Assembly: GCF_000284335.1 (NCBI RefSeq)
Contig: NC_017096.1
Coordinates: forward strand, 930,001 to 994,000
DNA from: Caldisericum exile AZM16c01
GTDB taxonomy: Bacteria > Caldisericota > Caldisericia > Caldisericales > Caldisericaceae
DNA length: 64,000 nucleotides
Direction: 5' to 3'
Shown here: positions 1 to 64,000 of the stretch, in pieces
How the letters are laid out: each line of letters begins with the position of its first letter
How positions within the stretch are numbered: position 1 is the stretch's first letter
The notes under the pieces: generated by a model
The model's input: only the letters and a program-made list of their open reading frames with translations
The model's database searches: none
Told to the model about the DNA's origin: nothing
Position numbers and translations under genes: made by a program

Positions 1-585
1 TCTTTCATCCAAAGGAACAATTGTAACTTTTTTATCTGTATCTATTTCTATAATATAAGGCTTTCGACTTTTTTCGGGAGTCTTTGCTTCAACTTCGATA
101 CCATTTATATTCAAATACTGTTGTTGAAATCCAAGTGCGACAACTCGCTTTCCTGCTGTAACTTTTCCCTTTATAACACCATACACATATACGTCAGATT
201 CTGACTCGACAACCCCATCCGGATTTACATTTCCAAGAATTACGATATCACCTTTATATCGCACGACTTGGCCGGAGCGCACCGTATGGTCAACAACAAA
301 AAACGATGGCTGTGATTGTTCGAAAGTCCCACCAAAAACCTTCTCCCCTTCGTTTATTCTAAACGAAACGTTTATTCCATTAAAAAGACTTTCCAATTTG
401 CTTATTTCTAATTCACTTAGCTCTCTTCCTTGAGTATCTATTGATAAAAAGCCCTTACTAAAGAAGTTTCTTTCGCTTTCTATAAGGTTCCTAATTCTAT
501 CAAGCACATCCTCAAATGGTGCTACCGGGTCAATCTTTAAAACAACATCGCCATTAATCCCTTTAAGAGTCACAATGTCCTTCAT
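1..585 (-). CDS. minC: Septum site-determining protein MinC (3' end cut off)
   Basis: Inhibitor of FtsZ assembly that, with MinD, blocks division at the cell poles. I translated the stretch directly: it opens with MKDIVTLKG at an ATG preceded by AGGAGG and stays open for 195 codons to the window edge. The N-terminal part resembles the MinC_N fold. From about residue 95 comes the typical MinC beta-helix, with VRSGQVVRYKGDIVILG, then NVNPDG and VYVYGVIKGKV. The C-terminus lies outside the window. It is the last visible gene of the mre/mrdA cluster, 24 nt after mrdA; minD would be the expected next gene. Motif match is strong. Confidence 0.88.
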   Translation of the reverse strand, partial: MKDIVTLKGINGDVVLKIDPVAPFEDVLDRIRNLIESERNFFSKGFLSIDTQGRELSELEISKLESLFNGINVSFRINEGEKVFGGTFEQSQPSFFVVDHTVRSGQVVRYKGDIVILGNVNPDGVVESESDVYVYGVIKGKVTAGKRVVALGFQQQYLNINGIEVEAKTPEKSRKPYIIEIDTDKKVTIVPLDER

Positions 586-609
586 GGTTTCCTCCTTACA
601 TATTTTTAC

Positions 610-2343
610 TCAAAAAAAGTTTTTTAGCAAGTCCCTCATAAGAGGAGCAAGTGCATGCGACGATGGAAAAGTAGAATACTCAAAAAAGAAAAGCCCTAAA
701 ACTGAAGCATTTTCACGAGGTGAAAAAGAGACAAGCCAATGGTGAACATGTGCTTCTTTATCACCAACTTCAGCAGTGCCTGTTTTTGAACAAACAATCA
801 CTCCATTTACACGCATAATCCTCATATCGGGTTTATTAGAAAGACCTTCAAGGCCATCTTTCACTGTGTTAAGTGTGTCTTGCTTGAACTTGTATTCAAC
901 TCTAACTTGTGGTTTATATTCAAAAATAATTTCCCCTTTTGGAGATACTATTTTATCTAATAAATGTGGCGTTAGTCCAACTCCATTATTGGCTATTATT
1001 TGATAAAAAGAAGCAACTTCAATCGGAGTAAGGGATACGAACCCTTGACCAATTGACATATTCGCAGTATCGCCCAAATACCACTGTTCTCCCATTATTT
1101 CCTTCTTCCATTGAGGAGACGGAACAATCCCACTTATTTCAAAAGGAAGGTCTATTTGAGTTAAATCGGCTACCTTTAAAAGGTCAGCATAATGTTTTAT
1201 CGTATCTTCTCCAGTCATAAGACCTAATTTGTAGAAAAACACATCGCTTGAATTTGCTAAAGCAACAGAAGGAGTTTGTCTTCCAAATGAAGAAGGATAA
1301 ACCCAATCTTTAAAATTTCTTCCACCTATTGTTACATAAGGGCCACAGTCAATGATGGTTTCCTTTGTAATAACACCTTTTTCGAGAGCAGAAATAAGTG
1401 TCAAACTCTTAAAAGTTGAACCAGGTGGAAATCTTGATTGCACCGCACGATTTATAAAGGCATTCTTTTCTAAAAGGGTTTTATAGTCTTTTTCGCTTAT
1501 TCCATTTACAAAAAGATTTGGATCAAACGTTGGATGTGATACCATTGCAATTATACCACCAGTCCTTGGGTCCATCACAATTGAAACGCCAGTTCTATCT
1601 CCAACAAGATCTTCAAGATTCTTTTGTACATTTATATCAATATTAAGATAAATGTCATTTCCAGGAATTGGTTTTTCCTCGTATAAAACAGATTTTACCC
1701 TGCCAATGGCATCAACAAGCACCTCTTTCTTTCCTTTAATTCCCCTTAAATATTTCTCATACTGAAGTTCTAGTCCTTGTTTCCCGATTACATCGTTTAT
1801 ATCGTAATAACTATCCGTTTTTATGTCATCAAGGGTAACTGGTCCTACATACCCAAGAAAGGCAGAACCAATTTCTTTAAAAGGATAATATCTTTTATAA
1901 GATGTGATAACGTTTATTCCTGGTAATCTATCCTGCAACTCCTCTATCTGGACTCTTTCTTTGATTGAAATGTCTTTCTTTATGATAACATTCTCATAAG
2001 GTGGGACATTTGCTTTTCTTATCTTTTCCTCAATGTCTGATTGCTCTATGCCAATTATTGAGGAAAGTATCTTAAACTCTTCCTGTGGGTTTTTAACATC
2101 TTCCATAACTACTGCAACACTATATGAGGGTATGTCTTCTGCAAGAACAACGCCATTCTTATCAAGAATACGTCCCCTCATGGGTTGAGTTTCAATGATT
2201 CTTACACTTCTATATTGAGACAATTCGTTATAGTAATCCCCTTTAACTATTTGAAGATAATATGCTCGCCCCATAAGGGTAAAGATGAGGACTAAAATTA
2301 AAGAATAAATTATATAATTGAATTCAAGTTTTCTTCTGTTCAT
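610..2343 (-). CDS. mrdA: Penicillin-binding protein 2 (elongasome transpeptidase)
   Basis: Class B PBP that cross-links peptidoglycan during rod elongation. The 577-residue product has an N-terminal membrane anchor (about residues 9-29), then the PBP dimerisation domain (from GRILDKNG near 57), then a transpeptidase domain. Catalytic motifs are all present: S309-TFK, S365-S-D367 (PBP2s commonly have SxD instead of SxN) and K520-TG. The length is slightly short for the family. The start overlaps the end of mreD by about 20 nt, so translational coupling is likely. The mreBCD context separates it from the septal PBP3/SpoVD type. Confidence 0.95.
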   Translation of the reverse strand: MNRRKLEFNYIIYSLILVLIFTLMGRAYYLQIVKGDYYNELSQYRSVRIIETQPMRGRILDKNGVVLAEDIPSYSVAVVMEDVKNPQEEFKILSSIIGIEQSDIEEKIRKANVPPYENVIIKKDISIKERVQIEELQDRLPGINVITSYKRYYPFKEIGSAFLGYVGPVTLDDIKTDSYYDINDVIGKQGLELQYEKYLRGIKGKKEVLVDAIGRVKSVLYEEKPIPGNDIYLNIDINVQKNLEDLVGDRTGVSIVMDPRTGGIIAMVSHPTFDPNLFVNGISEKDYKTLLEKNAFINRAVQSRFPPGSTFKSLTLISALEKGVITKETIIDCGPYVTIGGRNFKDWVYPSSFGRQTPSVALANSSDVFFYKLGLMTGEDTIKHYADLLKVADLTQIDLPFEISGIVPSPQWKKEIMGEQWYLGDTANMSIGQGFVSLTPIEVASFYQIIANNGVGLTPHLLDKIVSPKGEIIFEYKPQVRVEYKFKQDTLNTVKDGLEGLSNKPDMRIMRVNGVIVCSKTGTAEVGDKEAHVHHWLVSFSPRENASVLGLFFFEYSTFPSSHALAPLMRDLLKNFF

Positions 2344-2746
2344 AGTCTTTTAAAGATATTATAAAAATAAAAAATGTTGAAAATATTATACTCGAAACCA
2401 TAAACTGAAAGGAATAAAAAAGATTTTTTGTGAAACTAAGTAAAACAAAAAACAAGAAAGTATAGGGACTTAATACCTGAAGAAATAAAGGAACTTTAAT
2501 TTTAGACGAAACGAAACCTGCAAAAATAACTCCAATAAAGACAGGTAGTGTAAAAAATCCGAGAAATTTTCCAAATAGAGAATCCATTAATAAAAAATAC
2601 AGGATATTGACTAAAGACCCATTCTTTATAGAAACTGCGGTTATAAATGATAAAGAAATTAAAAAATTTGTATTCTTATTAGTGGCAATATCAAATAGTA
2701 GAAGTACAAAAAATACAGTCGCATTTATAATATCAATTTTTTTCAT
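2324..2746 (-). CDS. mreD: Rod shape-determining protein MreD
   Basis: Small integral membrane component of the elongasome. The 140-residue product is almost entirely hydrophobic, with about four or five membrane segments, and sits in the canonical place between mreC and mrdA. Its ATG lies inside the last codons of mreC (14-nt overlap). MreD proteins diverge greatly in sequence, so the call rests on size, topology and gene order more than on residues. Confidence 0.85.
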   Translation of the reverse strand: MKKIDIINATVFFVLLLFDIATNKNTNFLISLSFITAVSIKNGSLVNILYFLLMDSLFGKFLGFFTLPVFIGVIFAGFVSSKIKVPLFLQVLSPYTFLFFVLLSFTKNLFYSFQFMVSSIIFSTFFIFIISLKDYEQKKT

Positions 2747-3554
2747 AAGATGTGATTACCAATACATTTCTAATAGTATAAAAGTCAATCAAAGGCTCAA
2801 GTTCAATTTCATTCTCTACTGCACTTATTTTTTTTATTTTAGATACCTTTCCTACAACAATGTCTTTCGGAAAAATACCACTTTCCTCAACTGTTACAAA
2901 TATGTCAGATAAGGAATCGGAGACGTCTTGGGAAGGACGAACAACTGTTAAACCATTTCCATTACCAGAGGCAACATCAATCCCCCCTCGAGAAGCGTTT
3001 TTAACTCCAACTTTAAAATTCGGACTTGTTTCAAGAGTTACTTTAGATGTATTGTTAGAAACTTCAGTGATTTTACCAACGAGAAAAGAAGTCACACCGT
3101 CAACAGAGTATACGACGGGCATATCAATCTTTAAATTAGAATCTTTCCCTCTATCAATTACAAGGAAGTTGCCAGATTTACTATACAAGATTATATTACA
3201 ACCAATTGTGTTGAACTTTATATTGTGTTTTATCCCAAGAAGATTTTTAAGTTCGATATTTTCGTAATAGTATCCCAAAAGAATCTTTAACCTACTTTCA
3301 AGTGTTGAAATATAGTCTCTAAGATTTTGATTCTCTATAATCAAAGCCTTGCCTTTTACAATAGAAATAAAGTAATTTTGAACAGAGGAGTAAGTATTAT
3401 TGAAAAAATCTATTATTAGACTTACAGGTTTTAATACTAAAACTTCATAAATACTCTTCGGTGTAATACCATAACCAACAAGGCCTGCAACGAAAATTAA
3501 GAACAAGATTGTTAAAACTGCATATAAAGCAAGCCTTTCACGAGGAAATTGCAT
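2733..3554 (-). CDS. mreC: Rod shape-determining protein MreC
   Basis: Periplasmic scaffold linking MreB to PBP2. An N-terminal membrane anchor (about residues 9-29) is followed by a coiled-coil stretch containing LIIENQNLRDYISTLESR and then the beta-barrel MreC domain with VDGVTSFLVGKI and GGIDVASGNGNG. The ATG at 3554 (MQFPRERL) is used here; a TTG at 3569 (MTTIKMQ) is also possible, and neither has a clear Shine-Dalgarno sequence. It overlaps the mreB end. At about 273 residues the length is typical. Confidence 0.92.
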   Translation of the reverse strand: MQFPRERLALYAVLTILFLIFVAGLVGYGITPKSIYEVLVLKPVSLIIDFFNNTYSSVQNYFISIVKGKALIIENQNLRDYISTLESRLKILLGYYYENIELKNLLGIKHNIKFNTIGCNIILYSKSGNFLVIDRGKDSNLKIDMPVVYSVDGVTSFLVGKITEVSNNTSKVTLETSPNFKVGVKNASRGGIDVASGNGNGLTVVRPSQDVSDSLSDIFVTVEESGIFPKDIVVGKVSKIKKISAVENEIELEPLIDFYTIRNVLVITSYEKN

Positions 3555-4542
3555 CTTTATAGTAGTCAAAATTCTCTATCACTTTGCCTGCACCAAGAGC
3601 AACTGAAGAAAGCGGGTCTTCTGCGACAGTAAATAAGATTCCTGTTCTATGAGTTAAAAACTTGTCGATATTCTTAAGTAACGCTCCCCCACCAGAAAGC
3701 ATTATTCCTCTATCCATAACATCTGATGCAAGTTCCGGAGGAGTAATTTCGAGCGTGCTTTTTATCACATTGAGTATCTCCTCAAGTATCGGTTGAAGGG
3801 CTTTTCTTATTTCCTCTGAGGTTATTGTAATTGATTTAGGAAGACCATCAATAAGGTCCCTCCCGCGTATCTCCATTTTTTCATCTTTATCAAGAGGAAA
3901 AGCGCTTCCAATACGCATCTTTATTTGCTCCGCAGTTACATCACCAATTAAGATACTGTATTGTCTTCTAATATAATTTATTATTGCTTCGTTCATCTCG
4001 TCGCCTGCAATCCTTGTAGATTTTCCAACGACAATACCTTTTAGCGAAATTACTGCAACCTCCGTTGTTCCACCACCGATATCTACGATCATTGAACCTC
4101 TTGCCTCTTCTATTGGAAGACCTGCCCCAATTGCTGCTGCAAGAGGCTCTGGAATTACATATGCTTGTCTTGCCCCTACATGGATTGCAGCATCAATAAC
4201 TGCTTTTTTCTCAACAGGTGTAACTCCGCTTGGGACACCAATCAAAACTATAGGTCTAAAAATTCCCCTTTTGCCACCTGCTTTTGAAATAAAGTAATCA
4301 AGCAACGCCTCGGTCGTTTCAAAATCGTTAATGACTCCGTCTTTTATGGGTCGTACTACATCAATCTCAAATGGAGTCCTTCCAGCCATTGACTTTGCTT
4401 CATTTCCCACCGCAACTACCCTTTTATTGTGATCAAGCGCAATAATCGTTGGCTCTCTTACAACAACACCTCTTCCTCTAACATATACTACAGTATTTGC
4501 TGTACCCAAATCTATTGCAAGTTCTTTAGAAAACAGTCCCAT
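3538..4542 (-). CDS. mreB: Rod shape-determining protein MreB (bacterial actin)
   Basis: Actin-like ATPase that organises lateral wall synthesis at the inner membrane. The 334-residue product has the family landmarks: DLGTANTVVYVRGRG (phosphate 1), EPLAAAIGAGLPI, DIGGGTTEVAVISL (phosphate 2) and LSGGGALLKNID (adenosine motif). Full length. It starts 2 nt after maf stops and leads the mreBCD-mrdA-minC block. Confidence 0.97.
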   Translation of the reverse strand: MGLFSKELAIDLGTANTVVYVRGRGVVVREPTIIALDHNKRVVAVGNEAKSMAGRTPFEIDVVRPIKDGVINDFETTEALLDYFISKAGGKRGIFRPIVLIGVPSGVTPVEKKAVIDAAIHVGARQAYVIPEPLAAAIGAGLPIEEARGSMIVDIGGGTTEVAVISLKGIVVGKSTRIAGDEMNEAIINYIRRQYSILIGDVTAEQIKMRIGSAFPLDKDEKMEIRGRDLIDGLPKSITITSEEIRKALQPILEEILNVIKSTLEITPPELASDVMDRGIMLSGGGALLKNIDKFLTHRTGILFTVAEDPLSSVALGAGKVIENFDYYKDAISS

Positions 4543-4544
4543 AT

Positions 4545-5102
4545 TTACACCTCTTCCATCATTTTTAAAATTTCGTGCACTTTCAAAATCGGAACTCCAA
4601 TAACGTTATCTAAAGGCCCTGAAACTTCGTCAATGAAAATAGACCCAAGCCCCTGTATCGCATATCCACCTGCTTTATCAAGACCTTCTTTTGAGGCAAC
4701 ATATTTTTTAATAAGTTCCATATCAACCTCTTTTCGAAAGTGTACAATAGAAATTTCGTAATCAATTATACTAAATTCATCTTTTAAAGCAACAATTCCC
4801 GTTATGACACGATGGCTATTCCCAAGAAGTTTTTTAATCATTTTAACATTTTCCTTTTCATCTTTAGGTTTTCCAAAAATTCTTCCGTTTAATTCGACTA
4901 TTGTATCCATTCCAACGACGGGAAGATTATAGTGCTTACGTACCTTATATGCCTTCATGTATGCGTTATATACAACAGTCTTCACAGGGTCATTGTTAAA
5001 GATTTTTTCAGTTACTTCAATTTTCTTTACTTCAAAGTCAAAGCCAAAATTTTTTAAATATTCAATGCGTCTTTCGGAGCTACTTGCAAGAATGAATCTC
5101 AT
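4545..5102 (-). CDS. maf: Maf-family nucleotide pyrophosphatase
   Basis: House-cleaning nucleoside triphosphate pyrophosphatase, probably acting on dTTP/UTP or modified nucleotides. The 185-residue product has the N-terminal LASSSERRIEYL signature, GMDTIVELNGRIFGKP with the base-recognition/catalytic Asp, and the C-terminal KAGGYAIQGLGSIFID motif. Its ATG overlaps the preceding DUF4321 stop (ATGA). Maf next to mreB is a common arrangement in Gram-positive-type genomes. Confidence 0.95.
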   Translation of the reverse strand: MRFILASSSERRIEYLKNFGFDFEVKKIEVTEKIFNNDPVKTVVYNAYMKAYKVRKHYNLPVVGMDTIVELNGRIFGKPKDEKENVKMIKKLLGNSHRVITGIVALKDEFSIIDYEISIVHFRKEVDMELIKKYVASKEGLDKAGGYAIQGLGSIFIDEVSGPLDNVIGVPILKVHEILKMMEEV

Positions 5103-5341
5103 GTTAGAGTAAAGAACAGCACAAAAAGGATAACTCCAATAATTGAGCCAACATTGATCTTAATCGATACACCAAAAGTTAACTTAATAAATACAAAGTC
5201 AAGACTCATAGTAGGAAAACCAAAATTTAATCCGTAATCAAATACTGGAAAAACTTTTCCAATAAATACACCAAGAGGCGTTCCAATGATAAGCCCCAAA
5301 ATTACAAAAATAAAGAATCTTCCGTAAGAAAATTTCTTCAT
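5099..5341 (-). CDS. DUF4321 small membrane protein
   Basis: An 80-residue membrane protein with two predicted membrane segments, one near residues 9-28 and one at the C-terminus (about 63-79), separated by a short loop. The pattern GxxLGxxIGK...LDFVFIKLTFGVSIKINVGS matches my knowledge of the DUF4321 family, usually encoded beside maf/radC in Firmicutes-type genomes. Function unknown. It overlaps both neighbours by 4 nt (ATGA), so is translationally coupled. Confidence 0.75.
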   Translation of the reverse strand: MKKFSYGRFFIFVILGLIIGTPLGVFIGKVFPVFDYGLNFGFPTMSLDFVFIKLTFGVSIKINVGSIIGVILFVLFFTLT

Positions 5342-5865
5342 CGCAACTTCAACCTATTATACACAGCCTTAGACAAAACTCCAATAACAAAACCTGAAAC
5401 ACCACCAATTGGGATAAGAAAAAAGAGATAAAAAAGAAAAAATGAATTTTTAGTTACCAAGTAAACAAAAATTACTTGTGAAATATTATTTACTATTCCA
5501 CCAAGTGCAGATATTCCTTCTATACTAATTTTTTTCCTGAATAAGTGAAATACTATTGCCATTAAAACGGCGGCACTTACTCCACCAAAGAAACTTGTTC
5601 CAAAAGAGAGCCAATTGAATGATCCTCTAAACACTTGACTTACAATGGTTCTAAAAATTGCAACAAGTATTCCATATCCACCATTAAAAAGTAAAATCGC
5701 AAGAACAGTCGAAAGATTTGCAAGTCCAAGTTTTGCGCCAGGTAATAGCGGAAACAGTTGAACAGGCTCAATAAGATTCAGAACTACACCAATTGAAATA
5801 AGAAGTGAAAGATATACAATAGTTCGTATCTTTGAATTAGTAGGAAATTGAGTCGACACTAACAT
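5338..5865 (-). CDS. Gx transporter family membrane protein (EetB-like)
   Basis: A 175-residue protein with five or six membrane segments, related to what is annotated as Gx transporter or heptaprenyl diphosphate synthase component I. The signature LPGAKLGLANLSTVLAI and VSQVFRGSFNW are visible. These proteins look like ECF-transporter S components. In Listeria-type extracellular electron transfer loci the equivalent is EetB. It overlaps the NusG-domain-II gene by 29 nt and is followed by DUF4321. Transported substrate not determinable here. Confidence 0.78.
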   Translation of the reverse strand: MLVSTQFPTNSKIRTIVYLSLLISIGVVLNLIEPVQLFPLLPGAKLGLANLSTVLAILLFNGGYGILVAIFRTIVSQVFRGSFNWLSFGTSFFGGVSAAVLMAIVFHLFRKKISIEGISALGGIVNNISQVIFVYLVTKNSFFLFYLFFLIPIGGVSGFVIGVLSKAVYNRLKLR

Positions 5866-6208
5866 TACCTCCTACAATTGAAATAGTAATTCTATTTGGA
5901 AGACAAACGATTGTCTCACCAATATTTGAAATCCATCCTTGTTTAATACAAAGTTTATCAGGACATGTAGAGTCAATCACTCTTACTCTATCTTGTTCAA
6001 TTTCTAAGTAAAGATAACCTTCATTACTTTTTACCATTATTATGCTCTTTTTAAGGTCTTTTAAAAGAGGAATCTTTTGGTAAAGTTTTCCATCGGCCAT
6101 GACAACAACATATTTAGAAGAATTTCTATTCCCATAAAGCCTAATTCCAATTCCCAAAACAAGAGAAACAACCACCAACAGTAAAATTATTTTATCCCCC
6201 GGTTTCAA
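5837..6208 (-). CDS. NusG domain II-containing protein (EetA-like)
   Basis: A 123-residue protein with one N-terminal membrane anchor (about residues 7-24) and an extracytoplasmic beta domain of the NusG_II type. The cysteine-bearing motif CPDKLCIKQGWI, then ETIVCLPNRITISIVG, is characteristic. In EET gene clusters of Listeria and lactobacilli this family is called EetA. It overlaps apbE upstream and the Gx transporter downstream. A role in extracytoplasmic redox chemistry is inference from context. Confidence 0.8.
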   Translation of the reverse strand: MKPGDKIILLLVVVSLVLGIGIRLYGNRNSSKYVVVMADGKLYQKIPLLKDLKKSIIMVKSNEGYLYLEIEQDRVRVIDSTCPDKLCIKQGWISNIGETIVCLPNRITISIVGGNVSVDSISY

Positions 6209-7187
6209 GAGTAATTAACCCCTTCAAATTATCAGTGTAAAAAATTTTTAGACTATCATCAACAACAACAGACGCTATATTAAATTTATTTGCTAACGAA
6301 AAGGTACCTTCTTTTCCTTCAACAAACATAGCAGTCGAAAGGACATCACCAATATATCCGACATTTGTTATTGCGGTTGTTGAAACTACCCTTTGAGCAG
6401 GTTTGCCTGTTTTAGGATCAATTATATGACAATACCTAACGCCGTTGTACTCAAAGAAACGCTCATAATCACCCGAAGTTGCAATAAATGTACCACTTTT
6501 TACCTGAACTACCGCAATAATACCGTTACTTCTTGGATGTTTTATCCCTATTTTAAATACATCATCTGGATTTTTGCTATAAACCAGTACATTCCCACCC
6601 ATATTTACTATTGCTTTATTTATATTATTTCTCTTCAAAATTTCGTAAACTTTATCAAGTGTATAGCCCTTTGCAATCCCTCCTAAATCAATTTCTTCAC
6701 CACTTCTTTTCAAAAAGACACTGTTATGAATAATTTCAATATCGTTTATATTATTAGTCAACTTTAACGCAGATTCTATTTCGGAATCACTCGGAACTCG
6801 GAACTCACCTGTTTTAAACCCCCAAAGATTAAGGACAGGCGCAATCATAATGTTAAAACTTCCATCTGTTTTAAAATACATATCCTTAGCCTTTTTGATT
6901 ATGTCAACTGTTTCAGGTGAAACATCCACTGGTTTAACACCTGCGTTACTATTTATCTTAGAAACTTCTGAATTAGGATTAAAATCATCAAACAGTAAGT
7001 TAAGGCGGTTAATTTCGCTTTCTATCTCATTAACTATTTTAAATCTATTTATCCCCCAAACTTTTATATCAATGACAGTGTTCATGCTGTATATCTCAAC
7101 AGAATATGAGAGATTCGCAAAGTATATTAAAAGAAGAATAAGTAAAACAAATATTGAAATTGTAACAACAATTTTTTTACTCAACAA
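6192..7187 (-). CDS. apbE: FAD:protein FMN transferase (ApbE family)
   Basis: Mg-dependent enzyme that transfers FMN from FAD onto Thr/Ser of extracytoplasmic flavoproteins. After one N-terminal membrane segment come YSMNTVIDIKVWG, NLWGFK, EIDLGGIAKGYTLDKV, TSGDYERFF, HIIDPKTGKPA and GDVLSTAMF, all hallmark ApbE motifs. I prefer the TTG at 7187, 9 nt after GGAGG and overlapping the upstream gene by 11 nt, over an ATG at 7241 that would overlap by 65 nt and add a non-conserved extension. No FMN-bind-domain substrate is encoded in the window. Confidence 0.92.
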   Translation of the reverse strand: MLSKKIVVTISIFVLLILLLIYFANLSYSVEIYSMNTVIDIKVWGINRFKIVNEIESEINRLNLLFDDFNPNSEVSKINSNAGVKPVDVSPETVDIIKKAKDMYFKTDGSFNIMIAPVLNLWGFKTGEFRVPSDSEIESALKLTNNINDIEIIHNSVFLKRSGEEIDLGGIAKGYTLDKVYEILKRNNINKAIVNMGGNVLVYSKNPDDVFKIGIKHPRSNGIIAVVQVKSGTFIATSGDYERFFEYNGVRYCHIIDPKTGKPAQRVVSTTAITNVGYIGDVLSTAMFVEGKEGTFSLANKFNIASVVVDDSLKIFYTDNLKGLITLETGG

Positions 7188-8198
7188 TTCCCAGATCCTC
7201 CCCGCAAAAATCACACTTTCCATTATGCGTATGATTTTCAACTATTTCGAATCCTGATCGCTTTATAACTCTTCTTTTACATTTTGGACAATAGGTATCT
7301 TCATATGGATGTCCTGGAACATTTCCAATATAAACAAAATCCAAATTCTCACTAATACCCATTTCCCTAACCTTTTCGAGTGTTTCTATAGGCGTTGGAT
7401 AAAGGTGCGACAGGTCAAGATATGGATAAAAACGGGTTATATGCCATGGCGTTTTTTTGCCAAGGTTGTCACGAATAAATATTGCAAGATTTCTCAACTC
7501 TTCAATATTATCATTAATTGTCGGAATTATGTTTGTTACAATTTCAATATGCATATTCCAACGTTCTTTTGCATAGATAACACTTTCAAGGATTTTGTGA
7601 AAGTCAAAGATAGGCGTGATTTTGTTGTAAGTTTCCTGTGAAAACGCTTTTATATCAACTCTAAAAACATCAAGGTATGGTCCAATTAAGTCAAGCCCCT
7701 CTTTTGTAATTGAACCATTTGTTACATAAACTGTGTATAGTCCGTTTTTCTTTGCAAGTTGAGCAGATTTAAAAGTATATTCAAACCATATTGTTGGTTC
7801 ATTATAAGTCCACGCAATTCCTTGTGCATGATAACGTAGTGCTAAACGCACTGCCTCCTCTGGAGGTATTTCTTCTGAAATCAAAGACAAATCAAAGTTT
7901 GGCTCTTTTAATCGGGAAATTTCATAATTTTGACAACCACGACAACGGAAATTACACCCCCATGTTCCAAATGAAAGGACAAGGCTCCCTGGATAATAGT
8001 GGTAAACAGGCTTTTTTCGATTGGATCAAGTGCCCATGAAGAAACATAAGAATTAAGTAGCGTATATAGTTTTCCGCTTTTGTTTATTCTTACTTTACAG
8101 ATGCCAGATTTACCATCTGGAATGGCACACCTAAAGTTACACAGATTACACCGAACCTTGTTCCCTTCAAGAGGCTCCCAGAGGAGGGCTTCATCCAT
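7177..8198 (-). pseudogene. AmmeMemoRadiSam-system radical SAM enzyme, split by a -1 frameshift
   Basis: Radical SAM protein of the enigmatic AmmeMemoRadiSam set. The first frame runs from MDEALLWEPLEGNK, with CNLCNFRC and CKVRINKSGKLY, to ALDPIEK. The second frame continues without loss: KPVYHYYPGSLVLSFGTWG, the 4Fe-4S motif CNFRCRGC, then TYNEPTIWFEYTF, and a C-terminal zinc-like CPKCKRR...CDFCGEDLG. The break is at a run of six T at 8012-8017 (A6 in the coding sense), where one more A restores a protein of about 340 residues. Every conserved element survives, so this is either a very recent lesion, a homopolymer sequencing error, or recoding. It sits between nfnB and apbE. Confidence 0.88.
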
Positions 8199-8199
8199 A

Positions 8200-10411
<2,212 letters not shown>

Positions 10412-10427
<16 letters not shown>

Positions 10428-11203
10428 GCTACCTCCTTCCCCATTGTTAAATTTGCCTTATCAAATATATCAAAAAAATTATTACACACAGTTTTGTGAA
10501 GCACATCTTTTTCAACACCTTTTAAATTTGCAACAAAATCGTAAATAATCTCAACATTTTGGGGCTTATTTTTCTTCCCCCTCAACGGAACAGGCGTCAA
10601 ATATGGCGAATCAGTTTCCAAAAGAAGCCTATCAAGAGGCACAATTCTTAAAGCCTCTCTTAAATCTTCTCTTTTGCTAAATGTTAATATCCCAGAAAAT
10701 GAGACATAAAAACCCATATCTAAAACCTTTTTTACTTCTTCAACACCATAATCAAAGGAATGGAAGACACCTTTAAAATACCCCTCATCAAGTAATATGG
10801 AGATAGTGTCGAAAAATGCATCTCGAGAGTGAATAACAATAGGCAGATCTGTTTCTTTTGCAAGTTTAATTTGTTTTCTAAAACCTTTAAGTTGGTCATC
10901 TTTTTTTGTTAAATCTCGAAAGTAATCAAGCCCAATTTCTCCAACGGCAACAGTTTTCTTATTGCCAAGAAGTTTTTTCAACTTATCTAATGTTTCATTG
11001 TTCAATTTATTAATATCGTAAGGATGAATTCCACATGTAGAAAAAATGTTAATGTATCTTGAAGCTAATTCAAGGCTCTCTATTGAACTTGAAAGGTCAT
11101 ATCCAACAACATTTACTATTAAACTTTTTTGTTCAAGGATTTCTTCTATTTCACTTTCGGTATAATATTCCTTAAATACATGTGCATGTGAGTCAACAAT
11201 CAT
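10412..11203 (-). CDS. TatD family metal-dependent hydrolase (DNase)
   Basis: TIM-barrel amidohydrolase-type nuclease of 263 residues. Metal-ligand motifs in order: VDSHAHVF, GEIGLDYF, IVIHSRDAF, GVFHSFD and LLETDSPYLTP. The gene is joined to metG by a TAATG overlap, and metG-tatD neighbours are common in low-GC bacteria. Start ATG MIVDSHAH is unambiguous because the first metal motif lies directly behind it. Confidence 0.94.
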
Positions 11204-13107
11204 TAACTTATTTTTGCTCCTTCTTCTATATCTTTATCAACAATAAGAAGTGAAAGATTTTCCTTATTAGGTGTAGAAGCCGCAAGAAGCATCCCTTGCG
11301 ATGTTATGCCCATTAGTTTTCTTTCCTCAAGGTTTGCAATAATTACAATTTTCTTCCCTACAAGTTCTTCCTCTGAGTAAAACTTACCAATACCTGCAAC
11401 TATTGTCCTCTCTTCGCTTCCTAAGGAGACTCTTAATTCAATAAGTTTATCTGAATTCTTTACACGCCTTGCACTTAAAATTTTTGCAACCCTTAGATCA
11501 AGTTTTGTAAAATCCTCGTATTTTATCTTTGACACTATAACTACATTTTCCTCTTTTGTTTCACCCTTTTTCTCAAGCTCGATTGTCTCTTTCTCAAGTC
11601 TTGGGAAGATAGGCTCAAAAAGTTTTAAAACATTTTTCTTTACAAGTTTACCGTTATACTCCGAAATATTTCTACGTTCTACACCAAACTCATCAAGTAC
11701 AAACTTGGTAACATTTGGCATAAAAGGTTGCAAAAGAATAGTTGCATATGCAATCCCTTCAAGAAGAGTACTCAAAACAGTATTTAGTGTATTAATATCA
11801 TTTGTATGTTTCCAAGGTTCCTTCACCTGGATGTAGTTATTTAAATAAGAGATGATTTCGAAAACTCTATCCAAAGCGAATGAAAGTCCATATTTTTCAA
11901 AACTCTCTTCAAAACTTGCAAATTTCTCTTTTGAAAATGCTACAAATTCCGGATCTACACTGTAAGAAGGTACTTCAAGGTTTTTATACTTTGCAAGCAT
12001 ATTTAAAGTCCTATTAATAAGGTTTCCGTAATCATTTGCAAGGTCCGAATTATATCTTCTAAAGAACGATTCCATCCTAAAGTCGCCATCCAAACCAAAA
12101 ATTGCTTCTCTTGAAAGATAGTATCTTAGAACATCTACACTCTTTTCAAAAGAGATGTTTGAAAGTTTAGAAAAATTCTCTACAAAATCTATTGGATCTA
12201 CTACATTTCCAAGGGACTTTGACATCTTCATTCCTTCAAGATTCCAAAAACCGTGTGCAAAAATCTTCTTTGGTAAAGGTAAACCAACACTCATTAACAT
12301 TGCAGGCCATACAATTCCATGGAAGCGCGTGATATCTTTCCCAATAAGATGCAAATCTGCAGGCCAATATTTATTAAACTTATCTTTGTCTGTAAGATAT
12401 CCTACTGCAGACACATAGTTAATCAGTGCGTCATACCAAACATAAATTGTATGGTCTTCATCAAATGGAACATGAATACCAAATTTGAAAGACTTCCTTG
12501 AAACAGAAATATCTTGAAGCCCACTTTTCAAAATATTTAAGAGTTCATTATATCTGCTCTCAGGTTCTACAAATTGAGGATTTTCTAAATAAAAATTAAG
12601 AAGGGCATCCCTATATTTACTCAGCCTAAAAAAGTAATTATCTTCAGAGAGTTTTTGAACTTCCCCGCCGCAATGAGGACATTTTCCATCAACAAGTTCT
12701 GAATCTTTCAAAAAAGTTTCATCTCTTACACAATACCAACCTTCATATGTGCTTAAGTAAATATCTCCATTTTCATACATTTTCGTAAAGAAATCTTTCA
12801 CGACTTCCATATGATCAGAGTCACTTGTACGGATAAATCTTGAATAAGATATGTTAAATTTATCGAATATGTTCCTCCATAGACTTGCTGCCTCGTCAAC
12901 AAACCTTTGAGGATCGATACCTAATTCTTTTGCTTTTGCTTCAATTTTTTGAGAGTGTTCGTCGGTCCCAGTGGAAAAGAAAACATCAAAGTTAGATAGC
13001 CTTTTGTACCTTGCAATTACATCTGCTGCAATTGCTTCAGATACAGATCCGATATGTGGCTTTGAATTCACATAGTAAATTGCAGTTGTAATGTAAAACT
13101 TTTCCAT
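11203..13107 (-). CDS. metG: Methionyl-tRNA synthetase
   Basis: Class I aminoacyl-tRNA synthetase, 634 residues. Visible motifs are KPHIGSVSEA (HIGH motif), a zinc insertion with CPHCGG, WYDALINYVSAVGY, and GMKMSKSLGNVVDP (KMSKS). The C-terminal about 100 residues form an EMAP/Trbp111-like tRNA-binding domain (DLRVAKILSARRVKNSDKL, SQGMLLAA), which promotes dimerisation. Full length. It starts 10 nt after the Roadblock gene stops. Confidence 0.97.
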   Translation of the reverse strand: MEKFYITTAIYYVNSKPHIGSVSEAIAADVIARYKRLSNFDVFFSTGTDEHSQKIEAKAKELGIDPQRFVDEAASLWRNIFDKFNISYSRFIRTSDSDHMEVVKDFFTKMYENGDIYLSTYEGWYCVRDETFLKDSELVDGKCPHCGGEVQKLSEDNYFFRLSKYRDALLNFYLENPQFVEPESRYNELLNILKSGLQDISVSRKSFKFGIHVPFDEDHTIYVWYDALINYVSAVGYLTDKDKFNKYWPADLHLIGKDITRFHGIVWPAMLMSVGLPLPKKIFAHGFWNLEGMKMSKSLGNVVDPIDFVENFSKLSNISFEKSVDVLRYYLSREAIFGLDGDFRMESFFRRYNSDLANDYGNLINRTLNMLAKYKNLEVPSYSVDPEFVAFSKEKFASFEESFEKYGLSFALDRVFEIISYLNNYIQVKEPWKHTNDINTLNTVLSTLLEGIAYATILLQPFMPNVTKFVLDEFGVERRNISEYNGKLVKKNVLKLFEPIFPRLEKETIELEKKGETKEENVVIVSKIKYEDFTKLDLRVAKILSARRVKNSDKLIELRVSLGSEERTIVAGIGKFYSEEELVGKKIVIIANLEERKLMGITSQGMLLAASTPNKENLSLLIVDKDIEEGAKIS

Positions 13108-13117
13108 AAAACACTCC

Positions 13118-13462
13118 TTATCTTATATTCTCAATTTGCTGTATGGCATTAGACATTTCAAATTTAATCATACCTAAATTACTAACATTACTTGCAAACA
13201 CAACTAACAAATCACCATTTTTAAGACTGTTAAAAATTATCCTTCCTACGCTTCCATCTATAAAAGAATCAACAAATTTACCCATTTTTGTGGAATCAAG
13301 CAAATCATTAAGATACCCTCTTAAAGATGAAAGCGCATACGATAGTTCAATTGGAGGGTTGTCAAGGCTTGAATTTACATAAAGGAGATTTCCATCACTA
13401 TCAACAAGGTAAACGCCTAAAACTCCAGGAAGACCTTTTAGCTTAGAAAGAATTTTTTCCAT
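13118..13462 (-). CDS. Roadblock/LC7-like protein, copy 2
   Basis: A 114-residue protein with the Roadblock/LC7 alpha-beta profile: a helix, then GVYLVDSDGNLLYVNSS, a long central helix, then GSVGRIIFNSL and GDLLVVFASNVSNLGMIK. Such proteins are usually partners or GAPs of small Ras-like GTPases (MglA/MglB type). No such GTPase is encoded in the window. Its ATG overlaps the stop of copy 1 by 1 nt. Family call is moderate; the function is unknown. Confidence 0.6.
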   Translation of the reverse strand: MEKILSKLKGLPGVLGVYLVDSDGNLLYVNSSLDNPPIELSYALSSLRGYLNDLLDSTKMGKFVDSFIDGSVGRIIFNSLKNGDLLVVFASNVSNLGMIKFEMSNAIQQIENIR

Positions 13463-13821
13463 TATTTCATCATCTCCTCAATCTTAGGTACATATTTTTT
13501 AAACTCAATTCTTACTTTACCAAGATTAATAGGTTCCCTTGCGATAACAAATAAATAACAATCATAAATAAGAGGAGTCCCAAATATACCATAGCCGTCG
13601 GACAAAACAAAAAATTCCTTTGCTTTTCCTAAAGAAAGATTTTTTAATGATCTTTCAATAATTGAAAAAATCGAGGAAACTTCTGCGCTTGCAAGTGAAG
13701 ATTCTATGCTTTCTTTAGCATACATAGAAACTGGCAACCCGTCTTTTCCTGTAATTCCAACAAAAACTGATTCGCTAATTTCTTCACCTAAAGACTTAAT
13801 AATGCTTTCTAAATTGTCCAT
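13462..13821 (-). CDS. Roadblock/LC7-like protein, copy 1
   Basis: A 119-residue protein: N-terminal helix, then VFVGITGKDGLPVSMYAKES, central amphipathic helix, then GKAKEFFVLSDGYGIFGTPL and YLFVIAREPINLGKVRIE. The pattern resembles Roadblock domains and parallels the next gene, suggesting a heterodimer. It is the first gene of the long minus-strand run, with GGAGG before the ATG and a TGGTATAAT promoter at 13843-13851. No GTPase partner is visible. Confidence 0.6.
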   Translation of the reverse strand: MDNLESIIKSLGEEISESVFVGITGKDGLPVSMYAKESIESSLASAEVSSIFSIIERSLKNLSLGKAKEFFVLSDGYGIFGTPLIYDCYLFVIAREPINLGKVRIEFKKYVPKIEEMMK

Positions 13822-13842
13822 TTTTTACCTCCAATTCAATTA

Positions 13843-13851
13843 ATTATACCA
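13843..13851 (-). promoter_or_regulatory. Extended -10 promoter of the Roadblock-metG run
   Basis: On the minus strand the sequence reads TGGTATAAT, an extended -10 element, 21 nt before the first ATG and followed by GGAGG. It faces away from an identical element for rsfS 26 nt further along. Confidence 0.7.
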
Positions 13852-13877
13852 AAATTTAAATTAAAATGCTATTATTC

Positions 13878-13886
13878 TGGTATAAT
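13878..13886 (+). promoter_or_regulatory. Extended -10 promoter of rsfS
   Basis: TGGTATAAT ends 6 nt before the ATG at 13893, so the transcript would begin at or within a base or two of the start codon (leaderless). No Shine-Dalgarno sequence exists. Confidence 0.7.
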
Positions 13887-13892
13887 ATGAGT

Positions 13893-14252
13893 ATGAAAGG
13901 TAAAAGACTTGCAAATTTTATTGTAAAAGTAATGGAAGAAAAGAAAGGCGAGGATATTAAAATTCTTGATGTTAAAAAACTTACTATAGTAACTGATTAT
14001 TTTGTAATTTGTACAGGTAATGTATCAGAACATTGTGATGCAATTTCTTATGAAGTAGAAGAAAAGCTCAAAAAGAAACAGATAACTCCTATTTCTATTG
14101 ACAAAGGTACAGATTCAAGTTGGATTGCAATGGATTATGGAAGCGTAATAGTGCATATTATGACCGAGGAAAAGAGAAAATTTTACGATCTTGAAAGAAT
14201 CTGGGAAGAAGTAGGCCCAAAAATAACTCCTAAGAGAAAGCTAAAATCTTGA
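13893..14252 (+). CDS. rsfS: Ribosomal silencing factor RsfS
   Basis: RsfS binds ribosomal protein L14 and blocks subunit joining under starvation. The roughly 119-residue product shows KKGEDIKILDVKKLTIVTDYFVICTG, GTDSSWIAMDYGSVIVHIM and FYDLERIW, all typical. The ATG at 13893 (MKGKRLANF) is chosen because the -10 box ends at 13886; an ATG at 13887 is a close alternative. A longer reading from 13866 would begin upstream of the promoter. Confidence 0.93.
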   Translation: MKGKRLANFIVKVMEEKKGEDIKILDVKKLTIVTDYFVICTGNVSEHCDAISYEVEEKLKKKQITPISIDKGTDSSWIAMDYGSVIVHIMTEEKRKFYDLERIWEEVGPKITPKRKLKS

Positions 14253-14276
14253 CAAATTTTCTCAGATTAATATAAT
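14249..14276 (+). promoter_or_regulatory. Sigma-70-type promoter of trxB
   Basis: TTGACA (14249-14254), 16-nt spacer, TATAAT (14271-14276). The leader carries AGGAGG at 14298-14303. The -35 box overlaps the end of rsfS. Confidence 0.85.
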
Positions 14277-14311
14277 ACTTCGGAAGTAATAATTTTTAGG
14301 AGGCTGTATTT

Positions 14312-15280
14312 ATGGAAGAATTTTTTTCGGTTCACGAGGTAAAGAAAGAAAAATTGGATACAGAAGAAATTTATGATCTTGCAATTATAGGCGGTGGACC
14401 CGCAGGACTTACTGCTGCAATCTATGCAGCTCGTTTTAAGCTTAAATTCGTATTATTTGAGAAAGTTGCGGTAGGAGGACAGATTGCAGTAAGTGAATGG
14501 GTGGAAAATTACCCAGGTTTTCCAGATGGAATATCTGGGGTAGACCTCGTAAACCTATTCAAAAAACAGGCTGAACGCTTTGGAACAAATATTGTGCTTA
14601 CTGATGTAAGAAAAGTAGAAAAGATAAGTGATCTTTTTTATCTCGAAACTGAATATGGAAAAATCAGATCTTGGACGGTAATTCTTGCAACTGGCGCAGA
14701 GCCAGTTAAACTTCCAGTTCCTGAAGAGGAGAAGTTCAGAGGAAGAGGTATTTCTTATTGCGCAACGTGTGATGCGGCATTTTTTAAAAATAAAACTGTT
14801 GCAGTGATTGGTGGTGGAGATACTGCAATCCACGACGCATTAACCCTTTCAAAATTTGCTGATAAAGTAATAGTTGTTCATAGAAGAAAGGAATTAAGAG
14901 CAACTAAAATTCTTCAAGAAGCCGCATTTTCTAATCCGAAGATTTCCTTTGAACTCGAATACATTCCTGCGCATGTTCTTGGAGACAAAAAGGTAGAAGG
15001 CCTTGAAGTAGAACATGTGGTAACAAAAGAACACAAAGTACTCAAAGTTGAAGGAGTTTTTGTTGCAATAGGCGAAAAACCAAATTCAGAACTCGTAAAA
15101 GGTCTTGTAAATGTTGATGACAGAGGTTTTGTAGTTACTAATATGAAAATGGAAACAAATTTACCAGGCCTGTATGCCGTTGGCGATGTGAGAAACACAC
15201 CATTGAGGCAAGTTATTACTGCTTGCGGTGATGCTGCTATTGCAGCAGCCGAAGTTGATAAATATATTAAAAATCTATAA
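14312..15280 (+). CDS. trxB: Thioredoxin-disulfide reductase
   Basis: FAD/NAD(P)H-dependent reductase of 322 residues. FAD motif GGGPAGLTAAIYAARF, redox-active SYCATCDAAFF, nucleotide motif GGGDTAIHDALTLSKFA, and C-terminal AVGDVRNTPLRQVITACGD are visible. Strong promoter and RBS; 14 nt before the PDO gene. With the PDO and/or the TrxA encoded at 44.1 kb it supplies cytoplasmic dithiol reducing power. Confidence 0.96.
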   Translation: MEEFFSVHEVKKEKLDTEEIYDLAIIGGGPAGLTAAIYAARFKLKFVLFEKVAVGGQIAVSEWVENYPGFPDGISGVDLVNLFKKQAERFGTNIVLTDVRKVEKISDLFYLETEYGKIRSWTVILATGAEPVKLPVPEEEKFRGRGISYCATCDAAFFKNKTVAVIGGGDTAIHDALTLSKFADKVIVVHRRKELRATKILQEAAFSNPKISFELEYIPAHVLGDKKVEGLEVEHVVTKEHKVLKVEGVFVAIGEKPNSELVKGLVNVDDRGFVVTNMKMETNLPGLYAVGDVRNTPLRQVITACGDAAIAAAEVDKYIKNL

Positions 15281-15294
15281 TTAAGAGGTGAGAA

Positions 15295-15975
15295 ATGGAA
15301 AGACTTTTAAAAGAAAAAGATGCAGCGTACATTAAAGACTTATTTGAGAAGAATTTAAAGGATGATGTAACACTTACCTTATTCTTTGAAACAAATGGTG
15401 AAAAGATTACAAAATTCAACGAACAATATCTTCCTTACACGGAAGAAATTGTAAAAGAAGTTGCCGAACTTTCTCCAAAAATAAAATTAAATATCTACAA
15501 AGATGACGTAGAAAAAGAGAAAGAATATGGGGTCAAGGCAATTTCTGCACTCTTCATCGAAGGTTCAAAAACAAATAAAAACATCGTTTACTATGGTATA
15601 CCATCTGGTCATGAGTTTTCATCACTTTTAGAAGACATTGTTGATGTTTCAAAGGGTGAAACAGAACTTCCAGTTGACATCAAAGAAAAGGTAAGAAAAA
15701 TCTCAAGTCCTGTTGAAATACTTGTTTTTGTAACTCCGACTTGTCCATACTGCCCAAGAGCAGTAAGAACAGCACATCAATTTGCGCTTGAAAATCCTAA
15801 TATTATAGGTGCAATGATTGAAGCAAACGAGTTTCCAGATTGGTCAAACGAATTTAATGTTTACGCAGTTCCTAAAGTGGTCATAAACGGTGGCAAGGCA
15901 GAATTCGAAGGAGCGCTACCAGAAGATGCTTTCCTTCAATCAGTTTACGAAGCATTAGGCATTAAATTAATATAG
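15295..15975 (+). CDS. Protein disulfide oxidoreductase (two-thioredoxin-fold, glutaredoxin-like)
   Basis: A 226-residue PDO of the type found in thermophiles, made of two tandem thioredoxin folds. Only the second fold has an active site, C150-P-Y-C153 in TPTCPYCPRA, with a cis-Pro loop at YAVPKVVING. The first fold (residues 1-115) has no CxxC, as in several bacterial PDOs. It is co-transcribed with trxB, its probable reductant, and followed by a strong terminator. Confidence 0.9.
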   Translation: MERLLKEKDAAYIKDLFEKNLKDDVTLTLFFETNGEKITKFNEQYLPYTEEIVKEVAELSPKIKLNIYKDDVEKEKEYGVKAISALFIEGSKTNKNIVYYGIPSGHEFSSLLEDIVDVSKGETELPVDIKEKVRKISSPVEILVFVTPTCPYCPRAVRTAHQFALENPNIIGAMIEANEFPDWSNEFNVYAVPKVVINGGKAEFEGALPEDAFLQSVYEALGIKLI

Positions 15976-15995
15976 AAAATTAGAAAATATTTTTT

Positions 15996-16016
15996 GGCCC
16001 CCAAGATTTGGGGGCC
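15996..16016 (+). terminator. Rho-independent terminator after trxB-pdo
   Basis: Perfect 9-bp stem GGCCCCCAA / TTGGGGGCC with a 3-nt loop (GAT), followed by TCTTTATTTAT. It lies between convergent units (pdo plus, argF minus) and has T-rich flanks on both sides, so may act in both directions. Confidence 0.92.
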
Positions 16017-16037
16017 TCTTTATTTATACAAGGTTTT

Positions 16038-16970
16038 TTATATGAGTAGCGAAAGGATTGCCTTTTGAATATGAAGCCTATTTTCTGCTTGATCAAATAC
16101 AACCGAATGAGGTCCATCAAGAACTTCATCAGTAATTTCTTCGCCACGATGTGCTGGAAGGCAATGCATCACAATAGCGTCCTCTTTTGCATGGGATAAA
16201 ATAGAGGAATTAATTTGGTATGGCTTCATTATCGCAACTCTTTTATCATGTTCAGCTTCCTGCCCCATTGACGCCCATACATCAGTGTAAAGGACATCTG
16301 CATTCTTTGCAGCTTCAGCAGGATCGTTTGTTATTTCTATCTTTGATCCCGATTTCTTTGCAAAATGGAGAGCCATATCAATAACTTCTTTTGCTGGTTC
16401 AAAACCCTTTGGACATCCCAAAGATACATCAAGTCCAAGAATACTTCCACCGATTAAAAGCGAGTTAGCAACATTATTTCCGTCACCAAGATATGTAAGT
16501 TTAATTCCTTGCAATTTTCCTTTTTTCTCCTTTATCGTTAAGAAATCTCCAAGTGCTTGGCATGGATGCGAGAAATCAGAAAGAGCATTTATTACAGGAA
16601 CTCCTGAAAACTCTGCAAGTTCTTCAAGTGTTTTCTGTGCAAAAACTCTTGCAACAATTCCCTGAACCATTCGTCCCATAACTTTCGCTGTATCTGGGAC
16701 AGTTTCACCTCTTACAAGTTGAAGATTTGATGTCTCAAGAATTAATGGGAATGCCCCCAACTCATGAATTGCCACTGCAAAAGAAATTCTTGTTCGAGTT
16801 GATGGCTTTTCAAATAACACCGCAATTGTTTTTCCATCAAGGAGTTTCTCTTTTTTTCCAGCATAGTAATCAATTTTCAATTTCTCTCCTTGGAAAATAA
16901 ACTCCTCAAGTTCCTCCTTTGTAAAATCCTTTAAGCAAAGAAGTGAACGCCCTTTAAGACTTTTTGCCAT
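16038..16970 (-). CDS. argF: Ornithine carbamoyltransferase
   Basis: Transfers the carbamoyl group to ornithine, giving citrulline. Motifs: EKPSTRTRISF (carbamoyl-phosphate site), DFSHPCQALGDFL, ASMGQEAE (ornithine-specific SMG loop) and MHCLPAHRGEEI. I use the ATG at 16970, with GGAGG 6 nt upstream and immediately after the GTPase stop; an upstream ATG would add four residues. No other arginine genes are nearby. Pairing with the GTPase next door is noteworthy. Confidence 0.94.
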   Translation of the reverse strand: MAKSLKGRSLLCLKDFTKEELEEFIFQGEKLKIDYYAGKKEKLLDGKTIAVLFEKPSTRTRISFAVAIHELGAFPLILETSNLQLVRGETVPDTAKVMGRMVQGIVARVFAQKTLEELAEFSGVPVINALSDFSHPCQALGDFLTIKEKKGKLQGIKLTYLGDGNNVANSLLIGGSILGLDVSLGCPKGFEPAKEVIDMALHFAKKSGSKIEITNDPAEAAKNADVLYTDVWASMGQEAEHDKRVAIMKPYQINSSILSHAKEDAIVMHCLPAHRGEEITDEVLDGPHSVVFDQAENRLHIQKAILSLLI

Positions 16971-16971
16971 T

Positions 16972-18291
16972 TTAACCTCCAAACTTTTTGGTCAAAATAT
17001 CCTTCAGATCTGGCTTACCAATCTCCTGAAGTTCATATCTTACTCGCACAGCAGGTTTATTGAGTTTAACAACTCTTCTTAAATCAATTGGGGTTCCTAT
17101 CACTACTACATCTGCAGGAATAGAGTTGATTGTTTCTTCGAGTTCTCTTATCTGCACTTCACTATATCCCATTGCTGGCAAAACATCCTTTGTTTGTTTG
17201 TATTTTTCATAGGTTGCCTTTATTGAGCCAACTGCATAAGGGACAGGCGAAATTATTTCACTTGCACCAAGTTTTCTTGCAGCAATATAACCTGCACCGT
17301 AACTCATTTCACCATGTGTTAATGTGGGGCCATCTTCTACCACAACCACTCTCTTTCCTCTTATAATTTCGCCATTATCAACAAAAATTGGTGATGCTGC
17401 GTCAACAATAATTGCATTGGGATTTACTTCCCTTACATGATTCCTCACAAGTTCAATAGATTCAAAATCTGCAGTATCCTCTTTATTAATCACAATGACA
17501 TCAGCACTTCTAAAGTTTGTTTCACCTGGATGGTATGAAAGCTCGTGTCCTGCTCTTAAAGGATCGGCAACAACTATCTTAAGATCTGACTTATAGAATG
17601 GGAAATCATTATTTCCACCATCCCAAACTATAACATCTGCTTCTTTCTCTGCTTCTCGCAAAATCCTTTCATAGTCAACACCAGCATATATTACGGCACC
17701 AAGGTCAATGTGTGGCTCGTATTCCTCACGTTCTTCAATGGTGCACTTGTATCTATCAAGATCTTCGTAAGTTGCAAAGCGTTGCACGGCCTGCTCAACA
17801 AGGTTTCCATATGGCATTGGGTGCCTAATTGATACAACCTTCTTACCCATTTCGCGAAGAATTTTAACAACTTTTCTTGTTGTTTGACTTTTCCCTGAAC
17901 CTGTACGTACTGCGCATACAGAGACAACCGGCTTTGTTGACTTTACCATCGTAGCTTCTGGACCCATAAGCCAGAAGTCTGCCCCGTTTGCAAGAGCAAT
18001 GGAAGCCTTATGCATAACGTATTCATGCGGAACATCACTGTAAGCAAAAACTACTCTTTGGACGTTCAAATCCTTTATAAGTTTTGGAAGTTCTGATTCT
18101 GGATAAATTGGAACACCATTAGGATAAAGTTCGCCTGCGAGTTCCTTCGGGTAAACTCTTCCTTCAATGTTAGGTATTTGCGTGGCAGTAAACGCAACTA
18201 CTTCATACTCGGATCTGTTTCTAAAAAACACATTAAAATTGTGGAAATCTCTTCCTGCTGCACCCATAATAATCACTCTAACTCTTTCCAT
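16972..18291 (-). CDS. P-loop GTPase related to cyclic 2,3-diphosphoglycerate synthetase
   Basis: A 439-residue protein. An N-terminal Rossmann-like segment begins IIMGAAGRDFHNFNVFF. A second domain has a Walker A-like VRTGSGKSQTTRKV (about residues 150-165), VIVWDGGNNDFPF and an NKED-type guanine-specificity motif in VIVINKEDTADFE. It is related to archaeal cyclic-2,3-DPG synthetase, but bacterial members are usually called only predicted GTPases. Position directly before argF suggests a link to carbamoyl/arginine metabolism; this is inference. Function uncertain, family fairly sure. Confidence 0.78.
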   Translation of the reverse strand: MERVRVIIMGAAGRDFHNFNVFFRNRSEYEVVAFTATQIPNIEGRVYPKELAGELYPNGVPIYPESELPKLIKDLNVQRVVFAYSDVPHEYVMHKASIALANGADFWLMGPEATMVKSTKPVVSVCAVRTGSGKSQTTRKVVKILREMGKKVVSIRHPMPYGNLVEQAVQRFATYEDLDRYKCTIEEREEYEPHIDLGAVIYAGVDYERILREAEKEADVIVWDGGNNDFPFYKSDLKIVVADPLRAGHELSYHPGETNFRSADVIVINKEDTADFESIELVRNHVREVNPNAIIVDAASPIFVDNGEIIRGKRVVVVEDGPTLTHGEMSYGAGYIAARKLGASEIISPVPYAVGSIKATYEKYKQTKDVLPAMGYSEVQIRELEETINSIPADVVVIGTPIDLRRVVKLNKPAVRVRYELQEIGKPDLKDILTKKFGG

Positions 18292-18323
18292 AAAACACCC
18301 CTTTCATAAATTTTCAGATAAAT

Positions 18324-18746
18324 CTAGTTTTGCTCCTTATTATACAATATTTCTTCAATTTTTGCCTTTATATCCTTCTGTTTGTTATAGAAATTCAGGA
18401 AAGCAAGTATCAATGAAATGAATGGCCAAAGCAAACTAAGAGCACCTTCTATATACATACTCTTTGAAATGTAATAATATCCCGATACAATAAAAACAAT
18501 CCAGCGAAACTTATTTATCTGCCACAGGATATATGAAATTTTCAAATTAATGAACTTATCACTTACAAAACCCCAAAGAAGATTTAAAATATAAATTACA
18601 ACAATCAAAATATACCATTTGATAAAACCCATTAAAGGCGGAACGAGTATTTCTGTTACATAGATTGGAAGATTCGCCCACTCACCACTTCTTCCATCAA
18701 TATAAGCTTTGTTTTCTGCTTTTGTATGCTTTTCTGTGTTCCACAT
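18324..18746 (-). CDS. Hypothetical membrane protein
   Basis: A 140-residue protein, not recognised. A hydrophilic N-terminus (about 35 residues) precedes about three hydrophobic segments (near residues 38-60, 78-93 and 100-118) and a charged C-terminal tail. It lies 8 nt after the Clp-fold proteinase stop, so is likely in the same operon and could be its membrane partner. No catalytic motif is visible. Confidence 0.7.
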   Translation of the reverse strand: MWNTEKHTKAENKAYIDGRSGEWANLPIYVTEILVPPLMGFIKWYILIVVIYILNLLWGFVSDKFINLKISYILWQINKFRWIVFIVSGYYYISKSMYIEGALSLLWPFISLILAFLNFYNKQKDIKAKIEEILYNKEQN

Positions 18747-18754
18747 TTTAGACC

Positions 18755-20272
18755 TCAGAATTTAATATTGTACACAAGGAGAAATGCAAGAATCTGCAAA
18801 ATGTACTTACTCACAACCTCTGGTGGAGTTGTGTCTATTTCAATTTCAATAGTCTGAGTAAGTTCTCTTACTGCTTCGACAATCCTTCCAGCAATAACTT
18901 CTGATACGGGCTTTGAGAACGCTTTTTCTTTTCTTATTCTATTGAAAGCAACAGAATAAATTGCATTTTCATCCTTGAAGTTTTTAAGGAAGATGTCCTC
19001 AAGTAGTTCAAGAGAAACTTGTGCAATATCGTTTTTCTCCTGCTCAGGCATTGGAGGTAGGCTTGCAAGAGATTGACTTAAGAATTGTCTAATAGCAAGT
19101 GAAATCTTCTGTACATCAGTAACATTTTGTAACGATTGTCTTAATGGCTCGACAAGTGAATAAGCCTTATAAACAATGAATGTTATATATCCAAGATAAC
19201 TATCAACGTTAAGTAACCTCTTTATTTGCTCCATTGAGACAACTCTTATAGCCCTTTCTATACCGCTCTGTCCAAGTATTCTAAGCATTTCTTTAGTAAT
19301 CACATACATCATATCAAACAAATCGTAGCTTTCACCGAATCCAACATATAAGTTTAGCAATTTTGCGTCATCTCTTGAAATCACCTGTCCGTGGTTTTGG
19401 AAGTTCCAAACAAGTGCATGTGCTGTTTGAGAAGCAAGAATTGCCCTTTCTCTTTCTGGCTTATCCTTAAACATATATCTGAATAGAAAGTTATAAGCGT
19501 ACTGTTCTCCGGTGGTTAGTGCCCTGTAACACATATTAACAACAGTCGGATTAATCTGTTGAACAATCGGAACAAGATAACTCATTGCTGTATTCATTGC
19601 AATATCAACAGCATCTTCACGCTTAATAGGGACAGTTTGCGTTATATCCTGAGCCATTTTCAATGCAAGAGGAAAAAAGTCGGTCACAAACTTCCCATAA
19701 AGTTGCATAAATGGATAATACCCTTCAAGTGCTGATATGTGCAGATTTTCAATTAAAGGATGCTCCATCTGCATATCAAGAGGACCGATTTCGGATTGTG
19801 GACCCATTATTATCTCATCAGATGCAAGAGTCATAAGAGTTGCGGCTGATTTTGCAAAAAGAGGAACAACAGCCTTTAATTTTTTACATTTTGATCGAAC
19901 AATATTCATCATTTGGTATGCAGGATGGGGATATCCACCGTTTGACAAGATCACCATATCAATCCGTGTTTCTTCAGGTGGTGTTGTAATCTTATTCAGT
20001 TGATCTATAAGATCAAATACATCATCCCTGTCAACAGGCGCTCTTTCATTGTAAACAAGAAAAAGGATATATCTTGTTTCTTTTTGTGGTTTTTCTTCTG
20101 TGGGAGGAATAGGGGTATGAAGTGGTAAATTATCTTTTGATTCTTCAGTTGTTTTGGATTCTTCAGTTTTCTTTGATTCTTCTGTCGATTTGGGTCCTTC
20201 ATTGCTTTCACTTTTTTCAGGTATCTCACTTTCTTCAGTCATCTCTTCGTTTCTTTTTTCTTCCTCGTCCAT
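18755..20272 (-). CDS. SDH-family Clp-fold serine proteinase
   Basis: A 505-residue protein of the serine-dehydrogenase-proteinase family (SppA/ClpP superfamily). The core begins near residue 65 (RYILFLVYNERAPVDRDDV) and continues MVILSNGGYPHPAYQMM, LFAKSAATLMTLASDEI with probable nucleophile Ser142, and GPQSEIGPLDMQM. The first about 60 residues are an acidic Glu/Ser/Lys/Thr-rich tract with repeated TEESK units. The C-terminal half is helical. Family members are often membrane-associated. Substrate unknown. Confidence 0.82.
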   Translation of the reverse strand: MDEEEKRNEEMTEESEIPEKSESNEGPKSTEESKKTEESKTTEESKDNLPLHTPIPPTEEKPQKETRYILFLVYNERAPVDRDDVFDLIDQLNKITTPPEETRIDMVILSNGGYPHPAYQMMNIVRSKCKKLKAVVPLFAKSAATLMTLASDEIIMGPQSEIGPLDMQMEHPLIENLHISALEGYYPFMQLYGKFVTDFFPLALKMAQDITQTVPIKREDAVDIAMNTAMSYLVPIVQQINPTVVNMCYRALTTGEQYAYNFLFRYMFKDKPERERAILASQTAHALVWNFQNHGQVISRDDAKLLNLYVGFGESYDLFDMMYVITKEMLRILGQSGIERAIRVVSMEQIKRLLNVDSYLGYITFIVYKAYSLVEPLRQSLQNVTDVQKISLAIRQFLSQSLASLPPMPEQEKNDIAQVSLELLEDIFLKNFKDENAIYSVAFNRIRKEKAFSKPVSEVIAGRIVEAVRELTQTIEIEIDTTPPEVVSKYILQILAFLLVYNIKF

Positions 20273-20306
20273 AGAAACCTCCCAAAAGTTAATTAATTTC
20301 CAAATT

Positions 20307-20335
20307 ATTATACTGATTTGATCGAGATTTTACAA
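20307..20335 (-). promoter_or_regulatory. Promoter of the Clp-fold proteinase gene
   Basis: Minus strand: TTGTAA (20330-20335), 17-nt spacer, TATAAT (20307-20312), with GGGAGG before the ATG. Confidence 0.6.
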
Positions 20336-20382
20336 ATTTTTTTAATTTTTCTTAAAAATTTTTGCTAAAGTGAATAAATCTG

Positions 20383-20391
20383 TGGTATAAT
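20383..20391 (+). promoter_or_regulatory. Extended -10 promoter of the MEMO/AMMECR1 operon
   Basis: TGGTATAAT, followed within a few bases by AAGGAGGAG and the ATG at 20409. The RBS begins about where transcription would start, so the leader is very short. Confidence 0.7.
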
Positions 20392-20408
20392 TGATCAAGG
20401 AGGAGAAC

Positions 20409-21203
20409 ATGAAAATAAGGGATACTGCAGTGGCAGGAGCATTTTACCCTGAAGATAGGGAAGAATTGAAAAGCATGATTAGAAGGTTTGTAGAAAGTGC
20501 TCCTCTTGAAGACACAGATAATATAAAGGCAATTATTGCACCACACGCAGGTTATATCTATTCAGGCCCAATTGCAGGATATAGTTATAAACAGCTCACG
20601 AACATAGATTACCTCAAAAATATCAAAGTGATAATAATTGCTCCATCACATTATGCCTATTTTCATGGCGCTTCAGTTGGTCTCTTTGATGCCTATAAAA
20701 CTCCTTTGGGTTTTGTAAATGTTTCGAAAGATGCTCAAAAGTTACTTCAACTTGAAGAATTTCATTTTATTCTTGATGCACACCTTGAAGAGCATAGCAT
20801 AGAAGTGCAACTTCCATTTTTGCAGTACACTTTATCACACTTTGAAATTGTACCAATTCTATACAGCGAGATCTCAGAAGAATCACTTTTAAGAGGAATA
20901 CTATCCATTTTTGATGAAAATACAATCCTTGTAGTAAGTACTGATTTAAGTCATTACTATCCGTATGATATTGCAATCAAAAAAGATTCTCACTGCATTA
21001 AGGCAGTTCAGGAACTTAACAAGAAACATATTTTAAATTGTGAGGCCTGTGGCAAGACTGGTATCGCAACTGTAATTGATTTTGCAAAAGCAAACAATCT
21101 AAAAAGCAAGGTGCTTAAGTATGCAACAAGCGGCGACACAGCAGGACCAAAAACTCAGGTCGTAGGTTATTTATCGGCAGTATTCTACGGAGATACCTTA
21201 TGA
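20409..21203 (+). CDS. MEMO1 family protein (AmmeMemoRadiSam protein B)
   Basis: Homologue of human MEMO1, about 264 residues, related to extradiol-dioxygenase-fold proteins. Conserved putative metal-site elements include IIAPHAGYIYSGP, APSHYAYFHGAS, EEHSIEVQLPFLQ, STDLSHYYPY and CEACGKTG. The ATG at 20409 is chosen because AAGGAGGAG ends 3 nt before it; the earlier TTG lies inside the -10 box. AMMECR1 follows with an ATGA overlap. Biochemical role in bacteria is unknown. Confidence 0.92.
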   Translation: MKIRDTAVAGAFYPEDREELKSMIRRFVESAPLEDTDNIKAIIAPHAGYIYSGPIAGYSYKQLTNIDYLKNIKVIIIAPSHYAYFHGASVGLFDAYKTPLGFVNVSKDAQKLLQLEEFHFILDAHLEEHSIEVQLPFLQYTLSHFEIVPILYSEISEESLLRGILSIFDENTILVVSTDLSHYYPYDIAIKKDSHCIKAVQELNKKHILNCEACGKTGIATVIDFAKANNLKSKVLKYATSGDTAGPKTQVVGYLSAVFYGDTL

Positions 21204-21778
21204 ATGCAAATAATAAAATACTGCTCTTGAAATTATCTCGGAGAACAATCGAAACTTATCTAAAAGAGCGCAGAAAATTAAAAGTAACGAAAGACGAATT
21301 TCCAGATGAAGAATTTTGGCAGGATAGAGGCACCTTTGTCACATTAACAGAAAGCGGTTCTCTAAGAGGTTGTATAGGGTCAATTTATCCTGTAAGACCT
21401 CTTATATTAGATGTCATCGAGAACTCTATAAATGCTGCTTTTAAAGATCCACGTTTTTATCCAGTGGATGAATCTGAACTTCCTTATATTGAAATTGAAA
21501 TCTCAATTTTATCACCCCCTGAAAAAATTTATTTCAAGGACACAGAAGATCTTTTTGAAAAGGTTAAGCCATTCAAACACGGCGTAATTATAAGAAAAGG
21601 ATTTTACCAGGCTACTTTCCTACCACAAGTCTGGGAAGAATTACCAAATCATGAAGACTTTTTTACCCATCTCTGTTTAAAAGCAGGTTTGAACGGTGAT
21701 TGCTTTAGATACAAAAATTTAGAAGTTGAGGTGTACACGGTTCTCGCCTTCTCAGAAAAAGAAATGGGCTTGAGATAA
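21200..21778 (+). CDS. AMMECR1 domain protein (AmmeMemoRadiSam protein A)
   Basis: A 192-residue AMMECR1-family protein. The diagnostic motif GSLRGCIGSIYPVRPL lies near residue 52, with FKDPRFYPV, IEIEISILSPPEKI and FLPQVWEELPNHEDF downstream. It overlaps MEMO by 4 nt. The third member, the radical SAM enzyme, is encoded 12 kb away and broken. Function unknown. Confidence 0.93.
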   Translation: MNANNKILLLKLSRRTIETYLKERRKLKVTKDEFPDEEFWQDRGTFVTLTESGSLRGCIGSIYPVRPLILDVIENSINAAFKDPRFYPVDESELPYIEIEISILSPPEKIYFKDTEDLFEKVKPFKHGVIIRKGFYQATFLPQVWEELPNHEDFFTHLCLKAGLNGDCFRYKNLEVEVYTVLAFSEKEMGLR

Positions 21779-21788
21779 CCCAAGCCCA
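21765..21788. terminator. Bidirectional terminator between AMMECR1 and MFS genes
   Basis: Stem TGGGCTTG (21765-21772) / CAAGCCCA (21781-21788) with an 8-nt loop. It overlaps the AMMECR1 stop codon. In the minus direction it is followed by TTTCTTTTT, so it fits the MFS transcript best. Confidence 0.75.
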
Positions 21789-21794
21789 AAAAGT

Positions 21795-22997
21795 TTAGTG
21801 AGTTGATAGTCTATACGTATCTGGATCCTCAAAAATAAGACCAAGAATAGCAATTAAAACCATAGGAACAATACAAAATACAAGTAAAGAAATCTCAAAA
21901 CCTTTCGTAAGAGATCCTAATAAAGGAAAAATTGTCCCACCAAGATTTGCAAATATAAGTATTATTGCACTGCCAATTCCTGCGTTTTCAATTCCAACAT
22001 TACTAAAAGCACTTGGAAGATGGACACCAAGCGGATATATAGGAAACAAAGCAATGCCCAAAATGAGAGACTCAAAAAGAAGCAAACTAAATACATTAAT
22101 AAACATGCTCAAAAAAATCATCAAGATAACAACAATGGGAAGTATAATGAAAAATATCTTAACTTTTCGTATCCTATGACTCAAATCAGGAATTGTCATT
22201 GCACCGAGCAGACACCCAATAAGGATAAAGGCATTTATAAAAGATGCTTTTGTCGGATCAAGACCCAAAAACTCAACATTTAACTTTGGATACCATCCTG
22301 CAAGCCACTTAAAAACACCGATATCAAAAAACGAAATTAAAGAAAGTACTACAAGCGATTTATTTGAAAACACAAGTTTAAAACCATCTTTTAATGGTAA
22401 TCTTTTTTTCAAGGGTACATTCCTAATTGAATCATCCCAATCCATAATAACAAGCACATATATAACTGAAGTCACAAGAGTAATAAGGGATGTAATAATT
22501 AGAAAAATCTTAATTCCTAACATACTTGCAAGGGGATATGAAACAAAGAACGCAACGATTTGGCCCAAAACGAGAAATGCCGTAAAGTATGCGGTAATTT
22601 TTGAAGCGCTTTCCTTTGAGAATAATCTGTAAGTTAAGGGTGACCATGAGGTAAATGCAAAAGTTGCACTTAGCGCAAACCCAAAATGTGCAAGAAGTAA
22701 GAGTGTAAAATTAAATGAAAATAGTGCTCTCAAGACAGTAAAAATGCCCAAAAGCAAAGAAGCAATTGTCGTAGTTCTTTTTGGACTCCTATCACTATAT
22801 GCACCCGCAAAGTAGGAGAAGAGAACAAGCAAAAACGGAACAGCAGAAATTAATAGTTCAGCAAAGACAGGCTTTACTCCCATCCCCTCTTCAACGAATG
22901 TCTTTAAAATTGGTCCCCACATGAACCAATTAAATCCAATAAGCATTGTAATTAGTCCAAAAAGTACAAAGATTAAAACATTCTTTCTTTTTTCCAC
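21795..22997 (-). CDS. MFS transporter
   Basis: Major facilitator superfamily permease of 400 residues with about 12 membrane segments. The loop 2-3 signature is visible as FAGAYSDRSPKRTTTIAS (residues about 63-80). A charged central loop follows segment 6 (DWDDSIRNVPLKKRLPLKD). Start is GTG at 22997 with GGAGG upstream. Substrate cannot be predicted. Monocistronic, with the terminator at 21765-21788 behind it. Confidence 0.9.
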   Translation of the reverse strand: MEKRKNVLIFVLFGLITMLIGFNWFMWGPILKTFVEEGMGVKPVFAELLISAVPFLLVLFSYFAGAYSDRSPKRTTTIASLLLGIFTVLRALFSFNFTLLLLAHFGFALSATFAFTSWSPLTYRLFSKESASKITAYFTAFLVLGQIVAFFVSYPLASMLGIKIFLIITSLITLVTSVIYVLVIMDWDDSIRNVPLKKRLPLKDGFKLVFSNKSLVVLSLISFFDIGVFKWLAGWYPKLNVEFLGLDPTKASFINAFILIGCLLGAMTIPDLSHRIRKVKIFFIILPIVVILMIFLSMFINVFSLLLFESLILGIALFPIYPLGVHLPSAFSNVGIENAGIGSAIILIFANLGGTIFPLLGSLTKGFEISLLVFCIVPMVLIAILGLIFEDPDTYRLSTH

Positions 22998-23044
22998 TTC
23001 ATCCTCCTATTTTATAAATTTTTCTTAACATACCCTCTGCCCTC

Positions 23045-23072
23045 TTGACATTGTTTTCAAATTTGTTATACT
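23045..23072 (+). promoter_or_regulatory. Consensus promoter with no downstream gene on its strand
   Basis: TTGACA (23045-23050), 16-nt spacer, TATACT (23067-23072). The next plus-strand gene is more than 5 kb away and a terminator follows about 70 nt later. It therefore appears to drive a small RNA. Confidence 0.75.
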
Positions 23073-23078
23073 AACATC

Positions 23079-23176
23079 CAAGTAAGTACAGATATTCGCC
23101 ACCGAATACCTGATACCTACCTCCTTTCTTATTCATGCCAGGGAAGGTGCCCCCATCGCCTTCCCATTTTTTATTT
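23079..23176 (+). ncRNA. Candidate small RNA (about 98 nt)
   Basis: Expected to start near 23079 from the promoter at 23045-23072. It has a 6-bp hairpin TATTCG-CCAC-CGAATA (about 23093-23108), a single-stranded pyrimidine-rich linker ACCTACCTCCTTTCTT (about 23115-23130), and a terminator hairpin GGGAAGG/CCTTCCC with a U-tract. The linker contains a sequence complementary to GGAGG ribosome binding sites, so translational repression is plausible. Only the last few bases overlap, in antisense, the 3' end of the ABC transporter gene. No known RNA family recognised. Confidence 0.6.
23141..23176 (+). terminator. Terminator of the candidate sRNA
   Basis: GGGAAGG (23141-23147) / CCTTCCC (23159-23165), extendable by two pairs including a G-U, followed by ATTTTTTATTT. 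In the other direction no T-run follows, so it is specific to the plus strand. Confidence 0.8.
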
Positions 23177-24889
23177 GTATTGAGATTTGTAAAATTCATA
23201 GTAAAGACCTTTCTTTTCAAGTAGTTGCTCATGCGTGCCTTCTTCAACAATTCTTCCCTTATTTAATACATAAATTCTATTAACGTTCCTAATAGTCGAG
23301 AGTCTATGTGCAATGATAATAGAAGTTCTTCCTTTCATAAGGATTTTCGTTCCTTTTTCTATAAGTTCTTCTGTGCGTGAATCAATAGAAGATGTTGCCT
23401 CATCTAAAATTAATATTCTTGGATTATGAATTAGCGCTCTTGCAAAAGAGATAAGTTGACGCTCTCCCATCGAAATATTCTTTCCTTCGGTTGATAACTC
23501 CGTGTATAAACCTTTCGGTAATCTTTTAATATAGTCGTAAATTCCAAGCATTTTGCAGACATTTTCGACACTTTCTATCGAATAATCATCTCCAAGAGTT
23601 ATATTATCAAGGACAGTCCCTCTAAAAATAAACACATTCTGTAACACCATTCCAAGATACTTTCTAAAATGGCCTTTGCAAGCAAATTTGAGATCGTGGT
23701 CATCAATTGAAACAACACCACTAATTGGATCGTAAAATCCAAATATCAAATTCGCAATTGTTGTTTTCCCTGCACCTGTAAATCCAACTATCGCAACACT
23801 TTCCCCTTTCTCAACCTCGATATTTATTCCCTTCAACACATCATTTGCACTTTCATATGCAAAATAAACATTATTAAGAGTTACCTTCCCTTCTACTTCA
23901 AACCTTTCGCCGTCCTCAAGATTCTCCTCAAGTTCGTTTTCCTTTAAAAACTCATCAATTTTAACCATAGACGAAACCGCATTTTGTAAAATCGAGAATT
24001 TGTCCGAAAGGTCCCCTAAGGGTCCATAAAGGTATGAAAGGTAGCTTGAAAATGAAATTATTGTGCCTATTGTTCCGTTGCCTTTTATTGTAAAAATACC
24101 ACCTACAAATACAAGGAGGAAAATCGATAGGTACGATGAAATATTAACAGTTTGCCTTAATACAACATTTGTAACCTGAGATTTATAAAAATTGTCCCTA
24201 AAATCTTTTGCATATCCTCTAAATTTTTCAATTGCACTTTTCTCCATATTAAATATCTGGACTACATGAATGCCTGTAAGAACTTCTTGCATATGAATAT
24301 TCATTTTTGTTAAGGCATCTCGAACTTTCTCATAAATTTTTTCAACCAGATTGCCTAAATATAGAGAGAATATTACTGCAACAGGTAAAGGTGAAAGAAC
24401 AATAAGCCCAAGTTTTGGATTGATGTAGATAAGAAAACCTACGGCAAGCGCTATAAATAAAAGATCCGCAAACAACGAGACAAGCCCTGCATTGAGAAGA
24501 TCATTCATATTTTCAACATCGTTTGTAATGCGCGTAATTATTTTTCCTGAAGGTTCTCTTGAGAAGGATTCAATTTTAAACCTTGCCACTGTATAAAATA
24601 AATCGCGCCTTATATCTTGCATTATTCTCTGTCCTGCATAGTTTCCTACATAGATTTGAATTAACTTGAAAAGAATATTTGAAATAACTGCAACAAGGAC
24701 GAGTATAAGAAATTTTTTTACATTCCCAAAATCCTTTGTTGAGATAAGTGTATCAATAACATTCTTAATAAGATAAGGAATAATTGCAGAAGTAATTGAG
24801 GCAATAAGCATTCCAAAAAACGTTATGAGAAGCAAAATTTTGTATTTCAAAAAGTAGGCTATAAACCTTTTAATTGATTCTCTTCTCAT
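23171..24889 (-). CDS. ABC exporter half-transporter, subunit with catalytic Walker B
   Basis: A 572-residue membrane-fused ABC protein: six membrane segments (residues 1-315), then the NBD with GFTGAGKTTIANLIFG (Walker A), ISMGERQLISFARAL (degenerate signature, SMGE for SGGQ), LILDEATSSIDS (Walker B with catalytic Glu) and IIIAHRLSTI (H-loop His). It pairs with the preceding gene (4-nt overlap) as a heterodimer of the TM287/288 or BmrCD type. Probably exports drugs or lipids. Confidence 0.92.
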   Translation of the reverse strand: MRRESIKRFIAYFLKYKILLLITFFGMLIASITSAIIPYLIKNVIDTLISTKDFGNVKKFLILVLVAVISNILFKLIQIYVGNYAGQRIMQDIRRDLFYTVARFKIESFSREPSGKIITRITNDVENMNDLLNAGLVSLFADLLFIALAVGFLIYINPKLGLIVLSPLPVAVIFSLYLGNLVEKIYEKVRDALTKMNIHMQEVLTGIHVVQIFNMEKSAIEKFRGYAKDFRDNFYKSQVTNVVLRQTVNISSYLSIFLLVFVGGIFTIKGNGTIGTIISFSSYLSYLYGPLGDLSDKFSILQNAVSSMVKIDEFLKENELEENLEDGERFEVEGKVTLNNVYFAYESANDVLKGINIEVEKGESVAIVGFTGAGKTTIANLIFGFYDPISGVVSIDDHDLKFACKGHFRKYLGMVLQNVFIFRGTVLDNITLGDDYSIESVENVCKMLGIYDYIKRLPKGLYTELSTEGKNISMGERQLISFARALIHNPRILILDEATSSIDSRTEELIEKGTKILMKGRTSIIIAHRLSTIRNVNRIYVLNKGRIVEEGTHEQLLEKKGLYYEFYKSQYK

Positions 24890-26595
24890 AGATTAGCCTC
24901 TAAGAGTTGTTTGCGATAAAGATGGTAAAAGTACCCTTCTTTTGAAATTAGCTCGTTAAATGTGCCTTCTTCGATTATTTTCCCGTCAACAAGTACAAAA
25001 ATACGATTTGCGATAAGAAGAGAACTCAGTCTTTCGGAAATCATAATAACAGTTAGCCCATTTTTTATGAAATACTCTTCAAGATTTTTTATAATGTTAC
25101 TTTCAGTTTTGAAATCAACACTTGCAAGGGCATCATCGAGAATGAGATACGGACGTTTAGTTAATAATGCACGCGCTATTGCAATCCTTTGCCTTTCTCC
25201 ACCGGATAAAGTTATTCCTTGTTCTCCAACAACTGTGTTAAAACCATCTTTAAAGGACATAATATCGTCGTAAATACAGGCAACCTTTGCAACATTTTCG
25301 ATTTCCTCTCTTGTTGCATCTGGATTACCAATCTTTATGTTGTTATATATGGTGTCAGAGAATAAAAACCCTTCCTGAGGAACATATGAGAATATTCTCT
25401 TTATACTTTCAAACGAAATGCTGTTAATATCTATTCCATCATAAAAAATCGAGCCTTTCTTCGCATCTACTATTTTAAGTAGTAAATGAATTAAGGCCGT
25501 TTTTCCAGAACCAGGTGCACCTGTTATACCTATTACTTCACCTTTACTTATATTAAGACTAATGCCTTTAAGTACTTCGACATTATCATCGAATGAAAAA
25601 TGTAAGTCTTTTATATGAATTCTTTCAATGTCTGTAATAAGTCTTCCTGACTTTTCTTTAGGTTGATTTAGTACCTCCTCAATTCGTGAGAGGGACGCAG
25701 TTGCTCTCTGGTAAAGAGCAATAGAAAAACCAACAGCCATCATTGGCCATGTGAGAGTTTCTATATATTGAAAGAATGCTGCGATTGTTCCCATTCCAAC
25801 AACGCCTTTAATATATAGAAGCCCACCGTAGAAAATGAGCACAAGGTTTGCCGCATTAATCATAAAATTAACAATTGGATCAAAAAAACCATCCAGTTTT
25901 ACAAGTTGCATATTTTCCTTTAAATACTCCTGATTGACATTGTGGAACAATTTTGTAAAATATTGTTCTTTAACAAATGCCTTGATAACCCTTATGCCGT
26001 TAACAAGTTCCCTCACACGCACGCTCATGTCAGCGAATATCATGTTGATTCTTTTGTAAATCCTGTGAATCTTTGTGCCAAAATTCAAAGCAAGCGGAAA
26101 AAGAAATAAAAGAGGAACGCTTACTGCAAGAGTAAGTTTAAGGTTCATTCTCATCATAAATATGAACGTTGTAAGCCCAAGGACAAACACATCAATAATT
26201 GCAAGAAATCCCATGATTAGAAACATTCTAACGGCTTGAGTATCATTCGTTACCCTTGACATCAAATCTCCTATCTCAAACTTTTCAAGTGTTTTGCGTT
26301 TAAAAAATACAAAACTTTCAAAAATTTTGTTTTTAAGTTCATAGTCAAAACTCAAAACTGCCTTACGTAGCAAACTTTGATATAAGAATCTGAGACTTAC
26401 TATTCCAAAAGAAAGCACAAGAATATAGATAGAATACTTAAAAAGATTTGTCGTGTTTTTTACCGAGATACTATCAATCGCAGATTTAGTAAATTGCGGA
26501 AGATAGACCTGCGCAAAGTCAACAACTATTAAAAGAGTAACGATTGCAACATATCTAAAGAATTCTTTTCTAAAATAATCTTTAAGCGTTTTCAT
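24886..26595 (-). CDS. ABC exporter half-transporter, subunit with degenerate site
   Basis: A 569-residue partner of the downstream ABC gene. TMD residues 1-310, then GAPGSGKTALIHLLLK (Walker A), LSGGERQRIAIARAL (canonical signature), LILDDALASVDF (Asp in place of the catalytic Glu) and VIMISERLSS (Glu in place of the H-loop His). These substitutions are complementary to those in the partner, giving one active and one degenerate ATP site, as established for heterodimeric exporters. It overlaps the upstream gene by 14 nt. Confidence 0.92.
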   Translation of the reverse strand: MKTLKDYFRKEFFRYVAIVTLLIVVDFAQVYLPQFTKSAIDSISVKNTTNLFKYSIYILVLSFGIVSLRFLYQSLLRKAVLSFDYELKNKIFESFVFFKRKTLEKFEIGDLMSRVTNDTQAVRMFLIMGFLAIIDVFVLGLTTFIFMMRMNLKLTLAVSVPLLFLFPLALNFGTKIHRIYKRINMIFADMSVRVRELVNGIRVIKAFVKEQYFTKLFHNVNQEYLKENMQLVKLDGFFDPIVNFMINAANLVLIFYGGLLYIKGVVGMGTIAAFFQYIETLTWPMMAVGFSIALYQRATASLSRIEEVLNQPKEKSGRLITDIERIHIKDLHFSFDDNVEVLKGISLNISKGEVIGITGAPGSGKTALIHLLLKIVDAKKGSIFYDGIDINSISFESIKRIFSYVPQEGFLFSDTIYNNIKIGNPDATREEIENVAKVACIYDDIMSFKDGFNTVVGEQGITLSGGERQRIAIARALLTKRPYLILDDALASVDFKTESNIIKNLEEYFIKNGLTVIMISERLSSLLIANRIFVLVDGKIIEEGTFNELISKEGYFYHLYRKQLLEANL

Positions 26596-27133
26596 TAATT
26601 ACTGGCTCTCTTGAAACCTCTTTTCCAAAGCCTAACTCGTTAATAGATGCAAAAACAATAAAAGAAAATGCAAAATTAAATAGCGCCTGATTCCTTAAAA
26701 ATGGCAAACCTGCAAGCATGCAAGTAATATAGCCTAAAAGAGTTTTGGGATAAAAATTAAAAACAAAGAAAACCATACTATTAGTGATAAAATAAAAGGC
26801 AAGTGTCCCCACAATCTCCATAAGGATTACATTATAGATTTTTCTTCCTCTAAGTAAATACTGGGTTAAAATAACCAAAACCCATCCAACAATTACTATT
26901 GCCTCCCATCTAAAATCAAAAGGCACATGCAAAGTAATATTAAGCAAGATATCTGAAAGAATAACGAGAATTGGAACTACCGATAACGCAGTTTTTTTGT
27001 TAAAACCTAACAAGGTAAATGCAATAAGGCTCGAAAAGAACTCAACATTGGGAAGTTTAAAAGGAATAAACCTATAAAACACGGAAACAAGCGCAAAAAA
27101 TACAAACACAACCTTTTTCAAATCTTTTTTCAT
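26582..27133 (-). CDS. DUF6580-like integral membrane protein
   Basis: A 183-residue protein with five or six membrane segments. The N-terminal pattern RFIPFKLPNVEFFSSLIAFT and later NSMVFFVFNFYPKTLLGYI recall the DUF6580 family, which resembles ECF-type S components. Function unknown. It sits between the flavoprotein and ABC exporter genes, overlapping the latter by 14 nt and starting 8 nt after the flavoprotein stop. The family call rests on memory of motifs and is moderate. Confidence 0.65.
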   Translation of the reverse strand: MKKDLKKVVFVFFALVSVFYRFIPFKLPNVEFFSSLIAFTLLGFNKKTALSVVPILVILSDILLNITLHVPFDFRWEAIVIVGWVLVILTQYLLRGRKIYNVILMEIVGTLAFYFITNSMVFFVFNFYPKTLLGYITCMLAGLPFLRNQALFNFAFSFIVFASINELGFGKEVSREPVINENA

Positions 27134-27141
27134 AATACCTC

Positions 27142-28257
27142 CTAAACTATTTTAAGTAATTTTAGAATAAACAATGCAATTTTTACTTCAATATGCTTCG
27201 ACTTTGAAAATCTTTCAAATACGGATTTATATGATAAATAACCACTTTCATTTTGGGCGTTTGCTATAAATTCAAGGATGTGAGGTTTGAAAACGACATT
27301 ACCCAATAGAGGCAGCATTGGATAGAACGCACTTGAAAGAATTAATGCATATTTGAACTCTTCAAAGATTGTTTCACTTAGTTTTTCGATATAGTTTTCA
27401 AAAGATATAATACCCCTTTCGAAATTTTCTTTAATTGACTCGGCAAGCAGTTTGGACGAATAAATTGAGTGATATATACCTGCAGCATTAAAGGGATCTA
27501 CAATTGAACCAGCTTCGCCTACAAGCACAATCCTTCCTTTAAAAAGACTTATGTCTCTGTCCCAAAGAGATATAGGATAGGTTTTTACTAAAGTGTATGT
27601 GTTATCGATTAAATTAGAGAGACCTTTTTTGTAATGCTTCTTTAAAGCTCCTGCTCCAACAGAAGATACATTATCTTTGTTAAATTTCCAACCGTAGCCA
27701 AGAGGGAAATCTCCTAAAAATACATTTAAACTTTCCTCATGATCTTTTTTTGGAATTTCTTTTTCCTCTGCAATAACTATTTTTGTTTTCTTGTTAAGCC
27801 CCGAAAGAACCGATACCATGCTTCCTATACCATCTGCACCAACAAGGAGTTTGCCCTTATAGATATTTTTGTCGGTTTTCACTACGATGCCGTTCTTGTT
27901 TTCCTCGTAAGAAACAAATTTCTCATTATAGTGTATAGTAATACCCTGGCGCAGGTGCTCATCAAATTGATCACGCATCACGCCATATGCAAAAGGTTTA
28001 TCAAATATTTCTGAGGCAACAAGTTTTCCTTTATAAAAGACTTTAAAGAGTTTGTAGGAACTATAAGAAAAATTATCTTTTACACTCACAGGTAAAATAC
28101 TAAAAATTCCCTTTGGTAGTCCACCTGCACATACTTTATCTCTAAAATGATGGCCTTTTTCAATTACAAGTGATTCAATATTGTATTCACCCAAAAAATG
28201 GGCAAGCGTTGCACCAGCAGGACCACCACCAATGATAATTACATCATGTTTTTCCAT
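27142..28257 (-). CDS. Geranylgeranyl reductase family FAD oxidoreductase
   Basis: A 371-residue flavoprotein. N-terminal dinucleotide motif VIIIGGGPAGATLAHFLG, CAGGLPKG (typical of geranylgeranyl/digeranylgeranyl reductases), LVGADGIGSMVS, and GRIVLVGEAGSIVDPFNAAGIYHS (second FAD motif) are visible. It may reduce isoprenoid chains of quinones or lipids. The ATG lies only 7 nt after the encoded CCA of tRNA-Ser and has no Shine-Dalgarno sequence. The FAD motif starts at residue 9, so no shorter start is possible. Confidence 0.85.
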   Translation of the reverse strand: MEKHDVIIIGGGPAGATLAHFLGEYNIESLVIEKGHHFRDKVCAGGLPKGIFSILPVSVKDNFSYSSYKLFKVFYKGKLVASEIFDKPFAYGVMRDQFDEHLRQGITIHYNEKFVSYEENKNGIVVKTDKNIYKGKLLVGADGIGSMVSVLSGLNKKTKIVIAEEKEIPKKDHEESLNVFLGDFPLGYGWKFNKDNVSSVGAGALKKHYKKGLSNLIDNTYTLVKTYPISLWDRDISLFKGRIVLVGEAGSIVDPFNAAGIYHSIYSSKLLAESIKENFERGIISFENYIEKLSETIFEEFKYALILSSAFYPMLPLLGNVVFKPHILEFIANAQNESGYLSYKSVFERFSKSKHIEVKIALFILKLLKIV

Positions 28258-28264
28258 ATCGCTC

Positions 28265-28354
28265 TGGCGGAGAGGGTGGGATTTGAACCCACGAGAAGGT
28301 TGCCCTTCTACCTGATTTCGAGTCAGGCGCTTTCAACCGCTCAGCCACCTCTCC
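28265..28354 (-). tRNA. tRNA-Ser (anticodon CGA)
   Basis: Cloverleaf on the minus strand: acceptor GGAGAGG/CCTCTCC, D-arm GCTGAGCGGTTGAAAGC, anticodon stem CCTGA/TCAGG around CTCGAAA (anticodon CGA), a long variable arm (AAGGGCAACCTT core) typical of serine tRNAs, T-loop GTTCAAATC, discriminator G and an encoded CCA (28267-28265). Reads UCG. Confidence 0.97.
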
Positions 28355-28361
28355 AGAAGAT

Positions 28362-28389
28362 ATTATATAAAAAGTGCTTATTTAATCAA
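28362..28389 (-). promoter_or_regulatory. Promoter of tRNA-Ser and downstream operon
   Basis: Minus strand: TTGATT (28384-28389), 16-nt spacer, TATAAT (28362-28367), 7 nt before the tRNA 5' end. It probably also transcribes the flavoprotein/DUF6580/ABC genes. Confidence 0.8.
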
Positions 28390-28394
28390 ATCTC

Positions 28395-28403
28395 TGGTAT
28401 AAT
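28395..28403 (+). promoter_or_regulatory. Extended -10 promoter of the alpha/beta hydrolase gene
   Basis: TGGTATAAT ends 6 nt before the GTG start codon at 28410, implying a leaderless transcript. It lies back to back with the tRNA promoter. Confidence 0.7.
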
Positions 28404-28409
28404 ATTTTT

Positions 28410-29357
28410 GTGATTTACGATATACCTCAAGTGGAAGTTAAATTTAAAGAGGAGAATTTCAAAACATTTACGGATTACAAAATTATAAGAATTACTTCAG
28501 ATAGCGTTATTAAGTCTAACTTTAAAGAAAATGACATAAATATTGCATATCTATTCTTTCCCACAAGAGGCTCTTTCGACAGGGTTATCATATTATTACA
28601 TGGAATGGGAGAAAGGAATGTAAGGCACCTTGAATACTTCGGGCATAGGTTTGCAAAGATTGGAATTCCACTTCTTACGCCTATACTTCCCTTTCATAAT
28701 GAAAGAAGAATTAAAGGGTATAAGGATGGTGAGAAATTTCTTATAGACGATTTAGAAGATACTATAAGGGACTATAGGCAAGCAATTATAGATATAAGAG
28801 AAAATTTGAATTATCTTGAAAGTAAGGGCTTGGATAAAAGTGGCTTTACACTTTTGGGTTTTAGTTTTGGAGGAATGATTGGCACGATTTTAATGGGCGT
28901 TGAAGAAAGAATTAAAAACGGGTTACTTGCGGTTACTGGCGGAAACTTTGAATATATCACTTGGAAGAGTATAGCAACAAAAGTTATCCGACAAAAGTAC
29001 AAAACGCACACAAACTATGAAACTTATGGCTGCACTTACGAAAAGTGTGCCGAAATACATAAGGATTATTGGGAAATACTCAAAAAGATTAAAAATCTAT
29101 CGGATATTGATAGAATTAAATTTAAAAAAGAGTGTTTCTTGTTTGACCCCCTTACTTTCGCGCCTCTTATAAACGGACGTAAAGTTATTCTTGTTCGTGC
29201 CATATTTGACGAAATTTTTCCTAAGGAATCAACCCTTGCACTTAAAAAAGCAATTAACACTTCAACACTTATAAACCTATTAAGCGACCACTATCTTATA
29301 ATAGCATATAGAAGATTCCTTTTTAATAAGGTATATGAACTCGTAAAGGAGGGCTAA
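28410..29357 (+). CDS. Alpha/beta hydrolase
   Basis: A 315-residue alpha/beta-hydrolase-fold protein. Oxyanion region VIILLHGMGERN (near residue 64), nucleophile elbow LGFSFGGMIG (GxSxG form), and a late acid/His region (ILVRAIFDEIFPKES, LLSDHYLI). Start is taken as GTG at 28410, at the predicted transcription start. Substrate unknown. A small orphan gene follows 1 nt later. Confidence 0.82.
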   Translation: MIYDIPQVEVKFKEENFKTFTDYKIIRITSDSVIKSNFKENDINIAYLFFPTRGSFDRVIILLHGMGERNVRHLEYFGHRFAKIGIPLLTPILPFHNERRIKGYKDGEKFLIDDLEDTIRDYRQAIIDIRENLNYLESKGLDKSGFTLLGFSFGGMIGTILMGVEERIKNGLLAVTGGNFEYITWKSIATKVIRQKYKTHTNYETYGCTYEKCAEIHKDYWEILKKIKNLSDIDRIKFKKECFLFDPLTFAPLINGRKVILVRAIFDEIFPKESTLALKKAINTSTLINLLSDHYLIIAYRRFLFNKVYELVKEG

Positions 29358-29358
29358 T

Positions 29359-29784
29359 TTGAAAATATTAGGATTACTTGACTTAAACAAATTGAAGATT
29401 TCTGAAAAAGAAGAGGTAAACTTTGAAAACTACAGAATTTTCTCTTACAGGCTTTCTGAGTTAGGTGCAGATGGAATATACATTAAAGGAATAAATAAAG
29501 ACTCGGATTTAATTTTTATAAATGAGTTAAAAAATGAAATCGATATACCAATTTTTAAGGAAAACGATTTTGAAGATATTATCCATATTGAGGAGTTCCT
29601 GAAAGGAAAAAAAGGAACAACACTTATTATCGAAGAAGAAGAAATTTTAGAGCATTTTGACGGAAGGAAAGAATTTGTACCAATTTATACGGCTTTAATA
29701 TCTTATAAAGCAAAAAAAGAGGGTTTTATTACCCTCATTGTTGAAGATATAGAAGCAGTTAAAGCCTCTTTAAAATTCGAATAA
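29359..29784 (+). CDS. Hypothetical protein, possible HisA/HisF-like half barrel
   Basis: A 141-residue protein starting at TTG with AAGGAGG 6 nt upstream, inside the end of the hydrolase gene. No sure family. The stretch RLSELGADGIYIKGI, then FINELKNEIDIPIF, resembles the beta-alpha repeats of HisA/HisF, but the phosphate-binding Gly loops are absent. Its 3' end overlaps the convergent mtnA by 15 nt. It could be a decayed or repurposed half-barrel. Confidence 0.6.
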   Translation: MKILGLLDLNKLKISEKEEVNFENYRIFSYRLSELGADGIYIKGINKDSDLIFINELKNEIDIPIFKENDFEDIIHIEEFLKGKKGTTLIIEEEEILEHFDGRKEFVPIYTALISYKAKKEGFITLIVEDIEAVKASLKFE

Positions 29785-30807
29785 TTTTTTAATTGATTTC
29801 TTAAAAGGCGGGTATGCAATCCCTTTATCTGTAATAATCCCAGTGATCAATTCATGAGGAGTTACATCAAAAGAGAAGTTATAAACTTCAACTCCATTGG
29901 GAGCGATTCTTTGTCCCATACAATGTGTTACTTCATCAGAATTTCTTTCCTCAATTGGGATTTCTTTACCACTTTCAATGTTTAAGTCAATTGTCGAAAG
30001 AGGTGCTGCAACATAAAAAGGTATTTTGTGATAGTGTGCTAAAACTGCAAGCATATATGTGCCAACCTTGTTTGCAGTGTCACCATTTGATGCAATCCTA
30101 TCTGCGCCTGTAACTATCCCTGAGACAAGACCTTTTTGCATCACAAATGCAGCCATATTATCTGTTATGAGTCTAAAGGGTATTCCTGCCTCTTTTAATT
30201 CAAACGCTGTAAGACGAGCACCTTGCAAATACGGGCGCGTTTCAAGCGCAATTACTGAAATATTTTTGTACTTTTCAAAAGACCTTTTAATTACAGAAAA
30301 TGCTGTGCCATGTTTTATTGTTGCAAGTTCACCCGTATTACAGATTGTCATTATTGTATCACCATCTGTGAATAATTCAGATCCGAATTCCCCAATTTTG
30401 AAATTTCTCTCAATATCTTCATTTTCAATATTCTTTGCTTCAATAAGCGCTATTTGTTTTAATTCTTCAGGGCTTTTTTCCCCATTTGAAAGAATTTTAT
30501 CAAGGATTCTTTTTGTCGCCCATGCAAGGTTTACTGCAGTTGGCCTTGCACTATCAAGGTAATCCTTCAACTCTTTTGCCTTTTGGATAAATGTTTCAGT
30601 TGAACCTTCAAAATTTCTAAGTCCTAAATACATTCCATAGGCAGCGGCAACGCCTATTGCAGGCGCTCCTCTAATTTTCATTTTATTAATTGCTTCCCAT
30701 ACATCACATTCAGTTTTACACTGCACATCTATAACTTCAAAAGGAAGATATCTCTGGTCTAAGATATGAAGAATGCTTCCATCAAAATAAAGGGAACGGA
30801 TTTCCAT
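29770..30807 (-). CDS. mtnA: S-methyl-5-thioribose-1-phosphate isomerase
   Basis: Methionine-salvage enzyme, 345 residues, eIF2B-like fold. Visible: MKIRGAPAIGVAAAYG, SARPTAVNLAWA, ICNTGELATIKHGTA (catalytic Cys region), ETRPYLQGARLTAFEL, TGADRIASNGDTANKVGTY (catalytic Asp) and PFYVAAPLSTID. Full length. The rest of the salvage pathway is not in the window, although purine-nucleoside phosphorylase is encoded at 35 kb. Ribose-1,5-bisphosphate isomerase is a related alternative. Confidence 0.93.
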   Translation of the reverse strand: MEIRSLYFDGSILHILDQRYLPFEVIDVQCKTECDVWEAINKMKIRGAPAIGVAAAYGMYLGLRNFEGSTETFIQKAKELKDYLDSARPTAVNLAWATKRILDKILSNGEKSPEELKQIALIEAKNIENEDIERNFKIGEFGSELFTDGDTIMTICNTGELATIKHGTAFSVIKRSFEKYKNISVIALETRPYLQGARLTAFELKEAGIPFRLITDNMAAFVMQKGLVSGIVTGADRIASNGDTANKVGTYMLAVLAHYHKIPFYVAAPLSTIDLNIESGKEIPIEERNSDEVTHCMGQRIAPNGVEVYNFSFDVTPHELITGIITDKGIAYPPFKKSIKKLFEF

Positions 30808-30814
30808 AATCTAA

Positions 30815-30994
30815 CTATATCTTGTATTTATTGAGGCAATCCGAGCAAACTCTCAACACTTTTATTTCCCCATTTATCATTACTTTAGCTTTGTGAAGAT
30901 TTGGAAGAAATCTTCTTTTAGTTTTTCTATTTGAGTGACTTACACTATGCCCTGTTATAGGCCCTTTACCACAAATTTCGCATTTATTTGCCAT
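30815..30994 (-). CDS. rpmB: 50S ribosomal protein L28
   Basis: A 59-codon gene. Translation begins [20 protein letters not shown] and continues with [16 protein letters not shown], the L28 core, ending [12 protein letters not shown]. It carries two CxxC pairs (CEIC, CSDC), so it is the zinc-binding form. GGAGG precedes the ATG. The stop is 8 nt upstream of the mtnA ATG, so the two may be co-transcribed. Confidence 0.95.
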
Positions 30995-31078
30995 ATCTTA
31001 CCTCCAAACTATATAGTGCTTTTTTCAAAAATTACCTATATATTTTATAGATTTTGTTAATATTTGCAAGTGCTCGAA

Positions 31079-31125
31079 TTGCCTCATCAAAAATCTATAT
31101 GAAATTGAATCGTTGCCTCACATAA
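31079..31125 (+). repeat. Left terminal inverted repeat region of the IS
   Basis: Two TTGCCTCA octamers 34 bp apart, with TCTATATGAAAT between. The outer copy continues TC, the inner CATAA. Confidence 0.8.
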
Positions 31126-31156
31126 AAATCTATTCAAAAATAGAAACGGAGGTAAA

Positions 31157-32536
31157 ATGATGAAAAAAGTAGAAGAAGTTCTAAAGAAACTGGAAGAAGG
31201 AGGTTTTATGAGTCTATCCTTGAAAGAGAGAAAGGCTGTGATAAGAGAAGAGGCAGCGATATACAAGAAGTTAACGAAGAAAGAGAAAAGCAGGATGCTT
31301 GATGAATTTGTGAAACTCACAGGATACTCAAGATGTTATGCATCATATGTATTGAGAACATATGGAAGTAAAGTTGTTGTTGATTTAGAAAATGGAAAAA
31401 GAACTGTATTCATAGGCGATGATCTGTATAGTGGTAAAGGACTTAAGATAAGGAAGAGAAAAAGGGAAAGGGTATACGGTGAAGAAGTCTTCAATGCCCT
31501 TGTATATCTATGGAAGATGTCGGATTACCTATGTGGGAAAAGACTGAATGTGTATATGAAAGAAATAATACCTATCTTAGAGAACTTTAATGAGTTCCCT
31601 TACTCTAAAGAGATAAAAGAAAAGTTGCTTTCAATAAGTCCTGCTACAATAGATAGGTTGCTTAAGAAAGAAAAGGATAAGTTTAAGTTAAAGATGAAAG
31701 GAAAAACACTAACTAAACCTGGGACTCTATTAAAGCATAGCATTCCGATAAGGACATTCTCTGAATGGAATGAGAAAGAGCCAGGCTTTGTTGAAGTAGA
31801 CCTTGTTGGTCATGATGGAGGTAATCTAAGAGGAGAATTTCTCTATTCCCTTGATGTGACTGACATACATACTGGATAGACAGAAACAAAGGCAATAAAA
31901 AACAAAGCACAGATATGGACATTCAATGCATTAAAGGAGATTGGGAAGAGATTCCCTTTTTCAATAAAAGGTATTGATTCAGATAATGGAAGTGAATTCA
32001 TCAATGCACATCTATTGAATTATTGTGAAAAAGAGCATATCACATTTACAAGGGCAAGACCTTATAGAAAGAATGATAATTGCTTTGTGGAACAGAAGAA
32101 CTATTCTGTGGTAAGAAGGGCTGTAGGATACATAAGGTATGATACGGATGAGGAACTGAAGATAATGAATGAACTCTACAATACATTGAGGCTCTATACG
32201 AACTTTTTCTTACCTTCAATGAAACTAAAAGAGAAAACAAGAATTGGGAGTAAGGTATTAAAGAAGTACGACAAACCCAAGACACCCTATCAAAGGATTC
32301 TTGAATGTGAGTTAGTATCTGAAGAAATAAAGAAGAATCTCAGGAGAATGTATGAAACACTAAATCCTCTTTTACTTAAAAGAGACTTAGATAAAATCTC
32401 AAAAGAACTTTCAAAAGCATATGATAAAAAGATAAGGAAAATGGAAAGGAAAGAGAAAGAAGAGAGAAAATCATATACTGATTTTCCTTTGACTCAGAAT
32501 AATTTCATATATAATTTAGATGAGGCAACCAGATAA
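31157..32536 (+). pseudogene. DDE (rve-type) transposase interrupted by an amber codon
   Basis: About 459 codons in one frame with a single TAG at 31877-31879. Reading it as TGG (Trp) gives continuous protein: an N-terminal helix-turn-helix-like region (SRCYASYVLRTYG), catalytic core with PGFVEVDLVGHDGG (first Asp), GIDSDNGSEF (second Asp) and DNCFVEQKNYSVV (Glu). The stop falls between the first and second catalytic Asp, so the product is inactive unless read through. GGAGG precedes the ATGATG start. Family resembles IS481/ISNCY-like integrase-core transposases. Confidence 0.9.
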
Positions 32537-32565
32537 TATTTCATATAGAAAATTATGTGAGGCAA
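32519..32565 (-). repeat. Right terminal inverted repeat region of the IS
   Basis: Reads on the minus strand as TTGCCTCACATAA, then TCTATATGAAAT, then TTGCCTCATC. The inner copy overlaps the last codons of the transposase gene. Confidence 0.8.
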
Positions 32566-32744
32566 CACGGTGCTGTATTTGAACAATTTAAAAAATCTTG
32601 TTCCAATTTAGCCAAATTTTATAACGGCATCTTTTAAGTTCAATTACTGCAAATAATATCAATGTAATAGCATATTTCCCTTATCCAAAAACCAATTAAA
32701 TCGTAATTTTCATAACAATTTTTTAGTATAATTGGGAGGTAAAT
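32566..32744. other. Non-coding stretch right of the IS
   Basis: No supported gene. It holds an imperfect inverted repeat GAACAA (32581-32586) / TTGTTC (32598-32603) with an 11-nt AT loop, and near its end a TATAAT box at 32727-32732 for the small open frame that follows. Confidence 0.5.
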
Positions 32745-32994
32745 ATGGGTAAAGTTATAGATTTCAGCAATGTCCACACTGATAATTTGGAATCTTCAAG
32801 TTTTGTAAAGGCACTTGCAGGATTGAGAGCAAATTTTGAAGTTGCACCCATAAGTGAAAGTGAAGAGGTAGTTAAAGAAAACAAGAGTCGTCAGGTTCAT
32901 ATTGGAAGAAGGAATTGAGATACCTAAAGAGTTGGTAGGCAAATTTAAATTTGCAAGGCACAAATCTAAACTTGCAAGAGATATGAGATTTTAA
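32745..32994 (+). pseudogene. Small gene with a frameshift (unknown product)
   Basis: A TATAAT box (32727-32732), GGGAGG and an ATG at 32745 open a frame reading MGKVIDFSNVHTDNLE and ending at 32918 after 57 codons. Removing one A near 32877-32881 (GAAAAC to GAAAC) joins it to a second frame that reads VVRFILEEGIEIPKELV and ends at a TAA at 32992-32994, giving about 82 residues. The second half is protein-like. No family recognised; it could be an antitoxin-like or regulatory peptide. It may equally be only the 57-codon form. From 32995 to 33130 I see nothing else. Confidence 0.45.
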
Positions 32995-33130
32995 TCAAGA
33001 TTCACCCTGTCTTTGTATAATAAGACTTAATCTGAGATACGTGGAATTTAAAGTAATTTTAGGTACAAAATAAAGTATCTTCTAAAATGTTTAATAGAGT
33101 TTTCGATAAATTTTCAAAAATTCCCAATTA

Positions 33131-33139
33131 TGTTATAAT
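33131..33139 (+). promoter_or_regulatory. Extended -10 promoter of the Asp23-FakA-cca operon
   Basis: TGTTATAAT with TTGGAGG 12 nt further on and the ATG at 33163. Confidence 0.6.
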
Positions 33140-33162
33140 TTATAAAACTTTGGAGGTTAAAA

Positions 33163-33498
33163 ATGGCAAAGATTATAATAACCGAAAATGCAATTAAAAA
33201 AATAGCAGCATATTCAACAATAGAGTGTTATGGTGTTGTTGGCCTTGCACCTAAAACTTTCTATGATAAGATTTTGAGGACGCTTAAAGTAGAAGAGTAC
33301 GAGGCAGGGGTAGACGTTGACATAAAAAGTAACGACAATGTAAAAATAACTTTATACGTAATCATTCAAGGTGGTACGAATGTCTTAGAAATTGCAAATA
33401 CAATTATTTCGCAAGTTTCATATAAAGTAAAACAATTAACAAAAATCAAAAATGTTGACGTCGATGTAATAATAAAGGGAATTAAAGGAGAAGAATAA
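33163..33498 (+). CDS. Asp23/Gls24 family (DUF322) protein
   Basis: A 111-residue member of the Asp23/Gls24 envelope-stress family (YloU-like). The pattern NAIKKIAAYSTIECYGVVGLAP and VDVDIKSNDNVKITLYVIIQGG is typical. It starts the operon and overlaps the next gene by 1 nt; yloU-yloV (Asp23 next to a DAK-domain protein) is a widespread pair. Confidence 0.88.
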   Translation: MAKIIITENAIKKIAAYSTIECYGVVGLAPKTFYDKILRTLKVEEYEAGVDVDIKSNDNVKITLYVIIQGGTNVLEIANTIISQVSYKVKQLTKIKNVDVDVIIKGIKGEE

Positions 33499-35108
33499 TG
33501 AAATACCTTGAACTCAATGACCTTGATAATTTCTTTAGAGGTGCCTTACAATACCTTGGAGAAAAAAGGGAAGAAGTAAATAAATTGAACGTATTTCCGG
33601 TGCCAGATGGAGATACTGGCACGAATATGTACCTTACACTCAAAACTGCAATAGAAAATGTGGACAAGAAAAAACCACAAAGTATGAAAGACTATGCAAA
33701 GGCTCTTTGTGAAGGTGCTTTAATAGGTGGTAGAGGAAATTCAGGCGTAATACTTTCTCAAATTTTAAAGGGATTTTTTGAACCAGTAGATAACGTAGAA
33801 CATATTGACGGATTTGTTTTCTCAAGAGCTCTCCAAAATGCAACAAAGGTTGCATACCAAGCGGTTATAAAGCCTGTTGAAGGCACAATTCTTACAATAA
33901 TAAGAACCATGGCGCAATCTTCTATTGAATTTGCCAATAAAGAGGATATCCTTGCGCTTTTATCTTATATAATTGAAGAAGGGAAAAGAACACTTAAAAG
34001 AACACCAGAAATGCTTCCTGTCTTAAAAGAAGCAGGTGTTATTGATTCGGGTGGTCAAGGACTTGTATATATATTCGAAGGCGGATACAAAGCACTTAAA
34101 GGTGAACTTACTAAAGCAAAGGAAACCGAAGAAGTAATAGGTGAAGCCCACATTGGCCCAGAATCTCTTGAATACAAATTTGATACAGTGCTTTTGTGCT
34201 ATCTTGGAAGTTATCCAAGAGACTTAATAAGAAAAGACCTCGAGCAATTCGGGGATAGCATAGTTGTTGCTGATGCAGAGGACCTTACAAAAATTCACAT
34301 TCATTCAAATGAGCCCAATAAAGTTATTGCTTACATTCTTGACAAAGGTGATATAAAAGAGGCTCATATCGAGAACATGCAAATTCAAACTGATACATTT
34401 GCACAGACAAAAGAAGAAAAACCAAAGAAAATTGAAAGTAGATTCGCATTCTCTATAGTCTCAATTGCACAGGGTGATGGTTTTAGGAAATTATTCGAAA
34501 GCCTTGGAGTAGAAAAGGTTGTTGAAGGCGGACAAACAATGAACCCATCTATTCAGGACATTCTAAACGCAGTTAACGAATGTTCTAAAGATACTGTAAT
34601 TGTTCTGCCAAATAATCCAAATGTTGTCCTTGCATCACAAGAAGCAAAGAAACTCTCAAAAGATAAAAGGGTTGAGATAATACCTACAAAAAACCCGGCA
34701 CAGGGCATTCCCATAATACTCTCATTTAATTCTGAAGAGTCAATTGAAGAAAATTTAAAGATTGCAAATGAAGTTTTAAACCGTATTCATGTTATTGAAA
34801 TTACCTACTCAGTAAGAGACACAAGTTTTAACGGTCTCCAAATCAAAGAGAACGACATAATAGGATTCTTTGATGACAATTTAGCAACAACTGGCACAAA
34901 TCCTGAAGAAACCTTCATTAAATTACTTGAGGATGTAAAAGATAAAATTGAAGGGCACGAATTTATTTCAATTTACTATGGCAGGGATACAGAAGAAAAA
35001 ATCGCAAAGGCAATGCTCTCAAAACTTCAGGAAATTTTTCCTGATTTTGAATTCGACCTTGTATATGGTGGACAACCATTTTACTATTACTTAGCATCAA
35101 TAGAATAG
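33498..35108 (+). CDS. DAK2-domain protein, FakA/YloV-like fatty acid kinase
   Basis: A 536-residue protein. The N-terminal DhaL/DAK2 nucleotide-binding domain shows NVFPVPDGDTGTNMYLTLK (Asp ligands for Mg-ATP), GGRGNSGVILSQILKGF and SGGQGLVYIFEGG; the C-terminal half is the FakA-type domain (VILPNNPNVVLASQEAKKL). FakA phosphorylates fatty acids bound to a DegV/FakB protein; no FakB gene is in the window. Overlaps the Asp23 gene by 1 nt. Confidence 0.88.
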   Translation: MKYLELNDLDNFFRGALQYLGEKREEVNKLNVFPVPDGDTGTNMYLTLKTAIENVDKKKPQSMKDYAKALCEGALIGGRGNSGVILSQILKGFFEPVDNVEHIDGFVFSRALQNATKVAYQAVIKPVEGTILTIIRTMAQSSIEFANKEDILALLSYIIEEGKRTLKRTPEMLPVLKEAGVIDSGGQGLVYIFEGGYKALKGELTKAKETEEVIGEAHIGPESLEYKFDTVLLCYLGSYPRDLIRKDLEQFGDSIVVADAEDLTKIHIHSNEPNKVIAYILDKGDIKEAHIENMQIQTDTFAQTKEEKPKKIESRFAFSIVSIAQGDGFRKLFESLGVEKVVEGGQTMNPSIQDILNAVNECSKDTVIVLPNNPNVVLASQEAKKLSKDKRVEIIPTKNPAQGIPIILSFNSEESIEENLKIANEVLNRIHVIEITYSVRDTSFNGLQIKENDIIGFFDDNLATTGTNPEETFIKLLEDVKDKIEGHEFISIYYGRDTEEKIAKAMLSKLQEIFPDFEFDLVYGGQPFYYYLASIE

Positions 35109-35117
35109 GAGGAAAAA

Positions 35118-35909
35118 GTGGAAGAACTCAATAAATTTTTTGAAGAATTTAAGAAAAAATACGCACCTCAATTTGCAATCATCACAGGTACAGGACTTGG
35201 AAGTATGCTTGAAAACGCAGAAATTTACGAAAAAATACCGTACAAGGATATTCCACACTTCCCAATTTCGACAGTATTGGGACACGCATCTGAATTAGTT
35301 TTTGCAAAATTAGGAAAATATAATGTTGTGTTTTTTAACGGAAGATTCCATTACTACGAAGGGTATTCAATGAAGGAAGTCACAATGACTGTAAGAACCG
35401 CACATGCACTTTCCATCAAAAATCTCATTGTATCAAATGCATCTGGTGCCGTGAATCCAACTCTCAAAGCAGGAGATTTGATGCTTATAAGAGATCACGT
35501 GAATTTCATATTTGCGGATAACCCGTTAAGAGGAGAGCCTGGAAACGAAAAATTTGTAAACATGACAAATGTATACGATGAAGAGTATAGAAGGATCATT
35601 AAGACAATCGCATATAAACATGGCATTCCAATCAAGGAAGGTGTTTATTGTGCAGTTATGGGGCCAAGTTTCGAAACTATTGCAGAATTACTGCTTATGG
35701 AAAGACTCGGAATTGATGCAGTTGGAATGTCAACTGTGCCTGAGGTGATACTTGCTCGTTATTACGGAATGAAGGTCGTAGGGCTTTCCTGTATTACTGA
35801 CAACGCCTTTGCAGAGGGAGAAGTCCAACACGAGAAAGTTGTTCAAATTGCAAAGGAATGTGGAGAGAAAATCTCTTTAATTTTAAGCGAGTTTCTTCAG
35901 GAGGTTTAA
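35118..35909 (+). CDS. punA: Purine-nucleoside phosphorylase
   Basis: Trimeric-type PNP, 263 residues. Motifs: ITGTGLGSMLENAE, GHASELVFAKLG, FNGRFHYYEGYSMKEVT, SNASGAVNPTLKAGDLMLIRDH, GVYCAVMGPSFETIAEL and VGMSTVPEVILAR. Start is GTG at 35118 after GGAGGAAAAA. It cleaves purine nucleosides with phosphate and is paired with the pyrimidine enzyme just downstream. Confidence 0.95.
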   Translation: MEELNKFFEEFKKKYAPQFAIITGTGLGSMLENAEIYEKIPYKDIPHFPISTVLGHASELVFAKLGKYNVVFFNGRFHYYEGYSMKEVTMTVRTAHALSIKNLIVSNASGAVNPTLKAGDLMLIRDHVNFIFADNPLRGEPGNEKFVNMTNVYDEEYRRIIKTIAYKHGIPIKEGVYCAVMGPSFETIAELLLMERLGIDAVGMSTVPEVILARYYGMKVVGLSCITDNAFAEGEVQHEKVVQIAKECGEKISLILSEFLQEV

Positions 35910-37238
35910 ATGAGTATTGTCGAGATTATCGAAAAGAAAAAATACGGAAAGCACCTTGAAGATAACGAAATAAAAGAAATCGTAATGGGTTATGTTGAAG
36001 GCATCGTTCCAGATTATCAAGTAGCTGCATTTCTTATGGCTGTCTGGTTTAGAGGAATGGACGATAAAGAGCTGTCCACTCTTACGGATATCATGATTCA
36101 TAGTGGCAAAACAATAGACTTATCAAAAATACATGGCATAAAAGTCGATAAACACAGTTCTGGTGGTGTTGCAGACACAGTTACAATACCACTTGTGCCA
36201 ATCGTTGCATCCTTGGGAGTTCCAGTTGCAAAAATGTCTGGAAGAGGTTTAGGACATACGGGTGGAACAATTGATAAACTTGAATCGATTCCAGGATTTA
36301 GAGTAGAAGTTCCTACCGAAGAGTTTATAAATATCGTAAATAGAGTAGGTGGAGCAATTATTTCTCAAAGTGAAGAGTTAGTTCCTGCAGATAAAAAGAT
36401 CTACGCACTTAGGGATGTTACAGGAACTGTTGACAGTATACCACTTATTGCATCTAGTATTATGAGTAAGAAAATTGCCTCCGGAACTGATGCGATAGTG
36501 CTTGATGTTAAGGTTGGTAATGGTGCATTTATGGAAGATCTTGGTGATGCACTTAAGCTTGCGGAAGCAATGGTTAGGATTGGGAACTCATTAGGTAGAA
36601 AAACTGTTGCATATATTACCGACATGAACGAGCCTCTTGGTGATGCAATAGGAAACTCTATTGAGGTTGAAGAGGGCATAAATATACTTAAGGGAAAAGG
36701 AAGTAAGAGATTGTTTGAGGTAATAGAAACACTTGGAAGTGAAATGTTAGTATTAGGCGGGAGGGCTTCAGATAGAGAATTGGGTAAAAGCCTTATAAGA
36801 GAAGCAATAGCAAGTGGAAAGGCACTCCAAAAATTAGCCGAAATCATTGAAGCACAAGGAGGAAACAAACAAGTAATAAACGATTTCAATCTCCTTCCAC
36901 AAGCAAAATTTAAGAAAGATATAATTTCAGAAAAAACAGGGTATATTTCGAGAATTGATACAAAGGGCATTGGAAGACTTGCTCAATTCTTGGGTGCGGG
37001 AAGAGAAAAAAAAGATGATGTTATCGACCTTTCATGTGGTATAATATTCCCCAAAAAATTAGGAGACTACATTGAAAAAGGACAGCAAATTGGAACTGTC
37101 CTTTCAAACAATGAAGCAAAATTAGAAGAAGCATTAAATAGATTTAATTCACTTATAGAAGTAAGTGACACACCTATTGAGCCACCTCCACTCATCTATT
37201 ACAGAGTATCAGCCGAAGGGGTTGATAAACTCTTTTAA
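35910..37238 (+). CDS. pdp: Pyrimidine-nucleoside (thymidine) phosphorylase
   Basis: A 442-residue nucleoside phosphorylase-II. Motifs: DKHSSGGVADTVTIPLVPIV, KMSGRGLGHTGGTIDKLES (family signature), DVTGTVDSIPLIASSIMSKK and DVKVGNGAFM. The C-terminal domain ends YYRVSAEGVDKLF. Pyrimidine versus thymidine specificity cannot be settled from sequence. GGAGG precedes the ATG and the gene abuts punA, forming a nucleoside-salvage pair. Confidence 0.94.
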   Translation: MSIVEIIEKKKYGKHLEDNEIKEIVMGYVEGIVPDYQVAAFLMAVWFRGMDDKELSTLTDIMIHSGKTIDLSKIHGIKVDKHSSGGVADTVTIPLVPIVASLGVPVAKMSGRGLGHTGGTIDKLESIPGFRVEVPTEEFINIVNRVGGAIISQSEELVPADKKIYALRDVTGTVDSIPLIASSIMSKKIASGTDAIVLDVKVGNGAFMEDLGDALKLAEAMVRIGNSLGRKTVAYITDMNEPLGDAIGNSIEVEEGINILKGKGSKRLFEVIETLGSEMLVLGGRASDRELGKSLIREAIASGKALQKLAEIIEAQGGNKQVINDFNLLPQAKFKKDIISEKTGYISRIDTKGIGRLAQFLGAGREKKDDVIDLSCGIIFPKKLGDYIEKGQQIGTVLSNNEAKLEEALNRFNSLIEVSDTPIEPPPLIYYRVSAEGVDKLF

Positions 37239-39841
37239 TGAGCAATAACACGGCAATTCTGACACACGCAGGGGCAGATTTTGATGCCATCGCCTCTGCA
37301 TTTGCAGCTTCCAAACTATACCCTGGGTCAGTTGTTATTCATCCAGGATCAACGGATATAAACGCTCAAAAAATCATTGCACTGTTCTCTGATGTTCTCA
37401 ATTTCAAAAAAATGAGAGATCTTCCAAAAGATTTTTTTGAAAATATATCAAGGATCGTTATTGTTGATACAAGGCTAAAAAATAGAATTGGAAATGGCGT
37501 AGAACTCCTTCAGAACAAGAACGCCCAAATTGTTGTAATTGATCATCATCCAGGAGAAACAGATATAGAAAACGCAATTGTAGTGGGAAAAAATGTTGGC
37601 GCTAACACAACGATACTTGTAAACCTTTTAATGCTAAAAAAGGTGCGTCTTACTCCAATCGAAGCTACAATACTTGCTTTAGGTATTTATGAAGATACGG
37701 GTTCACTTTCTTTCCCATCCGTTACAAGCGATGATTTTAGGGCACTTGAATTTCTCTTCTCATTTGGCGTTGACATGAAACTCGTTCACAGATTTACATC
37801 GCCTTTTCTTCAGGAGGGACAAATTTCTCTGCTTAGAACGTTCCTTGAAAAGCTAAAAGAATACAACATAAATGGACACAAAGTTGGAATAACCCATGCA
37901 AGCTTGGAAAAATATGTGCCAGGAGTATCAATTTTAGCACACAAAATTCTTGAAATGATTGACCTTGATGTGATCTTTGTCCTCGTTAAAATCGGAGAAA
38001 CTGTGCACATTATAGGAAGAAGCGTCCACGAATCCTTTAGTCTTACAGAGATTGCAGATACATTTAACGGAGGAGGACATCCAACTGCAGTGTCAGGAAC
38101 AGTAAAGGGCGAGCCAATCGAAATTGTCGTTAACAAAATCCTTGAAGCAGTTAATCTTGCAAACTTTTATTCACTCAAAGCAAGAGACATAATGAGTTCA
38201 CCTGTAAAAACAATTTCATCAAATGCAACAATTAAAGAAGCACTTGAAATAATGGTAAAAATGGGTTTCTCTGGACTACCAGTAGAAGAAAACGGAGAAA
38301 TAATTGGCATCATAGAAAAGAAAAATGTAGAAAAGGCCTACCTTTTTGGAAAAAAGAACAGTTCTGTGAAACAATTTTTTTCTCCAAAGATTGTTATGGT
38401 TAAAGCATTTGATAACTTAAGGGAAATTGAAGATAAAATGGTAAATGAAGATGTCGGGAGAGTGCTTGTAGAACACAACGGACACATTATAGGTATCATC
38501 TCACGAAGTGACCTACTTAAGGCATATAAGTTTGAAGATATGATGAAAGAAATCCCAAGAAACGTAACAACAACACAACTTCCCGACAAAAAATACATTT
38601 CGAAGGTAATTGAAAATGCAACAAGTAAACAAATTTTTAAACTCCTAAAAGAATTTGGTAAAATTGCAAGTGAATTAAATCTTGAAATCTACCTTGTTGG
38701 TGGAGCAGTGAGAGATGCACTTCTTGGCAAGAAAATCGTAGATTTTGATTTTGTGACAAATGACGCAATAAGTTTTGGAAAAAGGTTAAAAGAAAAATTT
38801 AATGGCACAATTGAGATATTTGAAGAAACACAAACAGTCCATTTTGTTTTCAATGGTATGAATTTTGATTTTGTTACAGCAAGAAGGGAATATTATGTAG
38901 ATAACTCTCTTGTGCCGGTAATTGAGAAGGCTACTTTGAAAGAGGATCTTGCAAGAAGAGACTTTACCATTAACGCAATGGCAGTTGATATAAGAGAGAA
39001 AAATTTTGGCATCCTTTACGATTATTTTAACGGTTACGAGGATCTTCTTAAAGGTATTATAAGAGTTTTAAAACCACTTTCTTTTATAGAAGATCCTTCA
39101 AGAATCTTTAGAGCAATAAAATATATGGTTGAACTAAAATTCAAGTTTTCAAGAGAAAGTGAAATCCTTCTTAAGAAAGCAGTCGAAATTGGGGCATTAT
39201 TTTCAAGTAAATCCCAGAGAGTACAAGAAGAACTCAAAGAGTTAATAGCAAAAGATGAAATAGATCAAGTGATTCAATTTTTTACAAACTACGGAATTTT
39301 AAAAGAAATTTTTAGAATTAACGGCATCCCAAAAGCAACAGTTAGTGCAATAAAATCATTTTATAAGACTGAAAAAGATACAACCAAGCGAATACATGCA
39401 TTCCTTTTTCTTATTTACCTTTCAAAATGCCATATAAATGAGGAAGAAGTTAACAAAATCTTTGGAATTAGAAAACATGAAATCCTTAAGATAAAGGAGG
39501 CAATCGAGGTTTTCAAAAACATTAAAGAAAGTTTCAGTAAAGAGGACCTACCTTCTATTGTTATTAAACTAAATAATCTTGATTTAACATACGTTCATGC
39601 ATATTATTACAAAACAAAAGGAGAAGTTAAAAAATTCTTCAAAGATTATCTTGAAAAACTGAGATTCATTAAAAATGAACTCAGAGGGTCTGACTTAAAA
39701 GAGTTGGGATTAAAAGAAGGCCCACAGTATAGAAAAATCTTCGATATTCTCACTTCTTTAAAATTAAAAGGAGAAATAAAGGACAAAAACGATGAAATTA
39801 AATACCTTTTAGAACATAGGGAGGAGTTTGAATGGAAATAG
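37238..39841 (+). CDS. cca: tRNA nucleotidyltransferase fused to DHH and CBS domains
   Basis: An 867-residue fusion. Residues 1-305: DHH/DHHA1 phosphoesterase (HAGADFDAIASAF, IVIVDTR, VVIDHHPGE, NGGGHPTAVSG). Residues about 312-430: two CBS domains (ARDIMSSPVKTISSNAT, PKIVMVKAFDNLRE). Residues about 455-867: poly(A)/CCA polymerase head and neck (YLVGGAVRDALLGKKIVDFD, RRDFTINAMAVD, IEDPSRIFRAIKYM). The architecture is known in Thermotoga, Aquifex and deltaproteobacteria, usually as the A-adding enzyme, so a separate CC-adding partner may exist elsewhere. Joined to pdp by TAATG. Confidence 0.92.
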   Translation: MSNNTAILTHAGADFDAIASAFAASKLYPGSVVIHPGSTDINAQKIIALFSDVLNFKKMRDLPKDFFENISRIVIVDTRLKNRIGNGVELLQNKNAQIVVIDHHPGETDIENAIVVGKNVGANTTILVNLLMLKKVRLTPIEATILALGIYEDTGSLSFPSVTSDDFRALEFLFSFGVDMKLVHRFTSPFLQEGQISLLRTFLEKLKEYNINGHKVGITHASLEKYVPGVSILAHKILEMIDLDVIFVLVKIGETVHIIGRSVHESFSLTEIADTFNGGGHPTAVSGTVKGEPIEIVVNKILEAVNLANFYSLKARDIMSSPVKTISSNATIKEALEIMVKMGFSGLPVEENGEIIGIIEKKNVEKAYLFGKKNSSVKQFFSPKIVMVKAFDNLREIEDKMVNEDVGRVLVEHNGHIIGIISRSDLLKAYKFEDMMKEIPRNVTTTQLPDKKYISKVIENATSKQIFKLLKEFGKIASELNLEIYLVGGAVRDALLGKKIVDFDFVTNDAISFGKRLKEKFNGTIEIFEETQTVHFVFNGMNFDFVTARREYYVDNSLVPVIEKATLKEDLARRDFTINAMAVDIREKNFGILYDYFNGYEDLLKGIIRVLKPLSFIEDPSRIFRAIKYMVELKFKFSRESEILLKKAVEIGALFSSKSQRVQEELKELIAKDEIDQVIQFFTNYGILKEIFRINGIPKATVSAIKSFYKTEKDTTKRIHAFLFLIYLSKCHINEEEVNKIFGIRKHEILKIKEAIEVFKNIKESFSKEDLPSIVIKLNNLDLTYVHAYYYKTKGEVKKFFKDYLEKLRFIKNELRGSDLKELGLKEGPQYRKIFDILTSLKLKGEIKDKNDEIKYLLEHREEFEWK

Positions 39842-40752
39842 ATCCGAGAATAAAAAAGATAGTGGATAATATTGAGAAGGTTATCTTAGGAAAAAGAGAA
39901 ATTATTCTTCTTTCGCTTGTACCTCTCATTGCAGAAGGACATCTCATATACATTGATGTACCAGGTGTCGGCAAGACAACTCTTGGAGAGTCAATTGCAA
40001 GATCAATCGATGTTGCAACCTCGAGAATTCAATTTACCGCAGACTTATTACCCACAGATATAATTGGAATAACTGTTTTTAATAAAGAAACTTCACAGTT
40101 TGAATTTAGAAAGGGCCCAATATTTGCAAATATTGTAATCGGAGATGAAATTAACAGAGCACCACCAAAAACGCAATCTGCCTTGCTCGAAGGAATGAGC
40201 GAAAGGACAGTTTCGGTTGAAAACAAGCGCTACTCACTTCCAAATCCTTTTATAGTTATTGCAACAGAGAACCCAGTTGAATTTGCAGGCACATATCCAC
40301 TTCCTGAAAGCGAACTTGATAGATTCATGCTTTCTTTAGAAGTTGGATACCCAGAGCCTACAACAGAGATAAAAATTCTTCAAAACGGTAAGAAACTTGA
40401 AGCAAAAGATTTAAACCCAGTGCTATCCTTAAATGAGCTAATGGATATTATTAGTGAGGCAAAAGAGGTTCTTGTAGAGGAATCCGTTTTGAATTACATA
40501 TACGAAATTGTTAGGAAAACGCGTATGTCAAAATTTATAAGACTTGGATTAAGCACAAGAGGTGCAATAGACTTTGTAAAAGCAGTAAAGGCATTTGCAA
40601 AAATCATGGGGAGAAATTTCGTAATTCCTGAAGATGTAAAAAAACTTGCAAAACCCGTTCTTAAACACAGGCTAATTTTCAAAGAGTATGAAGAGAAGTT
40701 TAAAGATGAAATCATTGAAAACATTGTTTTTGAAACGCAAGTTCCCATATAG
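39832..40752 (+). CDS. MoxR-type AAA ATPase
   Basis: A 306-residue AAA+ ATPase. Walker A in IDVPGVGKTTLGE, GPIFANIVIGDEINRAPPKTQ (Walker B with sensor region), ATENPVEFAGTYPLPESELDRF and the C-terminal lid with RLGLSTRGAIDFVKA are visible. MoxR proteins act as chaperone-like partners of the adjacent DUF58 and transglutaminase proteins. Overlaps cca by 10 nt. Confidence 0.93.
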   Translation: MEIDPRIKKIVDNIEKVILGKREIILLSLVPLIAEGHLIYIDVPGVGKTTLGESIARSIDVATSRIQFTADLLPTDIIGITVFNKETSQFEFRKGPIFANIVIGDEINRAPPKTQSALLEGMSERTVSVENKRYSLPNPFIVIATENPVEFAGTYPLPESELDRFMLSLEVGYPEPTTEIKILQNGKKLEAKDLNPVLSLNELMDIISEAKEVLVEESVLNYIYEIVRKTRMSKFIRLGLSTRGAIDFVKAVKAFAKIMGRNFVIPEDVKKLAKPVLKHRLIFKEYEEKFKDEIIENIVFETQVPI

Positions 40753-41665
40753 TAAAATTAGGATAACTCGTCAAGGTATCCTCTACATATTAGTTTTGAT
40801 AATTATAGGATTTGCGGCATTTAACTCGGGCAATAATATGATTTACCTTATTTTTGCAATTGCTTTATCGCTAATGGGAGTTTCTTCATATCTTGCGGTA
40901 AGGAATCTCTCTCATATTGATATTAAAATTGAATCCCCGCAAGAGATTTATGTAGGAAAAGAAACTTTCCTCTCTGTTATATTGTTAAACAAAGAAGATA
41001 GGAAAAAGTTTGTTATTGATGTTGAACTCATGGGAAAAAATTTCCATTTTGATGTAGTAGAAAAAAACGAGAAAAAGAGTAACAGTTTTACATTTAACAA
41101 AAGAGGTAAATTTGAAATTGGAAAGATTAAGGTTAGGTCTTCTTATCCTTTCGGCTTCTTTATAAGGGAAAAAGAAATTACATCAAATGAAGTATTTTTT
41201 GTTTTTCCAGAAATAAGAGATATATTAATTTCACAAAAAAATTCAATTCAACTGAACGCTTTGAGACAAGAAAACGATGGAGACTTTTACTCAGTTGACG
41301 ATTATAAAGAAGGAATTGATGCAAGGAGAATTTCTTGGAAAATTTCTGCAAAATTAGGTGAAGAAAAAGTAATTATGTTTGCAAACTCAGAAGGCTCAAA
41401 CTATACTATAGTTTTTAACAACTCAAAAAAATTATTTACCGAAGAGGGTTTTGAGATTGTAGTAGTAAAAATTGCATCACTTGTATACAAGCTATTCCAT
41501 ATACGTCTAAATTTTGACTTTATAAGTCCAAAAATAAATCTTAAGTGCACAAATTTTGAAGACTATTTAAGAATAATGCAGTATCTATCAGAAGTTACTC
41601 GTGAAGATAATGAACCTATCAGAAATACAAAGGGAATTACCTATGAAAATATCGAACTTATTTAA
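40706..41665 (+). CDS. DUF58 domain membrane protein
   Basis: A protein of about 319 residues with two N-terminal membrane segments (ILYILVLIIIGFAAFNSG and YLIFAIALSLMGVSSYL), then a beta-rich domain and the DUF58 signature DFYSVDDYKEGIDARRISWK. It overlaps MoxR; ATG 40706 and ATG 40688 are both possible. Second member of the MoxR/DUF58/transglutaminase module, whose role in envelope maturation is only partly understood. Confidence 0.88.
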   Translation: MKSLKTLFLKRKFPYSKIRITRQGILYILVLIIIGFAAFNSGNNMIYLIFAIALSLMGVSSYLAVRNLSHIDIKIESPQEIYVGKETFLSVILLNKEDRKKFVIDVELMGKNFHFDVVEKNEKKSNSFTFNKRGKFEIGKIKVRSSYPFGFFIREKEITSNEVFFVFPEIRDILISQKNSIQLNALRQENDGDFYSVDDYKEGIDARRISWKISAKLGEEKVIMFANSEGSNYTIVFNNSKKLFTEEGFEIVVVKIASLVYKLFHIRLNFDFISPKINLKCTNFEDYLRIMQYLSEVTREDNEPIRNTKGITYENIELI

Positions 41666-43508
41666 ATTTAGTAGTCTTTGTATTTCTTTTCTGTTTTTTT
41701 CACTTTCCTCCATTGCTTTTGTCATGCTTATTTACAATGGACTTATATTGCTTCTAATTTTTCCTATTCTTGCTTGTATCTTAAAGGATACACGAGTATC
41801 AAAAGACTTTAAAAAAGGATTTGAAATTTTTCCACTGCTTACTTTCCTCTTTCTTCTTGCAGTTAGAGCAGATTTATTTGTAGTGGTATCGTCTTTGCTT
41901 CTTGCCTCCATAAGTGCCAAATTCGTTCTTTCAAACGACCCAAAGGACTACTTTGAGATTTTTGTTGTAGGGCTAATGCTTTCGCTTCTTTCATCTATTG
42001 GAACAATAGCCTTCGGATTCGGTATTGTTGCAATATTTTTCCTCATATCGTCGTTCTTTTTTCTTATACAAACTCAATTCAAAAATTCCATACCTTTAAA
42101 AAAATCGGCACCAGATAAAAAAGACATATTTATATATATTGCTACTTCACTCTTATTTTCGCTTATTCTATTTTTCTCCCTTCCACGCTTCACTTTGGGA
42201 GTAATTCATGGAAATCCAATTGGCGCTAAGGCAACTTCAAATTTCTCTGAAGATGTCTCAATAGATTCAAATCCAATTACGCTTGATTACTCCATAGTGA
42301 TGAGGATAGAAAAAAATAAACAAAATATGCCACTTTACATTTCGGGATTAAGATACACGACTTTTTTAAACGGAAAGTGGTACAAAAGCGAGCAAAAAGA
42401 GAAAGTTTATCCAGATTTATTAGGCGTTTTTCTCGAAAGAACTATGAAAAAGGCTACAATTTACCTCGAACCAAATAATACCAATGTAATATTTATGGTT
42501 GATTATGCAAGAGGAATTTATGGAAATTTTAACCTTATATACAAAGATAACATCGGGAATCTTTTCTTTGAAACTCCCTTTTTTAAAACCGTAAAATATG
42601 ATTCATTTTTCGAGGACTTTCCACTGAAAGAAAAATTATCAAACGAAGATTTAAAAAGGTACTTAGACGTGAGAGGTGTTAATCCTCAAATAATTGAACT
42701 TGCAAATTCAATTAGTAAGAACTCATCTAAGCAAACAGACAAACTAAACGCAATACTCAACTATTTAAAAACATCAAACGAATATTCTTTAAACCCAACC
42801 GCAAGAAATATAGACGATTTTATGTTAAACCATGCAAGTGGCTATTGTGAGCACTTTGCAACAGCGTTTGTTATACTTGCAAGAGCATCAAATATCCCCG
42901 CTCGTCTTGTGTCTGGTTTTGTAACAACGGAGTGGAATGATACCCTCAAATATTACATTGTGAGAGCAAAAGATGCTCATACGTGGGCAGAAGTTTATAT
43001 GAACAATGCCTGGGTTAGGATTGACCCAACGCCACCTTCGCAAACGCAAGTTAGTAAAATAAGTTTATTTGCTGACTCAATAAGGATGTTTTGGTACAAA
43101 AACTTTGTAACATACAATGTTGAATCACAAGTAAGACTATTTTCAAATATACAAGAAACTTTCACGAATTTTGGGAAAAACACTCTCAACTTAGTAGAAG
43201 TTCTGAGATCAAATATTTACTCCGTTTTAATAATTGGCTTGTTAATATTAGTTTCTTCCTTGATAAAGAAAAGAAAGAGAAATCAAATAGATATAATAAC
43301 GAAGAAAATAATAAACCTCATTGGAAACGATAAAAGTGAGAACGAAACAATCCTTGAATTTGCAAAAAGAAAGAGGAAAGATAAAGAATTGCAAATCCTT
43401 CTGAATCTGTATTACGAATACAGGTTTGGTAAAAAATACTGGTTAAAAGATGCGATTAGTAAAATGATAAAGGACTTTCAAAGTCAAAAAAGCTTATTGA
43501 CAAATTAA
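41643..43508 (+). CDS. Transglutaminase-like membrane protein (TgpA/DUF3488 type)
   Basis: About 621 residues. An N-terminal multi-pass region (five or six segments, through about residue 180) precedes an extracytoplasmic transglutaminase core with catalytic Cys in ASGYCEHFATAFVILAR, His in VRAKDAHTWAEVYM and Asp in WVRIDPTPP. One more membrane segment and a charged tail end the protein. The ATG at 41643 with AAAGGGA upstream is preferred over one at 41601, which overlaps DUF58 by 65 nt. Completes the MoxR module. Confidence 0.9.
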   Translation: MKISNLFKFSSLCISFLFFSLSSIAFVMLIYNGLILLLIFPILACILKDTRVSKDFKKGFEIFPLLTFLFLLAVRADLFVVVSSLLLASISAKFVLSNDPKDYFEIFVVGLMLSLLSSIGTIAFGFGIVAIFFLISSFFFLIQTQFKNSIPLKKSAPDKKDIFIYIATSLLFSLILFFSLPRFTLGVIHGNPIGAKATSNFSEDVSIDSNPITLDYSIVMRIEKNKQNMPLYISGLRYTTFLNGKWYKSEQKEKVYPDLLGVFLERTMKKATIYLEPNNTNVIFMVDYARGIYGNFNLIYKDNIGNLFFETPFFKTVKYDSFFEDFPLKEKLSNEDLKRYLDVRGVNPQIIELANSISKNSSKQTDKLNAILNYLKTSNEYSLNPTARNIDDFMLNHASGYCEHFATAFVILARASNIPARLVSGFVTTEWNDTLKYYIVRAKDAHTWAEVYMNNAWVRIDPTPPSQTQVSKISLFADSIRMFWYKNFVTYNVESQVRLFSNIQETFTNFGKNTLNLVEVLRSNIYSVLIIGLLILVSSLIKKRKRNQIDIITKKIINLIGNDKSENETILEFAKRKRKDKELQILLNLYYEYRFGKKYWLKDAISKMIKDFQSQKSLLTN

Positions 43509-43525
43509 ATGTTTTCAATTATAAT
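43497..43525 (+). promoter_or_regulatory. Consensus promoter of the tlpA-like/trxA pair
   Basis: TTGACA (43497-43502), 17-nt spacer, TATAAT (43520-43525). The -35 overlaps the end of the transglutaminase gene. GGAAGGTG lies before the ATG. Confidence 0.88.
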
Positions 43526-43546
43526 TCCATAAAGGAAGGTGAAAAA

Positions 43547-44095
43547 ATGAAAAAAATTGTTATAGTTATAGCTGTAATTTTGCTTATTGCAGGGCTTCTT
43601 ACTGGTTGCTCGCAAACAAGCACAAGCAATACAACGAACACCAATAATACGACCACACAAACAGGAAGTAATAGAGAAGTTGCTCCTGATTTTTCTTGGA
43701 AGGACAACAATGGAAATGTTATAAAATTATCTGATCTCAAAGGCAAAGTGGTCCTTCTTGATTTCTGGGCAACATGGTGTGGTCCTTGTAGAATGACTAT
43801 CCCACATGTTGAAGCAATTTACGAAAAATATAAAGATAAAGGTGTCGTTGTTATTGGAATTAATCTTGACACTGGAGACGTGAGTAAAGTACAACAATTT
43901 ATAAATGAACAAGGGATGAAATACCTTGTTGTAACGGACCCTAATAGCCAAGTTGCAAGTCTTTACGGAGTTAACAGTATTCCAAGATTCTTTGTTATCG
44001 ATAAAAACGGTAGAATTGCAAAAATGCTTATTGGATATGATCCCAATATGGAGGATGTCTTATCCAAAGAAATTGATGCACTACTTAATGAGTGA
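43547..44095 (+). CDS. TlpA-like thioredoxin-fold lipoprotein
   Basis: A 182-residue secreted lipoprotein. Signal peptide with lipobox LLTGC (Cys21 of the precursor), then a Ser/Thr/Asn-rich linker, then a TlpA/ResA-type domain with WATWCGPCRMTIPHVE as redox site, GINLDTGDVSKVQQF and cis-Pro in NSIPRFFVID. Acts outside the membrane, for example in cytochrome or protein thiol reduction. Followed 8 nt later by trxA. Confidence 0.93.
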   Translation: MKKIVIVIAVILLIAGLLTGCSQTSTSNTTNTNNTTTQTGSNREVAPDFSWKDNNGNVIKLSDLKGKVVLLDFWATWCGPCRMTIPHVEAIYEKYKDKGVVVIGINLDTGDVSKVQQFINEQGMKYLVVTDPNSQVASLYGVNSIPRFFVIDKNGRIAKMLIGYDPNMEDVLSKEIDALLNE

Positions 44096-44103
44096 GGTGA
44101 AAA

Positions 44104-44424
44104 ATGGAAGTAAATGAAACAAACTTTAGGGATGAAGTTTTAAATTCCCCGATACCGGTTCTTGTGGATTTTTGGGCTGAATGGTGTGTACCTTGCAAAA
44201 TGATTGAGCCAATTGTATTGGAACTTGAAAAAGAATACGCAGGGAAATTAAAAGTTGTAAGGGTTAACGTAGATGAAAACCAAAACCTTGCAATTGAGTA
44301 TGGCATCATGAGTATTCCAACGCTTGGAATATTTGTAAACGGCTTGATGGTTGATCAGATAGTTGGCGCTGTCCCAAAAAGAGTTATTGTTGACAAATTA
44401 AAAAAGTATTTATTACCTAATTAA
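44104..44424 (+). CDS. trxA: Thioredoxin
   Basis: A 106-residue thioredoxin with active site FWAEWCVPCKMIEP (CVPC instead of CGPC), cis-Pro MSIPTLGIFVNG. Cytoplasmic, likely reduced by TrxB. Co-transcribed with the TlpA-like lipoprotein. A strong terminator follows. Confidence 0.95.
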   Translation: MEVNETNFRDEVLNSPIPVLVDFWAEWCVPCKMIEPIVLELEKEYAGKLKVVRVNVDENQNLAIEYGIMSIPTLGIFVNGLMVDQIVGAVPKRVIVDKLKKYLLPN

Positions 44425-44427
44425 ACA

Positions 44428-44452
44428 TTTAGGGCCCCCAAGGGGCCCTAAA
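44428..44452. terminator. Bidirectional terminator between trxA and rpe
   Basis: Stem TTTAGGGCCCC / GGGGCCCTAAA with a 3-nt CAA loop, between convergent genes. Same design (GC-rich stem, 3-nt loop) as the terminator at 15996-16016. Confidence 0.92.
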
Positions 44453-45103
44453 TTACTTTCTATACTTATTAATCACACTTTTTACAAAATTAAAATCGTT
44501 TTTAAAGAAGAAATTTCCCATGACAAGGACATCTACACCTTTTTCAAGAACCAGTTGTATCGTCTCCTCGTTAATTCCACCATCAACAGAGATTAAGAAT
44601 GTTAAACCATTTTTCTTCCTAAACTCATAAGCCTTCTCAATTTTTAAAAGAGTTTCTTTTATGAATTTTTGACCTGAAAAACCTGGCTCAACACTCATAA
44701 TCAAGAGCAGATCAACATAAGGCAGCAAGTCAAAAACATGCTCAATGGGTGTCGAAGGATTAAGCGAAACACCGCATTTTTTGTTTAATCCTTTTACAGT
44801 ATTCACAAGCCTAAATGGAAATGTTGTTTCTTCAATATGAAATGTAATGTAATCTGAAAACACTGCAAATCTTTCAATAAATTTTTCTGGATGATTAATC
44901 ATAAGATGGGTGTCAAATGGTATATTAGTTATGTTTCGCAACTGTTCCCCTATAAAAGGCCCAAAAGTAATATTGGGAACAAAGTTACCGTCCATTATAT
45001 CAAGGTGAAGGAAACTATCTTGAAAGTATTCCACCTTTTTTATTTCTTCTTTAATATTTGTAAAATCTGCTGAAATAATCGAAGGAGAAACTATAAATTT
45101 CAT
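44453..45103 (-). CDS. rpe: Ribulose-phosphate 3-epimerase
   Basis: A 216-residue TIM barrel of the pentose phosphate pathway. Motifs: SPSIISADFTNI, HLDIMDGNFVPNITFGP, FDTHLMINHPEKFI, LLIMSVEPGFSGQKFI and ISVDGGINEETIQLV. The stop is adjacent to the terminator. ATGA overlap with the PASTA lipoprotein, a remnant of the common kinase-PASTA/rsgA/rpe neighbourhood. Confidence 0.96.
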   Translation of the reverse strand: MKFIVSPSIISADFTNIKEEIKKVEYFQDSFLHLDIMDGNFVPNITFGPFIGEQLRNITNIPFDTHLMINHPEKFIERFAVFSDYITFHIEETTFPFRLVNTVKGLNKKCGVSLNPSTPIEHVFDLLPYVDLLLIMSVEPGFSGQKFIKETLLKIEKAYEFRKKNGLTFLISVDGGINEETIQLVLEKGVDVLVMGNFFFKNDFNFVKSVINKYRK

Positions 45104-54550: not shown

Positions 54551-56125
54551 ATGGGAAAGAAAATAATTGAAATAGAAAAAGCACAATATCCATATACCTG
54601 TGCTATCGTAAATAACCAGTTAATGGGATTTCTTGATGAAGTTGAAGAAGTGAGAAGTATAGAGCTTCTTCCAGTTACAGAAGGTGAAGGAAGAAGAACT
54701 TATGAAAGGAGTATAGCTTTTCTTGCAACTGTTGCATTAAAGAAGATTTCAAAAGAACATAAACTTACAATAATGCATTCTATAGGGGAAGCGCTTTATG
54801 GAGAAATTGAAAATAGTTCAGACGAACTTGTAGAAAAATTAAAGAGCCAATTCTTTGAGTTAATAAAGAATAACAAACCTATAAGAAAATTTGACCTCAC
54901 AAAGGAAACTGCAATAAGAAAACTCGAAAAAGAAGGTCGATTTGAAGACATCCAAACAATTGAATACTTGGCAAAAGATGTTATTTCTCTCTATGAACTT
55001 GACGACATCTACCTATATTTTGCAGGCCCACTTGTTCCCTTCACGGGAATGATAAAAGTCGTTGATATAGTAAGGGTAAATAGTGGGTTGTTTTTCTTGC
55101 TTCCAGATAGGAAAAACCCAAATGTCTTAAACACCCTTCCCAAATACGAGCGATTGCTTGAAGCCTTTAATGAAGGAAAAAAGTGGGCAAATCTTCTTGA
55201 CGTAAGAACCGTTGGCGAACTTAACAAAAGCATTATAAACGGCAGAATATCCAACATAATAAAAATGCAAGAATCTCTCCACGAAAAGAAAATTTCAGAA
55301 ATAGCGCAACAAATTCAAGAAAGAAAGGCAAAAGTAGTCCTTATTGCAGGTCCAAGTTCATCAGGAAAGACAACTTTCGCAAAAAAACTTGATATTCATT
55401 TAAGAGTTCTTGGCTTTAAGCCATATGTAATTTCAACGGATAACTATTTTGTTGAAAGAGAGAAAACGCCTCTTAACGCAGAAGGAAACCCTGATTACGA
55501 TTCTATTGAAGCAACAGATTATAAACTTCTTCAAGAGCACATTAACAAACTTATCCAAGGAGAAGAAGTTGATATCCCAAAATACAATTTCATAACAGGA
55601 AAAAGGGAAAAAGGGAAAAAAGTCAAGATTGACGAACATGGTCTTATAATTATAGAGGGCATTCATGCATTAAACCCAATCCTTACGAAAGACGTAAAAG
55701 AAGAAGTTAAATACAGGATATACGTTAGTGCTCTCTCACAGGTGAACATCGATAATATTAATCGTATTCCGACAAGGGATACAAGACTCATTAGAAGAAT
55801 TGTAAGAGATGTACATTTTAGAGGAATTCCCGCCGTAGAAAATCTAAAACGCTGGAAAGATGTCATTGAAGCTGAAGAAAAGTATATTTTCCCTTATCAG
55901 GAAAACGCAGATGTTATGTTCAATTCAGCGCTCATATATGAACTTCCAATTTTAAGAAACTTTGCTGAAGTCCCCCTTAGAGCAATTGAATATAAAGAAA
56001 AAGAATATGCAGAGGCTCTTAGACTTTTAAACTTTCTCAACCATGTTTTACCGCTCCAATCAGACGAAGTGCCGCCTACATCCATATTAAGAGAATTTAT
56101 AGGGAAAAGTTCCTTTAAGTATTGA
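54551..56125 (+). CDS. Nucleoside (uridine/cytidine-type) kinase with N-terminal TGS/SAD-like half
   Basis: A 524-residue protein. Residues 1-240 look like the TGS and editing-domain portion of threonyl-tRNA synthetase (TYERSIAFLATVALKKI). Residues about 255-524 are a uridine-kinase P-loop domain: VVLIAGPSSSGKTTFAKKLD, STDNYFVEREKTP, IIIEGIHALNP and RDTRLIRRIVRDVHFRG. This two-part architecture is known in clostridia and Thermotoga. Its end overlaps the convergent exonuclease gene by 11 nt. Confidence 0.88.
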   Translation: MGKKIIEIEKAQYPYTCAIVNNQLMGFLDEVEEVRSIELLPVTEGEGRRTYERSIAFLATVALKKISKEHKLTIMHSIGEALYGEIENSSDELVEKLKSQFFELIKNNKPIRKFDLTKETAIRKLEKEGRFEDIQTIEYLAKDVISLYELDDIYLYFAGPLVPFTGMIKVVDIVRVNSGLFFLLPDRKNPNVLNTLPKYERLLEAFNEGKKWANLLDVRTVGELNKSIINGRISNIIKMQESLHEKKISEIAQQIQERKAKVVLIAGPSSSGKTTFAKKLDIHLRVLGFKPYVISTDNYFVEREKTPLNAEGNPDYDSIEATDYKLLQEHINKLIQGEEVDIPKYNFITGKREKGKKVKIDEHGLIIIEGIHALNPILTKDVKEEVKYRIYVSALSQVNIDNINRIPTRDTRLIRRIVRDVHFRGIPAVENLKRWKDVIEAEEKYIFPYQENADVMFNSALIYELPILRNFAEVPLRAIEYKEKEYAEALRLLNFLNHVLPLQSDEVPPTSILREFIGKSSFKY

Positions 56126-58151
56126 TATATTTCCTAACAAATTGAACAAGATTTTCTTTTCTTTCCAAAAGCATGGGTGTTGTCAAAAACGCTTCCCCAA
56201 ACTTTGAAACAAAATTTCTGTCTTTGAGTCTTCCATCAAAGTAGAGAACCGCACTCTTTTCATCCGAAACAAAATCTTTAATAAAATTCTTCAAATAGTA
56301 CATTGCGTAATTTTCTTGAGATCCTAAAATATTCATTGGTAACTTAATCACAAAAATCAATCTATATTTGTTTTTTACGGGAAACTCATATTGAACAAAG
56401 TCAACCAAACCATCTTCTTTAGAAAGTGATTCGTCAATCCAAGTATATTTGTTTCTTAATTCTGCCCTTATGCTATTTAATTGAATTCTATTCTCAAAAA
56501 TGAAAAGGACTGGCTTAATATCAGAAAACTGCTCGTATAAATCAAGAAACTCTCTTGAAAATTCATCTGCATTCGGAGCATGTAAGAAAAGAGGGATTAT
56601 ATTCATTATTTTCTCTTCATTCGCTTGAGTTGAAACTACGCCTCTTAAACCTGTAAACTTTTCAATAAAGTTTTCTCCATTGAGGATAAAATAATTACTT
56701 ACTAAATTTACAGAATCACTCATTGATGAAATGGTTGAAAACATCTTCATAGCATTTGAAAATCCAATGGAGATATTCTCATAATTATAACGGAAGGTTT
56801 TGTCCGCCAAATAATCACCATCTAAATTTGTTATGCTTGAAACCAATTTGAATTGTGCTTCTTTAGATGAGTTTTCAAAATTATCGAAGAGCGTTAACAT
56901 TTCAGATGAGTTACTTGAACTATCAAAGTTTGAAATCATTTCAATGTCTTCTCTTGAAAAGTTAATCTTTAAACTCGAAAAAACTTTTGGAATTCTATAC
57001 GCTTCAAGAAGATATACGCTATCAAACTTAAAATCCGAAAGAAACTTAAGTCCATTAAATAAACTTGGATATTTCATCAATACAAAATCGCTTTTCTCAA
57101 TTTCCATAACTCTTTCTTTAAAAGGACAGATATCATTAAAATTGCAACTCTTGCTTTTGCATAAAGACAAGTTTTTTAGAATTTTGTTTTTAAGAATGTG
57201 TTGTGGAGCTTTTCTCAATCCAAAGTCTTTTGTTTTGAGTAAATAAGATGCAAGTATTGCAAAGTCCACTCTAAGATCTCTTGGTATTGCGTCTGTATTT
57301 TCAAGATAATAATTTAGGCGTTCTACGCAAATAAAACTTTCGAACTCAGTTGCATCAAACACTTTAAATTTACTCAACCGATCTTTTAAATTTTCAAGCA
57401 GTTTTTCTGAGTAACTAACTATAAGCGACTTTCCAGAAGTTAACAACAGAACAATTAACTCATCAATTGAAGATTTTTCAAAGTAAAAAATACCCCTTTT
57501 ATGCGTAGAATTCAATTGACTGAAAGGAAGAGTTTGAATTTCACCCTCTTTTCGTATTTTTAGCATAGTTTTTTCTGCATCTCCATGATTTTCAAATAGG
57601 AAATTAAAATTTCTCGAACTACTTATTATGTCTTTAAGAAGTTTCATGTCTTCGTCCGCAAATGTTTTACTTTCTTCCAATAACTTCTTAAACAATTCGT
57701 AAAGCATTAACGCATCATTAAATGCCCTATGTGCCTTTTCTTTTTTTAGATTAAGAGTTTGAACAAGTTTCTCAAGGCTATGAGAACTCAACTCTGGATA
57801 AATAAGACGGGCAAGCTCAAGAGTGTCTACTACTTCATTCTGAAGCGGCTCCTCCAAAAATCTCTCAAGAAATTCTTTGTCAAAAGATGCATTATGCGCA
57901 ACAAGAATTGAATCTTCAATAAATTTTTTAAAATCCTCTTTTACTTTGTTCCTTTCTTGTGCCTTATCAAGATCTTCCAGGGTTATGCCTGTTAAATTTG
58001 TAATAAATCTTGAAATGGACTTATGAGGTCTTACAAGAGTCTTAAATGTAGAAACAATCTCAAAATCAACAACCTTTATAGCACCTATTTCAATAACTTC
58101 ATCGTCTCTATTAAGCCCAGTGGTTTCTAAATCAAAAAAAACAAATTTCAT
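56115..58151 (-). CDS. DnaQ-like exonuclease fused to a DinG-like helicase lacking ATPase motifs
   Basis: A 678-residue protein. Residues 1-160 form an intact DEDDh exonuclease: FFDLETTG (ExoI), VAHNASFDKEF (ExoII) and HRAFNDALML (ExoIII). The rest aligns by pattern with DinG. The Fe-S cysteines remain (C275, and C331-x4-C336-x5-C342, the DinG spacing), but there is no Walker A, the DEAH box reads LEAY, and the C-terminal QxxGRxIR motif is missing. So probably a nuclease with a structural or DNA-binding, non-helicase tail. Overlaps mutS2 by 4 nt. Confidence 0.8.
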   Translation of the reverse strand: MKFVFFDLETTGLNRDDEVIEIGAIKVVDFEIVSTFKTLVRPHKSISRFITNLTGITLEDLDKAQERNKVKEDFKKFIEDSILVAHNASFDKEFLERFLEEPLQNEVVDTLELARLIYPELSSHSLEKLVQTLNLKKEKAHRAFNDALMLYELFKKLLEESKTFADEDMKLLKDIISSSRNFNFLFENHGDAEKTMLKIRKEGEIQTLPFSQLNSTHKRGIFYFEKSSIDELIVLLLTSGKSLIVSYSEKLLENLKDRLSKFKVFDATEFESFICVERLNYYLENTDAIPRDLRVDFAILASYLLKTKDFGLRKAPQHILKNKILKNLSLCKSKSCNFNDICPFKERVMEIEKSDFVLMKYPSLFNGLKFLSDFKFDSVYLLEAYRIPKVFSSLKINFSREDIEMISNFDSSSNSSEMLTLFDNFENSSKEAQFKLVSSITNLDGDYLADKTFRYNYENISIGFSNAMKMFSTISSMSDSVNLVSNYFILNGENFIEKFTGLRGVVSTQANEEKIMNIIPLFLHAPNADEFSREFLDLYEQFSDIKPVLFIFENRIQLNSIRAELRNKYTWIDESLSKEDGLVDFVQYEFPVKNKYRLIFVIKLPMNILGSQENYAMYYLKNFIKDFVSDEKSAVLYFDGRLKDRNFVSKFGEAFLTTPMLLERKENLVQFVRKYINT

Positions 58152-60496
58152 CTGAAAAACACTATTGTGGTACCTATACCACCTTCTGAAGGAGTTCCAG
58201 TTTCGAAACGAGCAATACGTTTATTATTTCTTAAATATTGCAAAATTGCTTCTCGTAAAGCACCAGTCCCTTTTCCATGTACTATGTAAACATGAGGCAA
58301 ACCATGTAAATACGCCTTATCAAGATATTTGTCGAGTATATCAATTGCGTCATCAACTGTATAACCGTGCAAGTCTATCATCATTGGAAGTTCCTCTTCA
58401 AAAAGTTCCTTTAACTCTCCTCTTTTTTCTTTCTTCACTTCAACTTTCTCTTCTGAAACTGGTTCAAGATCTGAAAATTTTAGTGTTGCCCTGATTGCAC
58501 CCATCTGGACAATTGCTTTTTGCTCATCGTTTTTCACCTGGAGTACTATTCCTTGCGCCTTCAACGTCCTTACATATACAAGAATTCCTTCTTTTATTTC
58601 AGAGGGCCCAACTTTATTCACCTCTTCAAAGGTTTTTTCTTGTTGCTCTTCGATTTTCTGCTCTTCAGACTTAAGTGCCTTCTTCATTTCTTGTATTTCC
58701 TTCTGGCTTTTTATAGATACATCAAGATTTTCGAGAATCTTATTCATCTTTTCTTTTGTTTCATCAATAATTCTCTGCGCTTCTTCATACGCTTTTCTTA
58801 TTTCTAATCTCTTTCGTTCCTCAAGTTCTTTTAATTTTTGCTCATATGTTTCTTTTAAGCGCATCGCCTCATTCTTTGCAACTTCAGTATCTCTTTTCAT
58901 TATTTCAATTGCTCTATTGTCCTCGTGCATTTTACTTACGATTTCTGCTTTTTCAATAAAATCTGAAGAAAGTTCACTTCTTGCATCACTAAGGACATCC
59001 TCAGGCATGCCAAGTCTTTCTGCAATAATGAGAGCATGGCTCTCGCCAGGGATTCCAATATACAGTTTATATGTAGGGCTTAATGTATCCACATCAAAAC
59101 CTACAGAAGCATTCTGTGCTTCTTTAAACTTATATGGAAATTCTTTTATCTTTCCATGATGTGTAGTTACAATTGAAGACGCACCAATTTTGTATAGTCT
59201 TTTAAGAATAGCAAACCCAAGGGAAGCACCTTCCTCAGGATCAGTCCCTGCACCTAATTCATCAATTAAAACAAGGTCATCTTTCGTTGCATTCTTTAAA
59301 ATATCAATTATTCTTACCATATGTGAGGAAAATGTTGAAAGATTTTGTTCTATACTCTGTTCATCACCGATATCAGCGAAGACATCTCTAAAAAAACCGA
59401 CCGTTGAATTCGAAATGGCAGGTATATGCATTCCCGCCTTTGCCATAAGTGTAAGAAGTCCTGTCGTTTTAAGTGTAACGGTTTTTCCACCAGTATTAGG
59501 GCCAGTTATTATAAGCATTTTAAAATTTTTCCCTACTTCTATGTCGATTGGGACAACCACATCATCATTTATAAACGGATTTCTTGCTTCATATAACTCA
59601 AGGTAAGGTTCATTGACAAGGATTGGTTCTGATGCCTTAAACTCTAATGACAATCTCGCCTTAGCAAAGATAAAATCAAGTTTATAAATGATATTTAAAG
59701 ATTCTTCAACTGCACTAAATTTATTTCTGATACGTTCTTCTAATTCCAATACGATACGTTCCTCTTCTCTTCTTTCTTTGGAAAATAGGTCCACAAGTTT
59801 GTTGTTTAGCTCTACCACTGCCATGGGCTCAACAAAAAGTGTTAGTTTACTTCCAGATTCTCCCTGAACAACGTAATTGAAAGATGGTTTTGAATTAAGT
59901 CTGATAGGTATTACATACCTGTCGTTTCTCTTAGTTATGATTTTATCCTGAATTGCGTCCTCATTTTCCCTGGAATACAAAATCTCCTGTAAAATAGATT
60001 GAATCCTTAAATATGTCGTTTTAATTTCTCTTCGAATGATGCTAAGAAGTGGCGATGCATCATCTACAATTTTTCCATCGTTCCCTACAACTTTCCTTAT
60101 TGCCTTTACTATATCTTCAAAGTTAGAAAGTTTCATTATGTATTTAAAGACTTCAGGATAAGTTTCTCTATAAGATTCTCCTATTTCTTTTATTTCCGAA
60201 AATGCAGAAAGAACATCTGAAACCCTTAAAATTTCCTCAGGAGTTACAAGAGAAAGAACTTTAATCTTCTCGAATAGCGGCTCAACATCAATAAACTCGA
60301 TAAAAGGCAAATCACCTTCTTTCTCCAAGAATTTTTTCGCATCAGTTGTTTCTTTTAATGCAACAGTAGTTTCTTCAAAAGACTCATAAGGTAAAAGATT
60401 TCTTGATAGTTCCTTTCCGCCTTTTGTAAAGGAAAGTGCTTCAAGTTTATTTAAAATTTTGTCGTATTCGAGCGCCTTTAATGTGTCTTCACGCAT
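58148..60496 (-). CDS. mutS2: Endonuclease MutS2
   Basis: A 782-residue MutS2. The ATPase domain shows ITGPNTGGKTVTLKTTGLL (Walker A), SHMVRIIDILKNA, LVLIDELGAGTDPEEG (Walker B) and TTHHGKIKEFPY; a long coiled coil spans about residues 510-620; the C-terminal Smr nuclease domain has MIDLHGYTVDDAIDILD and HGKGTGALREAI. It suppresses recombination or rescues collided ribosomes, depending on species. Overlaps polX by 19 nt. Confidence 0.96.
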   Translation of the reverse strand: MREDTLKALEYDKILNKLEALSFTKGGKELSRNLLPYESFEETTVALKETTDAKKFLEKEGDLPFIEFIDVEPLFEKIKVLSLVTPEEILRVSDVLSAFSEIKEIGESYRETYPEVFKYIMKLSNFEDIVKAIRKVVGNDGKIVDDASPLLSIIRREIKTTYLRIQSILQEILYSRENEDAIQDKIITKRNDRYVIPIRLNSKPSFNYVVQGESGSKLTLFVEPMAVVELNNKLVDLFSKERREEERIVLELEERIRNKFSAVEESLNIIYKLDFIFAKARLSLEFKASEPILVNEPYLELYEARNPFINDDVVVPIDIEVGKNFKMLIITGPNTGGKTVTLKTTGLLTLMAKAGMHIPAISNSTVGFFRDVFADIGDEQSIEQNLSTFSSHMVRIIDILKNATKDDLVLIDELGAGTDPEEGASLGFAILKRLYKIGASSIVTTHHGKIKEFPYKFKEAQNASVGFDVDTLSPTYKLYIGIPGESHALIIAERLGMPEDVLSDARSELSSDFIEKAEIVSKMHEDNRAIEIMKRDTEVAKNEAMRLKETYEQKLKELEERKRLEIRKAYEEAQRIIDETKEKMNKILENLDVSIKSQKEIQEMKKALKSEEQKIEEQQEKTFEEVNKVGPSEIKEGILVYVRTLKAQGIVLQVKNDEQKAIVQMGAIRATLKFSDLEPVSEEKVEVKKEKRGELKELFEEELPMMIDLHGYTVDDAIDILDKYLDKAYLHGLPHVYIVHGKGTGALREAILQYLRNNKRIARFETGTPSEGGIGTTIVFFR

Positions 60497-62142
60497 AACA
60501 AATCTTTCAATTCCTCCAAACTATACGTATTTAAAACCTCCTCCTTCTTCATCCAGGCTCTCCTTAAGAGTTTAATACCATATTTCATAAAATACAAATG
60601 CCCTCTGTTATGTGCATCTGTCCCAACTGAAAAGTATTTAACATTTGCGCGTCTAGCTTCTTTAATTAAACCTGTGCTTAAGTCCATTCTGTTAGGAAAT
60701 AAATTAACCTCTAAACTTACTCCATACTTGGAGGCTAAATTGAAGATTTCTTCAATGTCAACCTCAATGCTTTTTCTTACAAAAATTATTCTATTTGTTG
60801 GATGTGCCACAATATTAATTATACCACTTTTTATTGCTTTTTTAACCCGTTCCGTATTTTCAAAACGTGTATTTGAAAACTGATGAAGTCCTCCTATTAC
60901 AAAGTCGATTTTACTCATAACAACTTCATCAACGTCAACTGTGCCGTCAAAGTTTATCTCTGCTTCAATTCCTTTCAATAAATATGGACTATATTTTTCG
61001 GCGTTTATCCGATCAATAAGTGTACTTTCTTTTAAATATGTTTTTTGAGACACCCCATTTGCAACTTTCAATCCTTTTGAGTGATCCGTAATCGCAAGGT
61101 ACTCATAGTCTAAGAACCCACCTTCTTCGTGAAGTTCAGAAATTGTTGAAAGACCATCTGAAAACGAAGTGTGAACATGAAGATCTCCTTTAATATCTGA
61201 TAGTGTTATAAGTTTTGGAAGAGAATGCGTTATAGAAAGTTCAATTTCCACTTCTCCTTCTCTTAACTCAGGCGGAACATACTGAAGAGACAATCTGTCA
61301 TAAAATTCTTCTTCGGAACTCGCCCTTAAAAGAACATATCCGCTTTTTGAAATATCAAAACCTTTTGACTTTGCGATCTCCTGAATTTCCTTGTTGTGCT
61401 GTTTAGACCCTGTATAGTATTGAAGACCTGAATAGAAATATTCTTTTGGTACTCTAAAAAATTTAAGTTGCACACCATCGATATCTTTGAATTGGATCAA
61501 ATTGCCTTTTCTTACGAAATTCACAATATCGAAGTTTGAATTAATATTCTCAATAAGATTGTCTTCTTCAAAGTCATAAACAAAATCGATATTATTTACC
61601 ACTTCTTTGCCACGTCTTACACTTCCTGCAACACTTATATTACCAAAACCAGCAAGCGCTAATTTTACAGCATTAGCATAAGCACAAGCATAAAAGAGAC
61701 TTAATTCCCTTATGCTACTTTCGTAATAAAAAAGGGCTCTTCTTAAATGTTCTTCAAATTTATCTGAAAAGAATCTTTTAACAATACCCTTTTTCATTGC
61801 CTTTTCAAGTTCAGCAAACGAATCAATGTTAAGTGAATGATATAGCCTAAGGACATCACTAACCCGAATACCAGGGATGCTTGCAAGTTGTTTTAAAACT
61901 TTCGGTATCTTAGCCTCAAGTTGCTCCTTAAGTGGCGAATAACCAAGTCCTTGCAAGTTAAAAACTTCTTCCTTTACAAATGGTGGGAGAAAATTAAAAT
62001 TTGTGTATTTTTCTAAAGAGTTTTCAAGAGCAAGGATCGATAAAGCAGAGTGTTCAAATGTATAGGCATCCCTTGTATTGCCTGATATTTCAAGCAACGT
62101 TTTTATTTCAAGGAGTTCTTTTGCAACCTTAAAGTTATTCAT
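60478..62142 (-). CDS. polX: PolX-family protein with PHP domain; polymerase site degenerate
   Basis: A 554-residue PolX-type protein. The N-terminal HhH and palm regions are recognisable (SVAGSVRRGKEVV near residue 170), but the metal-binding aspartates are altered: NNID at 183-186 where DID/DLD is expected, and GVQLKFF near 223-229 where the third Asp (GVQVDL) is expected. The C-terminal PHP domain keeps its ligands: DLHVHTSFSDG (320-330), AITDHSKG, GIEAEIN, VIGGLHQF, IVAHPTNR and SVGTDAHNRG. So likely a PHP nuclease rather than a polymerase. Overlaps pheT by 8 nt. Confidence 0.88.
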   Translation of the reverse strand: MNNFKVAKELLEIKTLLEISGNTRDAYTFEHSALSILALENSLEKYTNFNFLPPFVKEEVFNLQGLGYSPLKEQLEAKIPKVLKQLASIPGIRVSDVLRLYHSLNIDSFAELEKAMKKGIVKRFFSDKFEEHLRRALFYYESSIRELSLFYACAYANAVKLALAGFGNISVAGSVRRGKEVVNNIDFVYDFEEDNLIENINSNFDIVNFVRKGNLIQFKDIDGVQLKFFRVPKEYFYSGLQYYTGSKQHNKEIQEIAKSKGFDISKSGYVLLRASSEEEFYDRLSLQYVPPELREGEVEIELSITHSLPKLITLSDIKGDLHVHTSFSDGLSTISELHEEGGFLDYEYLAITDHSKGLKVANGVSQKTYLKESTLIDRINAEKYSPYLLKGIEAEINFDGTVDVDEVVMSKIDFVIGGLHQFSNTRFENTERVKKAIKSGIINIVAHPTNRIIFVRKSIEVDIEEIFNLASKYGVSLEVNLFPNRMDLSTGLIKEARRANVKYFSVGTDAHNRGHLYFMKYGIKLLRRAWMKKEEVLNTYSLEELKDLLCVKTH

Positions 62143-64000
62143 TCTTTCTTAAAGTACCACCCGTTTTGTTTATAATATTTTCCTCTATCTTTTTTATAAA
62201 CTCGTCAACTTCCGCACCTTGAAGAGTTCGATCATACGAGATAAACTCCAATGAGTAAGCAAGGTTTTTCTTTCCCTCAGGAAGTGGTTTTCCTTCATAA
62301 ATATCAAACAATATAATTGACTTTAACTCTTTAATATTGGAGTCTCTTATTGCCTTTCTAACTAAGATCTCTTCAACTGACTTATCAACAATTATTGCAA
62401 TGTCTCTTTTTACGGGAGGATAAAGCGAAAATTGACTGAATTTATTCTCGAGGTTTGCTTCCTTGAAAAGTTCGTTAACCTTTAACTCTGCGTAATATGC
62501 ATCGTCTAATAAATCTGGGTTAATTTTTCCAAGATAGCCAAAAAAGTTGCCATTTACGATAACCTTACTTGTTTGGTATGGATGCATATGTGGTTGTTCG
62601 TATTTTACAAATTGGGCACTAATACCAAATTCTTCAAATATACTTTCAATAAGCCCTTTCAAATAATAGTAATCATACGGAAGATTCCTTCCATACGGGT
62701 TTTTCCCGATTCTATTACCTTTCAAGAAAATTGACATCCTATACTCTTCGCTAAGTTCATTTCCCATTTTGAAAAATACTTTCCCAATTTCGAAGAGCGA
62801 AAGGTTTTCAACATTTATATTCAAATTTCTTTGTGCTACTTCAAAACTTCCAACAAACAGAGTTGGCCTTAAAAGAGACATATCTTCTGTAAGTGGATTT
62901 AAAAGTTTTATGACACTATCTTCATATAAATTAAATCTTGTAAGTATTTCTTTGTTTGTAAGGGTAGAAGTAACTATTTCATTTAGTCCAAGATGTAGAA
63001 GAATATCTCTCAGTTTAGCGTTAAATTTTAGGATTGGCTCAAATGTTCCACTTCGAAGTGGTGCTATAATTGGTTTTTCGGAAAATTCATTATATCCACG
63101 CATACGGACAATTTCTTCAATAAGGTCTTCCTCAATGGAAATATCCTGCCTAAAGGAAGGTGGTGTTACCGAAAAAACACCTTCTTTCTCAATATAATTA
63201 AAACCTTCTATATCAAAATACTTTTTAATTTCTTCTTCATGCATCTCTTCACCCAGAAGACTTGACGCCTTACTTACACGCAATTTAACACTTTCCTTAG
63301 GTTTCCTAAAATCTGTAACTCTGTCCTTAAAAGCAAGTCCACCTGCTTCCTCAAGAATCAATTTTGTCGCAATAAGAGAAGCAGTTGGTGTAAATTGGGG
63401 GTCAACACCTTTCTCAAAAAGCGAAGAAGCATCAGTAATTAACCCGAGACTTCTTGAACTTTTTGATATAGTCGAAGGCGTAAAGTATGCGCTTTCAAGG
63501 AAAATATTCTTAGTATTTTCTGTTACTGCTGTGTCAAAGCCACCCATTACACCCGCTATAGCAATAGGACCTGTTTCATCAGTTATAAGTAGGTTTTTTG
63601 AGGTTAGTGTTCTTTCAATCTCATCAAGAGTTTTGATTTTTTCCTCGGCAGTTGCAAGACGCACAATAATTTTCCCTTTTAGTTTATCAAAGTCAAAGGC
63701 ATGCAGTGGCTGTCCATACATTCGTGCAACATAGTTTGTAATATCAACGATGTTATTTATAGGACGAATTCTCAAACTAAATAATTTCTTTCTCAACTTA
63801 TAACTTGACTTTTTTATTGTGACATCTTTAATGAGCCTTCCCGAATAAAAACTGCAGTGCTCTTTATGTAGAATTTCTACTGGGAATGGGGTTTCTGGGA
63901 GATTCGCATCATCAAATAAATCAAACTTAAACTTATCAAAATTTGCTCTCCTTCCTTCGTCTCTTGCAAGAAGAATTTCAATCCATCGAGCAACGCCTAA
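62135..64000 (-). CDS. pheT: Phenylalanyl-tRNA synthetase beta subunit (5' end outside window)
   Basis: I translated 621 codons open to the window edge, beginning LGVARWIEILLARDEG. The B3/B4 editing domain follows (RPINNIVDITNYV, GQPLHAFDFDKLKG, GPIAIAGVMGGFDTAV), then B5 (YFDIEGFNY...VTPPSFRQDISIEEDLIEEI), the class II-like core, and the C-terminal anticodon-binding FDX-ACB domain (YPPVKRDIAIIVD, YDRTLQGAEVDEFI). The missing N-terminus would hold the OB-fold tRNA-binding domain. A TTG at 63796 is internal and not the start. pheT-polX-mutS2 is a known low-GC order. Confidence 0.96.
   Translation of the reverse strand, partial: LGVARWIEILLARDEGRRANFDKFKFDLFDDANLPETPFPVEILHKEHCSFYSGRLIKDVTIKKSSYKLRKKLFSLRIRPINNIVDITNYVARMYGQPLHAFDFDKLKGKIIVRLATAEEKIKTLDEIERTLTSKNLLITDETGPIAIAGVMGGFDTAVTENTKNIFLESAYFTPSTISKSSRSLGLITDASSLFEKGVDPQFTPTASLIATKLILEEAGGLAFKDRVTDFRKPKESVKLRVSKASSLLGEEMHEEEIKKYFDIEGFNYIEKEGVFSVTPPSFRQDISIEEDLIEEIVRMRGYNEFSEKPIIAPLRSGTFEPILKFNAKLRDILLHLGLNEIVTSTLTNKEILTRFNLYEDSVIKLLNPLTEDMSLLRPTLFVGSFEVAQRNLNINVENLSLFEIGKVFFKMGNELSEEYRMSIFLKGNRIGKNPYGRNLPYDYYYLKGLIESIFEEFGISAQFVKYEQPHMHPYQTSKVIVNGNFFGYLGKINPDLLDDAYYAELKVNELFKEANLENKFSQFSLYPPVKRDIAIIVDKSVEEILVRKAIRDSNIKELKSIILFDIYEGKPLPEGKKNLAYSLEFISYDRTLQGAEVDEFIKKIEENIINKTGGTLRKNE

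Follow-up and report, generated by a model that had tools for sequence, protein, structure and literature searches.

The genome of Caldisericum exile (G000) is a single contig of 1,558,103 bases, and the window considered here is the whole 64,000-nucleotide stretch of it that was analysed. Between two minus-strand ORFs of the window, a transporter gene that is MFS-like by eye (21795-22997) and an ABC exporter gene, also assigned by eye (23171-24889), lies a plus-strand unit at 23045-23175 that is divergent from the former, convergent with the latter, and confirmed as real. It opens with a sigma-70-type promoter (plus strand, 23045-23072; 11/12 consensus matches) whose -35 TTGACA at 23045-23050 and -10 TATACT at 23067-23072 are separated by a 16 bp spacer, just as an earlier note on this DNA had read it, and continues with a small RNA gene termed sRNA-A. 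The same note saw no gene on the promoter's strand and nothing like a small ORF; indeed no plus-strand ORF of at least 40 aa overlies the unit and both neighbours are on the minus strand, but a frame does open at an ATG in the linker of the RNA, with no Shine-Dalgarno (SD) sequence before it. In 10.5 kb scanned, the promoter ranks in the top two of 41 promoter-like sites; such sites are not enriched over shuffles (41 vs 39.2) and terminator-like sites are barely above them (7 vs 5.6). Because both occur near chance density in the region, promoter and terminator are each weak evidence alone, and the case rests on comparison.

The RNA, predicted to be ~96 nt from its expected start, placed from the -10 position, to the U-tract (plus strand, 23079-23175), is matched at 23079-23174 by R1, a covariance model built with the C. 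exile sequence included. Its fold is far more stable than that of shuffled sequences (-26.6 vs -12.7 kcal/mol; z -5.4; 0/200 shuffles as good). The 5' hairpin spans 23082-23120 of the plus strand with a core stem at 23089-23112; 97.2% of its cells pair and 4 of 9 counted pairs show two-sided changes, so that the hairpin previously noted is present, although its helix is longer than the 6 bp given. The linker GATACCTACCTCCTTTCTTATTCATGCCA (plus strand, 23112-23140) contains the CU-rich stretch CCTACCTCCTTTC at 23116-23128, and is open in the fold as had been claimed, but over a longer stretch, the unpaired seed at 23121-23140. Within it ACCTCCTTTCT (plus strand, 23119-23129) is identical to the 3' tail of the organism's own 16S rRNA, which reads TGGATCACCTCCTTTCTAAGG in L042. 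The intrinsic terminator (plus strand, 23141-23175) is likewise where the earlier reading put it, with the hairpin GGGAAGGTG...CGCCTTCCC at 23141-23165 followed by the U-tract ATTTTTTATT; 98.6% of its cells pair, one pair is changed on both sides, and the CCCC of its loop is invariant across 11 homologues.

An Rfam scan of the whole window gave tRNA-Ser only and no family for sRNA-A at gathering level; a search of the unit itself with E values to 5 gives two minus-strand matches only, far below gathering cut-offs. No match to the unit was found in the viral contigs searched. The tRNA-Ser (CGA), at window 28265-28354 on the minus strand, is the sole Rfam and ARAGORN match in the window. Elsewhere in the window, the first residues of a plus-strand ORF at 32165-32536 recur inside a transposase-like ORF (L311, 5958-7334), of which it is perhaps a truncated copy.

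Conservation of sRNA-A and a second RNA of similar layout

A gene like that of sRNA-A, with promoter, 5' hairpin, linker and terminator, is found in 11 of 18 Caldisericaceae genomes, and a covariance model match of comparable score in none of 36 other genomes of the phylum, 4 of which give weak matches. The covariance model yields 11 strong family matches (E 2.5e-18 or better), and a search with the linker pattern recovers the same 11/18 family genomes. At the DNA level, among 61 genomes including its own, 47 show some match at E up to 1, and the 11 strong matches (E 2e-20 or better) are all within the family. In the named genome collection the core linker is matched exactly on 8 contigs, all Caldisericum, Caldisericaceae or Caldiserica. 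Beyond the family, R1 gives weak matches in G052, G035, G051 (two) and G029, and within it a further weak one in G011; by eye none has the promoter plus linker of sRNA-A, and that in G035 resembles the beginning of a gene read on the reverse strand. The seven family genomes in which sRNA-A was not found comprise five that form one genus (g7), plus G003 and G013, which are 55% and 77% complete and where the contig bearing it may simply be missing.

The linker is the most conserved part of sRNA-A: ATACCTACCTCCTTTCTTATTCATGCC is identical in 10/11 genomes, over 8 genera, and G011, where the seed is also less open (mean unpaired 0.68), differs by one base, C to T. In a model-fitted alignment (A4) of 11 rows, 8 of them distinct, which leans towards structure because it was fitted to it, 97.9% of stem cells pair, two-sided changes affect five stem pairs and covariation scores 0.266, values each reached by 0/500 shuffles, and the count of further pair types in the stems is ordinary (247/500). 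RNAalifold on a different alignment, A3, leaves G007 broken at several pairs. Conservation in 11 genomes rules out a chance origin of the unit. The earlier note had proposed a candidate small RNA with an anti-SD linker and had agreed beforehand to give it up if hairpins and linker were not kept in relatives; they are kept, both hairpins covary, and the proposal is supported.

The promoter is retained with these elements, TTGAC-17/18-TATANT lying upstream of 11/11 homologues; upstream of the -35 no conservation is seen by eye. Genes beside sRNA-A vary between genomes. The end of an ABC exporter gene directly adjoins it in 7/11 homologous loci, is one gene off in G008 and G009, and is not seen in G005 and G012 (all by eye).

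A distinct RNA of similar layout, sRNA-B, has a promoter, two hairpins, the linker TTTCTTCCTCCTTTTTAA and a C-rich terminator, and occurs in 9/18 family genomes (loci L100-L108): 4/5 of g7, plus G005, G008, G009, G012 and G013. A weak R1 match in G013 is not sRNA-A and proved to be this RNA. The first hairpin of sRNA-B changes in sequence with its pairing kept (GGTCTT/AAGACC, GGACTT/AAGTCC, GCTTAT/ATAAGC). The pattern TTGAC-17..19-TATANT-25..55-CCTCCTT, which has 0 control matches, occurs at 30 places in the 18 genomes, namely 11 sRNA-A genes, 8 sRNA-B genes, 10 tRNA-Ala genes (by eye) and 1 other, in G003. Pairing of sRNA-B with leaders shows no excess in G008 (12 to 18/60 shuffles as good); in G010 0/60 shuffles are as good, an excess that is partly one of composition, since the all-gene mean is also reached by 0/60.

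Messenger leaders that pair with the linker

The linker was formerly suggested to pair with GGAGG sites carried by most genes with a visible SD. GGAGG was found before only 19 of 44 SD-bearing window genes by rough gene calls, and the linker, which can indeed pair with it, does not seem to behave as a general GGAGG binder: it pairs over ~20 nt with a few leaders, several of them of amino-acid catabolism genes. In the comparisons that follow, leaders are those of rough ORF picks of our own, and energies leave accessibility out. Averaged over all leaders, the linker pairs slightly better than shuffled linkers in three comparisons (27/100, 31/150 and 29/150 as good); in the second C. exile sample 67/100 are as good.

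The first C. exile sample consisted of the window plus 20 stretches (332 genes with SD), one of which, L190, was chosen because the aminotransferase gene is there. The best values are those of the aminotransferase (-38.6), of IorA, the indolepyruvate:ferredoxin oxidoreductase alpha subunit (-33.5), and of glutamate dehydrogenase (GDH; -32.8), against a mean of -15.5; IorA and GDH are both over their NCBIfam cut-offs, and the aminotransferase is class I/II by Pfam, with no NCBIfam model over cut-off among the best 25. A 22-nt linker match at 679996 of the genome, considered as a second sRNA copy and rejected, is the aminotransferase leader, which forms 22 consecutive pairs with the linker and has a TATAAT-like box directly before GGCATGAATAAGAAAGGAGG. 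The fourth-ranked "gene" (L176) looks spurious, and is kept in the ranks and not named as a target; the fifth, a GH57 protein gene, is not an amino-acid gene. Without L190 (322 genes), in controls that keep the anti-SD core and shuffle the 3' flank, the top 1, 2 and 3 are equalled by 18, 4 and 2 of 100 shuffles, the top 5 and top 10 by none, and the all-gene mean by 27.

A second sample of 300 genes, not inspected beforehand, is led by a SoxA-like FAD/2Fe-2S oxidoreductase gene (-38.3; leader TTTGGCATGAATTGAAAGGTGGTGGGTG), which is below the cut-off of the NCBIfam soxA model and adjoins ferredoxin-like and DAO-type oxidase ORFs, apparently as an operon (by eye). Here 0/100 shuffles reach the top 1 to top 10, an excess that rests on this one gene, since without its stretch 6 to 25/100 are as good. 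Ranks 2 and 3 are DNA ligase LigA (-32.5), with a near-match in G002, and an FtsZ-like ORF, neither of them an amino-acid gene.

Two patterns were searched over whole genomes. ATGAAT-N0..7-AAAGGAGG occurs at 27 places in the 18 genomes, of which 11 are sRNA-A, 5 are aminotransferase leaders (G000, G002, G008, G009, G013), and the other 11 include, by eye, those of a 2-oxoacid:acceptor oxidoreductase, an asparaginase-type enzyme and a peroxiredoxin, with several inside genes. GGCATRAN{0,12}RAARGRGG, designed with the aminotransferase, IorA, GDH and one asparaginase already identified, has five places in all of C. exile: sRNA-A itself and the leaders of IorA, threonine dehydrogenase, aminotransferase and GDH, three of these four having been known beforehand. 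The new one, threonine 3-dehydrogenase, recurs in G001, G002 and G004, and PEP carboxykinase (PEPCK) is a further new match in G008 and G013. Non-self places number 38, of which 30 are in 13 genomes and 8 in 4/5 g7 genomes; genes at pattern places were named by search in G000 and G008 and by eye elsewhere. By eye, 18 of the 30 directly precede a real start (IorA 2, threonine dehydrogenase 4, asparaginase type 2, GDH 2, aminotransferase 2, PEPCK 2, solute-binding protein 1, repeat secreted proteins 3), the remainder being inside genes or doubtful; none of the 8 in g7 lies before a recognisable amino-acid gene, and perhaps 1 of them before a real start, that of a RodA/FtsW-like ORF in G017.

In G007, three secreted-protein-like genes on three contigs (L201, L217, L267) have near-identical leaders and N-termini, and in C. 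exile at ~1360.1 kb (L006, 1510-1640) a leader and short gene start (AGAAAGGAGGTAGAAGATCATGAAGTGGGGAGC...) stand in tandem ~100 bases apart. In G003 a 2-oxoacid:acceptor oxidoreductase alpha gene (by eye; L168) has the leader ATGAATTTGAAAGGAGGC, and in C. exile near 1557966 (L170, L270) this leader is followed by a resolvase-like, IS607-like ORF (by eye); the C. exile 2-oxoacid:acceptor oxidoreductase gene is preceded by other DNA, as though an element had inserted where its ribosome-binding site was.

Amino-acid genes also rank high in two relatives that carry sRNA-A. A GDH-family gene, glycine-cleavage GcvT and an aminotransferase rank 1, 3 and 4 among 288 genes of G007, where 0/100 shuffles reach the top 3 to top 10; the short ORF at rank 2 looks spurious, and is kept in the ranks and not named as a target. 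Among 206 genes of G008 the aminotransferase, in a stretch (L258) chosen knowingly, and threonine 3-dehydrogenase rank 1 and 2, followed by an ORF without an assigned name; without L258 the excess is weak (27, 10, 7, 11 and 7 of 100 shuffles for the top 1, 2, 3, 5 and 10). Thus the amino-acid set beats flank-shuffled linkers in C. exile and G007, and weakly in G008. In G010, which is without sRNA-A (131 genes), the top 5 and top 10 are ordinary (31 and 44/100), and the best value, -29.2, matched by 2/60 and 6/100 shuffles, falls at a glycine-dehydrogenase-like ORF whose start may be an internal one called in error.

The comparison of aminotransferase leaders covered 16 genomes: 10 with sRNA-A, the five g7 genomes and G013. 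In 9 of the 10 sRNA-A genomes with an orthologue at most 12/300 shuffled linkers pair as well as the natural one, the exception being G004, where the leader is no better than shuffles (92/300). In all five g7 genomes, which are without sRNA-A, 175 to 294/300 do so; since g7 is one clade this is one evolutionary contrast and not five. G013, in which sRNA-A was not found, keeps the site (1/300), and G001 has sRNA-A and no aminotransferase orthologue in its 56% assembly. Asparaginase-type leaders score -29.0 in G002 and -30.1 in G003; in g7 all five genomes give weaker values, from -10.2 to -19.7. Candidate targets other than the aminotransferase are seen in fewer genomes. The IorA relative in G008 pairs weakly (-19.1).

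Probable function and comparison with known RNAs

These features suggest that sRNA-A probably acts in trans and blocks ribosome binding mainly on mRNAs of amino-acid-fermentation enzymes. Transcribed from its own promoter, the ~96 nt RNA would base-pair through its unpaired linker with ~20 nt of target leaders, in duplexes predicted to run through the SD sequence and to lie, in some targets, near the mRNA 5' end, and ribosomes would then be kept from binding. The main targets would be the aminotransferase, glutamate dehydrogenase, indolepyruvate:ferredoxin oxidoreductase, threonine dehydrogenase, the asparaginase-type enzyme and the amino-acid-oxidase-like operon. These enzymes are probably held down because the exposed strand matches their translation start sites, and blocked initiation is the likely effect because all nine duplexes drawn cover an SD-like stretch, by analogy with NmsRA and NfeR1, for which repression was measured. 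The cell would use such an RNA to hold down amino-acid breakdown under some condition. Pfam Hfq was found over cut-off in 0/18 family genomes, with one sub-threshold match in G011, by a search that as a control found Hfq in 5/14 known genomes, and sRNA-A would on this count probably act alone or with another chaperone.

The likeness of the linker to the 16S tail raises the possibility of a general anti-SD RNA in which ACCUCCUUUCU mimics that tail and titrates mRNAs or tail-binding factors without choice of target. The 11-nt identity and the ability of any GGAGG leader to pair speak for this; it is nevertheless unlikely, for averaged over all leaders the linker pairs as any such core would, while a few leaders stand out, and conservation extends into TTATTCATGCC, which is absent from the 16S tail. 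We give a similarly low probability to a trans-acting RNA that activates or stabilises its targets, or has other main targets. Some non-amino-acid leaders do pair well, and a TATAAT-like box just upstream in the aminotransferase and some other leaders (by eye) means that pairing would reach the 5' end; against activation, the SD-like stretch is covered in the nine duplexes, and pairing of this kind reduced translation in the cases of NmsRA and NfeR1.

A minus-strand element, be it a DNA site or a structured leader or attenuator lying between the transporter gene and the ABC exporter gene, is very improbable, even though the full reverse complement folds better in 10/11 genomes, A.C mismatches of the 5' stem turning into G.U pairs on that strand. 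The promoter and U-tract are on the plus strand, the terminator stem is more stable on the plus strand in 8/11, the leader complementarity belongs to the plus transcript, and the flanking genes change between genomes. Least credible of all is a short coding RNA or decayed pseudogene: the frame at the linker ATG opens in 11/11, but it lacks a stop inside the RNA as well as an SD, its residues vary along with the terminator sequence (G001, G004, G006, G007, G012), and the stems covary while the linker is fixed.

Regulation of amino-acid-fermentation mRNAs in trans, the preferred reading, may extend further. It is possible, at close to an even chance, that one sRNA serves as an Hfq-free, family-wide master regulator of amino-acid fermentation. 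Its fixed seed, unusually long at ~20 nt, would lie over the ribosome-binding site of its targets and in many cases over their 5' end too; the set of targets would change from species to species around this constant seed, and in one sister genus the second, distinct anti-SD RNA of similar layout is the only such RNA found. A near-fixed seed in 11 genomes together with several targets in one pathway offers a testable network in a thermophile lineage, and raises the questions of how an anti-SD duplex of such length can act in the heat when no Hfq is present, and by what steps genes enter or leave the target set. No account of regulatory RNA in Caldisericota was found among the titles and abstract openings of the open-access literature, a body of work outside which subscription journals mostly lie.

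sRNA-A has the attributes of the anti-SD sRNAs in its sequence: in 11 genomes an intergenic gene with its own promoter and intrinsic terminator, an unpaired conserved seed complementary to SD regions, and specific leaders kept in relatives, that of the aminotransferase in 9/10 genomes with sRNA-A and 0/5 without. GcvB of enterobacteria is a single sRNA over many amino-acid-related mRNAs, mainly of uptake, and works with Hfq and a GU-rich seed, whereas sRNA-A has a CU-rich seed, catabolic enzymes as its candidate targets and no Hfq over cut-off. The RsaE/RoxS sRNAs of Firmicutes have a C-rich motif; as far as their accessible descriptions go, sRNA-A differs in belonging to a different phylum and in having no Rfam match.

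According to the available portions of the published account, the sibling sRNAs NmsRA/NmsRB of Neisseria meningitidis pair with SD regions of TCA-enzyme mRNAs and lower translation (PMC5362039). Compared by description and not by sequence, they resemble sRNA-A in a UC-rich anti-SD stretch left unpaired between two stem-loops and in the metabolic nature of their mRNAs, and differ in having three stem-loops, a second anti-SD site in a loop, and TCA enzymes instead of amino-acid fermentation as targets (PMC5362039, same portions). NfeR1/alpha-r14 ("CCUCCUCCC") of rhizobia, as described in the accessible parts of PMC10746234 and PMC3927594, silences mRNA at the ribosome-binding site and shares with sRNA-A an ultraconserved unpaired anti-SD motif amid divergent stems. 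It has, in those parts, three hairpins, each with an unpaired CCUCCUCCC, whereas sRNA-A has two hairpins and one linker, CCUCCUUUCUUAUUCAUGCC; without CCUCCUCCC or an Rfam match at gathering level, sRNA-A does not belong to the alpha-r14/NfeR1 family. By analogy, sRNA-A may thus function like the anti-SD sRNAs NmsR and NfeR1, a likeness of action that does not imply kinship to either.
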